Below are positions 1 through 64,000 of a stretch of DNA of 64,000 bases, piece after piece. The notes beneath the pieces were generated by a model. It searched no databases. It saw nothing but the letters and a program-made list of their open reading frames with translations, and had not been told where the DNA came from. The translations under genes and the position numbers were made by a program. The stretch is from Paludisphaera soli (GTDB lineage: Bacteria > Planctomycetota > Planctomycetia > Isosphaerales > Isosphaeraceae), in NCBI RefSeq assembly GCF_011064595.1, contig NZ_JAALJI010000032.1, forward strand, positions 1 through 64,000. Direction: 5' to 3'. How positions within the stretch are numbered: the stretch's first letter is position 1; each line of letters begins with the position of its first letter.

Positions 1-510
1 GGAGGCAAGTCGCAGGAGCAAGTTTCCATTTCGCAGGCTTGCGATGTCGTAACCAGCGGCGATGGCGGCGGTTTTCACGATCCTCAGGATCGGGGTCAAC
101 TTGCCGATGAAATCCTGGACAGTGTCATGGATTAATTCCCGCCCCATCAGTTCTGTATTTGTAGGGTCGTGCGGCGAAGCTCGGATGACAAGATGAAGGG
201 CCTCCCAGTTGATTTCCCAACTGAATGGATAGCCATTGGACGCCCAGGCGATCGCCAGGCTACCATGCTGGCGGCCGTCAATCTCATGAATCAGCAAAAT
301 GACATCATCGAGCATCATGCTGATGTCATATTTGTAATTGAGTCTGAGTGGAACTCCAGCCCAGATGAGCCTCGCGTCGTCGGTCTCCAACGGAAAGAGG
401 GTCTCGACCATATCCCCGAGAGTTTCGTCGGTAGGATCGAAATTCGAGGTCGAGACGGGGTTGCCCGGCTCAACGCGGATGACAGCCTGTGGCTTCTGCA
501 GCATGATCAT
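1..510 (-). CDS. Hypothetical protein, 3' end cut by window edge
   Basis: The minus strand is open from an ATG at 510 to the first base of the window: 170 codons with no stop. The product starts MIMLQKPQAVIRVEP and has mixed charged and hydrophobic segments without a signal peptide or clear transmembrane helix, so it is probably cytoplasmic. It lies 39 bases after the cutC stop and may be the third gene of the poxB-cutC operon. Its codon use is less GC-biased at third positions (AAT, TAT, CAT, GAT are frequent) than its neighbours, which suggests a more recent arrival. The size and composition would suit an immunity or SUKH-type protein, but I see no diagnostic motif. A plus-strand ORF at 169-549 overlaps it and looks like a shadow. 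Confidence 0.6.
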   Translation of the reverse strand, partial: MIMLQKPQAVIRVEPGNPVSTSNFDPTDETLGDMVETLFPLETDDARLIWAGVPLRLNYKYDISMMLDDVILLIHEIDGRQHGSLAIAWASNGYPFSWEINWEALHLVIRASPHDPTNTELMGRELIHDTVQDFIGKLTPILRIVKTAAIAAGYDIASLRNGNLLLRLAS

Positions 511-549
511 TCGTCCCAGACGGTCACTTCCACCCAGGCGATGAGGTGA

Positions 550-1317
550 TCAACGGTCGACATCGAGGCTTGCGACGACATCCATGACGCCCTGGACCTT
601 CTCGGGCGTGACGCCGGTCCAGTCCAGGGACGAGCCGTCCGTGGGCGTGAAGCGGCATTCGCTGCGGATGGCGTCGACGGCTGCGGAGCCGAGGTGGACC
701 TCGCGGGCGCCGGTGCGTCGGACGATCTCCGGGAGGTTCGCGACCGAGAGACGGCCGGCGATGAGGACGGCAATGCGGTCGCCGGCCCTGGAGACCAGGC
801 GGGCCAGGGCCTCAACGCCCTCCTCGGCCGAGGGACGGCCTCCGGAGGTCAGGACGCGGTCGACGCCCAGGTCGATCAAGGTCTCCAGCGATTCGTCCAG
901 GTCCGGCGTCTGATCGAATGCCTTGTGGAAGGTCACGGTCATCGGCCGGGCCAGCTCGACGAGGCTCGCGGTGGCGTCGCGATCGATCGTCCCGTCGCGA
1001 TGCAGCACGCCGAACACGACCCCCGACGCGCCGAGGCGGCGGGCGACGTCGACGTCGTCGCGCATCGCGGCCAGCTCGGATTCGTCGGGCGTGAAGTCGC
1101 CGGCGCGGACTCGGATCAGGACGTGGACGGGGATCGTCAGCCGGCGGCAGGCCTCGGCGATCGTCCCCGCGCCGGGGGTCGTCCCGCCGACTTCGAGGCG
1201 GTCGCAAAGCTCGACGCGGTCGGCACCCCCCTGCCCGGCCGCGAGGGCCGAGCGCAGGTCGCCGGCGCAAATCTCGACCAGCGGCCGCGCGGGCGTGGTC
1301 GTCCCCGGTTCGTCCAC
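550..1317 (-). CDS. cutC: CutC family protein (copper homeostasis)
   Basis: A 255-residue protein, close to the usual 240-250 of CutC. It opens LVEICAGDLRSALAAGQGGA and has the family's ADRVELCD and LTSGG segments in a predicted TIM barrel (PF03932), cytoplasmic. CutC is historically linked to copper tolerance, but the enzymatic role of the family is not settled. I chose the GTG at 1317 because GGAGG sits seven bases upstream and the upstream gene stops at 1332; the open frame itself runs on far into that gene without meaning. With a 14-base gap it is probably co-transcribed with the poxB-like gene. Confidence 0.88.
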   Translation of the reverse strand: MDEPGTTTPARPLVEICAGDLRSALAAGQGGADRVELCDRLEVGGTTPGAGTIAEACRRLTIPVHVLIRVRAGDFTPDESELAAMRDDVDVARRLGASGVVFGVLHRDGTIDRDATASLVELARPMTVTFHKAFDQTPDLDESLETLIDLGVDRVLTSGGRPSAEEGVEALARLVSRAGDRIAVLIAGRLSVANLPEIVRRTGAREVHLGSAAVDAIRSECRFTPTDGSSLDWTGVTPEKVQGVMDVVASLDVDR

Positions 1318-1331
1318 GTCGCGGCCTCCAT

Positions 1332-3062
1332 TCAGCCTCGCGGCAGGAAGTTGGTCCGGGCCAGGTCGATCACTTCGTCGCCCCGGCCGCCGATGACGGC
1401 GCGGAGGAGGTAGAGGCTGAAGCCGAGGGCCTGGGAGGCCGAGATCGTCGGCGGCATCGCCAGCTCCTGGCGGTTGACGACCACGTCGACGAGCGCGGGG
1501 CCGTCGTGGGCGAACGCGCGTTGCAGGGCCGGGCGGACCTCGGCGGGGTCCTCGACGCGGATGCCCAGGATGTCGGCCGATTCGGCGAGCCTGGCGAAGT
1601 TCGGGTTGACCAGGTCGGTGCCGTAGTCGAGCAGGCCGGCGGCCTTCATCTCCAGCTCGACGAAGCCGAGGGAGCTGTTGTTGTAGACGATCACCTTGGC
1701 CGGAAGCTTGAGCTGGCGGAGCGTGAGCAGGTCGCCCAGGAGCATCGCCAGGCCGCCGTCGCCGCTCAGGCTGACGACCTGCCGGCCGGGCTGCGCCGCC
1801 TGCGCGCCGACGGCCTGCGACAGGGCGTTCGCCATCGAGCCGTGCGCGAACGAGCCGAGCAGCCGGCGGCGGCCGTTCATGTGCAGATATCGGGCGGCCC
1901 AGATGGTCGGGGTGCCGACGTCGCAGGTGAAGACGGCGTTCTCGGCCGCCAGGGCGTCGATCTCGCGGGTGAGGAACTGGGGGTGGATCGGCTTGCGGCC
2001 GGGCTCGCCCACGGCCAGCGCGTCGAGGTCCTTGCGGGCCTTCGCGTAGTGCTCCAGGCAGTCGTCCAGGTAGCGGCGGTCGGCCTTGTCGGCCAGCTTC
2101 GGGGCCAGGGCCGCCAGGGTCTCCTTCACGCCGCCGACCAGGCCCAGGTCCACCTTCGTGCGGCGGCCGATCTGCTCGCCGCGCACGTCGACCTGGATGA
2201 TCTTCGCGCCGGTGGGGTAGAACTGCGGGTAGGGGAAGTCGGTCCCCAGCATGAGCAGGGCGTCGCAGTTCATCATCGCGTGGTAGCCGGAGGCGAAGCC
2301 CAGCAGGCCGGTCATCCCCACGTCGTACGGGTTGTCGGGCTCGATGAATTCCTTGCCGCGCATGGCGTGGACGATGGGCGCCTTGAGCTTGCCCGCCGCC
2401 GCCATCAGCTCGTCGTGGGCCCCGGCGCAGCCCGCGCCGCCGAGGATCGTCACGCGGTCGGCCACGTTCAGCATGTCGGCCGCGGCGTCGATCGAGTCGG
2501 CCGGCGGCAGCAGGGTCGAGGGGGCGTAGTCGAGCGCGAGGAAGGCCGGCTCCGACGAGCAGGCCCGCAGCGCCACGTCGCCGGGGATGATCACGACGGC
2601 CACTCCCTTCCTCGCGATCGCCGTCCGCATGGCGATCCCCAGGACGCGGATCGCGTGCTCGGGCTGCGAGATGAACTCGCAATAATGGCTGCAATCCTTG
2701 AACAGGAGCTGGGGATTGGTCTCCTGGAAGTAGTTGGAGCCCAGTTCGCTGCTGGGGATCTGCGCCGCGATGGCCAGCACGGGGACGCGGCTGCGGTGGC
2801 AGTCGTACAGGCCGTTGATGAGGTGGAGGTTCCCCGGCCCGCAGCTCCCGGCGCAGACGGCCAGCTCGCCTGTCAGGTGCGCCTCGGCCCCCGCGGCGAA
2901 CGCGGCGACCTCCTCGTGCCGGACGTGCATCCAGTCGATCCCCTCGCGCTTGCGGATCACCTCCGTCAGCCCGTTGAGCGAATCCCCCACCACCCCATAG
3001 ACCCGCTTCACCCCTGCGGCGAGGAGCGTGTCGATAAAGACCTCGCTGACCGTTTGCGCCAT
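1332..3062 (-). CDS. poxB: Thiamine-diphosphate-dependent pyruvate:quinone oxidoreductase (PoxB-like)
   Basis: 576 residues, the size of PoxB (572 in E. coli). Three-domain ThDP enzyme: N-terminal pyrimidine-binding domain with the RHEE glutamate near residue 50, a central FAD/nucleotide domain (about 190-330), and a C-terminal PP domain with the ThDP motif GDG at 434-436 and NN at 461-462. The enzyme would oxidatively decarboxylate pyruvate to acetate and CO2 and pass electrons to the quinone pool at the inner membrane. Start: ATG at 3062 with a G-rich ribosome site in front; a longer frame to 3161 has no such site. Other ThDP enzymes such as acetolactate synthase share this fold, but the N-terminal segment [10 protein letters not shown] and the overall length favour PoxB. 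Confidence 0.85.
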
Positions 3063-3191
3063 GCCCGCCCCCTGGCTTTCGATCCGGCTCCGGGCCGGCC
3101 GCCGCGCCGGCGGATCATCGGCCGTCGCATTGTAGGCGCCGCCGGCGGGTGACTCCAGCAAAACCGAAGCGGGGAGCGGGCGACGCTCGGT

Positions 3192-6100
3192 TCAGAAGTC
3201 CGGATCGAGCCTCGACAGCGATAGGTCGGGGAGGGCGATCGGCTCCAGTCCATGCGCCACGACTTCGGCCTTGCCCCCCGAACTGTATCGAGGCGCGGCG
3301 TCCGCTTTCACGAGGGACCCGACGGGGATCCCGGTGACGGCGAACCGCCCCTCGAAATCGCAGTAAAGGTCGAGATACACTGCAGATTCCGGCGATTCCG
3401 GCGGGGCGACCTTGACGGAGATTCGGGCCGATGGGATCGGAGTCTCACCGTTGAGTACGACGCGTCCCCGGATCGAAGCCGCCGGCTTCAGGATGATCGT
3501 AGCCTCGGCGTCCTCGGGGCCGGCGGTCGCCAGTCCGGCGAATGAGCCGTCGGGCGACCGGGCGTAGAGGTGGATCGGCCCTGGCTCGATCTGGGAGTGA
3601 AGCGACAAGCTGGCCTCGAGCCGTCCCCGGGCGTTGGTCTCGCCTCCCCCGTAGGAGAACCAGGGACGCCCCCATACGGCGCTCGCCTCGACGCGGGCCT
3701 GCGGGACGATCGGGCCCCTTGGTCCGTCGCGACGGACTGTCACGGAGAGCGCATGACGCCCCCGGCTCGGCGGCTGCCCCGGTTGCTTATAATCATAGAC
3801 GTACTCCCCCTGGCCGCCGATTCTCGTCGGTTTCTCCCAGAAGCCGTCTTTCAAGGGGAGGCGGTAGACGCCCGGCGGGATGAGGAGCTTGTAGCGGCCG
3901 TCCTCGTCGGTGAGGGTGTACCGCCAGAAGCCGGCGTTCTCCTGGTTCCAGTACACCGAACGGCCTGGACGGTCGCCGACGCTCGGCGGGCGGGTCCGAC
4001 CCCCCTCCTCGAAGATCCGGACGCGCTCCCCGGCGAGCGGGCGACCGTCCGCGTCGGTGACCCGGCCTTTGAGAAAGACGCCCGGTGCCAGGTTAAAATC
4101 AAGACCGGACAGGCTCGCCCCCTCGGGAGGGACGATCTGGTGCCGGCTCCTCGCCGTGAACCGTTCGTCTTCGACCGCGACCGAATAGGTCCGCTCGGGG
4201 AAGAGGGAGAGCCGATAGGACCCGTCGGCCGCCGTACGCGTGGTCGTCGCGTGGCCATTCTCGGTGTCGGTATTGCGTCCTAGGGCCTTGACCAGGATCC
4301 CGGCGGCGGGCGAGCCGTCGACGGCGAGGACGCGACCCGAAGCTGATACTGGGCGGACCAGGTACACGTCGACGACCTGCTCGGCGACCCGAAGGTCGTA
4401 GCTCGGCGATTCCATTACGGTTTGATACTCTTGCGAAAGGACGTGGACCCCGACCCGGTGCACGGCGTTCCGGGGGATGAAGTCGAAGGCGACGTTCCCG
4501 TCGGCGTCGGTCGTGGCGCGAGACTCCGGGCAGTGAGGGAGCACGCTCGAATAGAGAGTGAGCCCCTTGCTGATGGTCGACGGTGCGAGCGTCAGGCCCG
4601 GAATAGGGCGGCCGCTGGTGTCGACCGCTCGGAATCGGACGGTCTTTGCGCCGTCAAGGATCAGGTCGACCCTCGATTGGGCTTCGGCCGCATTCCTCTG
4701 CCGTGGCCTTGCGAGGAAATCGAGCCCGACGCCAGGCTTGAAGGCCAGGATGTCGCCCTCCCACCCGTCCGCGGGGAGGCGGAGGGTCGCCTCGCCGCGA
4801 GCGTCGGTGCGGGGCGAGCGATCCCAGCCGATATCGGCCATCGGTGAGTAGACCACGGCGTCCGCGACCGGCCGCTGATCGGCGTCGGTCACCCGGACGA
4901 CCGTCTCGCGGGTGGACTTCAGGGCGAGTCTCAGGTCCCGTGGGGGCGGGCCCGCGAGATCCTGATGAATCCGCTCCGGTCCCGAGAATTTCAGCCCATC
5001 CGATGACGAGGCGGAGACGGAGATGTGGATCGCCCGGAGGTCGAGGTCGACCGAGAATCGACCCTCGGCATCGGTCGTGGTCAGGCTCCGATCGGGGAGA
5101 AGGTGGCCGCTCCAGGCGAGGACGCGGGCACCGGGCTGGGGGACGCCGGCCTCGTCGACGACCTGGCCCGCGATGCGCAGCTTCGACGAGTCGAGCGGGC
5201 GATCGACAACCGGCGGGGATTCGGGGCCGTCGTGCTGGACCCCGGCCGCGGCGAGGCCCGTCGCCAGGGCGGCGAGGGTCAGGGCGGCGGCCAGGGGGCG
5301 GGAGGCACGGGTTCGGGGGTTGCGGCGGGGGTCGAGGAGGCGGGCGACGCGGGATTCGAGGGGCTCGCGGCGGGCGAGGATGGGGAGCGCGAGGCGGGGG
5401 TCGAGGGGCTGCTCCGGGCGGAGTTCGGCGACGGCGAGGAGGCTGGCGGCGTAGTCGGCGGGGCGGGCGGAGCGCAGGGCGTGGTTGTCGCAGAGGTCCT
5501 CGCGGGCCGCGTCGAGCGATCGGTTCAGGGCGTGGATGAAGGGGTTCGGCCAGTGGAGGGCCGTCGCCAGGCGCTGGAGCAGGCCGACGAGGGAGTCGCG
5601 GCGGAGGGCGTGGGCGCACTCGTGGACGAGGACGTCGCGGAGGGCCTCGGGCGACAGGCGGTCGACGACCGAATCGGGGAGCAGGACCAGCGGGTGGAAG
5701 ACGCCGAGCGTCAGCGGCTGCGGGGCGTGCGGTGAGACGGCGACGGACGGCAGGCGGTCCATCGACACTCCCAGGGCCTCGGCGACGCGCGCCAGGAGCG
5801 CGTCGTCCGCGAACGGCCGGGCGTCGCGCCGCAGGCGGGCGACGCGGACCAGGCCCCGGGCCAGGTGGACCAGGAGCGCCAGCGAGCCGAGCAGCCAGGT
5901 CGCCGCGACCGCCGCCCTCGGCCGGCGGGGCCAGGACACGACGGGGGCGACCGTCGCCCGGGGCTCGTCCGCACGGAGGCTCGAAGCGGCCGGGATGGGC
6001 GGCGCGGGGGCCGCGACGATCGGTGCGGGATCGGGCGCGGCGGGGGCCTCGGAGACCGGCGGGGCGGGCCTCGGCGATGGGGCCGGGGCGGGCGGTGCCG

Positions 6101-6341
6101 GCGGCTCGCCCGGGGTGGCCCGGATGGTCGGGAGCGGGATCGCGGGGCCGAACGCCCAGAGGGCGGGGCTCAGGATCGCGACCGCCAGCGCGGCGGACCC
6201 GGCGGCGTGGCGGAGGTCGGCCCGTCTCCGGAGCGCGAGGCCGGCCAGGAGCGCCGGGGCGATCGCCGAGGCGGCGACCAGGGACATCCCGAGCAGGGCC
6301 GGGAAGGCGGCGTGGAGATCGAACCATCCTGTCGTGCTCAT
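3192..6341 (-). CDS. BlaR1-like M56 membrane metalloprotease with carboxypeptidase-regulatory-like repeats
   Basis: 1049 residues. Predicted membrane helices at about 12-36, 46-65, 144-165 and 349-367 surround a cytoplasmic protease with the zinc motif HECAH at 240-244 and a downstream glutamate near 281 (REDLCDNH). Between helices 2 and 3 lies a Pro/Ala-rich loop (about 70-135). In place of the penicillin-binding sensor of true BlaR1, the C-terminal part (about 390-1040) holds several beta-sandwich segments of the CarboxypepD_reg/Ig-like type, exposed outside. The expected role is to sense an external signal and cleave the partner repressor, whose gene ends three bases upstream. The ligand is unknown; the repeats suggest a polymer or a protein rather than a beta-lactam. 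Confidence 0.85.
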   Translation of the reverse strand: MSTTGWFDLHAAFPALLGMSLVAASAIAPALLAGLALRRRADLRHAAGSAALAVAILSPALWAFGPAIPLPTIRATPGEPPAPPAPAPSPRPAPPVSEAPAAPDPAPIVAAPAPPIPAASSLRADEPRATVAPVVSWPRRPRAAVAATWLLGSLALLVHLARGLVRVARLRRDARPFADDALLARVAEALGVSMDRLPSVAVSPHAPQPLTLGVFHPLVLLPDSVVDRLSPEALRDVLVHECAHALRRDSLVGLLQRLATALHWPNPFIHALNRSLDAAREDLCDNHALRSARPADYAASLLAVAELRPEQPLDPRLALPILARREPLESRVARLLDPRRNPRTRASRPLAAALTLAALATGLAAAGVQHDGPESPPVVDRPLDSSKLRIAGQVVDEAGVPQPGARVLAWSGHLLPDRSLTTTDAEGRFSVDLDLRAIHISVSASSSDGLKFSGPERIHQDLAGPPPRDLRLALKSTRETVVRVTDADQRPVADAVVYSPMADIGWDRSPRTDARGEATLRLPADGWEGDILAFKPGVGLDFLARPRQRNAAEAQSRVDLILDGAKTVRFRAVDTSGRPIPGLTLAPSTISKGLTLYSSVLPHCPESRATTDADGNVAFDFIPRNAVHRVGVHVLSQEYQTVMESPSYDLRVAEQVVDVYLVRPVSASGRVLAVDGSPAAGILVKALGRNTDTENGHATTTRTAADGSYRLSLFPERTYSVAVEDERFTARSRHQIVPPEGASLSGLDFNLAPGVFLKGRVTDADGRPLAGERVRIFEEGGRTRPPSVGDRPGRSVYWNQENAGFWRYTLTDEDGRYKLLIPPGVYRLPLKDGFWEKPTRIGGQGEYVYDYKQPGQPPSRGRHALSVTVRRDGPRGPIVPQARVEASAVWGRPWFSYGGGETNARGRLEASLSLHSQIEPGPIHLYARSPDGSFAGLATAGPEDAEATIILKPAASIRGRVVLNGETPIPSARISVKVAPPESPESAVYLDLYCDFEGRFAVTGIPVGSLVKADAAPRYSSGGKAEVVAHGLEPIALPDLSLSRLDPDF

Positions 6342-6344
6342 GCC

Positions 6345-6752
6345 TCACTCCTTTTCGGTCTTGCGGGCCTCGTCGATCAGCTTGCGGATCCGCTTCGCTT
6401 CGTCGCGGGAGACCCCGCGCTCCTTCAGGAGGGTCAGGATCAGGCCCTCGGTCGAGCCGCCGAAGGCCGTGTCGAGCAGCCGGCCGACCAGGCCGCCGAG
6501 CACCTGCTCGCGGGGCTGGGCGGCGGCGTAGCGGAAGGCGCGGCCCTCGGCCGTGCGGCGGAGCCAGCCCTTCTCCTCCAGCCGGGTCATCATCGTCAGG
6601 ACCGTGTTCCGCGCCAGGGTCCGCTCGGCCGCCAGGGCCTTCCACACCTCGGCCACGGTGGCCTCCCCCCTGTCCCAGACGACCCGCATGATCGCGAGTT
6701 GCGCCTCGGAAAGGGCCGGGGCCTGGCCGTCCGCCTCGTCGTCGCCCGTCAT
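6345..6752 (-). CDS. BlaI/MecI/CopY family transcriptional repressor
   Basis: 135 residues. A winged helix (about 15-85) with the family segments LSEAQLAIMRVVWDRGEATV and NTVLTMMTRLEEKGWL is followed by a helical dimerisation tail. It should repress itself and the downstream M56 protease, in whose cleavage the operon would be induced. Start: ATG at 6752, preceded by GGAGG; the frame continues upstream to 7061 without support. Two matching palindromes lie 50-85 bases upstream of the start. Four-base or shorter spacing to the M56 gene is the usual arrangement of this pair. Confidence 0.9.
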   Translation of the reverse strand: MTGDDEADGQAPALSEAQLAIMRVVWDRGEATVAEVWKALAAERTLARNTVLTMMTRLEEKGWLRRTAEGRAFRYAAAQPREQVLGGLVGRLLDTAFGGSTEGLILTLLKERGVSRDEAKRIRKLIDEARKTEKE

Positions 6753-6800
6753 GACCGTCACCTCCGTTCGAGGGCCCCTGGGGCGGGGCGTGTCGTGATG

Positions 6801-6836
6801 CCTACGCTTGTAGGCGAAATTACCTACAGGTGTAGG
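6801..6836. promoter_or_regulatory. Two BlaI/CopY-type operators
   Basis: Two inverted repeats, CCTAC-N4-GTAGG at 6801-6814 and again at 6823-6836. The second contains TACAGGTGTA, the classical TACANNTGTA core; the first differs at one arm position (TACGCTTGTA). Their centres are 22 bases apart, two helical turns, so both dimers would lie on the same face of the DNA. They sit in the 323-base gap between the repressor gene (minus) and the oxidoreductase gene (plus), so they could control both directions. The rest of the gap is G/C-rich with no further feature. Confidence 0.85.
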
Positions 6837-7075
6837 TGTTGGCAAGGGGGATCTCGCGGAACGGCCGTCGGCGTGGCGTCCATTTCTTGTTTGGCAACGG
6901 GTCGGGCGTGGGTTAGGATGGTCGCGTCGGGAGGCCGCCCGCCGGACCTCGCCCGCATCTGGCGGCGCGAGGCTCGGGACGTGCGGCCCGGCGCACCCTC
7001 CCCCCCGCCCGCGCCTCGCCGCCGGGACGTCCGGCCGGACGGCCCCGCTCCATCCACCCATCAGGAGACATTGCC

Positions 7076-8383
7076 GTGACCGAGCGACCCTGCGCGAACG
7101 AGGCTTCCACCCGGCGGCGGTTCTTGAAGGAGACGACGACCGCGGCGGCGGGGGCGGCGGCCCTGGCCTCGTGGGTCCCGATGGTCCACGCGGCCGGCAG
7201 CGACACCATCAAGATCGGCCTGGTGGGCTCGGGCGGGCGCGGGACCGGCGCGGCGGAGCAGGCCCTCACGGCCGACAGCGGCACCCGGCTGGTCGCCGTC
7301 GGCGACCTGTTCGGCGACCGGCTTGAGGAGAGCCTCTCGGCGCTCAAGGGCTCGGCGGTCGGCTCGCGGGTGACGGTCGACAAGGACCACTGCTACACCG
7401 GGTTCGACGCCTACAAGCAGGTGATCGACCAGGTGGACGTGGTCGTGCTGGCGACCACGCCGCACTTCCGGCCGATCCACACGGCCTACGCGGTCGAGAA
7501 GGGCGTCCACGCGTTCGTCGAGAAGCCGATGGCCGTCGACGGCCCCGGCCTCCGCAAGTTCCTGAAGGCCGTCCAGGACGCCAAGGCCAAGGACGTCTCG
7601 ATCGTCAACGGCTTCTGCTGGCGGTACCACCCGCCCCGTCGCGAGACCATGAAGCAGGTCTTCGAGGGCCGGATCGGCGACATCCGCACCATCGAGACGA
7701 CCTACAATTCCTCGGGCGTCTGGGAGCCGCGCAAGACCCGCGAGCAGTGCGGCTCGGACATGGAGTTCCAGCAGCGCAACTGGTACTACTACAACTGGCT
7801 CTCCGGCGACCACATCGTCGAGCAGGCCATCCACGGCCTGGACACGATGGGCTGGGCGATGGGCGACAAGCTCCCCGAGCGCTGCTTCGGCGTGGGCGGC
7901 CGGCAGTCGCGCACCGACGCGAAGTACGGCAACATCTACGACCACTTCTCGATCGTGTACGAGTACCCGAACGAGGTGCGCGGGTACCACCAGTGCCGCC
8001 ACTGGGTCAACACGTCGAACCGGGTGAAGGACTACATCCTCGGCAGCGACGGGACGGCCGACGTCTTCGGCAACTCGATCAGCGGCAAGAACAAGTGGCG
8101 CTATCGCGACACCGGCGACACCAAGAAGTACGACATGTACCAGGTCGAGCACGACGAGATGTACGCCGCGCTCCGGGCCGGCAAGATCATCAACAACGGC
8201 GAGCAGGCCGCGCACTCCACCCTGCTGGGCATCATGGGCCGCCAGGCCGCGTACACCGGCGAGATCATCACCCCGGAGCAGATCCTCGACTCGACCGAGG
8301 ACCTGAGCCCGCCGTCGTACGCCTTCGGCCCCGACCCGCTCCCGGTCGCCCCGATCCCGATCCCCGGCTTCAAGGCCGGCTGA
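7076..8383 (+). CDS. Gfo/Idh/MocA family oxidoreductase, Tat-exported
   Basis: 435 residues. A Tat signal with RRRFLK at 13-18 and a following hydrophobic stretch precedes a Rossmann domain with GSGGRGTG at 51-58 and the family's EKP motif at 149-151, whose lysine is the usual catalytic residue. The C-terminal half is the Gfo/Idh/MocA alpha/beta domain. These enzymes oxidise or reduce sugars, inositols or related compounds with NAD(P); the substrate cannot be told here. Start: GTG at 7076 with AGGAG nine bases upstream. Tat-exported members are abundant in Planctomycetes. A GC-rich hairpin follows the stop. Confidence 0.9.
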   Translation: MTERPCANEASTRRRFLKETTTAAAGAAALASWVPMVHAAGSDTIKIGLVGSGGRGTGAAEQALTADSGTRLVAVGDLFGDRLEESLSALKGSAVGSRVTVDKDHCYTGFDAYKQVIDQVDVVVLATTPHFRPIHTAYAVEKGVHAFVEKPMAVDGPGLRKFLKAVQDAKAKDVSIVNGFCWRYHPPRRETMKQVFEGRIGDIRTIETTYNSSGVWEPRKTREQCGSDMEFQQRNWYYYNWLSGDHIVEQAIHGLDTMGWAMGDKLPERCFGVGGRQSRTDAKYGNIYDHFSIVYEYPNEVRGYHQCRHWVNTSNRVKDYILGSDGTADVFGNSISGKNKWRYRDTGDTKKYDMYQVEHDEMYAALRAGKIINNGEQAAHSTLLGIMGRQAAYTGEIITPEQILDSTEDLSPPSYAFGPDPLPVAPIPIPGFKAG

Positions 8384-8400
8384 CGTCCCGCCGCTCTCGC

Positions 8401-8435
8401 GGCGCGCCGCCCCCCGGCCTGGAGGGCGGCGCGCC
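8401..8435 (+). terminator. Hairpin after the Gfo/Idh/MocA gene
   Basis: A perfect 12-bp stem, GGCGCGCCGCCC at 8401-8412 and its complement at 8424-8435, with an 11-base loop. It starts 17 bases after the stop codon. There is no T-run, so it may terminate weakly or protect the 3' end of the mRNA. Confidence 0.55.
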
Positions 8436-8477
8436 GACCTCGGCGGTACCCCGCCACCCCACCGGAGGCGTCGTCCG

Positions 8478-8840
8478 ATGCTCCACGGGACCGCCACGGT
8501 CGTCAGCGACTCGGGGTCGCTCCCGCTCGTCGTCACGGTCCGCGTCGCGGTGGAGCGGCCCGACCGTCGCGAGGACTCGCATCTCCGCTGCACCTGCGGC
8601 GCGCCCGCGTCGTTCGCGGCCGCTGCGCTCTCGGGGGCGCGGTCGGCCCGGGGGGCGGTCGATCGCGATCGCTTCGGGGTCGCGGTGCTGGAGATCGCGG
8701 GCGACCTGCACGACCCGGCGTCCGAGGAGGGCGCGGTCGTCGCGGCCGTCTTCGCGGTCTGGCGGGCCTGGGGCCACCGCTGGTCGGACTCCGAGGCGGA
8801 GATGGCGCGGGGCTGGAGCTTGCGAGAGCCCCAAGCCTGA
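8478..8840 (+). CDS. Hypothetical protein, 120 aa
   Basis: An ATG at 8478 follows GGAGG with a spacing of nine bases. The product starts MLHGTATVVSDSGSLPLVV and has a beta-strand-like first half, one CTC cysteine pair near residue 39 and an Ala-rich centre. There is no signal peptide or membrane helix. I do not recognise a family. It lies between two well-supported genes on the same strand, which together with the ribosome site argues that it is real. Confidence 0.55.
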   Translation: MLHGTATVVSDSGSLPLVVTVRVAVERPDRREDSHLRCTCGAPASFAAAALSGARSARGAVDRDRFGVAVLEIAGDLHDPASEEGAVVAAVFAVWRAWGHRWSDSEAEMARGWSLREPQA

Positions 8841-8939
8841 GGCCGATCCCTCCTTTACGCCGCCCTTCGGGCGCGTTGTAATCGTGGCGAGGGCCCCTCC
8901 CCGCGCCGCCGCGACGCCTTGCCGAGAAGGACGACGACC

Positions 8940-9830
8940 ATGTCGGACACGCCCGCCGATCCCCCTTCGTCCGCGACGGAACCGGCCGCGAGCACCGAGG
9001 CCGAGGCGCCGCCGCCGGAGGCGATCGCGGCGGCCGAGCCGACCCCGGCGTCGGCCGTGGACCTGCACGTCAAGCTCGGCCCGCTCCAGGACCACGGCGT
9101 CGCGCGGCCGCGCGCGGCGCAGGTCTGGGCGTGGGCGCTGGCCGGCGGGGGGCTGGCGGGCCTGGCGTCGTGGATCGCCGGCGAGTGGATGCTCGACTGG
9201 TTCGTCGTCGACGCCCCCCCTCCTCCGGCCGCCGGAGGGGGCCCCCGAGGGCTGACCGAGGCCGACTTCACCGCGACGATCCGCGCGCTGGTCGGCAACG
9301 CGTCGGTGGCCTTCGGCTTCCTGGGGGGCCTGCTGGGGCTGCTGCTGGGGATCGCCGGCGGGATGGTCCGCTCGGCCCCCCGCGCGGGCCTGGCGGCGGG
9401 CCTGCTGGGCGCGGCGCTGGGGACGGCGGCGGGCGTGGGCGCCTCGATGGGCGTGCTGCCGATCTACGCCCGCGCGATGAACCGTCCCGAGTTGAGGGAC
9501 CTGGACGTGGCCTACGCGGTGCTCGCCCTGGGGGCGGTCTGGGGCGCGGTGGGCGCGACGGGCGGCCTGGCGTTCGGGGTCGGCATGGGGGGCGGTCGGC
9601 GGGCCCTGCTGGGGATGGTCGGGGGCCTGATCGGCGGGATCCTGGGCGCGGCGGCGTTCGAGCTGCTGGCGGCGGCGGCGTTCCCGCTCGACGCGACCAC
9701 GCAGCCGATCTCGAACAGCCGGGAGTCGCGGCTGCTGGCCCGGGCGCTTGTGGCCCTGTTCACCTCGGCGGGCGTCGCGGCGCTGGTGGCTCCGACGCGG
9801 TTCGAGGAGCCGGCCGAGGCGGCCGACTGA
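8940..9830 (+). CDS. Hypothetical multi-pass membrane protein
   Basis: 296 residues. The first 45 residues are Pro/Ala/Glu-rich and probably cytoplasmic; then come about six hydrophobic segments rich in Gly and Ala (for example near 62-80, 122-145, 150-172, 198-222, 226-245 and 270-285) with GxxxG spacings typical of tightly packed helices. Start: ATG at 8940 with GAGAAGGA eight bases upstream; an earlier in-frame ATG at 8919 lacks a site. No enzyme motif is seen. It may be co-transcribed with the next gene, which encodes a single-pass membrane protein. Confidence 0.75.
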   Translation: MSDTPADPPSSATEPAASTEAEAPPPEAIAAAEPTPASAVDLHVKLGPLQDHGVARPRAAQVWAWALAGGGLAGLASWIAGEWMLDWFVVDAPPPPAAGGGPRGLTEADFTATIRALVGNASVAFGFLGGLLGLLLGIAGGMVRSAPRAGLAAGLLGAALGTAAGVGASMGVLPIYARAMNRPELRDLDVAYAVLALGAVWGAVGATGGLAFGVGMGGGRRALLGMVGGLIGGILGAAAFELLAAAAFPLDATTQPISNSRESRLLARALVALFTSAGVAALVAPTRFEEPAEAAD

Positions 9831-9960
9831 GCGTTCCGCCCAGGCCCGCCTCTTCCCTTTCGGGGCGGGTTCGGGGAAGATCGAGGCGTCGGCCGAGGTC
9901 CACGGAGGGGCCGCCTCGCGCGACGGATCGTCGCGACGTGTTCCACGCTCCGAGGGACAA

Positions 9961-10857
9961 TTGGAAAGCTTCGATCCCGACTTCCAGTCCGTCGACCCGG
10001 ACAAGAAGGGCTTCCCGGGCTACGACCCCGAGCCCCGGAGGCGCGGCTGCCTGTTCTACGGCTGCGTCGTCGCCATCGTCGTCTCGGTGCTGCTGACGCT
10101 GGCCCTGGCGCTGGGGGCCTTCCTGGCGTACCGCACGGTCATGCGTTATCGCGACGTGTACACCGCCACCGCGCCGGTGGAACTCCCCAAGCTCGCCCTG
10201 GGCGAGGCCGACCGCGAGCGGTCCGTGGCGCGGATGACCGCCTTCCGCGACGCCGTGGAGGCCGGCGAGGCCGTCCCGCCGCTGGTCCTCGGCAGCGACG
10301 ACCTGAACGCCCTGATCCAGCAGTCGCCCCGGCTCAAGGACCGCGTCTACCTCACGCTGGAAGGGGACAAGATCAAGGCCAAGGTGAGCTTCCCGCTGGC
10401 CGAGCTCAAGGATTTCAGCCTGACCCGGGGCCGCTACCTCAACGCCGAGGCCGAGGTGAAGGCCGCCGTGAAGGACGGCTCGCTGTCGCTGGAGTTCGTC
10501 TCGATGGTCGCCGACGGCAAGGAGCTCCCCGAGGCCGTCCGCGACGTCCTGAGCGCCTCCGACATCATGCTCGACGACGGGCCCGACGACGGCGAGATCG
10601 ACGAGGAAGGCCGCCGGACCCGCTCGTTCCTCCGCCGGATCGCCTCGATCGAGGTCAAGGACGGCGCGATGATCGTCACCCCCCTCGTCGCGGCCCCCGC
10701 CCCGGCGCCGAAGCCCGACGCCGAGCCCCGGCCGGACCCCGAACCCGCAGCCAAACCGGAGCCGAAGCCGGCACTCGAGACGCCGGCGACCGCGCCGCCG
10801 ACTCCGCCCGAGACGCCGGCGCCCGAGGCCGCCCCCGAACCCCCCTCCTCTCCCTGA
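9961..10857 (+). CDS. Hypothetical single-pass membrane protein with Pro/Ala/Glu-rich tail
   Basis: About 298 residues. A short cytoplasmic part with GFPGYDPEPRRRG is followed by one membrane helix at about 34-60, then a soluble extracytoplasmic domain with DDLNALIQQSP and a C-terminal low-complexity tail of repeated PEP and PKP-type units (about 240-298). The start is uncertain: I use TTG at 9961, but its G-rich site (GAGGGA) is only three bases away; the frame runs upstream to 9748 inside the previous gene without another convincing start. The domain is seen in planctomycete proteins of unknown role; I cannot assign one. Confidence 0.6.
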   Translation: MESFDPDFQSVDPDKKGFPGYDPEPRRRGCLFYGCVVAIVVSVLLTLALALGAFLAYRTVMRYRDVYTATAPVELPKLALGEADRERSVARMTAFRDAVEAGEAVPPLVLGSDDLNALIQQSPRLKDRVYLTLEGDKIKAKVSFPLAELKDFSLTRGRYLNAEAEVKAAVKDGSLSLEFVSMVADGKELPEAVRDVLSASDIMLDDGPDDGEIDEEGRRTRSFLRRIASIEVKDGAMIVTPLVAAPAPAPKPDAEPRPDPEPAAKPEPKPALETPATAPPTPPETPAPEAAPEPPSSP

Positions 10858-10907
10858 CCCGCGGCGCGATCGGGGCCCGGATCGCGACCGTTCAAGGACG
10901 AATCACG

Positions 10908-10958
10908 ATGAAGGAACTCTGGAACGTCCCGTCCATTCTGATCAAGGAAAGCGAATGA
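10908..10958 (+). CDS. 16-residue leader ORF, translationally coupled to the M16 peptidase
   Basis: ATG at 10908, sixteen codons, product MKELWNVPSILIKESE, TGA at 10956-10958. The stop overlaps the peptidase ATG (10955) in an ATGA arrangement. AAGGA lies upstream of the leader start, and AAGGAAAG within its last codons serves as the ribosome site of the peptidase. This is the geometry of translational coupling. The ORF is short enough to arise by chance; conservation in relatives would decide. Confidence 0.4.
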   Translation: MKELWNVPSILIKESE

Positions 10959-13738
10959 GAATCACGCTGATGAAGGCGATCCCGGCGGCCGCGGCCCTGG
11001 GGTTGCTCGTCTCGACGGCGGGGGCCGCCCGCGCCCAGGCCAAGGGGCCGCTCGAACAGGTCGCCTCGGTCGAGGGGATCACCGAGTACCGGCTCCCCAA
11101 CGGCATGCAGGTGCTGCTCTTCCCGGATCCCTCCAAGCCCAAGGTGACGGTGGCCGTGACCTACTTCGTGGGCTCGCGCCACGAGGGCTACGGCGAGACC
11201 GGCATGGCCCACCTGCTGGAGCACATGGTCTTCAAGGGGACGCCGGACCATCCCGACATCCCGGGCGTCTTCAAGGAGCGCGGGGCCCAGTTCAACGGCA
11301 CGACCAGCGACGACCGCACCAACTACTTCGAGACCCTGACGGCGACCGACGACAACCTGGAGTTCGCCCTCCGGCTCGAGGCCGACCGCATGGTCAACAG
11401 CCCGATCAAGCCCGAGGACCTGGCGACCGAGTTCTCCGTCGTCCGCAACGAGTTCGAGCGCGGCGAGAACAACCCGATCGGCGTGCTGTTCCAGCGGCTG
11501 GCCTCGGCGGCCTACGACTGGCACAACTACGGCAAGTCCACGATCGGCAACCGCACCGACATCGAGCGCGTCCCGGTCGACAACCTGCGGGCCTTCTACA
11601 AGAAGTTCTACCAGCCCGACAACGCCATGCTCGTCGTCGCCGGCAAGTTCGACGAGGCCAAGGCCAAGGACCTGATCGTCAAGTACTTCGGCGCGATCCC
11701 CAAGCCGGACCGCACGCTGCCGAAGACCTACACCGAGGAGCCCGCGCAGGACGGCGAGCGGTTCGTCACCCTCCGCCGCGTCGGCGACGTCGGCGTCGTC
11801 GGCCTGGCCTACCACGTCCCCTCGGGCCCGCACCCGGACTATCCGGCGCTGGACGTCCTGGCGGACGTCCTGTCGTCGCAGCCCTCGGGCCGGCTGTACA
11901 AGGCCCTGGTCGAGACCCGCAAGGCGGCCAGCGTCGGCGGCGGCTCCTCCCCCTCGCACGACCCCGGCCTCTTCAGCATCATCGCCCGGGTGAACACCAA
12001 GGACCGGGCCGAGCTGGAGAAGGTCCGCGACGTGATCTACGACGAGCTGAAGAAGGTCGCCGACGAGGGGGTGACGGCCGAGGAAGTCGAACGCGCCGTC
12101 CGCCGCTACACCAAGAACTTCGAGATGGCGGCCGCCGACCCCAACTCGATCGCCACCGAGCTGAGCGAGTGGGCCGCGCAGGGCGACTGGCGGCTGTACT
12201 TCCTGGCCCGCGACCGCATGGAGAAGGTCACGCCCGAGGACGTCAAGCGGGTGGCCGCGGCCTACTTCGAGCCCAGCAACCGCACCGTCGGCTTCTTCAT
12301 CCCGTCGGACAAGCCCGAACGCACGCCGATCCCGGCCAACCCGGACGTCAAGGCGCTCGTCGCCGACTACAAGGGCCGCGAGGCCAAGTCCACCGGCGAG
12401 ACGTTCGACACCAGCCCCGAGGCCATCGAGGCCCGCGTCCAGCGGCCCTCGCAGATCGAGGGGGTGAAGGTCGCCCTGCTCCCCAAGAAGACCCGCGGCG
12501 AGACCGTCAACCTGGTGATCACGCTCCGCTACGGCGACGCCGAGAACCTCAAGGGCCTGACGACCGCCGCCGACTTCCTCCCCAACCTGATGCTCCGGGG
12601 CGGGACCAAGAACCTCACCAAGCAGCAGGTCCAGGACGAGCTGGACAAGAACTTCGCCCGGCTCTCGCCGCGCGGCGGCGGGCCGGGGGCGATCGGCTTC
12701 GCCCTGGAGACGAAGCGGGCCAACCTGCCGGCCGCGCTGGAGATCCTCCGCCAGGTCCTCCGCGAGCCCCTGCTGCCCGCCGAGGAGTTCGAGGTCCAGA
12801 AGACCGGCCGGCTCGCCCAGCTGGAGTCGGCGAAGACCGAGCCCACGACGCTGGCCTCCAACCGCCTCCAGCGGCTCCTGTCGTCGTACCCGGCGGACGA
12901 CGTCCGCTACACGCCGACGCCCGACGAGACCATCGCCCGCGTCAAGGAAGCCTCGATCGACCAGGTCAAGCAGCTCTATAACGAGTACGTCGGCGCCAAC
13001 GTCGGCGAGCTGGCGGTCGTCGGCGACTTCGAGCCGTCGGAGGTCCTGCCGATCGTCGCCAAGATGCTCGAGGGCTGGAAGGCCTCCAAGCCCTACGCCC
13101 GCGTCGAGCGGCCCTATCAGGAGGGCCTGAAGCCGGCGATCGAGACCATCGAGACGCCCGACAAGGAGAACGCCATGTACCTGGCCGGGACCGTCTTCCC
13201 CCTGAAGGACGACGCCCCGGACTACCCGGCGCTCTCGGTCGGCAACTTCATCCTGGGCGGCGGCTCGATCTCGTCGCGGATCGCCGACCGGCTCCGCGGC
13301 AAGGGGGGCCTGTCTTACTCGGCGGCCTCGATGTTCAACGCCTCGCCGATCGACCCCCGCGGCACGGTCATGATCATGGCGATCTACAACCCGCGCAACC
13401 TCGCCAAGGTCGAGGCCGGCGTGAGCGAGGAGGTCGCCCGGCTCGTCAAGGAAGGCGTCACCGCCGAGGAGCTGACCAAGGCGAAGGACGGCTGGCTCCG
13501 CCGCGAGGAGATCGGCCGGACCGAGGACGGCTCGCTGGCCTCCAGCCTCGCCAACAACCTCTTCCTCGGCCGGACGCTCCAGTTCGACGCCGAGGTCGAG
13601 GCCAAGGTCAAGGAGCTGGACGCCGCCGCCGTCGACGCCGCGCTGAAGAAGTACGTCGACTTCTCCAAGTTCTCCGTCGTCACCGCCGGCGACTTCAAGG
13701 GCAAGGGCGCCGAGGCCCAGCCCGAACCGAAGAAGTGA
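10955..13738 (+). CDS. M16 family zinc peptidase, secreted, two-domain (pitrilysin/insulinase type)
   Basis: 927 residues, full length for a fused M16 peptidase. A signal peptide (about 1-28, cleavage near ARAQ) precedes the first M16 half with the inverted zinc motif HLLEH at 86-90, the ExxxxxE segment about 70-80 residues on, and FKGT. The second half (about residue 490 to the end) is the inactive partner domain, with GGSISSRIADRLR-type substrate-contact segments near 768. The protein would degrade peptides in the periplasm. Start supported by AAGGA about eight bases upstream and by the overlapping leader ORF. A strong terminator follows. Confidence 0.92.
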   Translation: MRITLMKAIPAAAALGLLVSTAGAARAQAKGPLEQVASVEGITEYRLPNGMQVLLFPDPSKPKVTVAVTYFVGSRHEGYGETGMAHLLEHMVFKGTPDHPDIPGVFKERGAQFNGTTSDDRTNYFETLTATDDNLEFALRLEADRMVNSPIKPEDLATEFSVVRNEFERGENNPIGVLFQRLASAAYDWHNYGKSTIGNRTDIERVPVDNLRAFYKKFYQPDNAMLVVAGKFDEAKAKDLIVKYFGAIPKPDRTLPKTYTEEPAQDGERFVTLRRVGDVGVVGLAYHVPSGPHPDYPALDVLADVLSSQPSGRLYKALVETRKAASVGGGSSPSHDPGLFSIIARVNTKDRAELEKVRDVIYDELKKVADEGVTAEEVERAVRRYTKNFEMAAADPNSIATELSEWAAQGDWRLYFLARDRMEKVTPEDVKRVAAAYFEPSNRTVGFFIPSDKPERTPIPANPDVKALVADYKGREAKSTGETFDTSPEAIEARVQRPSQIEGVKVALLPKKTRGETVNLVITLRYGDAENLKGLTTAADFLPNLMLRGGTKNLTKQQVQDELDKNFARLSPRGGGPGAIGFALETKRANLPAALEILRQVLREPLLPAEEFEVQKTGRLAQLESAKTEPTTLASNRLQRLLSSYPADDVRYTPTPDETIARVKEASIDQVKQLYNEYVGANVGELAVVGDFEPSEVLPIVAKMLEGWKASKPYARVERPYQEGLKPAIETIETPDKENAMYLAGTVFPLKDDAPDYPALSVGNFILGGGSISSRIADRLRGKGGLSYSAASMFNASPIDPRGTVMIMAIYNPRNLAKVEAGVSEEVARLVKEGVTAEELTKAKDGWLRREEIGRTEDGSLASSLANNLFLGRTLQFDAEVEAKVKELDAAAVDAALKKYVDFSKFSVVTAGDFKGKGAEAQPEPKK

Positions 13739-13786
13739 CCGCGAGCGGCCCCCACGCCGCGTGAGCCGGTCTGCCATGCCGCCACC

Positions 13787-13830
13787 CGGGCGTCGCCCGC
13801 CGAGAATCCTCGGCGCGCGGCGCCCGTTTT
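13787..13830 (+). terminator. Rho-independent-type terminator after the M16 peptidase
   Basis: An 18-bp stem (13787-13804 with 13809-13826, one wobble and one mismatch) has the loop AATC and is followed by TTTT. It lies between the peptidase and the convergent gene ending at 13883. Confidence 0.75.
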
Positions 13831-13882
13831 CGTGCGCGAGGCCGCGAGAATATGGGACCCGCGAGGCCCGCCCTCACCACGC

Positions 13883-14545
13883 TCAGACCTCGCGCATCGC
13901 CTCCGCGGCCGATTCCTCCTTGCCGGCCGCCTTCGGGCGGACGCAGGCGAGGAGCGCCATGGGGACGGAGAGCCAGGCCGCCAGCACGAGGGCGTTCTGC
14001 CAGCTCGCCCACGACTCGCGTTCGGCCCCCTCGTCCAGCAACCGGGCCAGCTCCGCCCCACGCCGCGCCGGGCCGGAACGCCGGTCCAGCTCGGCGACCG
14101 CCAGCGGCCGCAGCGCCGCGGCCTCGTCGGCCGGGAGCCACCAGCTTTCGCGGGGCAGGGATTTGCCGGCCGCGTCGTAGCGCTGCCCCGTCAACTCGTA
14201 GCGCCAGGAGTCGCGACGGCGGAAGAACCCGAGGTCGGGGAAGGTCGCGCCGGGCGACCAGCCGAGGCGCCGCGAGACCGACTCGCGATGGGTGGTCTGC
14301 ACCCCGAGGGCGAAGACCGGCCCCGCCCCTTCATGCCGGCCGTAAGGGACGATCCGGTCCCCCGGCGCGTCGGGGCCGGCCGCCGCCGGGGCGTGGGCCA
14401 CCAACACCGGCTCGCGGAACAACCCCTCCGCGGGGTCCGCCGCCGCGCCGGGCCACGGCGCCAGGACGGCCGCGGCGATCAGCGACGGGGAGATCGCGAA
14501 CCAACTCCAGGAGGGGAGGCCGAGCAGGCGATTCGGATGCGACAT
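13883..14545 (-). CDS. Hypothetical membrane protein, paralog of the gene at 18977-19633
   Basis: 220 residues. An N-terminal hydrophobic segment (about 12-33) and a C-terminal one (about 180-200) suggest a protein anchored at both ends with an extracytoplasmic centre. The centre contains LGWSPGATFPDLGFF and LRPLAVAELDRRSGP. The same order of segments, with about half the residues identical by eye, occurs in the 218-residue protein at 18977-19633, so the two arose by duplication. I do not recognise a family. It is the last gene of a minus-strand secreted-protein cluster that runs from 19633. Confidence 0.75.
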   Translation of the reverse strand: MSHPNRLLGLPSWSWFAISPSLIAAAVLAPWPGAAADPAEGLFREPVLVAHAPAAAGPDAPGDRIVPYGRHEGAGPVFALGVQTTHRESVSRRLGWSPGATFPDLGFFRRRDSWRYELTGQRYDAAGKSLPRESWWLPADEAAALRPLAVAELDRRSGPARRGAELARLLDEGAERESWASWQNALVLAAWLSVPMALLACVRPKAAGKEESAAEAMREV

Positions 14546-14668
14546 GGCTGGGGCCCATCGTGCGACGGAGCGAGAGATCGAAAAGCTCCCGGTTCTTCGT
14601 CGCCGCCGGCCGGGTATTGGAGGCGAACGGCCGCCTCGGTCTCTTGGCCGGCGGGGACGAACGCCAGG

Positions 14669-15232
14669 TCAGAAATGCACCGGGAAGGCCTGGAGTTGAG
14701 GCCGAGGCGTCGCGGCGTCCGAGCCGACCTGCTCGATCGCGTCCCCCCGCACGCGGTAGGTCTCCTCGACGTAATCCAGGATCAGCGTCTTGAGGGTCGT
14801 CGACCGAAGGAGCGGCGTCATGCGGACCTCGACCCGCCACGAGCCGTCGCCCTGGCGCTCGGCCCGCCGGATCTCGCCGCGCCAGCCGGCGTGCCGGACC
14901 GTGTGGTCGTCGTAGTGCGGCAGCCAGTTGAAGTGCGCGGCCCGCTCCGGCGGGCGGGAGTCGGCCTCGGCGAAGGCGGCGGCGAATCCCTCCTGGAAAC
15001 GAAGCGCCTCGCCGCGCGCGTCGGCCGCGGGCCGGATCGCGGTCCGGAAGTCGTCGTCGGCGGGGCCCAGCCCGCGCCGGATCCGGGACTCGGGCAGGAC
15101 GACGCGGAGCGATCCCGGCTCCAGGACGATCCGGGCGCCGGGCGGCGGGCCGACGATCTCGCGGTCCCCGGCGCTCGCCGGCGTCGGCGCGGCCAGGGTC
15201 ATGATCGCCGCGACCTTGATGAACGCTCTCAT
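14669..15232 (-). CDS. Hypothetical secreted protein, 187 aa
   Basis: The ATG at 15232 has AGGAGGAG about seven bases upstream, and the product begins MRAFIKVAAIMTLAAPTPAS, a clear signal peptide. The mature part (about 165 residues) contains FNWLPHYDDHTVRHAGWRG and a beta-rich C-terminus. No family is recognised. The frame extends upstream to 15376, but the signal peptide and ribosome site favour the shorter form. It belongs to the same-strand cluster with the CehA-type hydrolase, 181 bases away. Confidence 0.75.
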   Translation of the reverse strand: MRAFIKVAAIMTLAAPTPASAGDREIVGPPPGARIVLEPGSLRVVLPESRIRRGLGPADDDFRTAIRPAADARGEALRFQEGFAAAFAEADSRPPERAAHFNWLPHYDDHTVRHAGWRGEIRRAERQGDGSWRVEVRMTPLLRSTTLKTLILDYVEETYRVRGDAIEQVGSDAATPRPQLQAFPVHF

Positions 15233-15413
15233 GGAACATCTCCTCCTGCTCGGACGCGCGAGGACCGTCGCGGCCGCGTCGGTCGGATCGACATGTTGGT
15301 CGGCCGGCCCGATTCGGTCAAGGCGGCCGCGGTCGTCGCGGTCCGCCCGAGTCCGACGACTCGATTCACCCGACATCGGGTCGGGGCGTCGCCCGCTCGC
15401 GAGGCTCCCGGAC

Positions 15414-18047
15414 TCAATCGGCCGATTCGGCGATCAGGCGGCGATAGACCGCGCGGGCGTGGTCGTAGTCGGCCTGGGCCTGCGGGCGTTCCTGCTCGCG
15501 GTAGGTGGCGGCCTTGGACTTCCAGCACTGTTCGACGCCGGCGAGGCACCACTGGGCGCTGTGGCGGCTCGCCCGGATCGGCTTGCCGCCGACGAGGATG
15601 AAGAACGGATTCGTGTGGCCCCCCGGCGTGGCGCGGACGGCCGCCCAGCTGCTCGCGGCAACCTCGGCCGTGAACTCCAGCTCGCGGACCCGGCCGTCGC
15701 AGGGGATCTCCCGGGTCGCGACCGGGAGGCCGTTCACGACGAGTTCCACCGGGGTCGTCTGCCTCCCCGGATACCGGGCTGCGGCCCTGACGCGGAAGGT
15801 GACGACGCCTGGCGCCGTCAGGGCCAGCTCGCTGCCGTCCACGCCCAGCTCGCGGCTCGTCTCGCCGGCGACGGCCGTGAGGTCCATCAGGTGCGTGGAG
15901 CCGTCGCTCACGTAGCTGCGCCCGTCCTGGACGGACTCGACCCATCTCTCGAAGGTCAGCTCGCCGTCGACCTTGGCGTAGACGCGGCCGACGCCGACGC
16001 GCTCGCCGGTCATGCAGGGGAAGTCGGTCTCGCCGCTGGCCCGGACGCGGAAGCCGCAGTTCAGGACGTGATACCACATCGTCCACTCGGCCTCGCGCTC
16101 GGTGTTCATGGTGCTGATGAAATCGACCGCCGGCGTGGGCGCTCCGTCCGGGCCGGGGACCTCGTGCGCGACGTCGACGATGAACTCGTTGGCGCCGATG
16201 CCGTCGTAGGCCGGGACGTTGAAGTGGGGGATGCCGCCGGGCCCGTCCTGCGCGCCCTCGACGCGGCCCACGAAGCGCGTCAGCCCGCTGCCGGAGTGGG
16301 CCGGCCCGCAGACCGCCCCCTGCTTCTTCGCCCAGCGCAGGGTGTTCAGGCCGAGCGTCGGCCAGTGGTCCTTGGACTCGCCGCCGGGCGGGATCTGCTC
16401 CTTCAGGTTGAGCAGGTTGAGGTGCCCCGAGGCGTGCGAGCCGAAGCCGCTCACCTCCACGTCGTAGCGCAGGAGGTAGGGGGGCCGCGACACGTCGTCC
16501 GGCTTGCCCGTGAAGAATCGCTTCTGGTAGTCGAAGCACGGCCCCCAGGTCAGGCAGCAGCCGACCTTCACGTCCTCGCCGACGATGTGCCGCATCATGT
16601 CCTCCGGCTCGACCCCCTCGGTCGGGTTGTCGTAATGCAGGCAGCCGGCCGCGTGGATGTGGTGGTCGCCGCTGTACCAGCCGCCCCGCGCCGGGTCGAT
16701 CCAGCGCGCCACCGAGTAGCGGAACTCGGTCGGTCCGTCGCCCACGATCAGTTCGCGGACCTCCGGGATCGACTCCGGCCCGCGCGAGCAAGAGACCTGG
16801 TACTTCCCGGCCGGCAGTCGCACGGTCTCGCCGGTGGATCGGTAGATCTGGGCCTGGAAGAAGAAGTCCGGCGCGAGCCGCTTGGCCTGGGACGGATAGA
16901 TCCGGCCGTCCTGGTCGCGGATCACGAACGCGGCCGTGGTCGGCCCGACGCCCGGCTCGTCTACCCGGAACGTGACCGGGACCGAGGGCTTCGCCGTGAA
17001 GGAAACCTGCGCGACGGCCGCCCCGACGGTCGCGTCGGTCTCATACCCGAGGGTGATCCAGTCGAAGACGGACAGGCCCGGGGAGCCGCCGGGATCGATG
17101 CGGATCCCCGCGAGATCGGCCGACGACGAGTCGAGCTTCACCTCGTACTCCGCACCCCGACCCGGATCGAGCGGGAAGTTGGCGATGAGCCGGCCGTCCG
17201 GCATGGGCTGCCCCTTGGTCCACCAGAACACCTGGCCGACGCCCCCCTTCTCGAACCGGGCCCAGAACCTCAGCACGAGCTTTCCCCGGGGCGCGGTCAC
17301 GAGGGTCATGAAGTAGGGGTCGACCGCCGTGGCGGCGACCTTCAGCGACCCGTCCTCGGCCTTCAGCACGCAGTCGTTCATCGCGACCCAGCCGTCGCTG
17401 TCCTTCGCGAACTTCCACTGGCGGATGACCGGATCCTCGGCCGCTTTCAAACCCGCGCCCCCTTCGACTCGGAACGAGAGGTCCGCGACCTTCTCGCCCG
17501 CGTCGCGCGAGGAGAGCTGGACGATCGCGTACTCCAGCCCCAGCCCGCTCAGGTTCGGGAGCATCGGCTGCGCGGTGTACGGCGACATCGCCAGCCACCG
17601 TCGCTCCACCTCCTCCTTCGGGGAGTTCGGCAACGGACGGGCGTTGGGGCTGTCGATGCGGAGCTGCCCGGTCGAGCCCGGCCTGTTGACGACCTTCACC
17701 AGGTACGCCCTCCAGCCCTGCTCCACCAGGTCCAGCCTCTCGGACGTGGGGATGGCCCGAATCGACCCCGCCTCGTCGATGACGACGGCGGCGAGACACC
17801 GGGGGTCGAGCAACTCCTGGACCCTCGCCACGGCCGAGTCGCCGTCGGCCGCGCGGAGGGCCGCCAGGGCCTCGCCGGTCGCGGCCGGCAACGGCTGGCC
17901 GAGGTAGTCGAGCGCCTGCCGGAGCCGGTCGACCTGGGCCAGGAGCGGCTGGGCCTCGACGGTCCTCGCGGTCGGCCATTCGCCCGCCGATACGAACGCC
18001 GGGGCGGCGACCGCCAGGAACAAGCAGACGCAACGAGTCATGGGCAC
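15414..18047 (-). CDS. CehA/McbA family metallohydrolase, secreted, 877 aa
   Basis: A signal peptide (about 1-21, ending in VSAGE) is followed by a helical segment, a carbohydrate-binding-like beta domain (about 200-330), and a PHP-type metallohydrolase domain that opens with GDHHIHAAGC at 460-469, where the His residues would bind metal. CehA and McbA are the named members, known from carbaryl hydrolysis; most members have unknown substrates. Downstream in the domain, ETDFPCMTGERVG carries another family segment. A beta-sandwich (about 730-830) closes the protein. Given export and sugar-binding-like modules, a natural polymer or ester is a more likely substrate than a pesticide. Upstream by 79 bases is a small secreted protein that may be a partner. 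Confidence 0.8.
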   Translation of the reverse strand: MPMTRCVCLFLAVAAPAFVSAGEWPTARTVEAQPLLAQVDRLRQALDYLGQPLPAATGEALAALRAADGDSAVARVQELLDPRCLAAVVIDEAGSIRAIPTSERLDLVEQGWRAYLVKVVNRPGSTGQLRIDSPNARPLPNSPKEEVERRWLAMSPYTAQPMLPNLSGLGLEYAIVQLSSRDAGEKVADLSFRVEGGAGLKAAEDPVIRQWKFAKDSDGWVAMNDCVLKAEDGSLKVAATAVDPYFMTLVTAPRGKLVLRFWARFEKGGVGQVFWWTKGQPMPDGRLIANFPLDPGRGAEYEVKLDSSSADLAGIRIDPGGSPGLSVFDWITLGYETDATVGAAVAQVSFTAKPSVPVTFRVDEPGVGPTTAAFVIRDQDGRIYPSQAKRLAPDFFFQAQIYRSTGETVRLPAGKYQVSCSRGPESIPEVRELIVGDGPTEFRYSVARWIDPARGGWYSGDHHIHAAGCLHYDNPTEGVEPEDMMRHIVGEDVKVGCCLTWGPCFDYQKRFFTGKPDDVSRPPYLLRYDVEVSGFGSHASGHLNLLNLKEQIPPGGESKDHWPTLGLNTLRWAKKQGAVCGPAHSGSGLTRFVGRVEGAQDGPGGIPHFNVPAYDGIGANEFIVDVAHEVPGPDGAPTPAVDFISTMNTEREAEWTMWYHVLNCGFRVRASGETDFPCMTGERVGVGRVYAKVDGELTFERWVESVQDGRSYVSDGSTHLMDLTAVAGETSRELGVDGSELALTAPGVVTFRVRAAARYPGRQTTPVELVVNGLPVATREIPCDGRVRELEFTAEVAASSWAAVRATPGGHTNPFFILVGGKPIRASRHSAQWCLAGVEQCWKSKAATYREQERPQAQADYDHARAVYRRLIAESAD

Positions 18048-18126
18048 CCCCTGAAGGTCGCGATGATGTCGAGAGCGGTGTTCGATTTCGATCAGGATCG
18101 CCGAGGCTGACGAGGCGCTCGCGTCG

Positions 18127-18726
18127 CTACTTCCCCGCCTCGGCCTCGACCATGAACAGCACAGGCGCCTGCGCCCGGAAGCCCAGGTCCTGCGTCCCCT
18201 GCCCCGCTTCCATGGAGACGGTCAGCTCGTGCCGGCCCGGTCGGCTCGCCGTGACGGCGAGCAGCCGATACTCGACCTCCAGCCCCACGAGCTCGGGGGT
18301 GAGGCCGTCATGGGAAGGGAAATCCAGGGTGAACGGATTCTCCCCGCCGCCGGCGTACGCGCCTTGCGGCTGCAATCGCTGCCGGCCGCCGCTCAGGTTC
18401 TCGACCTTGACGAGGACCCGCGTCGTTCGGCCCTGGCGCAAGGTCGCCGCGGCGGGCCCGCGGGCCACTTTCACCCGGCCTTCGGGATTGATGGTCACGT
18501 CCAGGAAGACGCGATCGGCCAGGGCCTTGTGGATCGCCCGAGCCTGGCCGCCGGCCAGGGCCGATCGGACCGCCGCGACGACGTCGTCGGGCCAGCTCGC
18601 GTCCGCCCGCTCCAGCTCGGCCAGGATCGCCTCGACCTGGGCCCCCAACGAGCCGTCGCCGGACTCCGGGGCGGCCGGGGCGAGCCATCCGACGGCCAGG
18701 CCGATCAGCATCGCGGGAACGATCAT
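18127..18726 (-). CDS. Hypothetical secreted protein, 199 aa
   Basis: A short hydrophobic N-terminus (MIVPAMLIGLAVGWLAPAAP) looks like a signal peptide or anchor. After a helical region (about 30-75) the rest is a beta-sandwich, with RTTRVLVKVENLSGG and GRHELTVSMEAG, like an Ig-type or C-terminal-associated domain. It lies directly upstream of the CehA-type hydrolase on the same strand, 79 bases apart, so co-expression and a role in the same process are likely. No family is recognised. Confidence 0.7.
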   Translation of the reverse strand: MIVPAMLIGLAVGWLAPAAPESGDGSLGAQVEAILAELERADASWPDDVVAAVRSALAGGQARAIHKALADRVFLDVTINPEGRVKVARGPAAATLRQGRTTRVLVKVENLSGGRQRLQPQGAYAGGGENPFTLDFPSHDGLTPELVGLEVEYRLLAVTASRPGRHELTVSMEAGQGTQDLGFRAQAPVLFMVEAEAGK

Positions 18727-18976
18727 GCTCGAGCCTCCGAGACGGTTTCGTCGACGAACCCGGGCCCGGTCGGCCCGATCGGTCTCCTGACGTGCGCCAC
18801 TCGGTTATAAGCCTCCGCCTCCCGGAAGGCGAGACGGTCGCGGCCCTCCGGCTCCGGCAGGCCCGGATTCGCCCCGTTCCCCGGCCGCAGCGAGGTTTCT
18901 GGAGGCAAAGAGCCGGGGGCGGCTCGATCCCGTCCACGCGAGGCGCCGGGCCCGGGCGTGGTCGTCGGGGGCGAAC

Positions 18977-19633
18977 TCACGGGAAGAACTCGTTGAGCTT
19001 CGAGGTCGCCGGTTTCCTCTCCCCGGCGGGCCTGGGGCGGATCCCGGCACAGAGCATCAGAGGGATCGACGACCAGGCGGCGATCATCAGGAGGTTCTGC
19101 CAGTGGAACCGGGACTCGCGCTCGGCCCCCTCGTCGAGCAGCTTCGCCAGCCTGGCCCCGCTCCGTCCCGGGCCCGAGCGACGGTCCAATTCGGCGACCG
19201 CCAGGGGCCGAAGGGCCGCGGCTTCCTCCTTCGGGAGCGGCCGGTCTCCGTGGGGGAGGGACTTGCCCGCCTCGTCGTATCGGGTCGCCGTCAGCTCGTA
19301 GCTCCAGGCGTCGCGGCGCTCGAAGAAGCCCAACTCCGGGAAGGCCGATTCGGGGCGCCAGCCGAGGTGACGGTCCACGCTCGAACGCCGGGTCGTCTGC
19401 AAGCCCAGGGCGACGACCGGCCCCGATCGATCGCGCTCTGCGAACGACACGACCCGAGGGACCCCGCCCGTCGCCGGCGCGAGGGCCACCAGCACGGGCG
19501 CGTCGAGCAGCCCGGCCGAAGGGTCCGCGGGCGCGCCGGGTTGGGGTGCCAGCAGGGCCCCCGCGACGAGGCACGGCGAGAGGACGAGCCAGCCTCGCGG
19601 CGGGAGGCCGAGCAGGCGTGTCGGGTGCGGCAT
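18977..19633 (-). CDS. Hypothetical membrane protein, paralog of the gene at 13883-14545
   Basis: 218 residues from an ATG at 19633 (product MPHPTRLLGLPPRGWLVLS). It shares with its paralog the N-terminal LLGLP, LGWRPESAFPELGFFERRD, AALRPLAVAELDRRSGP and LLDEGAERES segments. Two hydrophobic ends flank an extracytoplasmic middle. A longer frame to 19933 overlaps the divergent NHL gene and is not supported. The 250 bases between its stop and the next gene (18727-18976) show no feature I can name. It is the first gene of the minus-strand cluster. Confidence 0.75.
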   Translation of the reverse strand: MPHPTRLLGLPPRGWLVLSPCLVAGALLAPQPGAPADPSAGLLDAPVLVALAPATGGVPRVVSFAERDRSGPVVALGLQTTRRSSVDRHLGWRPESAFPELGFFERRDAWSYELTATRYDEAGKSLPHGDRPLPKEEAAALRPLAVAELDRRSGPGRSGARLAKLLDEGAERESRFHWQNLLMIAAWSSIPLMLCAGIRPRPAGERKPATSKLNEFFP

Positions 19634-19838
19634 GGGAGAGGCCCCGGGAGGACGGGTGATTCGGAAAAGCCGTCCGAGGTCGTTCGTCGCGACGGGCCGA
19701 ATCTTGAAACGCGCGGGCGTCGGGCGCGAGCGGGCCGGGGGAAAGGGAGTACTCCGTTCACCCGGCGTCCGGGTCGTTGTATAGTGCCGGGACGGGACGA
19801 CGCCCAGGCACCTCTCGAAACCCCGGGGACCCAACGAC

Positions 19839-20918
19839 ATGGACCGGCGCGGATTCCTCAAGCAGGGCGCGGTCGCGGCGCTGGCCGCCTCGGCCTCGAC
19901 GTCGGCGGGGCCGTTCATCCACGCCGCGGACAAGTCGGGCTCGAAGGCCCCGATCGTCGGCGAGGGCGAGCACCGCTACGAGTGCCGGCACGACTTCTTC
20001 CAGGCCCCGGGCTCGATCCGGTGGTTCGAGACACACGGCGTCGCCGTGGACTCGCAGGGGTTCATCTACGTCACCCACCGCGGCGGCGCGACCAAGCCCA
20101 GGTCGCCGGCCGAGGCCCAGGACACGATCGCCGTCTACGACCCCGAGGGGAAGTTCGTCCGCTCGTTCGGCAAGGCGTTCCACGGCGGGGGACACGGGAT
20201 CGACGTGCGGGTCGAGGACGGGGTCGAGTACCTGTACCTCGCCTGCATGATGCCCGTCGACCTGGTCGCCAAGACCGACCTGAAGGGGGAGGTCGTCTGG
20301 ATCAAGGAGGCCCCGCCCGAGCCCCACGTCTACGACAAGCCCGACGCGAAGTTCGCGCCCACGAACGTCGCATTCGCGCCCGACGGCGGGTTCTTCGTCG
20401 CCGACGGCTACGGCTCGCACTACATCCACAAGTACGACAAGGACGCGAAGTGGGTGAAGACGTTCGGCGGGCCGGGCGAGGCCGAGGGGAAGTTCAAGAC
20501 CCCCCACGGCGTCTGGCTGGACGACCGGCCCGGGCGTGAGCCGACCCTGGTCGTCGCCGACCGCGCCAACGCCCGGCTCCAGCGGTTCACGCTCGACGGC
20601 GAGCACGTCGGCGTCGACAACCACGAGGTCTCGTTCCCGGCCCACTTCGACACGCGGGGCGACGTCCTGCTGGTCCCCGACCTGCACGCGCGGATCACCC
20701 TGCTCGGCAAGGACGACAAGGTCCTCACCCACCTGGGTTACGACCCCGAGTGGACCAGGCAGGTCCTCGACGGCTTCAAGATCCGTCAGCAGCCCGACCG
20801 ATGGCCGGCCGGGAAGTTCATCCATCCCCACGACGCCTGCTTCGACCGGGACGGGAACATCCTCGTCGCCGAATGGGTCGCGACCGGCCGGGCGTCGTTC
20901 CTGAAGCGGGTGGGCTGA
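19839..20918 (+). CDS. NHL-repeat beta-propeller protein, Tat-exported
   Basis: 359 residues. A Tat signal (RRGFLKQG near residue 3, then a hydrophobic core to about 30) is followed by a six-bladed-type propeller with repeated NHL-like units: IAVYDPEGKFVRSFG, FVADGYGSHYIHKYD, VADRANARLQRFTLDG, and a last unit FDRDGNILVAEW. Such proteins act as scaffolds or as lyases/hydrolases; no catalytic residue can be named. The 205-base gap before it is a divergent promoter region shared with the minus-strand cluster, containing a TTGTATAGTGC stretch that may hold a -10 box. Confidence 0.8.
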   Translation: MDRRGFLKQGAVAALAASASTSAGPFIHAADKSGSKAPIVGEGEHRYECRHDFFQAPGSIRWFETHGVAVDSQGFIYVTHRGGATKPRSPAEAQDTIAVYDPEGKFVRSFGKAFHGGGHGIDVRVEDGVEYLYLACMMPVDLVAKTDLKGEVVWIKEAPPEPHVYDKPDAKFAPTNVAFAPDGGFFVADGYGSHYIHKYDKDAKWVKTFGGPGEAEGKFKTPHGVWLDDRPGREPTLVVADRANARLQRFTLDGEHVGVDNHEVSFPAHFDTRGDVLLVPDLHARITLLGKDDKVLTHLGYDPEWTRQVLDGFKIRQQPDRWPAGKFIHPHDACFDRDGNILVAEWVATGRASFLKRVG

Positions 20919-21027
20919 CGCCGGGGGGGCGTCTTCGCGAGCGGCGGCGTCGGGCCGCCGCGCGGAGCCCCCGCCGTCGCCGGACCCCGCCCGCCCCCCG
21001 GGCGCGACCCCTCGGGGGTCGTGATGA

Positions 21028-21591
21028 GTGCCCATGAATTCGCTGCGAGGACGCCTGCTGATCGCCACGCCCGGCCTGATCGACCCGAACTTCGCCCGGA
21101 CGGTCGTCCTGGTCGCGGCGCACGGCGACACCGGCGCGCTCGGCCTGATCCTGAACCGGGAGCTGGAGTCGGCCGTCGTCGACGTCTGGCGGCAGATCAG
21201 CTCGGAGCCGTGCCTGCGCCCGGAGAAGATGCGCCACGGCGGGCCGATCTCCGGGACCCTGATGGCCCTGCACGACCTCCGGCCGCACGCCAACCTGATG
21301 GTCGCCGACGACCTGTACGTCGCCACCGAGTTGAACGCCATGGAGGCCCTCGCGGGCTCGGCCGACGGCCGGGTCCAATTCTACGCCGGCCACGCCGGCT
21401 GGGGCCCGGGCCAGCTCGAGGACGAGATCCGCGAGGGGAGCTGGCTCCTCGCCCCCGCGGCCCCCGACCACGTCTTCGGGAGCCTCGACCCCCATGCGCT
21501 CTGGAAAGACGCCGCGACCCTCGCCGGCCGTCGCGAGGTCCACTCGCTCGTGGAGCCCCGGCACATCCCCGAAGACCCCCGGGCCAATTGA
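21028..21591 (+). CDS. YqgE/AlgH family protein
   Basis: 187 residues, the usual length. The N-terminus SLRGRLLIATPGLIDPNFAR and the segments GALGLILNR and FYAGHAGWGPGQLEDEI are diagnostic. Function in bacteria is uncertain; the family is cytoplasmic. I use the GTG at 21028, nine bases from GGGGG; an ATG at 21034 is a good alternative. It stands about 110 bases behind the NHL gene and 40 bases before the monooxygenase gene. Confidence 0.9.
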   Translation: MPMNSLRGRLLIATPGLIDPNFARTVVLVAAHGDTGALGLILNRELESAVVDVWRQISSEPCLRPEKMRHGGPISGTLMALHDLRPHANLMVADDLYVATELNAMEALAGSADGRVQFYAGHAGWGPGQLEDEIREGSWLLAPAAPDHVFGSLDPHALWKDAATLAGRREVHSLVEPRHIPEDPRAN

Positions 21592-21631
21592 CCCCGACCC
21601 ATCCCATCCTCGACCCAGGACGCCCTCCATC

Positions 21632-21916
21632 ATGATCTGCCTCGCCGTCACCTTCCTCGCCAAGCCCGGCACCGAGGACCGCGCCGCCGACTGCTTCCGC
21701 CGGCTCACCGAGCACACCCGGAGCGAGCCGGGCTGCATCATGTACCTGTTCCACCGCTCCACCGCCGACCCCCGCAAGTTCTTCGTCTACGAGCAGTACC
21801 AGGACGAGGCCGCGCTCCAGGCCCACACCGGCGCCGCCTACTACGCCCACTACGTCCGCAAGGAATTCCCCTCCATGATCGAGAGCAGCGACTTCCAGCA
21901 GTACGAGCCGATCTGA
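21632..21916 (+). CDS. Antibiotic biosynthesis monooxygenase (ABM) domain protein
   Basis: 94 residues, the typical size of a single ABM domain (ferredoxin-like fold), with VTFLAKPGTEDRAADCFRRL, GCIMYLFHRS and FVYEQYQDEAALQAH. Members act as cofactor-free quinol or small-aromatic monooxygenases; the substrate here is unknown. Start: ATG at 21632 with AGGA upstream. A longer frame from 21494 overlaps YqgE and is a shadow. Confidence 0.88.
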   Translation: MICLAVTFLAKPGTEDRAADCFRRLTEHTRSEPGCIMYLFHRSTADPRKFFVYEQYQDEAALQAHTGAAYYAHYVRKEFPSMIESSDFQQYEPI

Positions 21917-21955
21917 CCCGGCCCCGCCCCTCCACCGGATCGCCGGCGCGTCGAA

Positions 21956-21988
21956 AAGCCCGGGGGCTCGCGAGGAACCCCCGGGCTT
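21956..21988 (-). terminator. Strong hairpin between convergent genes
   Basis: An 11-bp perfect stem, AAGCCCGGGGG at 21956-21966 and its complement at 21978-21988, with an 11-base loop. On the minus strand it is followed by TTTT, so it fits best as terminator of the glycine-rich gene; it may also stop transcription of the ABM gene. Confidence 0.75.
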
Positions 21989-21998
21989 CGGGCTTCAT

Positions 21999-22412
21999 TC
22001 ACCGACGGACGCCCCAGCCGCCGCCGTAGCCGCCGCCGGGGTATCCCCCGCCGGGGAACCCGCCGCCCCAGCCGCCGCCGGGGTAGCCGCCCCCCGGATA
22101 CCCGCCGCCGGGGAAGGGATAGGGCTGCGGGCAAGGCTGAGGGTACGGACGCGGGAAGGGCTGAGGATAGGGGGTGCAGGGAGGCGAGCCCCAGCCGCCG
22201 CCGGGGTATCCCCCGCCCGGGAACCCGCCGCCCCAGCCGCCGCCCCAGCCGCCGCCTCCGCCGTACCCGCCCCCCCCGTACCCGCCCCCCCCGTAGAAGC
22301 CCTTGCTGCTGGGGCGGCCCTTGCCGCCGGACTGGGCGTGGGCCTCGCTCGTCGCCAGCACGCCGCCGATCGTCAGGGCCAGGGCCGCCGTCAGGATTCG
22401 CGTCGCCTTCAT
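21999..22412 (-). CDS. Secreted Gly/Pro/Tyr-rich low-complexity protein
   Basis: 137 residues. A signal peptide (about 1-27, ending SEAHAQ) precedes a mature chain made almost entirely of GGGY, GGGYPGGGW and PYPQPFPRP units. Two Gly-rich blocks (about 41-75 and 100-137) flank a Pro/Gln-rich block with one cysteine. Such composition occurs in surface, matrix or biofilm proteins and is disordered. No catalytic role is expected. Confidence in the ORF is high because of the signal peptide and the terminator just behind it. Confidence 0.8.
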   Translation of the reverse strand: MKATRILTAALALTIGGVLATSEAHAQSGGKGRPSSKGFYGGGGYGGGGYGGGGGWGGGWGGGFPGGGYPGGGWGSPPCTPYPQPFPRPYPQPCPQPYPFPGGGYPGGGYPGGGWGGGFPGGGYPGGGYGGGWGVRR

Positions 22413-22522
22413 CGTGCACCTCGTTTTCGGGTTGAGACTCGTTTCGCTTCCGGTCCGTCTCGGGCGTCTTCGACGTCCGCTCGGTGGGTTATCACCGTCC
22501 CGAGGCCGACCGGACGGACCCC

Positions 22523-22539
22523 CCGGAAGTTTTTTCCGG
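22523..22539. other. Small inverted repeat upstream of the sigma factor gene
   Basis: CCGGAA, five bases, TTCCGG, about 84 bases before the ATG at 22623, inside the 210-base divergent region between the glycine-rich gene and the sigma factor. It could be an operator or a chance palindrome. Confidence 0.25.
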
Positions 22540-22622
22540 AAGCTTGCGGTTTCGCGTCGGCCCCCGCGCGGGGATGATCGACGCGGGGGAAACGGGAGCG
22601 ACCGAGAAGGGACCGCATCGCC

Positions 22623-23240
22623 ATGTCCGATCCAGGCTCCGAGGCCGAGGGCTTCCGGGCGCTCATCGAGCGCGTGCGCGGCGGCGACGAACAGGCGGCG
22701 GCCGACCTGGTCCGCCGCTACGAGCCGGCCGTCCGTCGCGCCGCCAGGGTCCGCCTGGTCGACACCCGGCTGAACCGGATGCTCGACTCGATGGACGTCT
22801 GCCAGTCCGTGATGGCCAGCTTCTTCGTCCGCACGGCGCTCGGCCAGTACGAGCTGGACACGCCCGACCAGCTCCTGAAGCTGCTGGCGACCATGACCCG
22901 CAACAAGCTGGCGAACGCGGTGAAGGCCCAGGGCGCCCAGCGTCGGGACTTCCGCCGCACCACGCCCGGCGGGGGCGGGGGCGACGAGTCCCCCGGGGCC
23001 GCGGCCTTCGAGGACGTGGCCGGCGCCTCGCCCACCCCCAGCCGCGAGGTCGCCGCGCGGGAGATGCTCGACGAGGCCCGCCGCCGACTCTCGCCCGACG
23101 AGCTTCGGCTGCTGGACGACCGCGAGGCCGGCCGCGACTGGGCCGAGATCGCCGCCGACCTCGGCGCCAGCCCCGAGGCCCTGCGCAAACGCCTGGCCCG
23201 CGCCGTCGACCGCGTCGCCGTCGAGCTGGGCCTGGATTGA
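22623..23240 (+). CDS. RNA polymerase sigma factor, sigma70 family (ECF-type, planctomycete kinase-associated group)
   Basis: 205 residues. Region 2 covers about 25-90 (VRRAARVRLVDTRLNRM, then the SMDVCQSVMASFF segment typical of this planctomycete group) and region 4 about 140-200 (LRLLDDREAGRDWAEIAADL, then a helix-turn-helix ending LRKRLARAVDRVA). No anti-sigma gene is next to it. The kinase gene begins 23 bases on, so the two are very probably one operon, the pairing known for ECF groups controlled by Ser/Thr kinases. Confidence 0.9.
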   Translation: MSDPGSEAEGFRALIERVRGGDEQAAADLVRRYEPAVRRAARVRLVDTRLNRMLDSMDVCQSVMASFFVRTALGQYELDTPDQLLKLLATMTRNKLANAVKAQGAQRRDFRRTTPGGGGGDESPGAAAFEDVAGASPTPSREVAAREMLDEARRRLSPDELRLLDDREAGRDWAEIAADLGASPEALRKRLARAVDRVAVELGLD

Positions 23241-23263
23241 TCGAGGACGAGGCCGCCGCCCCC

Positions 23264-26200
23264 ATGAACTCCCAGGACGCCACCCGCACGAGCCCCGGTT
23301 CGAGCACGCAGACGGCGACGCGGCTGGTCCAGGACCATCGCGAACGCTGGCGCCGCGGCGAACGCCTGCGCGTGGAGGCCTACCTGGAACGTCGGGGAAG
23401 GCCCCGCGTCGAGCCCGTGGACCTGCTCGACCTCGTCTACAACGAGTTCCTGCTCCGCGAGGAGGACGGCGAGACGCCCCCCATGCAGGAGTACCTCGAC
23501 CGCTTCCCCGACCACGCCGACGAGCTGCGCGCGCAATTCGAAGTCCACGAGGCGCTCCGCCTCAGCCGGCCGTTCAGCGTGGCCCTCTCCACGGCCTCGG
23601 GCCTCGCCGACGACGAGCCGGACGCCCGGGACGAGCCCACCCGCGTCCCCGCCATGGCCGACCCGACGACCGCGCCGGACCCGCATCCGCGCGACCCCCG
23701 CCTGCCGATGGTCGCCGGCTTCGACGTGCTGGGGGTGCTCGGCAGCGGCGGCATGGGGACCGTCTACAAGGCCTTCGACCGCAAGTGCCGCCGCATGGTC
23801 GCGATGAAGACCATGAACCGCGCCGGGGCCGCGGCGCTGCTGCGGTTCAAGCACGAGTTCCGGTCGCTGGTGGAGGTCGTCCACCCCAACCTCGTCACGC
23901 TGTACGAGCTGATCGGCGACGGCGAGAACTGGTTCCTGACGATGGAGCTGCTCGACGGCGTGGACTTCCTCGCGTACGTCCGCGAGCCCTGCCCCGACCG
24001 CTTCGCCCGCATCCGCGCCGCGATCCGGAAGCTGGCCGAGGGGGTCGCGGCGCTGCACGAGGCGGGCAAGCTCCATCGGGACATCAAGCCGTCCAACGTC
24101 CTCGTCACCCGCGAGGGGCGGGTGGTCCTGCTGGATTTCGGCCTGGCTGCCGACCAGGACGAGGAGGGGCGGCACCTGAGCAGCGACGACCGCCTGGTCG
24201 GCACGGCCGCCTACATGGCGCCCGAGCAGGCTGCGGCGCGGCCCGTCTCGGCGGCGAGCGACTGGTACAGCGTGGGCGTGATGCTGTACGAGGCCGTCGC
24301 GGGCCGGCTGCCGTTCGCCGGCGGCGCGCTCATGATGCTGATGGACAAGCAGCGCCGGGACCCGCCGGCGCCGTCGGAGGTCGCGGCCGGCGTCCCCGAG
24401 GAGCTGGACGCCCTCTGCGTGGAGCTGCTGCGGCGCGAGCCCGAGGGGCGGCCGTCGGGGGCGGAGGTGCTGCGACGGCTCGGCGCGGCCGAGGACGTCG
24501 CGCGGCCGGGGCCGGGCCTCGCCGCGACGGCGGCCGGCTCGCACCCGTCGTCCGCCGGCCGGGGCGTGTTCCTGGTCGGCCGCGATCGTCACCGCGAGGC
24601 CCTGGAGGCGGCCCTGGCCGACGTCCGCGGCGGTCGGCCGGTCGCCGTCTACCTGCACGGCGGCTCGGGGGCGGGGAAGACGGCGCTCCTGCAGAACTTC
24701 CTGGACGAGCGGGCCGACGAGGGGGACGCGATCGTCCTCTCGGGCCGCTGCTACGAGCGCGAGTCGGTGCCGTACAAGGCGTTCGACAGCCTGATCGACG
24801 CCCTTGCGCGCCGCCTGGGCCGGATGGGCGAGATCGAGCTGGCCGCCGTGCTGCCGCGCGACGCGGCCTCGCTGGCGCGCGTCTTCCCCAGCCTGCGCCG
24901 GGTCGAGGCCGTGGGCCGCGATCCGCGGCGGACGGGCGAGACGCCCGACCTCCAGGAGCTTCGCCGCCGCGCCTTCGCCGCGCTCCGCGAGCTGCTCGCC
25001 CGCCTGGGCGACCGGGGGACCCTGATCGTCGCCGTCGACGACCTGCAATGGGGCGACGCCGACAGCGCCGCGCTGCTGCTGGAGGTGATGCGGCCCCCGG
25101 ACGCCCCGATCCTCCTGTTCGTGGCGACCTATCGCAGCGAGGACGAGTCCGCCAGCCCGCTGCTTCAGGCCCTCGCCCGCGTCGGCGCGCTGGGGGTCGA
25201 GGGGGCGCCCGCCGAGGGCTTCGACGCCCGATCGCTGCGCGTCGAGCCGCTCTCGCCCGACGAGTCCCGCGCGCTGGCCGCGACGCTCCTCGCCGACGCC
25301 TCCTCGGCCGGGGGCCGCGAGGCGCTGGTCGAGGCCGTCGCGCGGGAGTCGCGGGGCAACCCCTTCTTCGTCGCGGAGCTGGCCCGCCACGTCCACGCCG
25401 GGGCGCTCGACCTGGAGGCCGACCCGGGGAGGCGCCTGGTCCTCGACGACGTGCTCTGGTCGCGCATCGAGCGGCTGCCGGCGGACGCGCGCGAGGTCCT
25501 GGAGCTTGTCGCCGCGTCCGGCCGGCCGATCCGGCTCGTCGACCTGAACCGCTGCCTGGACGAGTCGGTCGACGAGCGGTCGGCGCTGGCCGTCCTCCGC
25601 GCCGGGAGGCTCGTGCGGGGGACGGGCCGTGCCGAGACCGACGAGGTCGAGGCGTACCACGACCGCGTCCGCGAGACCGTCGCCGCGAGGCTCTCGCCCG
25701 AATCCGCGCGGGACAAGCACCGCCGCCTGGCCGCCACGCTCGAGGAGTCGGGCCGGGCCGACCCCGAGGTGCTCGGGGTCCACTTCCTGGCGTCGGGCGA
25801 TCCGGCGAGGGCCGCGACCTACTTCGCCGAGGCGGCCGACGAGGCGGCCGAGGCCCTGGCCTTCGAACGCGCGGCCCTCCTCTACCGCCGCGCCCTGGAG
25901 ATCGAAGGCGACGATCCCGCGCGTCGCGTCGCGCTCTCGGCCCGGCTGGGCGACGCTCTGGCGAACGCGGGGCGGGGGGAGGAGGCGGCCTCGTCGTACC
26001 TGGCCGCCGCGGCCGACTCCTCGCCCGACGAGGCCCTGGAACGCCGCCGCCTCGCCGCCATGCAGTTCCTCGTCAGCGGCCACATCGACCGCGGCCTGGA
26101 GACGTTGCAGGACGTCCTCGCCCGCGTCGGCATGACGCTGCCGCGCACGCCCAACCGGGCGTTGGCCTCGCTGCTCTGGCGGCGCGCCTTGCTGCGGCTG

Positions 26201-27406
26201 CGCGGGCTTCGCTACCGCGAGGCCGACCCGGCGAAGGTCGACCCGTCGGCCCTGACGCGGATCGACGTCTGCTGGTCGGCCGGCGTCGGCCTGAGCGTCG
26301 TCGACACGATCCTGGGGGCCGACTTCCAGGCGCGGGGGCTGCTGCTCTCGCTGGCGGCCGGCGAGCCCTCGCGGATCGCCCGCGCGCTGGCGATGGAGGC
26401 GGCGCATGCGGCCTCCACGGGGGGCTCGAACCGTCGCCGGACCGAGCGCCTGCTGGCGACGGCCGAGGCCCTCGCCCGCCGCGTCGACCAGCCCTACGCG
26501 ATCGGCATGGTGACGCTCGCCCGGGGCGTCTCGGCGTATCTGGAAGGCCGATGGCGGGCGGCGCAGGCCCAGTGCGACGAGGCCGACGCCCTCTTCCGCG
26601 ACCGCTGCACGGGGGTGGCCTGGGAGCGCGACACGGCCGACGCCTTCGCCCTCTGGGGCCTCAGCCACCAGGGCGAGACCGGCGAGCTGACCCGCCGCTG
26701 GCCCATCCTGCTGGCCCGGGCCGTCGAGCGCGGCGACCTGTACGCGGCGATGAACCTCAGTTCGTACCTCATGTCGATCGTCCGGCTGGCCGCCGACGAG
26801 CCCGCCCGCGCCCGCGAGGAGCTGGCCGCGACCAACGCCCGCTGGTCGCGCCGGGGCTATCACGTCCAGCACAACGACGCGCTCTGGGCGGCCGTCCAGA
26901 TCGACCTGTACGACGGCCGGGGCGGGGACGCCTGGAGGCGGCTGGACGAGGCCTGGCCCGCGCTCCGGCGCTCGCTGCTGCTGCGCGTCCAGTTCGTCCG
27001 CACGTCCATGCGGTTCCTCCGCGCCCGCGCCGCGATCGCCGCGGCCCTGGAGGCGAAGGAGGCCTCCGAGTCCCGCCGCCTGCTCGCCGTCGCCTCGCGA
27101 GACGCCCGCGCCCTCGAAGGCGAGCGGATGCCCTGCCCCGATGCCTACGCCCGGCTCGTCCGCGCGGCGCTGGCGCAGGCCGAGGGCCGCGACGACCTCG
27201 CCGCGCCGCTCTGGCGGGCGGCCGTCGCCGGCTTCGAGGCGGTCGATATGAACCTTTGCGCCGCCGCCGCCCGCCGTCGCCTGGGCGCGTGCCTGGGGGG
27301 CGACGCCGGCGCGCGGGCGCTCTCCGAATCCGAAACCTGGATGCGCCGGCAGCTCATCCAGGACCCCGAGAAGGCCGCACGCATGATCGCGGCCCGGTTC
27401 GAGTAG
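23264..27406 (+). CDS. Ser/Thr protein kinase fused to an AAA-type ATPase and helical repeats (PknK-like), 1380 aa
   Basis: A regulatory N-terminus (about 1-145) precedes a eukaryotic-type kinase domain at about 150-410: GSGGMGTVYK near 160, VAMKTM with the ATP lysine, HRDIKPSN near 270, DFGLA and APEQ. Next comes a STAND/AAA ATPase with Walker A GGSGAGKTALL near 465 and Walker B DDLQWGD near 590, then about 600 residues of TPR-like helical repeats. No membrane helix is seen. The architecture equals that of PknK-like signalling kinases in which the ATPase-repeat half senses a signal. It is co-transcribed with the sigma factor and could phosphorylate it. ATG at 23264 lacks a strong ribosome site; an alternative TTG at 23237 overlaps the sigma stop. 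Confidence 0.88.
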   Translation: MNSQDATRTSPGSSTQTATRLVQDHRERWRRGERLRVEAYLERRGRPRVEPVDLLDLVYNEFLLREEDGETPPMQEYLDRFPDHADELRAQFEVHEALRLSRPFSVALSTASGLADDEPDARDEPTRVPAMADPTTAPDPHPRDPRLPMVAGFDVLGVLGSGGMGTVYKAFDRKCRRMVAMKTMNRAGAAALLRFKHEFRSLVEVVHPNLVTLYELIGDGENWFLTMELLDGVDFLAYVREPCPDRFARIRAAIRKLAEGVAALHEAGKLHRDIKPSNVLVTREGRVVLLDFGLAADQDEEGRHLSSDDRLVGTAAYMAPEQAAARPVSAASDWYSVGVMLYEAVAGRLPFAGGALMMLMDKQRRDPPAPSEVAAGVPEELDALCVELLRREPEGRPSGAEVLRRLGAAEDVARPGPGLAATAAGSHPSSAGRGVFLVGRDRHREALEAALADVRGGRPVAVYLHGGSGAGKTALLQNFLDERADEGDAIVLSGRCYERESVPYKAFDSLIDALARRLGRMGEIELAAVLPRDAASLARVFPSLRRVEAVGRDPRRTGETPDLQELRRRAFAALRELLARLGDRGTLIVAVDDLQWGDADSAALLLEVMRPPDAPILLFVATYRSEDESASPLLQALARVGALGVEGAPAEGFDARSLRVEPLSPDESRALAATLLADASSAGGREALVEAVARESRGNPFFVAELARHVHAGALDLEADPGRRLVLDDVLWSRIERLPADAREVLELVAASGRPIRLVDLNRCLDESVDERSALAVLRAGRLVRGTGRAETDEVEAYHDRVRETVAARLSPESARDKHRRLAATLEESGRADPEVLGVHFLASGDPARAATYFAEAADEAAEALAFERAALLYRRALEIEGDDPARRVALSARLGDALANAGRGEEAASSYLAAAADSSPDEALERRRLAAMQFLVSGHIDRGLETLQDVLARVGMTLPRTPNRALASLLWRRALLRLRGLRYREADPAKVDPSALTRIDVCWSAGVGLSVVDTILGADFQARGLLLSLAAGEPSRIARALAMEAAHAASTGGSNRRRTERLLATAEALARRVDQPYAIGMVTLARGVSAYLEGRWRAAQAQCDEADALFRDRCTGVAWERDTADAFALWGLSHQGETGELTRRWPILLARAVERGDLYAAMNLSSYLMSIVRLAADEPARAREELAATNARWSRRGYHVQHNDALWAAVQIDLYDGRGGDAWRRLDEAWPALRRSLLLRVQFVRTSMRFLRARAAIAAALEAKEASESRRLLAVASRDARALEGERMPCPDAYARLVRAALAQAEGRDDLAAPLWRAAVAGFEAVDMNLCAAAARRRLGACLGGDAGARALSESETWMRRQLIQDPEKAARMIAARFE

Positions 27407-27431
27407 GCCCCCGGACGTCGCGCGATCCGGG

Positions 27432-28508
27432 TCAGGCGATCTTCAGGGCCCCGGGCCTGGCCTGGTCCTCGCTCGACTTCATCAGCTTCATCAGGAGGTC
27501 CATCTGGATCGCCAGGATCTCCTTGATGGCCTCGATCTCGGTCGCGGTCCGAGAGCTCTCGGCGACCGTCGGGACCCGGCCGAACAGCGCGCCGAAGTCG
27601 AGGTGGTCGAAGTAGCGGCGATGCAGCTCCCGATTGGCGGGCGCGAAGTGGTCGAGGATCCGGTTGCGCACCGCGTCGTTCATGAACTCGCCGTGGCGGC
27701 GGAACAGGAGGTCCGCCGAGGAGACGTGCCGCGCCAGCCGAGCCGCGACCTCCATGTCGTGATGCTGCGATTCGAACACGGACGGGATCCGGGCCAGGAT
27801 GTCGCAGAGGTAGGGGTTGACCGCCTGATTCGAGATCGGGTCGCCACGCGAGTCGTCGGCCATCTCGATGTCGGCCCGGCGGTAGAAGTCCGGCAGGAGG
27901 CCGCCGGCGCCGAACGCCGATCCGTGCAGCGGCACCACGGAGACGCTCCCCGATCCGTAGACGTCCTCGAAGGAATTGGCCGTGGCCAGGAAATCCGGGG
28001 TGCGTTGCTCGATGCAGTGGTCCACCCAGGCCTCGAGCGTGACCCCGGCCTTGTGATGCCATTGCTGCCAGCTGGAGAGGATCCAGTCGTCCTGGCGTCG
28101 CACGTAATAAAAAATCTTCGATTGTTCGAACCGCGAGGCGATCAGCCGGTGTAATTCCAGGGCATATGCGTAGACGAGGTTGCTCAGGTTTTCCGACGAG
28201 ATCAGCAGCCGCCGACAGCCCCGGTCGGCCGCATGCTCGAGCGCCTGATCGAGCCGCCGCTCGAAGTGCGACAGGGGGACGTGGCCGCACATCAGGTCTT
28301 CGAGATACCAGATCGGATAGAACTGCCCCGGATAAGCCCGCTCCGACGCGAGGGGTCCCGGCTCGGCGCCCACCCGGAAGTTGGCGTCGGGCAGGAACAC
28401 GCCCCGCTCCTCCAACTCCGCCCGGCGCTTGTAGACGTCGACCTGGATGGAGGTCGAGCCACACTTCCCGTGCCCCGGATGCAACACGAGCTCGATCCCG
28501 TTTCTCAT
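27432..28508 (-). CDS. Sulfotransferase-like protein
   Basis: 358 residues. The N-terminal motif HPGHGKCGSTSIQ at 10-22 is a variant of the PAPS 5'-phosphosulfate loop (PKxGSTSLQ) found in sulfotransferases and related proteins. A distal segment around SENLSNLVY and FYYVRRQDDWILSSWQQW (about 140-155) matches the 3'-phosphate-binding region with Arg and Ser in usual positions. The C-terminus is helical and charged. It would transfer a sulfuryl group to a sugar, lipid or protein acceptor. It is monocistronic, with a 541-base divergent region upstream. Substrate unknown. Confidence 0.7.
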   Translation of the reverse strand: MRNGIELVLHPGHGKCGSTSIQVDVYKRRAELEERGVFLPDANFRVGAEPGPLASERAYPGQFYPIWYLEDLMCGHVPLSHFERRLDQALEHAADRGCRRLLISSENLSNLVYAYALELHRLIASRFEQSKIFYYVRRQDDWILSSWQQWHHKAGVTLEAWVDHCIEQRTPDFLATANSFEDVYGSGSVSVVPLHGSAFGAGGLLPDFYRRADIEMADDSRGDPISNQAVNPYLCDILARIPSVFESQHHDMEVAARLARHVSSADLLFRRHGEFMNDAVRNRILDHFAPANRELHRRYFDHLDFGALFGRVPTVAESSRTATEIEAIKEILAIQMDLLMKLMKSSEDQARPGALKIA

Positions 28509-29049
28509 CGCGAACTCCCTGACGCTTCCCTAGACCGGTTGGTCGAAGGATTCAAAACCATTCATTTTTCGGGGAGGCCCCGTGAGGGGCGATCCATGCA
28601 GCGGCCCCCCGCATTCGTGAGGGCGGCGACGATCGCGATTCGTTCGACGTAAGTCTCGACCGGAGGCCGGAATTCTCGGCTTCATCCGGCGGCTTGAGGG
28701 CTCAGGGGCTCGACGTCTTCGCCAGCATCCCTGCTGCGCCCGGCGGGTTAACCCCGGATGTCAAACAGATATCGGTTTTCGGCGGACGGAGTCATGATAA
28801 TCCTCCGGGTAAGGCGGGAAGTCGGGGCGAATCGGCGAGAGGGGGACGAATGGCGGTCGGGGCGCCTTTCGGACGAAAAAAATCTGGAAAAGAACGTGTC
28901 GGTCCCGTTCGGAGGTCGGGTCGTTCGGCGGGTCCGAGGGGCGGACATGCGGCGTCGCCTCGCACCTGGCCGCCTGCGGCCGTCGCCTTTTCGACCGGAC
29001 GCGCCTACAATTCCCCGTCTCGGGGCACCGCGGGCGGGAGGGACTTCGC
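28509..29049. other. 541-base intergenic region, no gene seen
   Basis: It lies between divergent genes and should hold both promoters. Small open frames here have the shadow codon pattern of G/C-rich DNA. I see no hairpin, no repeated motif and no clear -10/-35 pair, apart from an A-run (AAAAAAA near 28877) before the luciferase-like gene. Confidence 0.5.
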
Positions 29050-30066
29050 GTGAAGAGGTTGGAAGATTTGAAGGCGTCGGTCCTGGATCTCTGCCCGATC
29101 GTGGAGGGGGGGACTGCGGCCGACGCGTTTCGCGACGCGGTCGACCTGGCGCGGCACGCGGAGCGGCTGGGGTTCGAGCGCTACTGGGTGGCCGAGCACC
29201 ACAACATCCCCGGGGTGGCGAGCGCGGCGACGGCGGTGGTGATCGGCCACGTCGCCGGGGCGACCTCGCGGATCCGGGCGGGCGCCGGCGGGATCATGCT
29301 GCCGAACCACCCGCCCCTGGTGATCGCCGAGCAGTTCGGCACGCTCGCCTCGCTGTATCCGGGGCGGATCGACTTGGGGCTCGGACGCGCGCCGGGGGGC
29401 GACCAGCGGACCGCGCAGGCCCTGCGACGCTACTTCGAGGAGGTGGACGCGTTCCCTCGGGACGTTCGGGAGTTGCAGGCGTACTTCCGCCCGGCGACGC
29501 CCGGCCGGTTCGTGCATGCGGTCCCGGGGGAGGGGCTCGACGTGCCCATCTGGCTGCTGGGCTCCAGCGACTTCAGCGCCCGGCTCGCGGCCGAGCTGGG
29601 GCTTCCGTTCGCGTTCGCCTCCCACTTCGCCCCCGACCGCCTGTTCGACGCCCTGGCGATCTACCGCGAGTCGTTCGTCCCTTCGGAGGCCCTCGACGAG
29701 CCCTACGCCATGATCGGCGTCAACGCCTTCGTGGCCGAGACCGACGAGGCGGCGGCTCGCCTGTTCACGTCGCACCAGCAGGCGATCCTCAACCTCGTCC
29801 GGGGCCGTCCCGGCCTGATGCCCCCGCCCGTCGACGACATGGACCGCCTCTGGGCCCCCGCCGAGCGCGCCGCCGTGGAGCGGATGACCCGCGTCACCGT
29901 CGTCGGCTCGCCCGACACCGTCCGCGCCCGGCTGCAATCCCTCGTCAACGCGACCCAGCCCGACGAGATCATCTTCTGCGGCCAAATCTACGACCACGCC
30001 GCGCGGCTGCGATCGTACGAGCTGCTCATGCAGGCCTGCCGGACGACGACCGCCGCGGTGGGCTGA
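29050..30066 (+). CDS. Luciferase-like monooxygenase family flavin-dependent oxidoreductase (LLM class)
   Basis: 338 residues, the common length. Family segments: [20 protein letters not shown] near 35-54, [20 protein letters not shown], then the short-loop [10 protein letters not shown]. The C-terminal part has a [12 protein letters not shown] signature near 290. The enzyme uses reduced FMN or F420; the substrate cannot be predicted. Start: GTG at 29050 with GGGAGGGA upstream. A small membrane-protein gene follows 32 bases later. Confidence 0.88.
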
Positions 30067-30098
30067 CCCGATTCGTCGGATCAATCGGAGTCGGTTTC

Positions 30099-30308
30099 AT
30101 GCCGCCGGAATTCTATTCCGTCATGTTCTACGCCGGCCTGTACTGCTGGCTTCGAGGCACGCGAAGAATTGGCAAGCCGCCCGGCCTCGACGCCACCTGC
30201 GACGCCTGGCATGAGCGTTTCGGCAAGACTTTTCGCCTCTCCGGGCGGTTTCTCATGCTGGTGGGCGTCGCCCCATTCTTTAAAGATTTGGTCCTCCTGG
30301 GCCTTTGA
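30099..30308 (+). CDS. Small membrane protein, 69 aa
   Basis: ATG at 30099 with GGAG nine bases upstream. The product has two hydrophobic stretches, one near 6-15 (YSVMFYAGLYCWL) and one at 50-69 (FLMLVGVAPFFKDLVLLGL), separated by a charged linker with a cysteine. It lies 32 bases behind the luciferase-like gene and converges with the DUF1501 gene, whose stop is 13 bases away. Its function is unknown. Confidence 0.55.
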   Translation: MPPEFYSVMFYAGLYCWLRGTRRIGKPPGLDATCDAWHERFGKTFRLSGRFLMLVGVAPFFKDLVLLGL

Positions 30309-30320
30309 GAGGGGCCGGTC

Positions 30321-31760
<1,440 letters not shown>

Positions 31761-31849
31761 GGCGTCCGCTCTGTTTGCGAGAAAAGGTAGTCTTGCTGTC
31801 GCTGCTCACCCGTCGACGCCGGCCCGAGGTCGTCGAGGGGCTCGAACCC

Positions 31850-31952
31850 GGGTGCCACGGGTTCCGTGAACCCGTGGATCGGCGTCGGATCGGTCCCGAA
31901 CCGTCGTCGAGATCCCGAGCCGGTCCACGGGTTCGGAGAACCCGTGGCACCC
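31850..31952. repeat. Paired palindromic hairpins within a 15-bp inverted repeat
   Basis: The outer repeat GGGTGCCACGGGTTC (31850-31864) pairs with its complement at 31938-31952. Nested in it are two perfect hairpins with the same 10-bp stem: CCACGGGTTC-CGT-GAACCCGTGG at 31855-31877 and the same stem with loop GGA at 31925-31947, 70 bases apart. This looks like a REP/BIME-type element. The rest of the 247-base gap between the two DUF genes has no gene. It could stabilise or end the upstream mRNA. Confidence 0.85.
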
Positions 31953-32007
31953 GCGATTCTTGCGTCGGGACCAGATGGTGACGGCCGAGGTTTGTTCATT
32001 TGTCTTA

Positions 32008-34797
32008 TCAATCGACGAACATCGACTCGTTGGCGATGAGCAGGACCTGCGCGAGCTGGGCCCGGGGGGCGAGCTTCGGCCCGCCCGGCTCGTCGGCCAG
32101 GCTTTGCAGGAACCGAGCGGCCATGTCGACCTCGTCGGCCGCGGCCTCGCGGGCGAGGACCCGGCGGTAGAGGGCCCGGATCGCGTCGCGAGGGTCGGCC
32201 GCGCCGGCGACGTCGGGCCGTTCGGCCAGGGCCTTCGCCTGCTCGACGACCAGGGGGGCGTTCATGCCGAAGAGGGCCTGCTGCGGGACCGTGGTGAGCG
32301 GCCGGCGCTCGGCGGAGGCGTCGGGGCTGGCGAAGTCGAACGCGCGGAAGACGGCCGGCAGGCTCTGGCGATCGACCAGGCCGTACACGGTGCGTCGGCC
32401 GTTCTTAGGGTCGTTCGCCACGTCGACCGGCTTGCCGTACATCGTCGGGTCGAGCCGGCCGGAGACGAAGACGAGCGTGTCGCGCATGGCCTCGAAGTCG
32501 AGCCGGCGGCGGTTCGCCCGCCACAGGAGCTTGTTCTCCGGGTCGACCTTCCGGCAGTCGGGTCGGTCGGCGCTCGCCTGCTGATACGTCGCCGAGAGGA
32601 CGATCAGCCGATGCAGGTTCTTGAGCGACCAGCCCTCCTCGACGAACCGGGCGGCGAGGTCGTCCAGCAGCTCGGGATGGCTCGGCGGGTTACTGCGCTC
32701 GCCGAAGTCGCTGGGGGTGGAGACGAGGGGCTCGCCGAAGTGGTGCATCCAGGCGCGATTGACGATCACGCGGCCGGTGAGCGGGTTCGACGGATCGGCG
32801 ATCGCCTCCGCCAGGTCGAGCCGGCCGCCGCCCCGGGCGAAGGGCTTCGGCTCGGCTTCGGAGAGGACGCGGACGAACCGTCGGGGGACCGCGTCGCCCG
32901 GCTGCGCGGGGTTGCCCCGGACGAAGATCCGGGGGGCGTACGGCTCATCCGAGTCGACCAGCACCATCGCCCGGGGCGCGGGGTCGGCGGCCTTGACGGT
33001 CATCCGGTCCAGTTCGAGCACCTTGCCGTAGTACGCGTCCTTGTCGCCGCGCGACATGTAAGCCTGCGTCTGCCCGCGCGTGAAGTGCGACGGGCTCTCC
33101 GGGCCTTGCAGCACGGCCAGGAGCTGACGGCGAGCCGTGTCGGAAGGATCGGGCGGGGTGGATTTGGACTCCTGGTAGACTCGCACGAGGAGGTCGGCGT
33201 AGGCCCGAGCGACGTCGGCCCTGGATCGGAGAGTCGCCGCGCCGAGGGCGGCGTGGACCAGCGGGTTGGTCGCGTCGACCGCCTTCGCCAGGACGCCCGA
33301 CGCGTCGGCGGCGAGGGCGGCGTCGTCGCGCCTCATCAGCTCGGCCCAGGGGCCGAAGACGGGGTCGCCGGGGACGGCCCGCTGCTTCAGGAAGCGGCGC
33401 CAGCGGGCGATGATCGGCGGGCGGAGCTGCTCCGGGGCCAGCGACATGAAGAAGACGGCCGTCTCCAGCGGGTCGGGGGGCGTCGTCGCGGCGTGGAACA
33501 GGTAGTCGCCGGCCCGCTTGCGAGCCTCCTCGGAGAGCAGCGCGTACTGGTCGTCCAGGAACTTGCCCACCTCGGCGCGCTTGGCGGCGGCGGCGTCCTC
33601 GAAGCTTTTGCGGTCCGGGGTCTTCGCGGGGTCGTCGAGCAGCGGGAGTTCCAGCGGGGCCTCGGCGCCGGCGAAGACGCCGTAGAGCGAGTAGTAGTCG
33701 GCCGTGGGGATGGCGTCGTACTTGTGGTCGTGGCAGCGGGCGCAGGCGACCGTCAGGCCGAGCAGGCCGCGCGTGACGACGTCGATCTTGTCGTCGATCT
33801 GGTCGTGCACGTTGTTGTCGAACGCCCGGCCGAGCGTCAGGAAGCCCATGGCCGCCAGCCGCCAGGGCTCGTCTTTCGGCGCGACGACGTCGGCCGCGAG
33901 CTGCTCGCGGATCATCCGGTCGAACGGGGCGTCCTCGTTGAACGAGCGGACGACGTAGTCGCGATACGTGTAGGCGTAGGGCCGGATCCGGTCGTCCCCG
34001 TACATGAGCACGCCGTCCTTCGAGTCGGCGTAACGCGCCACGTCCAGCCAGTGGCGGCCCCAGCGCTCGCCGTATCGCGGCGAGGCCAGCAGCCGGTCGA
34101 CGACCTTCGCATAGGCGTCGTCCGACGTGTCCGATTCGAACGCGGCGATCTCCTCGGCGGTCGGCGGCAGGCCGACCAGGTCGTACGAGACGCGCCGGAG
34201 GAGCGTGCGTCGGTCGGCCGGGGGCGAAGGCGACAATCCGGCCGCCTCAAGCTTCGCCAGCACGAACGGGTCGATCGGCGATTGCGACCACGAGTCGTCC
34301 GCCACCGGCGGCGGCTCGCGTCGCGCGACCGGGAGGTAGGACCAGTGCTTGCGGGCCTCGGCGAAGTCGATCCCCCGCGCCTTGGCCGCGGGCGCGGCGG
34401 CCGTCGCCGGGAAGGCCGCGCCGCCGGCCACCCACTGGCGCAGGACGGCGATCTCGGCGTCGGGGAGCCGCTGCTTGGGCGGCATCTTCACCGAATCGTC
34501 CTCGTACCCCACCGCCTGGATCAGGAGGCTCTCGTCGGGGTTGCCCGGCTCGACCGCCGGCCCCAGGTCGCCCCCCTTGAGCAGGCCTTCGAGCGAGTCG
34601 ACCGCCAGGCTCCCCTTGAGGCTCTCCGCCTGGGCCGAGTGGCAGCCGTAGCAGCGCTCCACCAGGATCGGCCGGACCTTCGCCTCGAAGAACTCGGTGC
34701 GGGCCGTCTCGGGGTCGTCGGCCCGCGCCGCCCTGGCCAGGAGCAGCAGCCAGGCCGCGACGAATCGCGACGTTTGAACGAGATGCTGCGCGGCCAT
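32008..34797 (-). CDS. DUF1549 and DUF1553 protein with planctomycete cytochrome-c-type domain, exported
   Basis: 929 residues. A signal segment (about 8-27) precedes the heme motif CYGCH at 49-53, then DUF1549 (about 155-360), and DUF1553 in the C-terminal half, with WLDVARYADSKDGVLMYGDD and RVIVNRAWMHHFGEPLVSTP. These proteins occur almost only in Planctomycetes and relatives and pair with DUF1501 proteins in gene order; the roles proposed are in heme-dependent polymer degradation, unproven. Start: ATG at 34797 with GGGGGA upstream; the frame runs to 34890. The DUF1501 gene follows 247 bases on. Confidence 0.92.
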   Translation of the reverse strand: MAAQHLVQTSRFVAAWLLLLARAARADDPETARTEFFEAKVRPILVERCYGCHSAQAESLKGSLAVDSLEGLLKGGDLGPAVEPGNPDESLLIQAVGYEDDSVKMPPKQRLPDAEIAVLRQWVAGGAAFPATAAAPAAKARGIDFAEARKHWSYLPVARREPPPVADDSWSQSPIDPFVLAKLEAAGLSPSPPADRRTLLRRVSYDLVGLPPTAEEIAAFESDTSDDAYAKVVDRLLASPRYGERWGRHWLDVARYADSKDGVLMYGDDRIRPYAYTYRDYVVRSFNEDAPFDRMIREQLAADVVAPKDEPWRLAAMGFLTLGRAFDNNVHDQIDDKIDVVTRGLLGLTVACARCHDHKYDAIPTADYYSLYGVFAGAEAPLELPLLDDPAKTPDRKSFEDAAAAKRAEVGKFLDDQYALLSEEARKRAGDYLFHAATTPPDPLETAVFFMSLAPEQLRPPIIARWRRFLKQRAVPGDPVFGPWAELMRRDDAALAADASGVLAKAVDATNPLVHAALGAATLRSRADVARAYADLLVRVYQESKSTPPDPSDTARRQLLAVLQGPESPSHFTRGQTQAYMSRGDKDAYYGKVLELDRMTVKAADPAPRAMVLVDSDEPYAPRIFVRGNPAQPGDAVPRRFVRVLSEAEPKPFARGGGRLDLAEAIADPSNPLTGRVIVNRAWMHHFGEPLVSTPSDFGERSNPPSHPELLDDLAARFVEEGWSLKNLHRLIVLSATYQQASADRPDCRKVDPENKLLWRANRRRLDFEAMRDTLVFVSGRLDPTMYGKPVDVANDPKNGRRTVYGLVDRQSLPAVFRAFDFASPDASAERRPLTTVPQQALFGMNAPLVVEQAKALAERPDVAGAADPRDAIRALYRRVLAREAAADEVDMAARFLQSLADEPGGPKLAPRAQLAQVLLIANESMFVD

Positions 34798-35024
34798 CGG
34801 CGTCGTCCCCCGCCCTAGGTTCTCAAACATTCCTCCGACAATTCGCGCATCTCGGGGTGCCGCTGTCAAGCGGGCGGCCGGGGCGGTCATTCGTCGGGGA
34901 TCGCGGCCTGTATCGAATAACGGGGCCGGGCGGGCCGTCTCCTAGGCGAGTCGTGTTCGCTCGGACCAGGGCCCTCGGGCTTCGTCCGGCCCCGTTATTC
35001 TGGATGGAATGTCGAGGACGAAGC

Positions 35025-37211
35025 ATGACCGCACCCTGGTGGTTGGCGGCCGGGCTGGCCTGCGCGCAGCTGGGCGGGGATCCGGACGGGGCGAAGGGCG
35101 TCGGGGATCCGGCGGGGGGCCGGGCGACGAGCCGGATCGCGGCCGTCACGGTGTATCGCGGGCAGGCACGGGTGACGCGCGAGGTCCAGGTGCCTGAGGG
35201 TGACGGCGCGGTCGAGCTGATCGTCGGCCCGCTGCCGCCCCGCCTCCTTGAGGGATCGCTGTTCGCCGAGGGCTCCGACGGCCTTCGCGTCGTGTCGGCC
35301 CGCATTGCCCCGAGAGCCGCCGGGGACGACGCCCGGCGGGAGGCCCGCGAGCATGAGCAGGAGGTCGCGCGGCTCGAGGCCGAGGAGGCCAGGCTTCGCA
35401 AGGAGGCCGAGGTGCAGGAGCAGGACCTCCAGTACCTCACCAGGCTGGAAGGCTTCACCGGATCGTCCCTCGGCAAGCTGACCGACGTGGGCCGCCTGGA
35501 CAGCGGGGCCGTCGTGGAGCTGAGCCGGTTCGTGATGGAGTCGCGCGAGGCGAAGACCAAAGCCGCCGTGGACCTGGCGGAGCAGATCCGGTCCAACGCC
35601 GTCGCGATGGGCGAGGCCCGATCCCGCCTGCGAGGGCCGACGCAGGGGGACGCCGTGCTCCTCGTCCGGCGAGCCCGGCCCGGCGGGGGGACGGTGCGGC
35701 TCGGCTACCTCGCCGACTCGGCCGACTGGACGCCGCGATATCGGCTCCGAGGCGAGGGCGACAAGGCCCCGGTGGTGCTCGAATATCTCGCCTCGCTCGT
35801 GCAGCGGACCGGCGAGGACTGGGCGGGCGTCGCCGTGAGGCTCTCCACCGCGGACCCGTCGCTCGACGCCGCGCCCCCCGACCTGCTGCCCCTCAAGATG
35901 GCCGGCACCGTCGGCGCGACGGACGCCGAGAGTTCGGACGACGAGGCCTCGCGCAAGGTCCTGGCCGAGCTTCGCAAGCCGGTCGACATGCGGTTCCCCC
36001 AGGAGACCCCGCTGGAGGACGTGTTGAAGTACGTCCGGACCGCCGGGGCCGGCCCGGCCTTCCCCGAAGGCCTGCCGCTCTACGTGGACCCGATCGGGCT
36101 GAACGAGGCCGACAAAACCTCGACCTCGCCCGTGACGATCGACCTGGCCGGCGTGCCGCTGGGGACCTCGCTCAACCTGGCCTTGAAGCAGATCGGCCTG
36201 GGCTGGATGGTCCGCGGCGGAGTCCTCCAGATCACGTCCCAGGAGGCGATCGACCAGGCGAACCACCCCTCGCGAGAGGACGACGAGACGGGCATGGCGG
36301 GCATGGCCGGGATGGGAGGCATGGGCGGGGGCATGGGAGGCCTGGGCGCCGATCCGAACGCACTCGGGCGGAGGCTCAATCGCGCGGCGGCCGGCGAGCA
36401 GGCCGAAGAGCTGCGCGTCGCCGAGGGCCGCGAGCCGGCCGTCGCCGAGGAGGAGGCCGGCGGGCGTGACGCGCAGGGCGTCGCGTTCGCGATCGAGGGG
36501 AGCCTGGACGTCCCCTCGCGGCCCGAGGCGCAGTTGGTGGAGGTCGCGCGGGTCGAGCTGCCGGCCGAGTATTACGCGAAGGCCGTCCCCGTGCTCACCT
36601 CGCGCGTGTACCGCCTCGCCAGGCTGACCAACACGGCCCCGTTCACCCTGCTGCCGGGCGAGGTGGACGTCCACGACGGCGGCGAGTTCGTCGGCCGGAT
36701 GCGGATGCCGCTGGTGGCCGCCGGCGAGCCGTTCGTGGCGGGGTTCGGCGTCGACCCCCAGCTCCAGGTCGCCCGCCGCCTGATCCGGAAGTCGCGCACC
36801 GTGCAGGGGGGGAACCAGGTGCTCACCTATGAGTTCCGGCTCAGCCTTCGCAACTTCCGGCCCGATCCGGTCAAGGTCCAGCTCTGGGACCGCCTGCCCC
36901 AGGCCGAGGGGGAGTCGGCCGCGGTCAGCCTGGTGAAGACCTCGGCCGAGCTGAGCGAGGATCCGCTCTACCAGCGCGCCGCCCGGCTCGACAACCTCCT
37001 GCGCTGGGACGTCGACCTGCCGCCCGGGACGGTCGGCGACAAGGCCCTTTACGTGACCTATGAGTTCCGCCTCGAATACGCCCGCGACCTGCCGCCGCCT
37101 CGGTTCGAGTCCGGAGGTTTGAAGGAAGCCCCGATCGGCGGCGGGGCCATGAGCGGCGGCCCCGGGGGCGACGGCCGAGGGTTCCAGACGCTGCGGCCGG
37201 CCTTCGAATGA
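35025..37211 (+). CDS. MuiA/DUF4139 family protein with an inserted secretin-type (STN) domain
   Basis: 728 residues. Starts MTAPWWLAAGLACAQLG (likely signal peptide), followed by ITAVTVYRGQARVTRE-type segment of MuiA/DUF4140, a coiled coil (about 105-135, EQEVARLEAEEARLRKEAEV), and DUF4139 segments with DSADWTPRYRLRGEG near 230. Between about 305 and 410 lies an insertion (PVDMRFPQETPLEDVLKYV through DLAGVPLGTSLNLALKQI and GVLQITSQEA), which reads like an STN/secretin-type domain, then a Gly/Met-rich linker (421-442). DUF4139 resumes to the end. Start: ATG at 35025 with GAGGA upstream. Function of the family is not well established; an envelope location is likely. Confidence 0.75.
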   Translation: MTAPWWLAAGLACAQLGGDPDGAKGVGDPAGGRATSRIAAVTVYRGQARVTREVQVPEGDGAVELIVGPLPPRLLEGSLFAEGSDGLRVVSARIAPRAAGDDARREAREHEQEVARLEAEEARLRKEAEVQEQDLQYLTRLEGFTGSSLGKLTDVGRLDSGAVVELSRFVMESREAKTKAAVDLAEQIRSNAVAMGEARSRLRGPTQGDAVLLVRRARPGGGTVRLGYLADSADWTPRYRLRGEGDKAPVVLEYLASLVQRTGEDWAGVAVRLSTADPSLDAAPPDLLPLKMAGTVGATDAESSDDEASRKVLAELRKPVDMRFPQETPLEDVLKYVRTAGAGPAFPEGLPLYVDPIGLNEADKTSTSPVTIDLAGVPLGTSLNLALKQIGLGWMVRGGVLQITSQEAIDQANHPSREDDETGMAGMAGMGGMGGGMGGLGADPNALGRRLNRAAAGEQAEELRVAEGREPAVAEEEAGGRDAQGVAFAIEGSLDVPSRPEAQLVEVARVELPAEYYAKAVPVLTSRVYRLARLTNTAPFTLLPGEVDVHDGGEFVGRMRMPLVAAGEPFVAGFGVDPQLQVARRLIRKSRTVQGGNQVLTYEFRLSLRNFRPDPVKVQLWDRLPQAEGESAAVSLVKTSAELSEDPLYQRAARLDNLLRWDVDLPPGTVGDKALYVTYEFRLEYARDLPPPRFESGGLKEAPIGGGAMSGGPGGDGRGFQTLRPAFE

Positions 37212-37227
37212 GCCCAATGCGGGGGCG

Positions 37228-38253
37228 TTAGGGCTGGCCGGGCGGTTCGAACCGAGCGATCCGGCCGTCCTCGCCGACGGCCCAGCCGACGCCCGTCTCG
37301 GCGAATCCGACGGCGTGGAAGCCGGCGTCGCCGAGCCTCGCCCAGGTCCGGCCGCCGTCGTCCGAGCGATCGACGCCGGACGGGCCGACGGCGATCAGCG
37401 AAGGCCCGGGCGTCCCCGGCAGGAAGGCGACGGCCGAGCGGTACCCGGTGGGTTCCGACAGAGGTGCCGTCCAGCTCTTGCCGCCGTCGCGGGTCAGGGC
37501 GATGAGGCCGCCTCGGGCGTCCGGGTTTTTGTAGTCGCCGCCGACGGCGACTCCGTGGTCGGCGTCGCGGAAGGCCAGCGAGAAGACCCCCGACGAGCCG
37601 TTCCCCGCGCGGAGGGGCGTCGGGTGGGCCGTCCAGGTGCGCCCCCGGTCCTCGCTGCGGAAGACCCTCCCGCCGCCGGTGCCGAACCAGGCGCGATCGC
37701 CCCGCACGGCCAGGCAGGTCCCGCTGGCCGCGAAGGCCCCCTCGCCCGGCAGGGCCTCGGGCATGGCGTCGCGGCCGACGCGGGCCCAGGAGTCGCCCCC
37801 GTCGTCGGTCGCCAGGACGACGAACCGGCCGTCGACCGGGTCCCCCAGCGCCAGGCCGCGGCGGGCGTCGGCGAACGCCAGGGCGTCGAGGAAGCCGTTG
37901 GGGTCCTCGTTGACGTGCCTCGTCGTCCACGACTCGCCGCCGTCGGTCGTTTTGAGGATCCGCGACTGTTGCCCCTCGCCGATCGCCAGCACCAGGGCCG
38001 TGCGGTCGTCGAACGCCTGCACGTCGCGGAAGTCCCGCTCCTTCGAATCCGGGACGATCCGCCGCCGCCAGGTCGCGCCGGCGTCGGTCGTCAGGAGCAC
38101 CGTCCCCCCCTGCCCGCTCGCCCAGGCGACGCGGCCATCGACGACGCAAAGCCCCCGTAGCCGGGCCGTCGTCCCGGATGGCTGGAGCGTCCCCTGGGCC
38201 ACGGCGGCTCGCGTTGCGACGAGGAGAACCAGGATCAGGAACGGTCGCGTCAT
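37228..38253 (-). CDS. BNR/Ycf48-like beta-propeller protein, secreted
   Basis: 341 residues. A signal peptide (about 1-19, TRPFLILVLLVATRAAVAQ) precedes seven or so repeats with the sialidase/BNR and Ycf48 motif TDGGESWT, TDAGATWRR, DDGGDSWAR, DRGRTWTAH, DGGKSWT and DGGRTWAR. The repeats end in a last blade with VGEDGRIARF. Such propellers are binding or assembly proteins; catalytic residues of sialidases are not seen. Converges with the MuiA-like gene, whose stop is 17 bases away. Confidence 0.8.
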   Translation of the reverse strand: MTRPFLILVLLVATRAAVAQGTLQPSGTTARLRGLCVVDGRVAWASGQGGTVLLTTDAGATWRRRIVPDSKERDFRDVQAFDDRTALVLAIGEGQQSRILKTTDGGESWTTRHVNEDPNGFLDALAFADARRGLALGDPVDGRFVVLATDDGGDSWARVGRDAMPEALPGEGAFAASGTCLAVRGDRAWFGTGGGRVFRSEDRGRTWTAHPTPLRAGNGSSGVFSLAFRDADHGVAVGGDYKNPDARGGLIALTRDGGKSWTAPLSEPTGYRSAVAFLPGTPGPSLIAVGPSGVDRSDDGGRTWARLGDAGFHAVGFAETGVGWAVGEDGRIARFEPPGQP

Positions 38254-38440
38254 CGTGGGCGAAACCTCGAACCAAGGGACCTGGAAGTTCGGCCAGGATG
38301 AAAAGTCCCAAACTTACCGGTTCGAGCAGACGCGAGGCAACCACTCGTTCCTGATCGTCCACCGGGCATGAGGTTGTATGACGATCTTCTTAAGGTTTAG
38401 GAGTCAAGCTTCGTAGGTTTTGGTCGTCCAAAAAATAGGA

Positions 38441-38469
38441 TTGGTTGTTCCGGGGCCTGATGTTATCAT
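38441..38469 (+). promoter_or_regulatory. Sigma70-type promoter before the prepilin gene
   Basis: TTGGTT (38441-38446), 17 bases, TATCAT (38464-38469), 57 bases before the ATG at 38526. It lies in an unusually AT-rich stretch. The -35 box is weak, the -10 good. The region also has to serve the divergent propeller gene. Confidence 0.5.
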
Positions 38470-38525
38470 CTCCTGGTCGGCTCGACGCTGGACGGAAAAC
38501 CGGACCTCGCAGCGATGGAGGAAGC

Positions 38526-39596
38526 ATGAGCGCCCGATGGCGGCAAGTGGTTGAGAGACGATCGGGTTTCACGCTGATCGAGCTTCTGGTGGTGATCAGC
38601 ATCATCGCGGTCCTGATCAGCCTGCTGCTGCCGGCGGTGCAGGCGGCGCGTTCGGCTGCGAGGCGGACGCAGTGCGTGAACAACCTGAAGCAGATGGGGC
38701 TGGCGCTGGCGAATTACGAGTCGGCGATCGGCGCGTACCCGCCGGCGTATGTTGGCGATCCTCGGGCGGTGGGCTCGGCGTACGGGGTGAGCTATCCCGA
38801 CGGGAACATCAACACGACGCCCGGCTTCGCCTGGGGGACGCTGATCCTGCCCTATCTGGAGCAGGCGACGGTCTACGCCAGCTTCAACACCAACCTGCCG
38901 TGCTGGGCGCCGGACAACTCGACGGGCGCGCAGGTGCGGTTGTCGGTCTTCCTCTGCCCTTCGGCGACGGGCGGGTCGGAGCCGTTCGCCCTGCATCGGT
39001 ACGACAACGGCGACTCGGGCGCGCCGAACGACGCCGGCGAGTTCGCGCCTCGGATCGTCTTCTCGCGGAGCCACTACGTCACCAACGCCGGGATCAACCA
39101 GCCCTGGGGCCGGACGACGGCCTATTCGTACGACTTCGACCAGCCCGAGCCGATCCCCGGCGCCCCGGCCCCGCACGCGATCGACGGGCCGTTCTACCGC
39201 AACTCGCGGACGAGGGTCGCGTCGGTGGGCGACGGGCTGTCGAACACGGTCTTCCTGGGCGAGAAGTCGTCGTCCCTGTGCGATTCCACGTGGGTCGGCG
39301 TCGTCCCCTTCGCCAGCACCCCCGAGCGTCCCTGGTGGCCGTCGGACCCGAACAGCGGGGGGAACCTCGTCGGCGCGCACAGCGGGCCCGACGTCCGCGA
39401 CCATCCGCAGGTCATCATCCACGCCCCGAACCACCCCTTCGGCCACACCGACGAGATGTACTCCGAGGACGGCGACGGCTCGAACGTCCTGCTGGGCGAC
39501 GGTTCCGTCCGTTGGGTGAAGGAGACCGTCAACCCCTACGTCTGGGTCGCCCTCTCCACCCGCAACGGCGGCGAGATCGTCCCCGGCGACTATTGA
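38526..39596 (+). CDS. DUF1559 protein with prepilin-type N-terminal cleavage motif
   Basis: 356 residues. The leader SGFTLIELLVVISIIAVLIS at about 14-33 is a type-IV-pilin-like cleavage and methylation site (GFTLIE) with the hydrophobic N-helix, followed by the DUF1559 domain, ending in the family's NVLLGDGSVRWVKETVNPYV segment. DUF1559 pseudopilins are greatly amplified in Planctomycetes. The protein is cleaved by a prepilin peptidase and sits in or on the inner membrane or a secretion system. Start: ATG at 38526 with GGAGGA about five bases upstream. A short lipoprotein gene follows. Confidence 0.92.
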   Translation: MSARWRQVVERRSGFTLIELLVVISIIAVLISLLLPAVQAARSAARRTQCVNNLKQMGLALANYESAIGAYPPAYVGDPRAVGSAYGVSYPDGNINTTPGFAWGTLILPYLEQATVYASFNTNLPCWAPDNSTGAQVRLSVFLCPSATGGSEPFALHRYDNGDSGAPNDAGEFAPRIVFSRSHYVTNAGINQPWGRTTAYSYDFDQPEPIPGAPAPHAIDGPFYRNSRTRVASVGDGLSNTVFLGEKSSSLCDSTWVGVVPFASTPERPWWPSDPNSGGNLVGAHSGPDVRDHPQVIIHAPNHPFGHTDEMYSEDGDGSNVLLGDGSVRWVKETVNPYVWVALSTRNGGEIVPGDY

Positions 39597-39628
39597 TCCA
39601 CGGCGACGGGACGACATCGGGGGAGAAC

Positions 39629-39952
39629 ATGATGATGAGACGACTTCACGGGACGACGGCCCTTGCCCTGCTCGCGTCCCTCGCGCTCGCGGGCTGCGGC
39701 CCGACTCAGATGGGCCCCGACCCCGAGGCCTTCAAGGGGGTCGACGCCCTCTACACGGCCATCTCCCTGCGCGAGCCCGACCGGGTCGACGCCTGCCTGG
39801 CGATGCTGAGGTCCCTCCAGCAGGACGGCAGGCTCGAAGAGGCCGCGTTCGATGAGCTCGTGGCCATGAGCGGCGAGGCCAAGGGGGGCGACTGGGAATC
39901 CGTCCAGACCCGACTCGCCCGGTTCATGCGCGGGCAGCGGCGCGGGCGGTAG
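39629..39952 (+). CDS. Small lipoprotein, 107 aa
   Basis: ATG at 39629, one of three consecutive ATG codons, with GGGGGAG upstream. A signal with lipobox LALAGC (cysteine near residue 23) shows lipid attachment. The mature chain has a short helical part. Such lipoproteins often follow DUF1559 prepilin genes in Planctomycetes; the gap here is 32 bases, so it is one operon. Converges with the DUF1398 gene eight bases away. Confidence 0.8.
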   Translation: MMMRRLHGTTALALLASLALAGCGPTQMGPDPEAFKGVDALYTAISLREPDRVDACLAMLRSLQQDGRLEEAAFDELVAMSGEAKGGDWESVQTRLARFMRGQRRGR

Positions 39953-39959
39953 GCACCGC

Positions 39960-40355
39960 TCAGGCCGGTACGGTGAACGGCTCGACGTGCGTCTCGCCGG
40001 CCCGGCCGAAGTAGACGACCTTCCGGCCGGCGAGATAGGCGGTGTAGCCGACGCTCCCGGCGGCCATGATGCGCCGCAGGAAGTGGGGGTAGTCGATCTC
40101 GCGACGCTGGGCCGACGCGACGGCCGATCGCACCGCCGTCGCGGAGAACTCCCTGGCGACCATCGGGGCGTCGGCCAGGGGGAGGCTTTCGGCGTGGGTC
40201 GAGTCGTCGGTCGCGTAGTGCCGCAGCTCCCGGCGCGTCAGGTCGGCGTCGTAGCGTTCCACGCCGGTCGCGAGCATCCGCGCCACCACCTCGGGGAAGG
40301 CGATCCGGCCCGAGAGGGAGAGTTCCAGGCATTCGTGGAGGATCGTCGCATCCAT
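39960..40355 (-). CDS. DUF1398 family protein, 131 aa
   Basis: Starts MDATILHECLELSLSGRIAF, with later segments GVERYDADLTRRELRHYATD and FLRRIMAAGSVGYTAYLAGR and a C-terminal YFGRAGETHVEPF. The length and these segments match DUF1398. Function unknown. ATG at 40355 with AAGGAG about eight bases upstream. It is 25 bases after the MarR gene and so probably under its control. Confidence 0.75.
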   Translation of the reverse strand: MDATILHECLELSLSGRIAFPEVVARMLATGVERYDADLTRRELRHYATDDSTHAESLPLADAPMVAREFSATAVRSAVASAQRREIDYPHFLRRIMAAGSVGYTAYLAGRKVVYFGRAGETHVEPFTVPA

Positions 40356-40380
40356 CGTCGCTTCTCCTTTTCCGGATCGC

Positions 40381-40848
40381 TCAATCGATCGTCTTCGCGC
40401 GGGCGTCGTCCCCCGCTTCGTGCCTCGAAAGCAGCTTCTTGACGGTCGCCAGGAGCCGCCGCCTCTCGGCCTCTCCGACCACCCCGAAGAACGCGGCGTC
40501 GTTCTCGTCCGCCTCCCTCGCCAGCTCCGGCACAAGGGCCCGGCCGGCGTCGGTCAGCCGGACGACGACCGCGCGGCGGTCGTTCGCGTCGGACTCGCGG
40601 GCGACCCATCCCTTCTTCACCAGCCGCTCCACCAACCGCGACGTCGCGCCGCCGTCGATCCCCACCGTCGCGGCCAGTGCCAGCAGCGAGGCCCCCTCGA
40701 CGTCGTAAAGGCAGCGCAGGACCACCCACTGCGGGACCGTCGCCCCGCGACGCTCCAGGCGCTCGGAGAAGCCCCGGGAGACGCGGTTCGACAGCCTCCT
40801 CAGCCAGTAGCCGAGGTGGTCCTCAAGGTCGCTCGGACGTTCGCTCAT
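40381..40848 (-). CDS. MarR family transcriptional regulator
   Basis: 155 residues. Winged helix (about 30-105) with TVPQWVVLRCLYDVEGASLLALAATVG, GATSRLVERLVKKGWVAR and the wing ESDANDRRAVVVRLTDAGRAL. Dimerisation helices at both ends. It lies directly upstream of DUF1398 and has a palindrome just before its start, so it is likely autoregulatory. The ligand is unknown. Confidence 0.9.
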   Translation of the reverse strand: MSERPSDLEDHLGYWLRRLSNRVSRGFSERLERRGATVPQWVVLRCLYDVEGASLLALAATVGIDGGATSRLVERLVKKGWVARESDANDRRAVVVRLTDAGRALVPELAREADENDAAFFGVVGEAERRRLLATVKKLLSRHEAGDDARAKTID

Positions 40849-40863
40849 CGTCGCGGGATATTA

Positions 40864-40877
40864 GTTGCCTGGGCAAC
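40864..40877. promoter_or_regulatory. Palindrome likely to be the MarR operator
   Basis: GTTGCC-TG-GGCAAC, 15 bases upstream of the MarR ATG, in an AT-rich patch of otherwise G/C-rich DNA. TTGCCTNGGCAA-type palindromes are known for MarR proteins. It would control the MarR-DUF1398 pair and perhaps also the divergent gene at 40988. Confidence 0.65.
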
Positions 40878-40987
40878 GATTGTCAAGACATCAATTTCCG
40901 CGCGGGCCGTGGGGGCGGTGTGGACGGCGGGCGTGCGCGGTAGGATGGGGTCCGTCAGGGGATCCCAGCCACCGAAGGGAGGACGCC

Positions 40988-42148
40988 ATGCGGATCGGGA
41001 CGTTCGTCGTGCTGTTGGCGGCGTGGGCGGGCGGGGCGCGGGGGGGCGACGGGCCCGCGACGTTCTCGAAGGGGCCGCCCGATCGCCCCGAGGATTTCCC
41101 GATCGCGGTCTGGCTCCAGGACACGGCGAACGCCGAGAAGTACCGCGCGGTCGGCGTGAACCTGTACGTCGGCCTCTGGCGGGGGCCGACGGTCGAGCAG
41201 CTCGACGCGCTCGACGCGGCGGGGATCCGCCTCATCGTCGGCCAGAGCCGGAAGTCGCTGGCCTTCCGCGATCGGCCGACGATCGTCGGCTGGATGCACG
41301 ACGACGAGCCCGACAACGCCCAGGCCCTGGAGAAGGGCAAAGGGTACGGCCCTCCCGTCCCGCCCGAAACGATCGTCGACCGCTACCGCGCGATGAAGGA
41401 CGCCGACCCCGACCGCCCGGTGCTGCTGAACCTGGGCCAGGGGGTGGCCTGGGACGGCTGGTACGGTCGAGGGGTGCGGACGAACCACCCCGAGGACTAC
41501 CCGGCCTACGTCGAGGGGTGCGACATCGCCTCGTTCGACATCTACCCCGCCTGCAGCCGCGACGAGGCCGTGGCCGGCAAGCTCTGGTACGTCCCCCTCG
41601 GCGTGGAGCGGCTGCGCAAGTGGGCCGGCGAGAAGAAGCCCGTCTGGTGCTGCATCGAGACGACCCGCATCGACAACGAGGACCGCAAGGCGACCCCCGC
41701 CGAGATCCGGTCCGAGGTCTGGATGGCCCTGATCCGCGGCGCGAAGGGCCTGATCTACTTCTGCCACCAGTTCAAGCCGACGTTCGTCGAGGCCGGGCTG
41801 CTCGCCGACGAGGCCGTCGCGCGCGAGGTCGCGTCGATCAACGCCCGCATCCGCGAGCTGGCCCCGGTCCTCAACAGCCCCGACGTCCCCGACGGGGCGA
41901 GCGTCACGTCGTCCGACGAGGCGATCCCCATCGCCTGGGTCGTCAAGCGCCACGGCGATGCGACGTACGTCCTCGCCGCGTCGCTCCGCGAGGCCCCGAC
42001 GGAGGTGAAGATCCAGCTCCCCGACCGGGCCGACGCGAAGGTGGAGGTCCTGGACGAATCGAGGACGCTCGACGCCCCCGCCGGCGGGTGGTCGGACCGC
42101 TTCACCGGCTATCAGGTCCACCTGTACCGGGTGCGCGCCGGCGGGTAG
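40988..42148 (+). CDS. Secreted TIM-barrel protein, glycoside-hydrolase-like
   Basis: 386 residues. A signal peptide (about 1-20, ending GARGGDG) precedes a predicted TIM barrel with VAWDGWYGRGVRTNHPEDY, then CDIASFDIYPACSRDEAV, WCCIETTRI and GLIYFCHQFKP, which resemble beta-strand ends of glycoside hydrolases. A short beta domain (about 310-386) ends it. No acid/base pair can be named with certainty; GH-like folds of this type occur in Planctomycetes. Start: ATG at 40988 with GGAGGA upstream; the frame continues to 40865. Confidence 0.6.
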   Translation: MRIGTFVVLLAAWAGGARGGDGPATFSKGPPDRPEDFPIAVWLQDTANAEKYRAVGVNLYVGLWRGPTVEQLDALDAAGIRLIVGQSRKSLAFRDRPTIVGWMHDDEPDNAQALEKGKGYGPPVPPETIVDRYRAMKDADPDRPVLLNLGQGVAWDGWYGRGVRTNHPEDYPAYVEGCDIASFDIYPACSRDEAVAGKLWYVPLGVERLRKWAGEKKPVWCCIETTRIDNEDRKATPAEIRSEVWMALIRGAKGLIYFCHQFKPTFVEAGLLADEAVAREVASINARIRELAPVLNSPDVPDGASVTSSDEAIPIAWVVKRHGDATYVLAASLREAPTEVKIQLPDRADAKVEVLDESRTLDAPAGGWSDRFTGYQVHLYRVRAGG

Positions 42149-42158
42149 GCGGGAGTCC

Positions 42159-42410
42159 TCAGTGCACGGCCGCGGCGCGCGGCGGGGCTTCCGACGAGCC
42201 CTCCGCCCGCTTCGGCTCGCCGGGCTTGAAGTGGTTGCAGCCGCTTTGCCCGGAGACTCTCAGGTTGAAGTGCTCCAGCTCGTCGTGGATGCACAGCCCG
42301 AGCGTCCCATCCGCGACCTTCGCCTTGGGCTCGATCTGCCAGTACTCGCAGTCCTTGCAGAGGCCCCACTCGTGATCGTCGTGAGCTTCGTTCTTGTTGG
42401 CGGCGGCCAT
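42159..42410 (-). CDS. Small cysteine-rich protein, 83 aa
   Basis: ATG at 42410. The product has GLCKDCEYWQIEPKAK, GLCIHDELEHF and SGQSGCNHFKP: four cysteines and several histidines spaced as in a zinc ribbon or iron-binding knuckle. No signal peptide. No family recognised. It converges with the TIM-barrel gene, 11 bases from its stop, and is 152 bases downstream of the DUF1501 gene start region's stop at 42562. Confidence 0.6.
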   Translation of the reverse strand: MAAANKNEAHDDHEWGLCKDCEYWQIEPKAKVADGTLGLCIHDELEHFNLRVSGQSGCNHFKPGEPKRAEGSSEAPPRAAAVH

Positions 42411-42561
42411 GATGGATTTCTCCCTCGACTCGGATATCGAACAAGACCGTCCGACACTCGCGGGCGATCGTCGCGATCCTGCAATGCAAGCGACGGGCCG
42501 AACGGGCGGGTGAATCCCGCGAACGGTCCGACGAGCGAGGGAGTCCGTCGGGCGGGAGCGG

Positions 42562-43923
42562 TCAGATCAGCTCGGAGATCGGATCGCCGTGGGGGAGGAG
42601 GGCGATCGGTCGGCCGGAGACGTCCGGGTAGGTCAGAGTGTGGTCGATGCCGAGGTAGCGGTACCAGGTGGCGAGGAGGTCGTTGGGGGTGAACCGGCGG
42701 TCGCGGGGTTCCTCGCCCTTCGCGGTCGTCGAGCCGATCACCTGGCCCATGGGCATGCCGCCGCCCGACATGAGGACGGACATCGCCTTGCCCCAGTGTT
42801 CGCGGCCGGGCTGGCCCTTGAAGTCCGAGAGCTTGGGCGTGCGGCCCATCTCGCCCATGACGACGATCAGCGTCTCCTTGTCGAGCCCCCGGGCGTGGAC
42901 GTCCTCGATCAGCGCGGAGACGGCCTGGTCGAGCACCGGCAGGCGGATCTCCATCTGTTCGAAGATGTTCCAGACGCTGGCGTGGTCGTCCCACGAGAAC
43001 GCCTTCTGGCCCGGCACGCAGGGGAAGTCGATCGTCACCAGCCGGACGCCGGACTCGACCAGCCGACGGGCGAGCAGGCAGCGCTGGCCGACGACGTTGC
43101 GGCCGTAGCGGTCGCGCAACACGTCGGGCTCGCGGGCCAGGTCGAAGGCGTCGCGGGCCGAGGGGCTCGTCAGGACGTCGAGCGCCCGGCGCTGGTAGTC
43201 GTCGAACGAGCGGGTGGCGGCGGAGTCTTCGATCGACCGACGCGCCGCGTCGAAGCCGGCGAGCAGCCGCCCCCGGCCGTCGAGCCGCGCGCGTCGGGCC
43301 TCGTCCAGCACGAGTTCCGGCACCTTGAACTCGGGCTTGTTGGGGTCGGCCGCGACCTTGAACGGCCCGTAGGTCCGGCCCAGGCCGCCGCCCCCTTCGT
43401 ACGGGAGATTCGGCAGGGCGACCCACTTGGGCAGGCTGCCGGGGCGGTCGGGGAGGAACTTGTTCGCCGCGTGGAACAGGTAAGGCTGCTTGGGCGTGAA
43501 CGGGGCCTGCTCGACCACGTCGCCGGTGTAGCCGGTCAGGACCGTGTGCGTGCTGTTCGCGTGGCCCGGGCTGTCGTGGGTGATGGACCGGACGATCGCG
43601 CACTTGTCGGCGATCGAGGCGAGCCGGGGGAGCTTCTCGCAGATCTCGATCCCGGGGACGCTCGTCGGGATCGGCCGGAAGAGCCCGCGATACGCGTCGG
43701 GGGCGTCGGGCTTCATGTCGAACGTCTCCATGTGGCTAGGCCCGCCCCAGAGCCACACCACGATCATCGACGGCCCCCCCGTCCCTCCCCCCGATCCGGC
43801 AGCCGCCCCCGCCGCCTGCAGCCGCAAAAGGTCCGAGATCCCCAGCGCGGAGAATCCCGTGAGCGAGGTCCGCAGGAACGCCCGCCGGGGCATCGTGCCG
43901 ATGCAGGGGGGGATGTCGGACAC
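42562..43923 (-). CDS. DUF1501 domain protein
   Basis: 453 residues. The Tat-like leader is weak (RRAFLRTSLTGFSALGIS at about 9-26). DUF1501 segments: WLWGGPSHMETFDMKPD, GYTGDVVEQAPFTPKQPYLF, DDYQRRALDVLTS, and VVMGEMGRTPKLSDFKG. It lacks an adjacent DUF1549/DUF1553 partner, unlike the copy at 30321. A 424-base gap lies upstream. Confidence 0.9.
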   Translation of the reverse strand: MSDIPPCIGTMPRRAFLRTSLTGFSALGISDLLRLQAAGAAAGSGGGTGGPSMIVVWLWGGPSHMETFDMKPDAPDAYRGLFRPIPTSVPGIEICEKLPRLASIADKCAIVRSITHDSPGHANSTHTVLTGYTGDVVEQAPFTPKQPYLFHAANKFLPDRPGSLPKWVALPNLPYEGGGGLGRTYGPFKVAADPNKPEFKVPELVLDEARRARLDGRGRLLAGFDAARRSIEDSAATRSFDDYQRRALDVLTSPSARDAFDLAREPDVLRDRYGRNVVGQRCLLARRLVESGVRLVTIDFPCVPGQKAFSWDDHASVWNIFEQMEIRLPVLDQAVSALIEDVHARGLDKETLIVVMGEMGRTPKLSDFKGQPGREHWGKAMSVLMSGGGMPMGQVIGSTTAKGEEPRDRRFTPNDLLATWYRYLGIDHTLTYPDVSGRPIALLPHGDPISELI

Positions 43924-44093
43924 GGCGTCGTCCTCGTCAAGGTTCGGTCGATGGATGCTCAGGCCAGCCCGGCGCGACGCCTCACTCTACCACCTGCAGC
44001 AATTGTTGAACAACGCTTTCAGGGATCCCGTCGAACCGAGCCCGGCGGGAAACTTGCGCGGCCTCACCGGAGGTTGGACGGACGGCTCCCGCG

Positions 44094-44195
44094 ATTGGGT
44101 TCGTTCGAGCGAAGCCAAATTGGCTTCGCTTGGCTTAAGGTGTTTAGGATCATAGGTTTGCATGGAAATTCATGGCTGGAAATTGGGTTCGTTCG
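44094..44195. repeat. 14-bp direct repeat with a palindrome between
   Basis: ATTGGGTTCGTTCG occurs at 44094-44107 and 44182-44195, 88 bases apart. Between them AGCGAAGCCAA (44109-44119) and its complement (44121-44131) form an 11-bp hairpin with a single central base. This lies in the 424-base gap 43924-44347, which otherwise has no supported gene. The pattern looks like a dispersed repeat family of the genome. Confidence 0.7.
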
Positions 44196-44347
44196 GCGCG
44201 CGTCGTCATGATTTTCTCGCGTGGTCACAGCCGGAAACACGCCGCGTGGCAGGCTCGGCGCAGGGTGGTCCCTCTTATCCACCATGCCACCGTTTCGCAG
44301 GATAGGGATGCGGCCGGAGCCGATCCCGGGCGATGGCCCGACGAACC

Positions 44348-45019
44348 CTAATTCCCCAGCAGCCGGCGGCAGGTCCGGGCGAGCAGGTCGGCGAAGCTCT
44401 CGCGGAAGACCTCCACCGTGAACGACCGGGCGATGCACTCGAACGTCGAGTCGTGGAACCAGAAGACGTAATGGTTGCTATCTCGCCAGCTCTCCGGGTC
44501 GTACAGCGAATGGACGCGGTTGATCGCCTCCAGCTCCGCCAGCCACCTGGAACTCACGACCCGCTGGGCCCTGTACGCATCCAGCCCCCGGCCGTGCAGG
44601 GGGTGGCCGTGGGCGACCTCGTCGTTGGGGTCGCCGAACCGGGTCGCGGTGACGCCGAAGAACTGGACGAGGGCCAGGGCTTCAATCGTCTCGTCGCCGG
44701 TGTCGACGATCCGGACGAAGGTCCCGTCCCAGTCCGTATCCTGCTCGTTGATGCGGAAGATCAGGAGCGTCTTGCGGTCGCTCTGGAGGAGGTGCGGGGC
44801 CGGGGCGCCGATGTCCCAGAGGACCGGGAAGTCGATCGGGACGGCGTGCTCCTCCCCCTTCGCCGCGGCCAACTCGCGTTCGAGCTGAAGGACGACGTCG
44901 GAGGCGGCCCAGAACTCCTCCCAGGTCCGTCCTCCCTTCGCCGGGTCCATGCCCCGGTAGACGGCCTGCTCCTCCTCGCGGGCGGCGGCCAGGCGGCGTT
45001 CGATCGCATCGACGTCCAT
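44348..45019 (-). CDS. Hypothetical protein, 223 aa
   Basis: ATG at 45019 with GAGGAG ten bases upstream; the frame runs to 45511 but only this part is supported. N-terminus MDVDAIERRLAAAREEEQA is a coiled helix. The centre (DFPVLWDIGAPAPHLL, TLLIFRINEQDTDWDG) and end (HYVFWFHDSTFECIARSF) look like a soluble alpha/beta protein. No family recognised. It is 17 bases after the amidohydrolase at 45037 and the last gene of that operon. Confidence 0.65.
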   Translation of the reverse strand: MDVDAIERRLAAAREEEQAVYRGMDPAKGGRTWEEFWAASDVVLQLERELAAAKGEEHAVPIDFPVLWDIGAPAPHLLQSDRKTLLIFRINEQDTDWDGTFVRIVDTGDETIEALALVQFFGVTATRFGDPNDEVAHGHPLHGRGLDAYRAQRVVSSRWLAELEAINRVHSLYDPESWRDSNHYVFWFHDSTFECIARSFTVEVFRESFADLLARTCRRLLGN

Positions 45020-45036
45020 GCTCGTCGGCTCCTCGA

Positions 45037-45813
45037 TCAGCCCAGGCCGAGCCAGGCGGCGGCGTTGCCCCAGGCGATCCGCCGCCTGTCCGCCTCGTCG
45101 ACGCGCAGGGTTTCCAGCTTCAGGAGCGACGGGTCGGGGTAGTGGAAGGGCATGCCGGTGCCGAAGGCCAGGCGGTCGGCCCCCAGGCCGGCGACGAGGC
45201 GGCCGATCTCGTCGGTCAGGACCGAGTCCATCCGCGAGATCTCGATCAGGTAGTTCGCCGGCAAGCCGGAGTCCTTCCGCCCCAGCGGCCCGTTCGCGTA
45301 GCCGGCCCCGTTCAGGAGCAGGAACCGCGCGTCGGGGCGGGCGGCGACGAGCGCGGCGACCTCGGCGAGCGGGACCTCGGGGACGTCGATCAGCCAGCTC
45401 CGGTTGCGGACGTCCTCGACCCGCATCGGGATCGAAATCGGCATCCCCATCTCGGTCGCCGCGTCGACCAGCTCCAGGCAGGCCGGGTCGGTCAGGGCGT
45501 AGCGGTGCCACTTCGGATAAAGCCGGAGGCCGCGAAACCCCAACTGGCGGCAGGCTTCCAGGTCGTCGCGCCAGCCGGCGTAGGCGGGGTTGACGACGGC
45601 AAAGGGGATCAGGCGATCGGCCCGACCCCGGACCTCGGCCGCGAGTTCCTCGTTCCCCGCCTGGGCGTTGCGGTAGGTGATGGCGGCCGCGCTGGAGACG
45701 ACCGCGCGGTCGATCCCCTTCGCGTCCATCAGGGCGACGAGCGACGGGCCGGTGTTGTTCCGGAGCGGGCGGAAGGCGAAGGGGCCGAGGTAGGCGTTGA
45801 CGTCGAGGATCAT
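45037..45813 (-). CDS. Amidohydrolase family protein, 258 aa
   Basis: Starts MILDVNAYLGPFAFRPL, a metal-dependent amidohydrolase barrel in which DVNAYLG takes the place of the usual DxHxH strand end, so the first metal pair may be degenerate. LYPKWHRYALTDPACLELV and FLLLNGAGYANG follow. The end GADRLAFGTGMPFHYPDPSLL is the late family segment. Its ATG overlaps the TGA of the upstream amidohydrolase (ATGA), so the two are translationally coupled. Confidence 0.75.
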   Translation of the reverse strand: MILDVNAYLGPFAFRPLRNNTGPSLVALMDAKGIDRAVVSSAAAITYRNAQAGNEELAAEVRGRADRLIPFAVVNPAYAGWRDDLEACRQLGFRGLRLYPKWHRYALTDPACLELVDAATEMGMPISIPMRVEDVRNRSWLIDVPEVPLAEVAALVAARPDARFLLLNGAGYANGPLGRKDSGLPANYLIEISRMDSVLTDEIGRLVAGLGADRLAFGTGMPFHYPDPSLLKLETLRVDEADRRRIAWGNAAAWLGLG

Positions 45814-46709
45814 CGCACCCGCCCCGCGAGGAGCCTCGCCATGTTGCCGCCGAGGATTTGGGCCTTCGCGTCGTCGGGCAGGTCGGCGCCCCGGATCCGG
45901 CCGACGCCGTGGGTCATCGACATGTCGCAGCCGAACAGCAGGCGGTCGACGCCCAGGACCTTGGCGGCCATCTCGATCACGGCGTCGTCGAGGACGCTGC
46001 CGCTGGTGTCGAGGTAGACCGACGGGGCGTGCCGCAGCGCCTTGATCGTCCACTCCCAGTCGCCGCCGCCGCAGACGTGGGCGCAGATCAGCCTGGCCTT
46101 GGGATACCGCGCCGCCAGCTCGGCGATCCGGCCGCCGTCGGAGATCCGGGGCTGATCGGCGAGCGGGTAGTGGATCCGCCCGGCGTGGTGGAGCACCGGC
46201 ACCCCCAGCTCGATCGCCGCCTCGATGATCGGGAAGACGACGGGGTCGGTGCAGAAGTATTCATTATAGAGTTTGACACCGATGAACCCGTATCCGAGCA
46301 CGCAGCGCCGGACCTCGTCGACGGCCTCGGCGCCGCACCCGGGGTTGACGTAGGCGTAGCCCAAGACCCGCCCGGGGAACCGCTTCGCCCCCTCGGCCGT
46401 CCAGCGGTTGCACTCGCGGAAGCCTTCGGCCGTCGCCGGCCGCTTCGGCGTCAGCATCGAGCAGCAGAGCACGTCGATCCCCAGCCGATCGGCCGCGTCG
46501 ATCAGCGCCGCGTCGTCGGCCCCCCACGAGGGTCGGCTCCGATGATGCAGGTGCGCGTGGCAGTCGATGACCTTCGGCTTCGCCGGGGCTTCCTCCGTAG
46601 TATGGGCCGCGACGACGTGCCTGCCGGTCGCGGCGCCGAGGGCGGCCAGGGCCGTCGAGCGTCTCAGGAACGAGCGCCGGGAGGCCGGCTCGCGCGGCGG
46701 TTCGGTCAC
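45810..46709 (-). CDS. Amidohydrolase family protein, Tat-exported, 299 aa
   Basis: GTG at 46709 has GGAGGGC seven bases upstream. A Tat signal (RRSFLRRST near residue 14) is followed by KVIDCHAHLHHRSRPSWG, where the His pair ligates metal, and by IKLYNEYFC-type strand ends (about 150), LICAHVCGGG with another metal histidine, and LFGCDMSMTHG near the end. It resembles the 258-residue amidohydrolase downstream and probably arose by duplication. Substrate unknown; the pair suggests related substrates in different compartments. Confidence 0.8.
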   Translation of the reverse strand: MTEPPREPASRRSFLRRSTALAALGAATGRHVVAAHTTEEAPAKPKVIDCHAHLHHRSRPSWGADDAALIDAADRLGIDVLCCSMLTPKRPATAEGFRECNRWTAEGAKRFPGRVLGYAYVNPGCGAEAVDEVRRCVLGYGFIGVKLYNEYFCTDPVVFPIIEAAIELGVPVLHHAGRIHYPLADQPRISDGGRIAELAARYPKARLICAHVCGGGDWEWTIKALRHAPSVYLDTSGSVLDDAVIEMAAKVLGVDRLLFGCDMSMTHGVGRIRGADLPDDAKAQILGGNMARLLAGRVR

Positions 46710-46840
46710 GTCATCGCCCTCCGGCGGGTGATGAAGAGGGCCCATCGTTCGAGCTGATGACCGGGCGCCGCAGAGATCGTATGCTGGATTTCATGGTCGA
46801 GATTGTAGGGCCGTAACGGCGATCAGTCGAGGTGCCCCAT

Positions 46841-47506
46841 ATGTCGGATCTGATGACCGAGATTCGGCGGTTCCGCGACTGGGCCGGCGACGATCCTCCC
46901 GCGACCCGGTCGCAGGAGGGCCTGCTCGTTCACGCCGACGGGGAGTGGGAGAGCGATTATCCCCACTGGACGGATCTATACGCCGCCGTCATGGAGCACA
47001 TGTCCGCGCGCCCACGCGAAAGGTGGTCGGCCGAGGAGTTGCAGGCCGTCCTGTACGCACTGGCTCGCGACAACGAGGACGAGCATCTGGTCTGGGAGAT
47101 CCGAGCCCATCACCCGGCGACCCTCATTGCGTTGGCGTCCGCGGTCCTTGCCGGAGGCGAGTTCGACGCCAGGTGGCAACTCGCCGATCAACTCGGCTTT
47201 CTCGACCGCGACGCGGGCGATGTCGAACGCCTTCTGCTGGATTTTGCCCGCGATGAGGACGAGTACATCCGGCGTCGCGCGATCAAATCCCTGGCTCGCC
47301 TCGGGTGTCCGGCGGCCGAACATCTGGCCCTGGAGGCCTGGCATCGGCCGCATGAGAATCAACAATGGGCGAGAATGGTGGCCCTGGATTGTCTCCGGCG
47401 GATCGGCTCTCCTCACCTGGAGCCTCTGCTGGCCGAGGCCGAGCGGGACGAACGTCCCCACCTCCGGGACTTCGCGGCGCGAATGCGTCAGAGACGTGTC
47501 GAGTGA
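46841..47506 (+). CDS. HEAT-repeat-like protein, 221 aa
   Basis: Helical throughout. The segment from about 105 to 215 reads as HEAT repeats (FDARWQLADQLGFLD, DEYIRRRAIKSLARLG, QQWARMVALDCLRRIGSPHL). The N-terminal third contains WAGDDPPATRSQEGLLVHA and is specific. No signal peptide. ATG at 46841 with GAGG about eight bases upstream; GTG at 46832 is an alternative. Similar proteins are seen beside toxin-immunity genes, but nothing here proves that. Confidence 0.65.
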   Translation: MSDLMTEIRRFRDWAGDDPPATRSQEGLLVHADGEWESDYPHWTDLYAAVMEHMSARPRERWSAEELQAVLYALARDNEDEHLVWEIRAHHPATLIALASAVLAGGEFDARWQLADQLGFLDRDAGDVERLLLDFARDEDEYIRRRAIKSLARLGCPAAEHLALEAWHRPHENQQWARMVALDCLRRIGSPHLEPLLAEAERDERPHLRDFAARMRQRRVE

Positions 47507-47670
47507 CGGTCGCTCGCCGGATCCACCGGCGAGCCCGGACGACGTCGCCCGCCCGGCGTCGTGGCGGCTCCGGCGTGACGAAAGGACGCGGATCGACCAC
47601 CGGCACGCAGCCGCCGGGACATTGCCGCCGCGGTACCCGGGGGCGGATGCGAATTGGAGCGGAGGAGCCG

Positions 47671-48105
47671 ATGATTCGCGAGATCGTCACCCGGCCGGTC
47701 ACGGCCCCTCAATTGGCGGAGGAACTGTCGTTTCTGGTGCACCACCTCCGGGGGCTCGGCTACGAGTCCTGCTTCGCCGCATTCGGCGGGGCGTGGGCGA
47801 TCGACTATTACTCGGACGGGACGACCGGCGACGGAGCGGTGCCGATCGACACCCTGCCCGGCGAGGTCTTCCGGGCCGCCGCGGCGGGCTGGGGAGGGCT
47901 CGGGGCGAACGACCTGTTCATCTCCATCCCGCCGTTGCCCTTGCAATTCCGCTTCTGCAACGACTCGGACCTCCACCTCGCGTTCGAGCCGCCGTGCGAC
48001 CTGGCCGACTTCTTTCGCAGGCGTTGGGAAGCGTTGGGCTATGGTCCCGCGGAATCCGAAGGGGGCGATCCGCGGATGCTGGGATGGGTTCCGCGGCCCG
48101 ACTGA
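47671..48105 (+). CDS. Hypothetical protein, 144 aa
   Basis: ATG at 47671 with GGAGGAG five bases upstream. Starts MIREIVTRPVTAPQLAEELS, has SCFAAFGGAWAIDYYSDGTT and PPLPLQFRFCNDSDLHL in the middle. Soluble, no signal. No family recognised. It follows the HEAT-repeat gene by 164 bases on the same strand. Confidence 0.6.
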   Translation: MIREIVTRPVTAPQLAEELSFLVHHLRGLGYESCFAAFGGAWAIDYYSDGTTGDGAVPIDTLPGEVFRAAAAGWGGLGANDLFISIPPLPLQFRFCNDSDLHLAFEPPCDLADFFRRRWEALGYGPAESEGGDPRMLGWVPRPD

Positions 48106-48190
48106 CCACTTGGGTACGCGAAACAGCACAGCCGGCGTGGTATGGCAGCTTAGCGGTCGCTTCATTCTATCAACGGGAGGTTATGACAGC

Positions 48191-49501
48191 ATGAGTCGCC
48201 ATTTCTCGAACGGCGGCCCGGGGCCCTCGCGACGCGCCGTGCTGGGGGCGGCGGCCGTGGCCCTGGCGGCGGGGAGGCGGGGCGATGCCGGGACGTTGGC
48301 CCTGGAAGGCGGCTCCCCGGCCGTCACGCTCGCGAAGGCGGCGCACGCCGAGGCCTCCCGTTGGCCGCTGTATGGGTCGGACGAGGAGGCGGCGGTCCTG
48401 GAGGTGCTGCGGAACCCGGGCTACGGGCCGATCGACGACCTGGAGCGCGACTGGCGGGAGCGGTTCGGGGCGCCGTTCGCCAAGGCCCATTGCAACGGCA
48501 CTTCGGCCATCGCGGCGATGTTCTTCGCGCTGGGGCTCCCCCCCGGATCCGAGGTGATGGTCCCCAGCTACACGTTCTTCGCCTCGATCGTGCCGATGCG
48601 GCTGTTCGGGCTGGTGCCGGTCTTCGTCGACGTCGACCCGCGCACGCTCAACTTCGACGTGGCCGACGCCCGCCGCCGCCTCACGCCGAATGTGAAGGCG
48701 ATCCTGCCGGTGCACTGGATGGGCCTCCCCTGCCCCATGGACGACCTCTCGGCGTTCGCCCAGGAGAAGGGCCTGATCCTGCTGGAGGACGTCGCCCACG
48801 CCCCCGGCGCGTCGTATCGCGGCAAACCCCTGGGCGCGTGGGGACGGATGTCGATCTTCAGCTATCAGACCACCAAGCCCCTGCCGGCCCTCGAAGGGGG
48901 GATGGGGATGTATCAGGAGCGCGCCGACTACGAGCGTGCGACGGCCTTCGGCCACTCCGACGTCCCCGCGCGGTTCCCGGCCGACAGCCGCTACAGGCGC
49001 TACGCCGGCACCGGCCTGGGGCTGAAGCTCCGCATGAACCCGATGGCCGCCGCGCTCGCCCGCGCGCAGCTCGGCAAGCTCGACGCCCGCAACGCCGCCG
49101 GCGCGGCGCAGGTCCGCCGGCTCAACGACCGGATCACGCAGCTCCCCGGCCTGGTCGAGCCCCCCTGCCCGGCCGACGCGACGAGGATCTACTACGCGAA
49201 CAACATCCTATTTCTCGACGAAGCGACGGCCGGCGCGACCCGAGCCGCCGTGGTCGCGGCGCTCCGCGCCGAAGGGGTCCAGGCGCGCGAGCACCGCTAT
49301 CCGCTCCAGCACAAGCTCCCGCTCTACGCCGAGCCCGAGTGGTGGCACCACCCGCCGACGATCCCCGAGCTCCCCGGCTCCGACGAGGCCAACCGCACCG
49401 CGATCGCCCTCCCCTACTTCACCTCCGAGGCGCCCGAGCTGATCGAGCAATACACGCGGGCTTTCGAGAAGGTGTGGGCGAATCGCGCGAAGCTGTCGTG
49501 A
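48191..49501 (+). CDS. DegT/DnrJ/EryC1/StrS family PLP-dependent aminotransferase, with Tat-like signal
   Basis: 436 residues. RRAVLGAAAVALAAG near 14 looks like a Tat or secretion signal, unusual for this family but frequent in Planctomycetes. The aminotransferase domain has GPIDDLERDWRERFGAPFA, HCNGTSAIAAMFFALGLPPG, VMVPSYTFFASIVPMRL, and FSYQTTKPLPALEGGMG with the PLP lysine in TTKPL. C-terminal domain with YYANNILFLDE. The family acts on nucleotide-linked sugars or cyclitols. GGGAGG is 12 bases upstream of the ATG at 48191. Confidence 0.85.
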   Translation: MSRHFSNGGPGPSRRAVLGAAAVALAAGRRGDAGTLALEGGSPAVTLAKAAHAEASRWPLYGSDEEAAVLEVLRNPGYGPIDDLERDWRERFGAPFAKAHCNGTSAIAAMFFALGLPPGSEVMVPSYTFFASIVPMRLFGLVPVFVDVDPRTLNFDVADARRRLTPNVKAILPVHWMGLPCPMDDLSAFAQEKGLILLEDVAHAPGASYRGKPLGAWGRMSIFSYQTTKPLPALEGGMGMYQERADYERATAFGHSDVPARFPADSRYRRYAGTGLGLKLRMNPMAAALARAQLGKLDARNAAGAAQVRRLNDRITQLPGLVEPPCPADATRIYYANNILFLDEATAGATRAAVVAALRAEGVQAREHRYPLQHKLPLYAEPEWWHHPPTIPELPGSDEANRTAIALPYFTSEAPELIEQYTRAFEKVWANRAKLS

Positions 49502-49610
49502 GGGCGGCCCCGGCCCCGGCTTGCGGCGGGGATGCGGCGGGGGCATCATGGCACCCGGGATTTCGTGCAATTCCTCGAATCGAATCGAGACGACCGGGAG
49601 GCGATTTTTG

Positions 49611-50012
49611 ATGAAACTGCTGTACGTCGCGTCGCTGATGCTCGCCGGGGCCGCCCTGGCCTATCCGGCGTTCGCGTTCTCGGGCAAGGCCGAGGGCCAG
49701 CCCCTGGCCCACATGGTCTTCTTCACGCTCAAGGACCACTCGCCGGAGGCGGTCGACGCCTTCGTGGCCGACTGCGAGAAGTACCTGACGAAGCACGAGG
49801 GGACGCTCTACTTCTCGATCGGCAAGCGCGCCGAGGACGTCGAGGAGCCGCCCAGCGTGAAGGATTTCGACGTGGCCCTGCACGTCGTGTTCGCCGGCAA
49901 GGAGTACCGCGACAAGTACCTCGCCAGCAAGCGTCACGACGACTTCGTCGCGACGATCAAGTCCCGGATGGAGAAGGCCCGGGTCTTCGATTCCTACCTG
50001 CCCAAGCCCTGA
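49611..50012 (+). CDS. Dabb (stress-response A/B barrel) domain protein, secreted
   Basis: 133 residues. A signal peptide (about 1-22, ending AYPAFAFSG) precedes one Dabb domain with LAHMVFFTLKDHSPEAV, GTLYFSIGKRAED and the late HDDFVATIKSRMEKA. ATG at 49611 with GGGAGG ten bases upstream. Dabb domains dimerise; function unknown. Confidence 0.8.
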   Translation: MKLLYVASLMLAGAALAYPAFAFSGKAEGQPLAHMVFFTLKDHSPEAVDAFVADCEKYLTKHEGTLYFSIGKRAEDVEEPPSVKDFDVALHVVFAGKEYRDKYLASKRHDDFVATIKSRMEKARVFDSYLPKP

Positions 50013-50074
50013 CGACGAGAGGTCGAAGGGGGGAGGCCTCCGTGCCCCCCCCGGACCCGTCCCAACCCTCGCAC

Positions 50075-50485
50075 TCAGATCGTCCAGTCGGGCGTCTTGC
50101 CCTGCGCGGCGAGGTGGGCGATCGTCGTGCGGTTCAGGATTTCCACCTGGGAGGCCTGGATCCGCTCCCACAGCTCCGCGAGGGCGCCGAAGGAGGATTG
50201 GCGCTGGGGGCGCTCCTGGAAGTCCTCGCCGTCGACGACGCGGAGCACGTCCCCGAGCGAGATCGTCAAGGGGTCGCGGGCCAGGCGATAGCCGCCCGAC
50301 GAGCCCCGCGTGCTGACGACCAGGCCCGCCCCCTTGAGGCGGATCAGGATCTGGGTCAGGAACGTCTCGGGGATGTCGTGGGCCTCGGCGATCTCCCGGA
50401 TCGGCACCGGCCGCTCGCCGTCGTGGCGGTCGGCCAGCGCGATCACCGCCAGGCACGCGTACTCCGCCTTGGCCGAGATCTTCAC
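50075..50485 (-). CDS. Rrf2 family transcriptional regulator without cysteine cluster
   Basis: 136 residues. Family start MKISAKAEYACLAVIALA, winged helix with IREIAEAHDIPETFLTQILI and GGYRLARDPLTISLGDVLRV. The region where iron-sulfur types carry three cysteines has none, so it is probably not a cluster-binding sensor. C-terminus ends PDWTI, as in the second Rrf2 protein of the window (ADWTI). Confidence 0.9.
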   Translation of the reverse strand: MKISAKAEYACLAVIALADRHDGERPVPIREIAEAHDIPETFLTQILIRLKGAGLVVSTRGSSGGYRLARDPLTISLGDVLRVVDGEDFQERPQRQSSFGALAELWERIQASQVEILNRTTIAHLAAQGKTPDWTI

Positions 50486-50531
50486 GATCCCTCCCCTCCC
50501 GGAATCCTTCCGTCCGCGTCCCCCGATCCCG

Positions 50532-50756
50532 TCAGTTCCAACAGGGTTCCATCATCTTCTGGAACCGCGAGGGCTCCCGCGCGGCCAGGGCCTGCTGATA
50601 GGCCAGGCGATAGATCGCCGCCCAGGGCCCGGACACCACGAAGCCGCCCGAAGCCGTCGGGAAGAAGGCCGCCGCGGTCGGCTCCGAGGCCGACGACGTC
50701 GCCGAAGAAGAGACCGAAACCTTTGAGGAACCAACCGGCCAGGTGATTCGAGACAT
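50532..50756 (-). CDS. Small protein, 74 aa, planctomycete type
   Basis: Starts MSRITWPVGSSKVSVSSS. A Ser/Ala-rich first half is followed by WAAIYRLAYQQALAAREPSR, the segment shared by a set of short planctomycete proteins of unknown role. No signal. The ribosome site is weak (AGGTTAAGCAGAG). A 281-base intergenic region lies upstream. Confidence 0.5.
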   Translation of the reverse strand: MSRITWPVGSSKVSVSSSATSSASEPTAAAFFPTASGGFVVSGPWAAIYRLAYQQALAAREPSRFQKMMEPCWN

Positions 50757-51037
50757 CTCTGCTTAACCTCTCAGGAGGGAGCTCGATCGTTCAGACAGGG
50801 GTATCATTACCTTTCCTATCGTCGAGGTCAAGAAGAATCTTGAGTATCCCGACAAGGATTGTCCGAGCCGGGCCCTTCGATACCTGCCTTACCCGGTCAG
50901 CTTGATCTGAATGGTCACGATACATAAAAATTCTTTGATGGAATTTGCTTGCGGACGGGGGGCCGATCCGGTACTAAGTTGAGGAGTCGGGGCGGAGCAC
51001 GCCCCCGGTCCCAGGAACTTCCGGCGAGGACGGCGCG

Positions 51038-51505
51038 ATGAACGGTTCGATGATGATGGTGGAGCGGAACGCGATGGGCATGAACGCGGGCATGGGCATG
51101 GGTGCCATGACCGGCGGCGCGACGATGCCGGCGGCCTCGCAGATGATGATGGTCCCCCGCTGCACGGTCCTGTTGGAGAAGTGCGAAGGCGGGATGAAGA
51201 TGACCTGCAAGGCCGACGACAAGATGTCGGCGAGCATGATGCAGAACCTCTGCAACATGATGGCCGGCGGGATGTGCAGCTGCTGCATGATGATGAACGG
51301 CATGACCATGTGCTGCTGCAACATGGCGATGGCCATGTGCAAGTGCGAGATGACCGACGACGGCGTCTGCATCACCTGCACCAGCGGCGACGCCGAGTGC
51401 TGCAAGATGATCCAGGCCTGCTGCGACTGCATGACGGCCATGATGAAGTCCGGCTGCGTCTGCTGCGTCTGCATGAACGGCATGCCCGTCTGCTGCTCCT
51501 GCTGA
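51038..51505 (+). CDS. Met/Cys-rich protein, 155 aa, probable metal binder
   Basis: 26 cysteines and 36 methionines among 155 residues (40 percent), with no Phe, Trp, Tyr or His. Cysteines come in CC, CCC, CxC and CxxC groups from about residue 42 to the end; Met runs cover the whole chain. A repeated unit MNGM followed by a Cys group occurs at about 87-94 and 147-153. No signal peptide, so cytosolic. Composition suits Cu(I) or other soft-metal binding, like a metallothionein, but no known family is evident. ATG at 51038 with GAGGA seven bases upstream. A strong hairpin follows. Two Rrf2 regulators lie within 2 kb. Confidence 0.75.
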   Translation: MNGSMMMVERNAMGMNAGMGMGAMTGGATMPAASQMMMVPRCTVLLEKCEGGMKMTCKADDKMSASMMQNLCNMMAGGMCSCCMMMNGMTMCCCNMAMAMCKCEMTDDGVCITCTSGDAECCKMIQACCDCMTAMMKSGCVCCVCMNGMPVCCSC

Positions 51506-51540
51506 GCGGGACGCCCGCCGACCGCCTTCGACACGCGGAC

Positions 51541-51583
51541 GAGGCCGCCGCGACGTCCCTTCGGGATGCGTCGCGGCGGCCTC
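51541..51583. terminator. Hairpin between the Met/Cys-rich gene and the PEP-CTERM gene
   Basis: A perfect 15-bp stem, GAGGCCGCCGCGACG at 51541-51555 and its complement at 51569-51583, with a 13-base loop. It lies between convergent genes and could serve both. Confidence 0.8.
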
Positions 51584-51610
51584 GCGTCCGTTCCGGGCCG
51601 TGGGATCGGT

Positions 51611-52432
51611 TCAGCGCCGGGATCGGGCCCGGGCGAGGAGCATGGCGGGGAGGGCCGCCGCGAGCTGGGCTAGGCTCGACGGCTCGGGGATAGCCGGCGC
51701 GGCGATCGACCCTTCGAGGACCTCGGGCGTCCCCGACTCGAGGCCCGCGACAGTGTAGGCCGAGGAGCTCGGGCCGAGCCGGCTGCAGAACGCGAAGAGG
51801 CCCGAGGCCCCGGGCGCGATCGGCGCGTCGGGCTCGTCGGCGAAGAACGAGATCGAGGGGTCGCCGGCGGCGTACTCGACGAACCAGCCGTCGGGGGCGA
51901 CGACGTCCTGGAGGTCCGCCCCCCCGCCCACCACCAGGCCGAGGAAGATCGCCGGTGCCGTGCTCCCCGCCGGCCGTTCGCCGACGAGCTGGGCCCCAGG
52001 CCGATCGGGTCGGCCGGGTCGTGGATCGGATACGGCCCCGAGTTCGCCAGGTTGTCGAACGTGATCGAGCGCACGCGGTTCGCCCCCGAGGCCCCGATCG
52101 GCAGCATCGGCGAACGACCCCGCCAGACGTCGTCGGCGTAGCCGTAGTCGGCCCCCGCGGCGGCGGCGAAGAGCTGGCTGGATCGGCGACGAGAGCTTGC
52201 CCGTGAGGAAGTTGTAGCGGTAGCTGACGATCCCGGCGTCGTGGCACATCACATACAGGCGGGCCAGCGGCCCCCAGGCCATCTGCGTGGGCCCCCCGGC
52301 CGTCGCCCCCAGCGCCTTCTGGAACGACAGCGAGGCCCTGTAAGGAGCCTCGACGGTGGGCTGGGCCCAGCCGACGGGAGGCCCCGCCAGGCCGACGACC
52401 AGGGCCAGGACGAAACCCGCCTTCCGAATAAT
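51611..52432 (-). pseudogene. PEP-CTERM sorted protein, two compensating frameshifts
   Basis: The N-terminal part has a signal (RKAGFVLALVVGLAGPPVGWA) and the C-terminus ends with IPEPSSLAQL, a hydrophobic run and ARSRR, the PEP-CTERM sorting tail. Near 52174-52182 the frame changes (a base too many in AGCCAGC), and near 51991-52000 it changes back (a base missing in a GGGGCCC run), so about 180 bases are read in another frame; the sense in that frame (for example ITFDNLANSGPYPI) is good. No ATG/GTG/TTG start is in frame; ATT at 52432 is used here. Either a sequence error or a decayed gene. Confidence 0.65.
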
Positions 52433-52610
52433 GGCAATCCCTGCGTCGATCCGCGTCGCGCCCTCCGTTCCGGACGTTCGCCATGGATCATGGCCGCTCG
52501 ACGAAGGGCGATTATGAACGGATCCGTCGCAATGTCCTGGGCTGCCGTCCCAAACGTCGCCGAAAAGCCTCGGTTTGGTTTTATGGCGATGAATCGGGCT
52601 GGATGTCGCT

Positions 52611-53060
52611 TTAAATTGTCCAGTCGGCGACGTAAAGGAAGCCTAAGTCTTGGTTTTCCTTGATGAGGTCGGCGAACGTGGTGTTGTCGACGACGTCGGC
52701 GATGGCCTGGCGGACGCGGCCCCAGAAGCCGAAGAAAGGGCAGTGGCCGGGGTACTCGCAGGTCTTGGGGCGGGTCTGGCTGACGCAGTCGACCGGGGCG
52801 ACGGGGCCGTCGATGAACCGGATCACCTGGCCGATGGCCAGCTCCTCGGGGGGCTTGGCGAGCAGGTAGCCCCCCTCGGCCCCGCGCCGGCTGTTGACGA
52901 ACCCGCCCCCCTTGAGCTGGCTGAGGATCGCCTCCAGGAACTTGATCGGGATGTGCTGCTTCTCGGCGATCTCGTTGGCCTTCATCGGGGCCGTGCCCTG
53001 GTACTCGGCGAGGGCGTAGATCGCCCGCAACGCATAATAACACTTGGCCGAGACGGTCAT
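52611..53060 (-). CDS. Rrf2 family regulator with three cysteines (Fe-S type)
   Basis: 149 residues. Rrf2 start MTVSAKCYYALRAIYALA, winged helix with NEIAEKQHIPIKFLEAILSQ and GGYLLAKPPEELAIGQVI. Cysteines at 92, 101 and 107 (C-X8-C-X5-C) lie where IscR and NsrR bind an iron-sulfur cluster, though the first spacing is longer than in IscR. It may sense iron, nitric oxide or redox state. Ends ADWTI. Confidence 0.9.
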   Translation of the reverse strand: MTVSAKCYYALRAIYALAEYQGTAPMKANEIAEKQHIPIKFLEAILSQLKGGGFVNSRRGAEGGYLLAKPPEELAIGQVIRFIDGPVAPVDCVSQTRPKTCEYPGHCPFFGFWGRVRQAIADVVDNTTFADLIKENQDLGFLYVADWTI

Positions 53061-53147
53061 TCGATCACTCGTTGATGTGCGTGTTCCGCCCGCGACGGCC
53101 CGCCTTCCGGGCCGCGCGTCGACTCCCCCGACCTCCGGCCCTCCATT

Positions 53148-53971
53148 CTACTCGACCCCCGGGCCGCCGAGAATCCCCCGATCCGGGTCGGGATCGTCGA
53201 CATTCCGCGACGGCGGGCCCCCGAGCGCCGCGTGCTCCCACGAGGCGTCGACGACGGCGTGGAGATACGCGAGCGGTTCGGGCGTCCTCGCGCCGATCCA
53301 GAGGGAGCAGTGTCCGCCGTCCCGCTCCTCCTCGAACGGCAGGGCGAACGCGACGGCTCCGCCGCCGAACCAGAGCCGGCCGGGATGATCCGGACTCTGC
53401 CAGGCCGCGAAGGGAAGCGGACGCAACGGAGCGGTCGCGCGGCGGACCAGGTCTGGCCCCGCCCAGGCCCTGGCGGCCCCGTACGTCGCGCCCAGGGCGG
53501 CCTCGAACAGGCAAGCGGCGAGGAGGAACTGTGAGAGGGTCCCGCCCCTCGTCCACGGCTCGTCCCGCTCGCACCGCCCCCAGACGGGCGGGTCCTCCCC
53601 CGCCTCGGCCGTGGCCCAGACGTATACCCCTGGTTCTCGACGTAGAACACGAGCCGGCCGTCTTCGTCGAGGAACAGGTCCTCCAGGTTCGGGAGCCGAT
53701 TCTGGCCATCCAGGACGCCCCGGCGCAGCCCCCCGGCCCGATACCAGGCTCTCAGCGGGCCGGGCCGTTCATGGCCTCGGAGCCGATCCTCCGGATATCC
53801 GTCCCCCGGCCGATTCCGGCCGTGCCAGAGGGCGATGAACGCGTCGAGAGCGGCCATCCGATCGGCGACGCCCGTCTCGCCCCCGACCCCGGCCAGGAGC
53901 CGGTCGACCTCGTCCCAGGACGGCCCCCACGCCCCCCCGCCCGAGTCGCCTCCCGAACACTCGCCCATCAA
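53148..53971 (-). pseudogene. Hypothetical protein with one frameshift
   Basis: The N-terminal part in one frame (MMGECSGGDSGGGAWGPS at 53971, then LFLDEDGRLVFYVENQG) and the C-terminal part in another (VYVWATAEAGEDPPVWGRC through ILGGPGVE, ending at 53148) join near 53626-53630, where a G/C run is one base short. Read through, it is about 274 residues with no signal. The segment DGRLVFYVENQGVYVWAT is like SUKH/Smi1-type proteins, but that is a guess. Sequence error or real break are both possible. Confidence 0.65.
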
Positions 53972-54019
53972 GCGACCTCCAACCCGACGGAAACGGGGCT
54001 TCGACCCCGACGACAGACC

Positions 54020-54049
54020 TTGCGTCGGCTCCCGCGCGTGTCGTACACT
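54020..54049 (+). promoter_or_regulatory. Possible promoter of tRNA-Ser
   Basis: TTGCGT (54020-54025), 18 bases, TACACT (54044-54049), 99 bases before the tRNA. The region between has no gene. Confidence 0.4.
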
Positions 54050-54148
54050 TGGGCCCCAAGCCGACCCGTCCGCGATCGAAAGGCCCCTCCACCAGGGGCT
54101 TTACAGGAGCCCGGGCCGCAAGTAGATTGTCCTGCGCGATTTACAAAC

Positions 54149-54236
54149 GGAGAGGTGACCGAGAGGCCGAAGGTGCGGCACTGGAAATGCCGTGTACGCT
54201 AACCCCGTACCGAGGGTTCGAATCCCTCCCTCTCCG
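54149..54236 (+). tRNA. tRNA-Ser, anticodon GGA
   Basis: 88 bases. Acceptor GGAGAGG pairs with CCTCTCC at the 3' end, discriminator G at 54236, no encoded CCA. Anticodon loop CTGGAAA gives anticodon GGA, reading UCC/UCU. Long variable arm of a class II tRNA. T-arm GGGTTCGAATCCC. Followed by a small terminator and by an integrase gene. Confidence 0.92.
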
Positions 54237-54271
54237 CTTTAAATACGGTCAACTAAGGGTTTGCGTCCGAG

Positions 54272-54289
54272 AGGGCTCAAGCCCTTTTT
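54272..54289 (+). terminator. Terminator of tRNA-Ser
   Basis: AGGGC (54272-54276), loop TCAA, GCCCT (54281-54285), followed by TTTT to 54289. It lies 35 bases behind the tRNA. Confidence 0.75.
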
Positions 54290-54296
54290 CTTGCGC

Positions 54297-54400
54297 CTGT
54301 TAACCCTCCGTACCGTTCACCCTACCTCTGGTTAACAGATTCTTGCACCCCGCGACGCCGCCTCGATACGATCCGAGGGGCGGCATCGAACGGTTAACAG
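54297..54400. repeat. Three copies of GGTTAACAG between tRNA and integrase
   Basis: GGTTAACAG at 54330-54338 and 54392-54400, and its inverse CTGTTAACC at 54297-54305. The motif is AT-rich against the local base composition and placed as integrase arm sites would be. A second copy of the tRNA 3' end (the other att site) was not seen in the window. Confidence 0.5.
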
Positions 54401-54416
54401 GTGCGGGGCTCTTCTC

Positions 54417-55758
54417 ATAGCACGCAAGCTCGAGATGACCGGGCAGGCGTCCACGCGTCGCTGGTTCAAGAAGCACGGCGGGAAGATGAACACGGTCTCC
54501 TGCAAGCGGCTCGGGACGCCCGAGACCAAGGAGGCCAGCGGGGCCGCCGCCAACGCCTGGTGGGCCGCCAAGCTCAAGGAGGTCGAGGCCGCTCCCCCGT
54601 CCGAGGCCGACCGACGGGCGAATGCCCTGAAGGTCTGGTCGATGGTCCGGGACTGGTCGCACCTCGACGAGCCGAGCAGCGAGAAGCTGGTCGACTCGCT
54701 CGTCGGCGAGGGCCGTTACCGCGAGATCAAGGCCCAGGCCGGGGCGATGGTCGAGGCGGCCTCGAAGCCCACGCCCGCCGATCGCACGGTCGCGGCCCAG
54801 GTCGAGGCGTGGGAGGGGCTGCTCCGCTCGGCCTGCCGGGCCGGGCAGATGTCGGAGGGCCGGTAGACGCCCATCGCCGCCGGATCAGGCCCTTCGCGGA
54901 ATGGATCGGCCCCGATTCGCCCGTCGACTCGATCGACGAGGCGAAGCTCGAGGGGTATTTCAACCGCCTGTCGGCGCTGGTGTCCGAAGGCCGCTACTCG
55001 CCGGCATCGGCCCACGAGCTCCTGACGACGGCGAAGCAGTTCCTCACCCGGCTCGCGTCCCTCAGGCTGATCACCCTGCCGGGGAACATCCGCGACCGGA
55101 GGTTCCGGTTCAACCACTCCGTGGCGTCCCGGATCGAGACCTTCACGGTCGCCGAGGTGAGGGCCGCGCTCGCGGCGGCGAACGACCGGACGCGGCTCTT
55201 CATCCTGCTCTGCATCAACTGCGGCATGTACCAGAACGACATCGCCGAGCTGCGTCCCGACGAGGTGGACTGGAAGGCCGGCGTCGTGACCCGCAGGCGG
55301 AGCAAGACCCGCGAGCGCGGGGGCCAGGTCGTCTCCTACAAACTCTGGCCGGAGACGTTCGCCCTGCTGAAGAAACTGCGGGCCCACGGCGACCTGGCCC
55401 TCGAGACCGACGAGGGCAACCCGCTGGCCAAGGAATGGATCGAGGACGGCAGGTATCGGAAGTACGACGCCGTGCGATCGGCCTGGAGCCGGCTGGCCGT
55501 CAAGATGGGGATGAAGAAGGGCCGCCTGGGGTGAAGCACCTGCGCAAGACCTCGGCCTCGATGCTGGGGGCGCATCCCCAGTACAAGTTCTACACCACCC
55601 ACTTCCTGGCCGACTCACCCAGGGGCATGCCCCTGAAGCACTACGTGATCCCCGACGACGTCGAGTTCTTCGAGGCGCTCGCGTGGCTGCGGGGGCGGCT
55701 GCTGGGCCCGGAAGGCGGCGAGGCGGCCACGCAGTCCCTCCTCGGCCAGCAAGCATAG
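54417..55758 (+). pseudogene. Tyrosine recombinase/integrase, broken by frameshifts
   Basis: N-terminal part (ARKLEMTGQASTRRWFKKHG from about 54417, where ATA stands for a likely ATG) ends at a stop at 54866. A second frame then continues with RPFAEWIGPDSPV, the core-binding domain, and the catalytic domain (LFILLCINCGMYQNDIAELR) to a stop at 55534. A third frame gives KHLRKTSASMLG with the HxxR box and HYVIPDD with the tyrosine, ending at 55758. Joins are near 54855 and in the GGGG run near 55528-55532. It adjoins tRNA-Ser, a common integration site. As read it is inactive; sequence error is possible. Confidence 0.75.
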
Positions 55759-55833
55759 GACGAGCCGGGCCACGTCCTCGGACGTCAGGTCGAGGTAGGG
55801 TTCGAGCGGATCGGCCGGCTCAAGGCGATTCAT
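55615..55833 (-). CDS. Hypothetical small protein, 72 aa (doubtful)
   Basis: ATG at 55833; starts MNRLEPADPLEPYLDLTSED. The first half (VARLVLCLLAEEGLRGRL) is plausible protein, but the second half overlaps the integrase C-terminus on the other strand. No domain recognised. It may be a remnant of the integrated element. Confidence 0.3.
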   Translation of the reverse strand: MNRLEPADPLEPYLDLTSEDVARLVLCLLAEEGLRGRLAAFRAQQPPPQPRERLEELDVVGDHVVLQGHAPG

Positions 55834-57117
55834 CGTCCATCCTTCTGGTCCCGGTCGCTCGCCGCTCGACGGTCGGACGCCCCCCTGGAGCGTCTGCGGA
55901 TCGCCGCCCGGCAGCCTCGAAATCCGTCGGGGCGACCCCCGATCACTTGCAAGTCCACCGTTCGATGTTCCGGCGGAGGCCCCCGCCGATCCGCCGATGC
56001 GGATCATCGGCCGCAAGTCTCGCCGCCGAGGACCGCGATCGGCTCCACGATTCGCCCATCTCCCGTCCGCCCTCGCGACTCGCGGAAGCCATGGACCCAT
56101 TTATCCGCGGCGACCCGGCGGCGCACCAAGAGCAATCCCGGCCCGCCAGCCCGAGTGACCGAAAGCGTGGATCGACGTCCCGAACGGCGACCATCGACGC
56201 TCTCCCAGGCGAGCTCAGACGCCGAGGCCGCGAGCACTCGCCGCATCCAAGACGTCCGGGGTCCGCCGAGGCAGGTCGGCGACGTTTGGGCGGGCGACGG
56301 GGCTTCCACGACAGGGGAAGCCGCTTGAACCACGACGAGCCCCGGGATTTCACCGCGCCGCCCGGCCCTATGATGGGAGTCGCTCCGTCGACCTGGGGAT
56401 GGACGGGCTCCTGGTCGCGTGCCGAGCGTCATTGAATCCCGTCATTCAGGGCCGCCCCCTCGTCGATCCTCGGAGAGCCGATCTCCGGCCGCGTCCGCCG
56501 CCATCGGGCGCTCTCCGATCCTAGAGCTCCGATCGGGACGGCTCCCTCGGACTTTTGACGCCGGGATGGCGAGGGCGTCACGACCCTCGAGGCTCTGCAA
56601 GTTCCACTTCGGGATATCCACCCGGCCCACCGCCACCGGTCGGGCAAACGTCGTGAGGTCTTGGGCGTCGCCCCGGTCCAACGGCACCCGAGTCATGCCA
56701 ACCCCGAGCATCCTCCGCCGCGACCTACACCCAGAACCTGCCGATCGGGCACCGCTCGCGGGCCATGCGGCCCTTCGCCTTGGTGGAGCAGCCGCAGATC
56801 CGGCGGCTTAGGTCCGCGTGGTGCTCGTAGGCCCGGCACGTCGCCGAGCGGAACCACCGGACGTCGGCCGGTATCATCTTCAGGCGTGAGTTGGCCAGGT
56901 CGGCCATCGCCCATGTCGCCGAGGACGCCATCCGGAACCGGCCGGGGGTCTGGAGAAGACTTAGAGACGTGCGACTTACACGTCGCGGTCGGAGGCTTCG
57001 AGAATCGAAGAATCGCGTTCAAATCCTTGACGAGGCGGACAAATCCGGATCGACCTATCGGCTGCGGGAGGTTTATGTTAGGGCCTGAAAAAGTCCTCAC
57101 GTCCGTTGGAACGACGC
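55834..57117. other. 1.28-kb stretch with few supported genes
   Basis: Behind the integrase remnant no long, well-formed gene is seen on either strand. The best candidate is listed at 56725-56931. The minus-strand frame 56442-56711 has a plausible first half (MTRVPLDRGDAQDLTTFARP) but no ribosome site. The remainder reads as G/C-rich shadow frames. It could be decayed cargo of the element next to the tRNA. Confidence 0.4.
56725..56931 (-). CDS. Small Cys-containing protein, 68 aa (possible mobile-element cargo)
   Basis: Starts MASSATWAMADLANSRLKMI. FRSATCRAYEHHADLSRRIC followed by GC and RCPIGRFWV forms a Cys/His-rich group like a zinc knuckle of short proteins in planctomycete integrated elements. 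No signal peptide, weak ribosome site. Overlapping frames on both strands exist. Confidence 0.35.
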   Translation of the reverse strand: MASSATWAMADLANSRLKMIPADVRWFRSATCRAYEHHADLSRRICGCSTKAKGRMARERCPIGRFWV

Positions 57118-59325
57118 ATGAATCATCGATCGGGGGGCCTCGGGGCCGCAGTACGCATGCTTCGAGGCCCAGCGAAGGCGGGCGACGTGGCGCTGGCGGC
57201 GGTCGTGGGGCTGGCCGGGGTCTTGGCGGTCCACCATCCGATGATCCTCTCCGGGTTCGGCCGGATTCAGACGGACCTGCGCGACACGCGGCTCCTGAAT
57301 TACTTCCTGGAGCACGGCTGGCTCTGGGTTACACAGGCCCGGCACCACGAGCGTTTCTGGGACTCGCCCTTCTTCCACCCCGTCCCGAACGTGACGGCCT
57401 ACTCCGATTCCATGCTCAGCTTCGGGCCGATCTACTGGCCCTTCCGCGCGACCGGCCTCGCGCCCGACGTGGCGTTCGGGGCCTGGATGGCGGCGACGAC
57501 GTCGCTGAACTACGCGGCGGGCCTCCTGCTGTTCCGAGGAGGCCTGGGCTTCGGCTGGCCGGCGGCCGCCGCGGCGGCCGGGTTGATCGCCTTCGGCTCG
57601 CCGCGGGTGAACCTGCTCCACCATCCCCAGCTCCTGCCGTGCTTCTATCTCCTCTTCGCCCTCTACGCGCTCTGCCGGGTCGCCAGGGACCACGCCGCCG
57701 GCGCCGCCGAGCGGGCCTCCTGGTGGACGGCGTTCGGGCTCGCGGTCGCGGCCCAGTTCTACGGCGGCTATTACCTGGCCTGGTTCTTCTGCGTCGGGCT
57801 GGCGGTCGCGGCCGTCGCGGCGCTGCTTCTCGACGCGACACGGGCTCGGGTCGCGGCGTTGATTCTGCGCGACTGGTGGGCCGTCGCGCTGGGGGCCGCG
57901 GTCGCGGCGGTCGCGCTGGTCCCGTTCCTGGCCCACTACCTGCCGGTCGCCCGCGAGGTCGGTCAGGGCTTCAGCGAGATGCAGAGGCTCACCCAGCCGG
58001 TCTCCTGGTGTTGGTGGAACGTCGGCGAGATCAACTGGTTCTGGGGTTGGATCGACCGCGGCTGGCCGCTCGGGGCCTTGTACCCTGAGGAACTCCGGAT
58101 GGGCCTCGGGTTCGCGACGACCGCCGCCTGCTGGCTGGGCGTCTACCTGAGCCGACGCCGTCCCCTGGGGCGTCTGGCCCTCGTCGTGGCGATCTTCGGC
58201 GTGACGGCCATGACGTTCCGCCTGGATTACATCGCCGCGGCGACGGCCTGCTTCGCGCTGGCCGTCCTGTTCCGCGAGCCGGAATGGACCCGTCGCGAGG
58301 TGGTCCCGATCGCCTTGGCGACGGCGGCCCTGCTCGCCGCCCCGGCCGGGGACGACGTCGCCTTGTCGCTTTCGTTCGCGATGATGGCCCTCTGCGTCCA
58401 CCGCCTCTGGCGTCGTCGGCGGACGGACGGCCTGGCGGTGCCGGGTGCGGTGCTGGCGGCGCTCGCCTGGCATTCGCTGCCGACGGACCTGGCCGCGTTG
58501 ATGGCCGTCTTCTTCGCGACGGCCGGGGCCCTGGCGGCCTACCTGGCCCCGGGCCGCAGGATCGAGGCCGCCCTCGGGGCCGTCGGCCTCTGGCTCGCCG
58601 CCACGGCCTGGCTCTCGGTCGAGAGGGCTCATTGGATATTCCACCTGGCGGCGCTGGGGGCGGCCTTCGGCTGGTCGGCCTCCGGGGGTCGACGACCTCG
58701 GCCCGGCCCCGTCGCGGCCGGGATTCTGCTGGGAGCCTCGCTGCTGATCGTGGTCTTCGGCGACGGCGCCGATTCGCCCTGGCTCGCGGCCTCGCCTTTC
58801 ATCCCGGGCTCCGGGGCCGTGCGCATGCCTTCCCGCGTGATCCTCATCTTCCTCGTACCGGCGGCCCTCGGGCTGGCGTTCCTGGTCGAGCGGCTCCACC
58901 GCGCGGGCCGGGGAGCGGCGGCCTGGGGCCTGGCGCTGATCTGCCTGCTGGAGCAGACGGGTACCTCCCTGACCTACGACCGCGACGAGGGCCGGCGACG
59001 GGTCGCGGAGATCGCCCGCCGGGTGGACCGCGACGCCGGGGCGTTCTACTACCAGCGCTCGCCGGGCGACGACTACTACAGCGTCCACATCGACGCGATG
59101 TGGGCGTCGGTGGGGTCCGGCGTCCCGACGATCAACGGCATATCCGGATGCTTCCCGACCGACTGGTGGGAACTGAGCGACGCCGGAGCTCCCGGACGGC
59201 GGGCGATCGAGGAGGCCTTGGGGATATGGTGCGACCGGCACGGCTTGCGACGCGTCGACGTCCAGTTGATCGGTAGCCGGGCGAACCAGGCCGCGTCAAC
59301 ATCCGACGCGCCGCCGGATCCCTGA
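57118..59325 (+). CDS. Large multi-pass membrane protein, GT-C/YfhO-like, 735 aa
   Basis: About 15 predicted helices. The start segment (DVALAAVVGLAGVLAVHHP near 23-41) is followed by an extracytoplasmic loop with HERFWDSPFFHPVPNV, typical of membrane glycosyltransferases and YfhO-like proteins, then many Ala/Leu helices. The C-terminal 110 residues are a soluble domain with YDRDEGRRRVAEIARRV and INGISGCFPTDWWE. It could transfer sugars from lipid carriers to cell-surface material; no catalytic Asp can be fixed. ATG at 57118; a TTG at 57106 is an alternative. Confidence 0.75.
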   Translation: MNHRSGGLGAAVRMLRGPAKAGDVALAAVVGLAGVLAVHHPMILSGFGRIQTDLRDTRLLNYFLEHGWLWVTQARHHERFWDSPFFHPVPNVTAYSDSMLSFGPIYWPFRATGLAPDVAFGAWMAATTSLNYAAGLLLFRGGLGFGWPAAAAAAGLIAFGSPRVNLLHHPQLLPCFYLLFALYALCRVARDHAAGAAERASWWTAFGLAVAAQFYGGYYLAWFFCVGLAVAAVAALLLDATRARVAALILRDWWAVALGAAVAAVALVPFLAHYLPVAREVGQGFSEMQRLTQPVSWCWWNVGEINWFWGWIDRGWPLGALYPEELRMGLGFATTAACWLGVYLSRRRPLGRLALVVAIFGVTAMTFRLDYIAAATACFALAVLFREPEWTRREVVPIALATAALLAAPAGDDVALSLSFAMMALCVHRLWRRRRTDGLAVPGAVLAALAWHSLPTDLAALMAVFFATAGALAAYLAPGRRIEAALGAVGLWLAATAWLSVERAHWIFHLAALGAAFGWSASGGRRPRPGPVAAGILLGASLLIVVFGDGADSPWLAASPFIPGSGAVRMPSRVILIFLVPAALGLAFLVERLHRAGRGAAAWGLALICLLEQTGTSLTYDRDEGRRRVAEIARRVDRDAGAFYYQRSPGDDYYSVHIDAMWASVGSGVPTINGISGCFPTDWWELSDAGAPGRRAIEEALGIWCDRHGLRRVDVQLIGSRANQAASTSDAPPDP

Positions 59326-59352
59326 GGCGGAGGATCGCGGCCGGATCCGATC

Positions 59353-59865
59353 ATGGTGTTCATGTCGTCGGAGGTCCGGTCGCAGGTCGGTGGCTGCATC
59401 GTCTCCTTCCCCGGCGTGGCCCCCGAGGTCGCCCACTCGATCGCGTTCCACCTCCATTGCGAGCTGAAGAAGGACGCCGATCTCGGAGCGGCGTCCGGCC
59501 GGCACGTCGGTTTCCTCTGCGATGGGGCGCGGCTGCTCGACGCCCTGCAGGAGATGCCCTACCCCGTCGTGGTTCACTACCTCTTGCAATGTCTCGAACG
59601 CATGCTCGCCGCCGATCCTTGAGGCTCGTTCCTCCGCATCGCCCGGGCGTTCGAGGTGGGCGAGGCCGGCGGGTAGGAGTTCGAGTCGATGGGGGCCGCG
59701 CTGGCGATGCGGCTCGTGCGTCGCTTCCTCGCCGACCATCGGGACGTCCTGCAGACGGATCGCGACCGCAGGGAAGCCCTCGTCCGGATCCTCGACGTCT
59801 TCGTCCGCGCGAAGTGGCCGTCGGCCTTCGAGATCGCATCCCGCCTCGAAGACGCCTTCCGATGA
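59353..59865 (+). pseudogene. Hypothetical protein interrupted by two in-frame stops
   Basis: The frame 59353-59865 is open for 171 codons apart from TGA at 59620-59622 and TAG at 59674-59676. Both sides of the stops read as good protein (VAHSIAFHLHCELKKDADLG before; ALAMRLVRRFLADHRDVLQT after). The likely original codons are TGG and CAG. Product unknown. Point-mutation decay is the simplest reading; recoding is less likely since the two stops differ. Confidence 0.65.
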
Positions 59866-59997
59866 AGAGCGGCGTCCGCTTGCCGCCTGCGGGCGCAAAC
59901 TCGACAATCGCACCTTGCCTCGCGACGCTTATGGAGCGGCGCGCGGCTTGGGCGAACTGCAACCTGCCTCGCGATCTCCCGATGGGGGCGAAGACGC

Positions 59998-60741
59998 ATG
60001 GGAAGCCTCGATCGAACCGAACTGGGTCTAGCGCAAGGCGTCCTCTTGGAGGCCGCCGGGGACGGCGGGAGGATCGCGGTCTGGGTTCGGCTGGAGCGGG
60101 AGGGCAAGTTCGAGTACTGGGATCGGGTCGTCGCGAGGGTGCGGGACGAACGGCTCGCGACGGACGGGATCCGATGGGTGCCGGCGACGGCCGTGCGGAC
60201 GAGTCGGCGCTCGGCCGGCGGCCGGCTCGGTCGGCTCTTCGCGAAGCTTCGCCCGCGGCCGTCGGACGCGTCGTGGATCATGCCGGACGGGACGGCGGCC
60301 GAACGCTGCGGCGACAGGCGGGCCGACCTGGCGCTGGCTTGGGTAAATGAACCGTCCGGACCGCTCGACGAGGGGCGTCTGATGCGGCTCTGGCGCGGCG
60401 ACGTCCGGCTGCTGCGCCTCGGCTCACGGCTCGTCCTCGCCGCCGGCGTCGAGGCGGGCGAGTCGGCGGAACGAGACGAGGTGGCCGAGGCGGAGGAGCC
60501 GGAGGAGACGGCCGCGCGGCTCCTGGCGTCAGCCCGCGTGACGGGGGACCGACGGGCGGAGGCGGCGTCGCTGGCCGACCTGGCCATGTCATGGGCGAAG
60601 GACGGCCGGGCGGAGGCGGCGTTGGGGCCGCTGAACGAAGCCCTGGCGTTGTATCGGATGTTGGGCGATCGCGGGGGCGAGGCCGACGTGACTCCGCCGG
60701 GAACTCGCCGCCCCAGCCACGCCGACAAGCGCCGGGCCTGA
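59998..60741 (+). CDS. Hypothetical protein with a short TPR, 247 aa, possibly truncated
   Basis: ATG at 59998. The N-terminal region (about 1-150) has GGRIAVWVRLEREGKFEYWD and WVPATAVRTSRRSAGG. From about 175 one and a half TPR units follow (RAEAASLADLAMSWAKDGRAE, then ALGPLNEALALYRMLGDRGG), and then the chain leaves the repeat pattern with VTPPGTRRPSHADKRRA. Longer planctomycete proteins continue with more TPR at this point, so a truncation near 60685 is likely. Confidence 0.6.
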   Translation: MGSLDRTELGLAQGVLLEAAGDGGRIAVWVRLEREGKFEYWDRVVARVRDERLATDGIRWVPATAVRTSRRSAGGRLGRLFAKLRPRPSDASWIMPDGTAAERCGDRRADLALAWVNEPSGPLDEGRLMRLWRGDVRLLRLGSRLVLAAGVEAGESAERDEVAEAEEPEETAARLLASARVTGDRRAEAASLADLAMSWAKDGRAEAALGPLNEALALYRMLGDRGGEADVTPPGTRRPSHADKRRA

Positions 60742-60922
60742 CGCCGCGAGATCCTGGCCGCGAAGATTCGTGCAACCCTGCGGACCGGCCCATTTACGCG
60801 AGACCCAGACCGCTGTGGAATGGCTGCTCAGACTCACGGTCCGCTGATCTTGGAATCCAAGACGGTGCGAAGCGTCCGGCTGGGCCTCGACGCCTCCGAG
60901 GCCCGGTCGAAGGTTCGGTCGC

Positions 60923-61931
60923 TCAAGGCGCGTGCAACGCTTTCACCTTGTCGACGACGACGCGCGAGGAGGTTGGGGCGGGTTCGCACGTGAACACGCC
61001 GCCCTTCTGGTCCTGAATCAGCAGGGCGGGGACGGCCAACTTCGGCAGAGTCTTCCCCGAGGCCAGCGTAGCTCCGCCGTCGAGATAGCGCTGGAAGCCG
61101 GAGGCGGCGAAGCTCGGCGCATTGACGTCGAACACCCAATAACGGAATCCCCAGGCCTGTTGCAGAGGCCTGATGCCGTCGCCGGCCAGGACCTGTGCGT
61201 ATTGCGGCGGGGTGTTGTTGAGTTCGACGAACAAGATGACGTCGAGTTGCTCGCCGCCGTTCGGGATCGTCGCGTTCGTGATGGGGGGGGGTGGGCGAGG
61301 GATTGGAGTCCACCACGATCTTCGTGGAGATCGCGTCCCTCCGGGACGGATCTCCCCCGTCGCCGACCGCCGTCAACGTCACCCCGTAGACGCCGGGGAG
61401 CGGCGTGAAGAGGATGGCGATCGCCTCGGCGGGACCTTCCTTCGGTGACACCTTCACGACCTCCCCGGCGCTGGGGCCCGTCACCTCCCATTCGATGGAC
61501 GCGGCGTTCAGGCTGTTCCGGCCATCCAGTATGAGGGCCTGGCCCGATCCGAGGTAGTCCGGGGCGGACAGCTTGGCCCGCACCTGCGCCGCGCCCGCCG
61601 GAGCCGTCGGCGTCGGCGGCTTCACGTGGATCGTATGCGCGGCGAGATCCACCTGCTCGGGCGACGTCCCGGTGGCGATCACGAAGATTTGATAGACGCC
61701 CTCGCCGGGGCTCATGAGGGTGGCGACGGTGTTGTCGGGATTTGACAGGATCAAGGGAGCCGAGGCGGACCCCTTGACCTGCCAGCGAAGTGGCTTCTCG
61801 CTCTTGCTCTCGCGCGCATCCAGCACGATGGACTGGCCGGGTGCGGAGGTTTCCGGCCCTTTGAGCTTCGCCGAAGGAGCGTCGGCGGCCCCCACCAATC
61901 CGAGAGAAAGCAGGAGCGCCAAGGGATGCAT
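60923..61931 (-). pseudogene. Secreted two-domain protein broken in a poly-G tract
   Basis: ATG at 61931; signal peptide MHPLALLLSLGLVGAADAP. Two beta-sandwich, PKD-like modules follow (PGQSIVLDARESKSEKPLRW near 29-48 and SGQALILDGRNSLNAASIEW). At 61284-61292 nine G (C on the minus strand) shift the frame; with eight, the chain continues ITNATIPNGGEQLDVILFVE and ends in LPALLIQDQKGGVF-like sequence, stop at 60923, about 335 residues. Read without correction the frame runs to 60834. Sequence error, decay, or slippage at the tract are all possible. Confidence 0.65.
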
Positions 61932-62313
61932 CGTTTCCACCTCCGACGTGGGGCTTCTGATCGGGTCGGCTTCGACTCGGCGATGGCGGGGTGCCTGCAA
62001 TGACCCCCGGCCGACCGAGACTAACCATGAAGGCCTTCCCTTATAGCGAATTATCGGGGCGATTCTATGTTTTTTACAGGACTTTGTACTGTTTCGCGTC
62101 GGAACACCCTCGAACGGCCGACTGGATTCGGAATCCGTACGTCGAAGCGTTGCGGATCGAGGGCTTTCGCCGTCGCGATGGCCTGTCGGCTCGGCGGGGC
62201 GGCGTTCATTCCGGACGGGACTCATTCAAATGATCAAGATCGGAGTTTAGTTCGCCGATAGGGGACGAAAGGCAAGGTCGCCTACACGCATTTCCCAGCG
62301 GAGGGGAGGACGG

Positions 62314-63528
62314 ATGAAGGACGCTGTTCGCAAGCGACGCCTGGCCTGCGCCTCCGGCGTCCTGGCGGTGGTGGGTCTCTCGGCGGCGGCCCTTGCCTGG
62401 GGGGGCGACGACCGAGCGGGGACCGTCGTCCAGGCTCCCGACGCGGCACCCCCGCCTGTCGAGCTGGGCCCGATCGACGTCGGGCTGATGCCGATGAAGG
62501 GGGCCGACGCATCGTCGGCCGCCGCCGTCCGGCACGTTGCGTCGGCGTCCCCACGGGCCGAGGCGCATGTCGAAGGAGGAGGCCAGGTCGGCTCGACCGT
62601 GCTGCTCCGCGGCGAGCGGTCCGACGGCGAGAATTTGAGGTTCCGCTGGGTCCAGACGCAGGGTAAGAGAGTGCGCCTGATGAACCCCGAAGGGGCGACC
62701 GCTTCCTTCGTGATGCCGGACGAGCCGGGCGGGCTTGGTTTCCTGCTGGTCGTCTCCGGCCCCGGAGGATCGGATTCGGTGGAGGTCCGCGCCGGCGGTT
62801 CGGCCCCCAACGCCCCGAGGAACTCCCGACTCGGGGCTGACGCCGGAGACGATCAGATCGCCCTGGTCGGTCGCCAGGTCACTTTGAACGGGTCGAGGAG
62901 CGAGCCCGCCGGAGAGGTGGGCTATCGTTGGGTGCAGACGGGGGGCCCGCCGGCCCGACTCAAGGTCGAGGACGGGGAGATCTTCGCGTTCACGCCGACG
63001 GCGCCCGGCGTCTACCGCTTCGCGCTGATCGTGGCGGCCGGATCCGAGCTCTCGACGCCCGACGAGGTCGTCGTGACGGTCGGGGCCGGGACGCGGATCG
63101 GCGGTCCCGCCGGGCTCGTCACGGCCGGCGACCGGTCGATCCCCGAGCCCGCTCCGACGCAGGAGGTGGCGGGAGCGGCGCTGGCCTCGATCCGCGGCGG
63201 GGCGGAGGCCGCGGAGTCGCTGGCGACCATGTTCGAGACGGCCGCGGACCGCATGGACCTCTATCCGACCTACGCCGACGCGTTCAGCGAGATGTCGCGA
63301 AGGCTGGAGGACGTCCTGCCGGCCGATCCGACCCATCGCTCCGTCTGGATCGAGAAGCTTTTCGGCCCCCTCTCCGCCCAGACCGTCGAGGCGATGAGGG
63401 TCGAAGGCCTGGACCTCCGTCTCTCCGAGGCCCGCGACGCCTCGCTCACGACGTCCCAGAAGGCGGCCCTCGCCGAGCATTTCCGGCTCATCGCCGAGGG
63501 GTTCCGCTCGACGAACCGCACGCGATGA
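62314..63528 (+). CDS. Secreted PKD-like protein, 404 aa
   Basis: A signal segment (about 10-30, CASGVLAVVGLSAAALAWGG) precedes two PKD/REJ-like modules (GSTVLLRGERSDGENLRFRW near 93-112; VGRQVTLNGSRSEPAGEVGY near 189). The C-terminal 130 residues are helical with MFETAADRMDLYPTYADAFS. The modules resemble those of the minus-strand gene at 60923-61931, so the two share an origin or task. ATG at 62314 with GGAGG upstream. Confidence 0.75.
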   Translation: MKDAVRKRRLACASGVLAVVGLSAAALAWGGDDRAGTVVQAPDAAPPPVELGPIDVGLMPMKGADASSAAAVRHVASASPRAEAHVEGGGQVGSTVLLRGERSDGENLRFRWVQTQGKRVRLMNPEGATASFVMPDEPGGLGFLLVVSGPGGSDSVEVRAGGSAPNAPRNSRLGADAGDDQIALVGRQVTLNGSRSEPAGEVGYRWVQTGGPPARLKVEDGEIFAFTPTAPGVYRFALIVAAGSELSTPDEVVVTVGAGTRIGGPAGLVTAGDRSIPEPAPTQEVAGAALASIRGGAEAAESLATMFETAADRMDLYPTYADAFSEMSRRLEDVLPADPTHRSVWIEKLFGPLSAQTVEAMRVEGLDLRLSEARDASLTTSQKAALAEHFRLIAEGFRSTNRTR

Positions 63529-63577
63529 ACCCAGGGCTTCCGTCACTCCTTCGTCTTCGTTATCGAAAGGTCCGTCC

Positions 63578-64000
63578 ATGATGTCGGCGAGCTTGAGCGA
63601 ACGGAGATGGGTCGCGACGATGATCGTGGCCTTGGCCGCGAGCACCTGCGCGACTCCGTCGGCACGCGCCGAGGCCGGACGCGGCGGCCCCGCCGGGATC
63701 TGGACCCCTCTCGCGCAGGCCGTCCGCGAGACGACCACGCAGGGCGTCCCCAGCGTCGTGATCATCACCTCCCGGGCGACGCCCGATTCCGCATCGCTGC
63801 GACGCGATCTGGAATCTTCCCCCCAGGCCGAGTCGCTCGCCCGCTCGGTCCGGCTGGCCGAGATGCCCGCGGAGATCTACGCCTCTCAGGTCGCGAAGCT
63901 GGGGGTCAAGTCCTTCCCCACGGTGGTGGTCTATCGCGAGGAAGGGGGGAAGCTCCGGACCGTCGCCGCGAAGGCCGGCCTGGCCGACGCCCGCTCCCTG
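63578..64000 (+). CDS. Secreted thioredoxin-like protein, 3' end cut by window edge
   Basis: ATG at 63578, AAAGG upstream; 141 codons to the window edge. A signal segment (about 12-31) precedes a thioredoxin-like fold with GVPSVVIITSRATP near 57-70 and GVKSFPTVVVYREEGGKL near 112-129 with the cis-proline. The CxxC motif is absent in the visible part, so a redox role is doubtful. It follows the PKD-like gene by 49 bases, probably the same operon. Confidence 0.7.
   Translation, partial: MMSASLSERRWVATMIVALAASTCATPSARAEAGRGGPAGIWTPLAQAVRETTTQGVPSVVIITSRATPDSASLRRDLESSPQAESLARSVRLAEMPAEIYASQVAKLGVKSFPTVVVYREEGGKLRTVAAKAGLADARSL

Follow-up and report, generated by a model that had tools for sequence, protein, structure and literature searches.

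A cysteine- and methionine-rich protein family of planctomycetes with a constant small partner and linked Rrf2 regulators: a possible reserve of sulfur amino acids

The window, i.e., the whole stretch of 64,000 nucleotides of Paludisphaera soli analysed here, carries a gene for a Met/Cys-rich protein, which is listed in Table 1 together with the features in and around it. The first-pass annotation had placed this gene between two Rrf2 regulator genes; both are present, but the gene for a 74-aa protein and a PEP-CTERM-like ORF also lie there. Translation bore out the composition given earlier, including the complete lack of Phe, Trp, Tyr, and His: Cys and Met together account for 40% of the residues, the Cys residues form 7 CC pairs and 7 CXC motifs, and only 3 of the 155 residues are prolines. 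When all frames of 100 aa or more in the window (339) were compared from stop to stop, the frame of this gene had a Cys+Met content of 35%, the runner-up 11%, and the median 2%. No hydrophobic leader was found with a simple hydropathy window, in keeping with the lack of a signal peptide claimed before. The claim of a strong terminator holds in part: the stop codon is followed by a hairpin of great stability (−65.8 kcal/mol, z −3.1), but it has no T run, and a terminator scan called none.

Table 1. Features of the Met/Cys locus, with positions in the window
Feature	Position	Strand	Remarks
Rrf2 regulator A	50075..50485	-	PF02082; no Cys in C-terminal half; C-terminus -DWTI
74-aa partner, last residue Asn	50532..50756	-	Profile search; predicted C-terminal helix, low confidence
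Operator-like palindrome CATCAAAG-NN-CTTTGATG	50923..50940		2 mismatches in window; sole such site in source genome at that threshold
Met/Cys-rich protein gene	51038..51505	+	155 aa, 26 Cys, 36 Met; family, 48 loci examined
N-terminal Met/Gly-rich tail, residues 1-34	51038..51139	+	pLDDT <50; length varies among relatives
First bb-a-bb repeat, residues 41-96	51158..51325	+	AlphaFold2, hhalign
Second bb-a-bb repeat, residues 97-155	51326..51502	+	AlphaFold2; homologous to first (hhalign)
Strong hairpin behind stop codon, without T run	51535..51593	+	Folding energy, terminator scan
Rrf2 regulator B	52611..53060	-	PF02082; C-X8-C-X5-C; C-terminus -DWTI

The ORF is more than a chance frame, since 16 of the 45 genomes of the same family (8 of 21 genera; protein search, source genome included) carry it, the other copies being 64–83% identical and stop-free. 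Its dN/dS values against nine relatives were 0.33–0.70, and the selective constraint deduced from the sequences is modest. A scan of a named genome collection gave 38 loci with the gene, whose hosts are Isosphaeraceae (Singulisphaera, Aquisphaera) and Gemmataceae (Gemmata, and Limnoglobus, which carries the gene twice). It also occurs in MAGs labelled Planctomyces, Rhodopirellula, and Phycisphaerales, as well as in two MAGs of Verrucomicrobia (locus L052, Opitutaceae; locus L056, Spartobacteria). Misbinning is possible for the last two loci because both come from MAGs, L056 lying on a 599-kb contig. The family is patchily distributed, since a profile search of 392 genomes of the phylum found 4 positive ones, the source genome among them. 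The homolog search and gene-order comparison proposed with the annotation brought up relatives in other Planctomycetota, with a nearby Rrf2 gene in half of the loci examined. The analyses below use 48 loci, namely, the window, the 38 named loci, and 9 fetched by place. At four of these loci (L030 and L057–L059) the gene runs off the end of its contig, which leaves 44 uncut members for the core statistics. Gene calls in the flanking DNA were made with a simple codon-bias script and are error-prone.

As the annotation had held, the protein matches no described family: searches of Pfam, NCBIfam, and PDB sequences brought up no relative. The best Pfam match of 42 members was to DUF2218 (E 0.15), metallothioneins and other described families remaining unmatched, and the best NCBIfam match of the members was to a pilus protein (E 0.076). 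PHROGs, queried with four proteins, gave no known family either, and a mobile or viral origin of the gene was set aside, there being no match in viral contigs or plasmids.

The family has a core of 115–119 aa in 40 and of 128–130 aa in 4 of the uncut members. Although the core holds anywhere from 17 to 34 Cys and from 3 to 35 Met, their sum is nearly constant (48, s.d. 5), and the two counts are anticorrelated (r −0.82 for the 44 members; −0.83 for the 27 less similar ones). Replacement of Met by Cys was in excess (42/195 vs 31/465, p 2e-7); that of Cys by Met was without significant excess (29/121 vs 89/465, p 0.25). The family alignment has 17 invariant columns, with invariant Cys columns among them, and His, which is absent from the window protein, is rare in its relatives.

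The core is predicted to consist of two repeats of the bb-a-bb type. The two halves are homologous: their hhalign score is 44.2, whereas 60 column shuffles reached no more than 11.5 and the reversed control 15.4. AlphaFold2 with 42 sequences gave pLDDT block means of 86–96 over residues 41–155 and a pTM of 0.69; the model has strands at 41–49, 52–58, 80–86, 89–95, 100–106, 109–115, 141–146, and 149–154, and helices at 62–74 and 119–137. The predicted structure is therefore a confident duplicated fold, unlike a loose metallothionein. Foldseek found no clear match to the model among PDB structures (best E 1.1) or viral models (best E 0.088), and the VIA matches, a poxvirus DNA polymerase complex with Z 6.0 across 83 residues and a KEOPS chain with Z 4.4, are weak and were not read as kinship. 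Lack of a match alone does not prove that the predicted fold is new.

The 74-aa partner was searched for with a profile from which the last residue had been removed, and it was found in 36 of the 48 loci at E ≤ 0.01, with 34 at 1e-7 or better. The two genes always lie on opposite strands, the partner being divergent and upstream of the Met/Cys gene in 31 loci and convergent and downstream in 5. Asn is the last residue in all 36 partners; 22 of these are profile seeds that had been picked with terminal Asn, and the remaining 14 had not. Of the 45 family genomes, 15 have the partner; these all belong to the 16 Met/Cys-positive ones, and the 29 negatives lack it (Fisher p 5e-11); in the sixteenth positive genome, a contig end cuts the gene. 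The partners share a conserved Y..A helix near the C-terminus, and the predicted structure shows a C-terminal helix only (pLDDT 65, pTM 0.31). No convincing Pfam or NCBIfam match was obtained for the partner (best E 0.0074, in one of 33 members), and the two genes apparently form a pair that, judged from sequence, is undescribed. By eye, about half of the 33 aligned partners have a central Cys-Pro, which the partner in the window lacks.

Both regulators of the window belong to the Rrf2 family, matching PF02082 (A, E 1.4e-30; B, E 1.5e-33; 106.6 and 116.2 bits against a cut-off of 30) and TIGR00738 (102.5 and 113.1 bits against 73.3), and B has the Cys spacing that the annotation gave, while A has no Cys in the corresponding C-terminal half. 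For both, the B. subtilis-type CymR structure 2y75 was the second-best PDB match (E 8.8e-20 and 1.7e-19). With 92.3 and 99.2 bits, they stay below the cut-off of 195 bits of the CymR equivalog NF047409; they may perhaps work in a CymR-like manner even though they are not classed as CymR. In 24 of the 48 loci, both Verrucomicrobia MAGs included, the Met/Cys gene has an Rrf2 gene within 3 kb, in differing positions and orientations, and 2 more loci have one farther away; none was found in 22 loci, where the flanking DNA is partly short. As the source genome has 5 Rrf2 genes in 8 Mb, the link to Rrf2 genes suggested earlier is real.

A further common feature of these regulators was found at the C-terminus. 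Each of the 33 Rrf2 proteins found there, 30 of them encoded no more than 3 kb from the Met/Cys gene, has Ile (29) or Leu (4) as its last residue; 12 of the 33 are related sequences from the genus of the window. The endings, such as DWTI, DWVI, DYVI, GDGI, and DFHI, resemble the tail of serine acetyltransferase (CysE). Both regulators in the window end in the Ile that characterizes the CysE-type tail of CymR-type regulators. The C-terminal Ile of CysE is reported to contribute about 80% of the energy of binding to CysK, and the same source lists CymR among the proteins with a CysE-like C-terminal motif (PMC12895370; see also PMC5562914 and PMC4961446).

As a control, 42 of 48 Rrf2 matches were read in ten genomes, five of which carry the Met/Cys gene. 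Of the 38 Rrf2 proteins that do not flank it, 16 are tailed and 22 are not, as against 33 tailed out of 33 in the Met/Cys loci (Fisher p 3e-8, for sequences that are related). Thus, the tail is not special to the module but marks a class of Rrf2 proteins. Near the tailed controls (44 ORFs from 15 of 16 loci, 4 being Rrf2), matches to ATP-sulfurylase (9), APS kinase (8), and PAPS reductase (7) were found, the first two perhaps partly in the same proteins. Near the tail-less ones (64 ORFs from 19 of 22 loci), NorB and globins are among the best 25 of 67 families, and these three sulfur enzymes are absent from those 25. The third tailed Rrf2 protein of the source genome (-HEWTI) adjoins PAPS reductase. 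The Ile tail is therefore a possible sequence mark of sulfur-sensing Rrf2 regulators in planctomycetes, and such a mark would be simple to use. Isosphaeraceae genomes in which Ile-tailed Rrf2 genes stand beside cysH-like and ATP-sulfurylase-like genes include L082, L107, and L114.

A palindrome in front of the Met/Cys gene is a candidate operator, which the Rrf2 regulators may bind. In five of the six genomes of the genus, it lies 92–146 bases before the chosen start, and in each of these five it occurs, at up to 2 mismatches, at this single place; the sixth genome has no site at this threshold. The backward pattern used as a control matched once in one genome and twice in another, so that chance matches do occur. 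Related versions precede the Met/Cys genes of L028, L051, and L068, and there is a hint of a common operator in Gemmataceae.

The neighboring genes were also examined for metabolic functions. CysK/CBS genes lie within about 2 kb of the Met/Cys gene in 10 of the 48 loci; with 8 such genes, strong and weak matches together, in 8 Mb, we estimate that chance would place one within 5 kb in about 1% of the cases. Three other loci (L022, L028, and L029) have a cysteine dioxygenase nearby, together with an FAD/NAD(P)-binding protein, which brings the loci with cysteine enzymes to 13; the other 35 have none of those sought, and the window itself has no CysK/CBS or gamma-lyase match in 44001–59000. The gene order is Rrf2, CBS, and cystathionine gamma-synthase/lyase in Aquisphaera insulae (L051; CBS match of 505.5 bits, cut-off 510.25) and in L068 of the same genus; Rrf2 and CysK in Gemmata (L048), in L044, L046, and L070, and in L052; and Rrf2, cysteine dioxygenase, and the FAD/NAD(P) protein in L029. 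A cystathionine-lyase-like frame that clustering had indicated in L047 was dropped, since the profile search found such enzymes in L051 and L068 only. When 131 neighbors were scanned against families, Rrf2 (17) came first, and PALP enzymes (7) equalled DDE_5 (7), among the best 25 of 103 families.

What we observed is thus the family with its duplicated predicted fold and its constant partner, the tails of the Rrf2 proteins, the sulfur genes that adjoin the module in relatives, and the palindrome. We consider it probable that the module has some part in cysteine homeostasis. For the Met/Cys protein itself, composition, including the trade-off between Cys and Met, and genetic context point, tentatively but as our leading choice, to a sink and reserve for Cys and Met that is controlled by sulfur status. 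In the mechanism that we propose, the CymR-type Rrf2 regulators would dock with the C-terminal Ile tail into cysteine synthase (CysK) and so read the O-acetylserine/cysteine state. The regulators would then switch the Met/Cys gene via the dedicated operator, in a direction that may be either induction or repression. The compact, presumably cytosolic protein would absorb surplus Cys and Met, and its proteolysis may return them under sulfur shortage, with the 74-aa partner possibly helping to fold, pack, load, or degrade it. This reading as a whole, in which a new Cys/Met protein of duplicated fold, an Asn-ended helper, and CysE-tail-mimicking Rrf2 regulators reading cysteine synthase form a bank of sulfur in planctomycetes and some Verrucomicrobia, is possible and is put forward with reserve. 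Several points speak against it: a metal-thiolate protein would equally be expected to show CC and CXC motifs together with 17 invariant columns, cysteine synthesis could be induced for making such a protein, and 4 of the 33 tails end in Leu rather than in the conserved Ile. To these come the lack of excess in Cys-to-Met replacement, the 22 loci in which no Rrf2 gene was found, the 35 loci, the window among them, without the cysteine enzymes sought, and the palindrome's absence from one genome of the genus and its chance matches in the backward control.

The first two points lead to the main rival, a metallothionein-like or copper-storage-like buffer of soft metals whose high need for Cys ties its expression to the cysteine supply. 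The first-pass annotation had made copper or another soft metal its choice and had suggested coupling through the Rrf2 genes. The 26 Cys, with their CC and CXC motifs, the Met/Gly tail, and the invariant Cys columns would suit such a buffer, as Cu(I) accepts both thiolate and thioether ligands, and metal homeostasis genes are changed in S. aureus cymR mutants (PMC2869319). Against this stand several results, and coupling to copper or metal state found no support. No metal-transport family is among the best 25 of the 103 families matched by the 131 neighbors, and the frames of the 48 loci contained no HMA motif and a single P-type ATPase motif, at a distance of 5.5 kb; His is missing or rare; and the wide ranges of Cys and Met within a core of near-constant length are loose for fixed metal sites. 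In addition, the tails of the linked Rrf2 proteins are CysE-like, and those loci that have a linked enzyme have one of cysteine metabolism. Because regulators and neighbors point to sulfur, the metal buffer was lowered from first choice; we regard it as unlikely, although the protein itself may bind metal. The sulfur reserve or sink is favored over it since relatives are often found beside cysteine-metabolism genes and sulfur-type regulators.

Comparison with known metal proteins gave similar contrasts. The Csp1 and Csp3 copper storage proteins likewise have many Cys; Csps are described as four-helix bundles, with Csp3 cytosolic (PMC5171941), whereas the Met/Cys protein is predicted to be a beta-rich bb-a-bb duplication with a Met-rich tail, and its model has no four-helix bundle lined with Cys. 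Metallothioneins of the SmtA/MymT type are Cys-rich with few aromatic residues. The Met/Cys protein differs from them in that it is much longer, has Met as frequent as Cys, is modelled as confidently folded, has no Pfam match, and is accompanied by regulators of the sulfur rather than the metal kind.

A second alternative is a thiol/thioether redox buffer or sulfane-sulfur carrier, likewise under sulfur-status control, that would absorb oxidants or reactive sulfur. The density of Cys and Met agrees with this, as do the dioxygenase and FAD/NAD(P)-binding proteins of the three loci mentioned above and a rhodanese near one tailed Rrf2 gene elsewhere; nevertheless, methionine sulfoxide reductase, peroxiredoxin, and SUF/ISC are all absent from the best 25 of 103 neighbor families, and we consider this role rather improbable. 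Still less probable, indeed very unlikely, is a disulfide-linked structural protein. Cys-rich YTV proteins are present in planctomycete cell walls (PMC8567305), but the Met/Cys protein has no hydrophobic leader of the kind expected from the export signal of YTV proteins and few prolines, its regulators are of the sulfur type, and it has relatives in Verrucomicrobia MAGs. That the ORF is an artefact, i.e., a shadow ORF or low-complexity frame without function, can practically be dismissed: spurious frames are common in high-GC DNA, a 186-aa frame lies opposite, and dN/dS is merely moderately low, but the stop-free frame is kept in 16 genomes with a core of near-constant length and a confidently predicted fold.

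Returning to the sulfur sink and reserve, the closest regulatory parallel is the CymR-CysK sensor of Bacillus and Staphylococcus, which shares with the module an Rrf2 regulator, a C-terminal Ile, and coupling to cysteine genes. The window regulators differ from CymR in the lower equivalog scores, in the three Cys of one of them, and in the link to a Met/Cys protein; none is known from CymR systems. The Met/Cys protein may be likened in concept to the sulfur-rich seed storage proteins (2S albumins, zeins), a Cys/Met-rich sulfur store (PMC3420316); no sequence relation was seen. Those are plant proteins and are not known to be under Rrf2 control. Among bacterial reserves, our searches of the open-access literature brought up no protein store of sulfur amino acids. 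Bacteria do store carbon, nitrogen, phosphate, and elemental sulfur. If the proposal is true, the module would be such a protein reserve with a sensor of its own, and the Met/Cys protein would play for sulfur the part that cyanophycin plays for nitrogen. Even if the protein binds metal, it would represent a folded family without known relatives and with a constant partner of an unmatched kind. What appears to be new is the family, its predicted fold, and its partner, each without a match; the function proposed for them is our reading of the sequences.

Several minor observations were made around the loci. The largest frame cluster (45 loci) turned out to be the antisense frame of the Met/Cys gene itself, and a frame named PEPb in the neighbor comparison was junk; both were set aside. 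In the window, the PEP-CTERM-like ORF at 51611–52282 (−), between the Met/Cys gene and Rrf2 gene B, has weak NCBIfam matches and relatives in L040, and a tyrosine-recombinase-like ORF at 54401–55534 (+) matches PF00589 at E 2e-4, below the cut-off. An ORF of about 220–280 aa is conserved directly downstream of the gene in L031, L033, L035, and L036, the copy in L036 having no NCBIfam match. Upstream, on the same strand, an IS701-like transposase-derived ORF, perhaps domesticated, is found in seven loci (L032, L034, L038, L041, L042, L043, and L048); the one copy scanned, that of L042, matches NF033540 at E 2.9e-73. In L064–L067, which belong to the genus of the window, Rrf2 gene B is no more than about 180 bases away from the Met/Cys gene.
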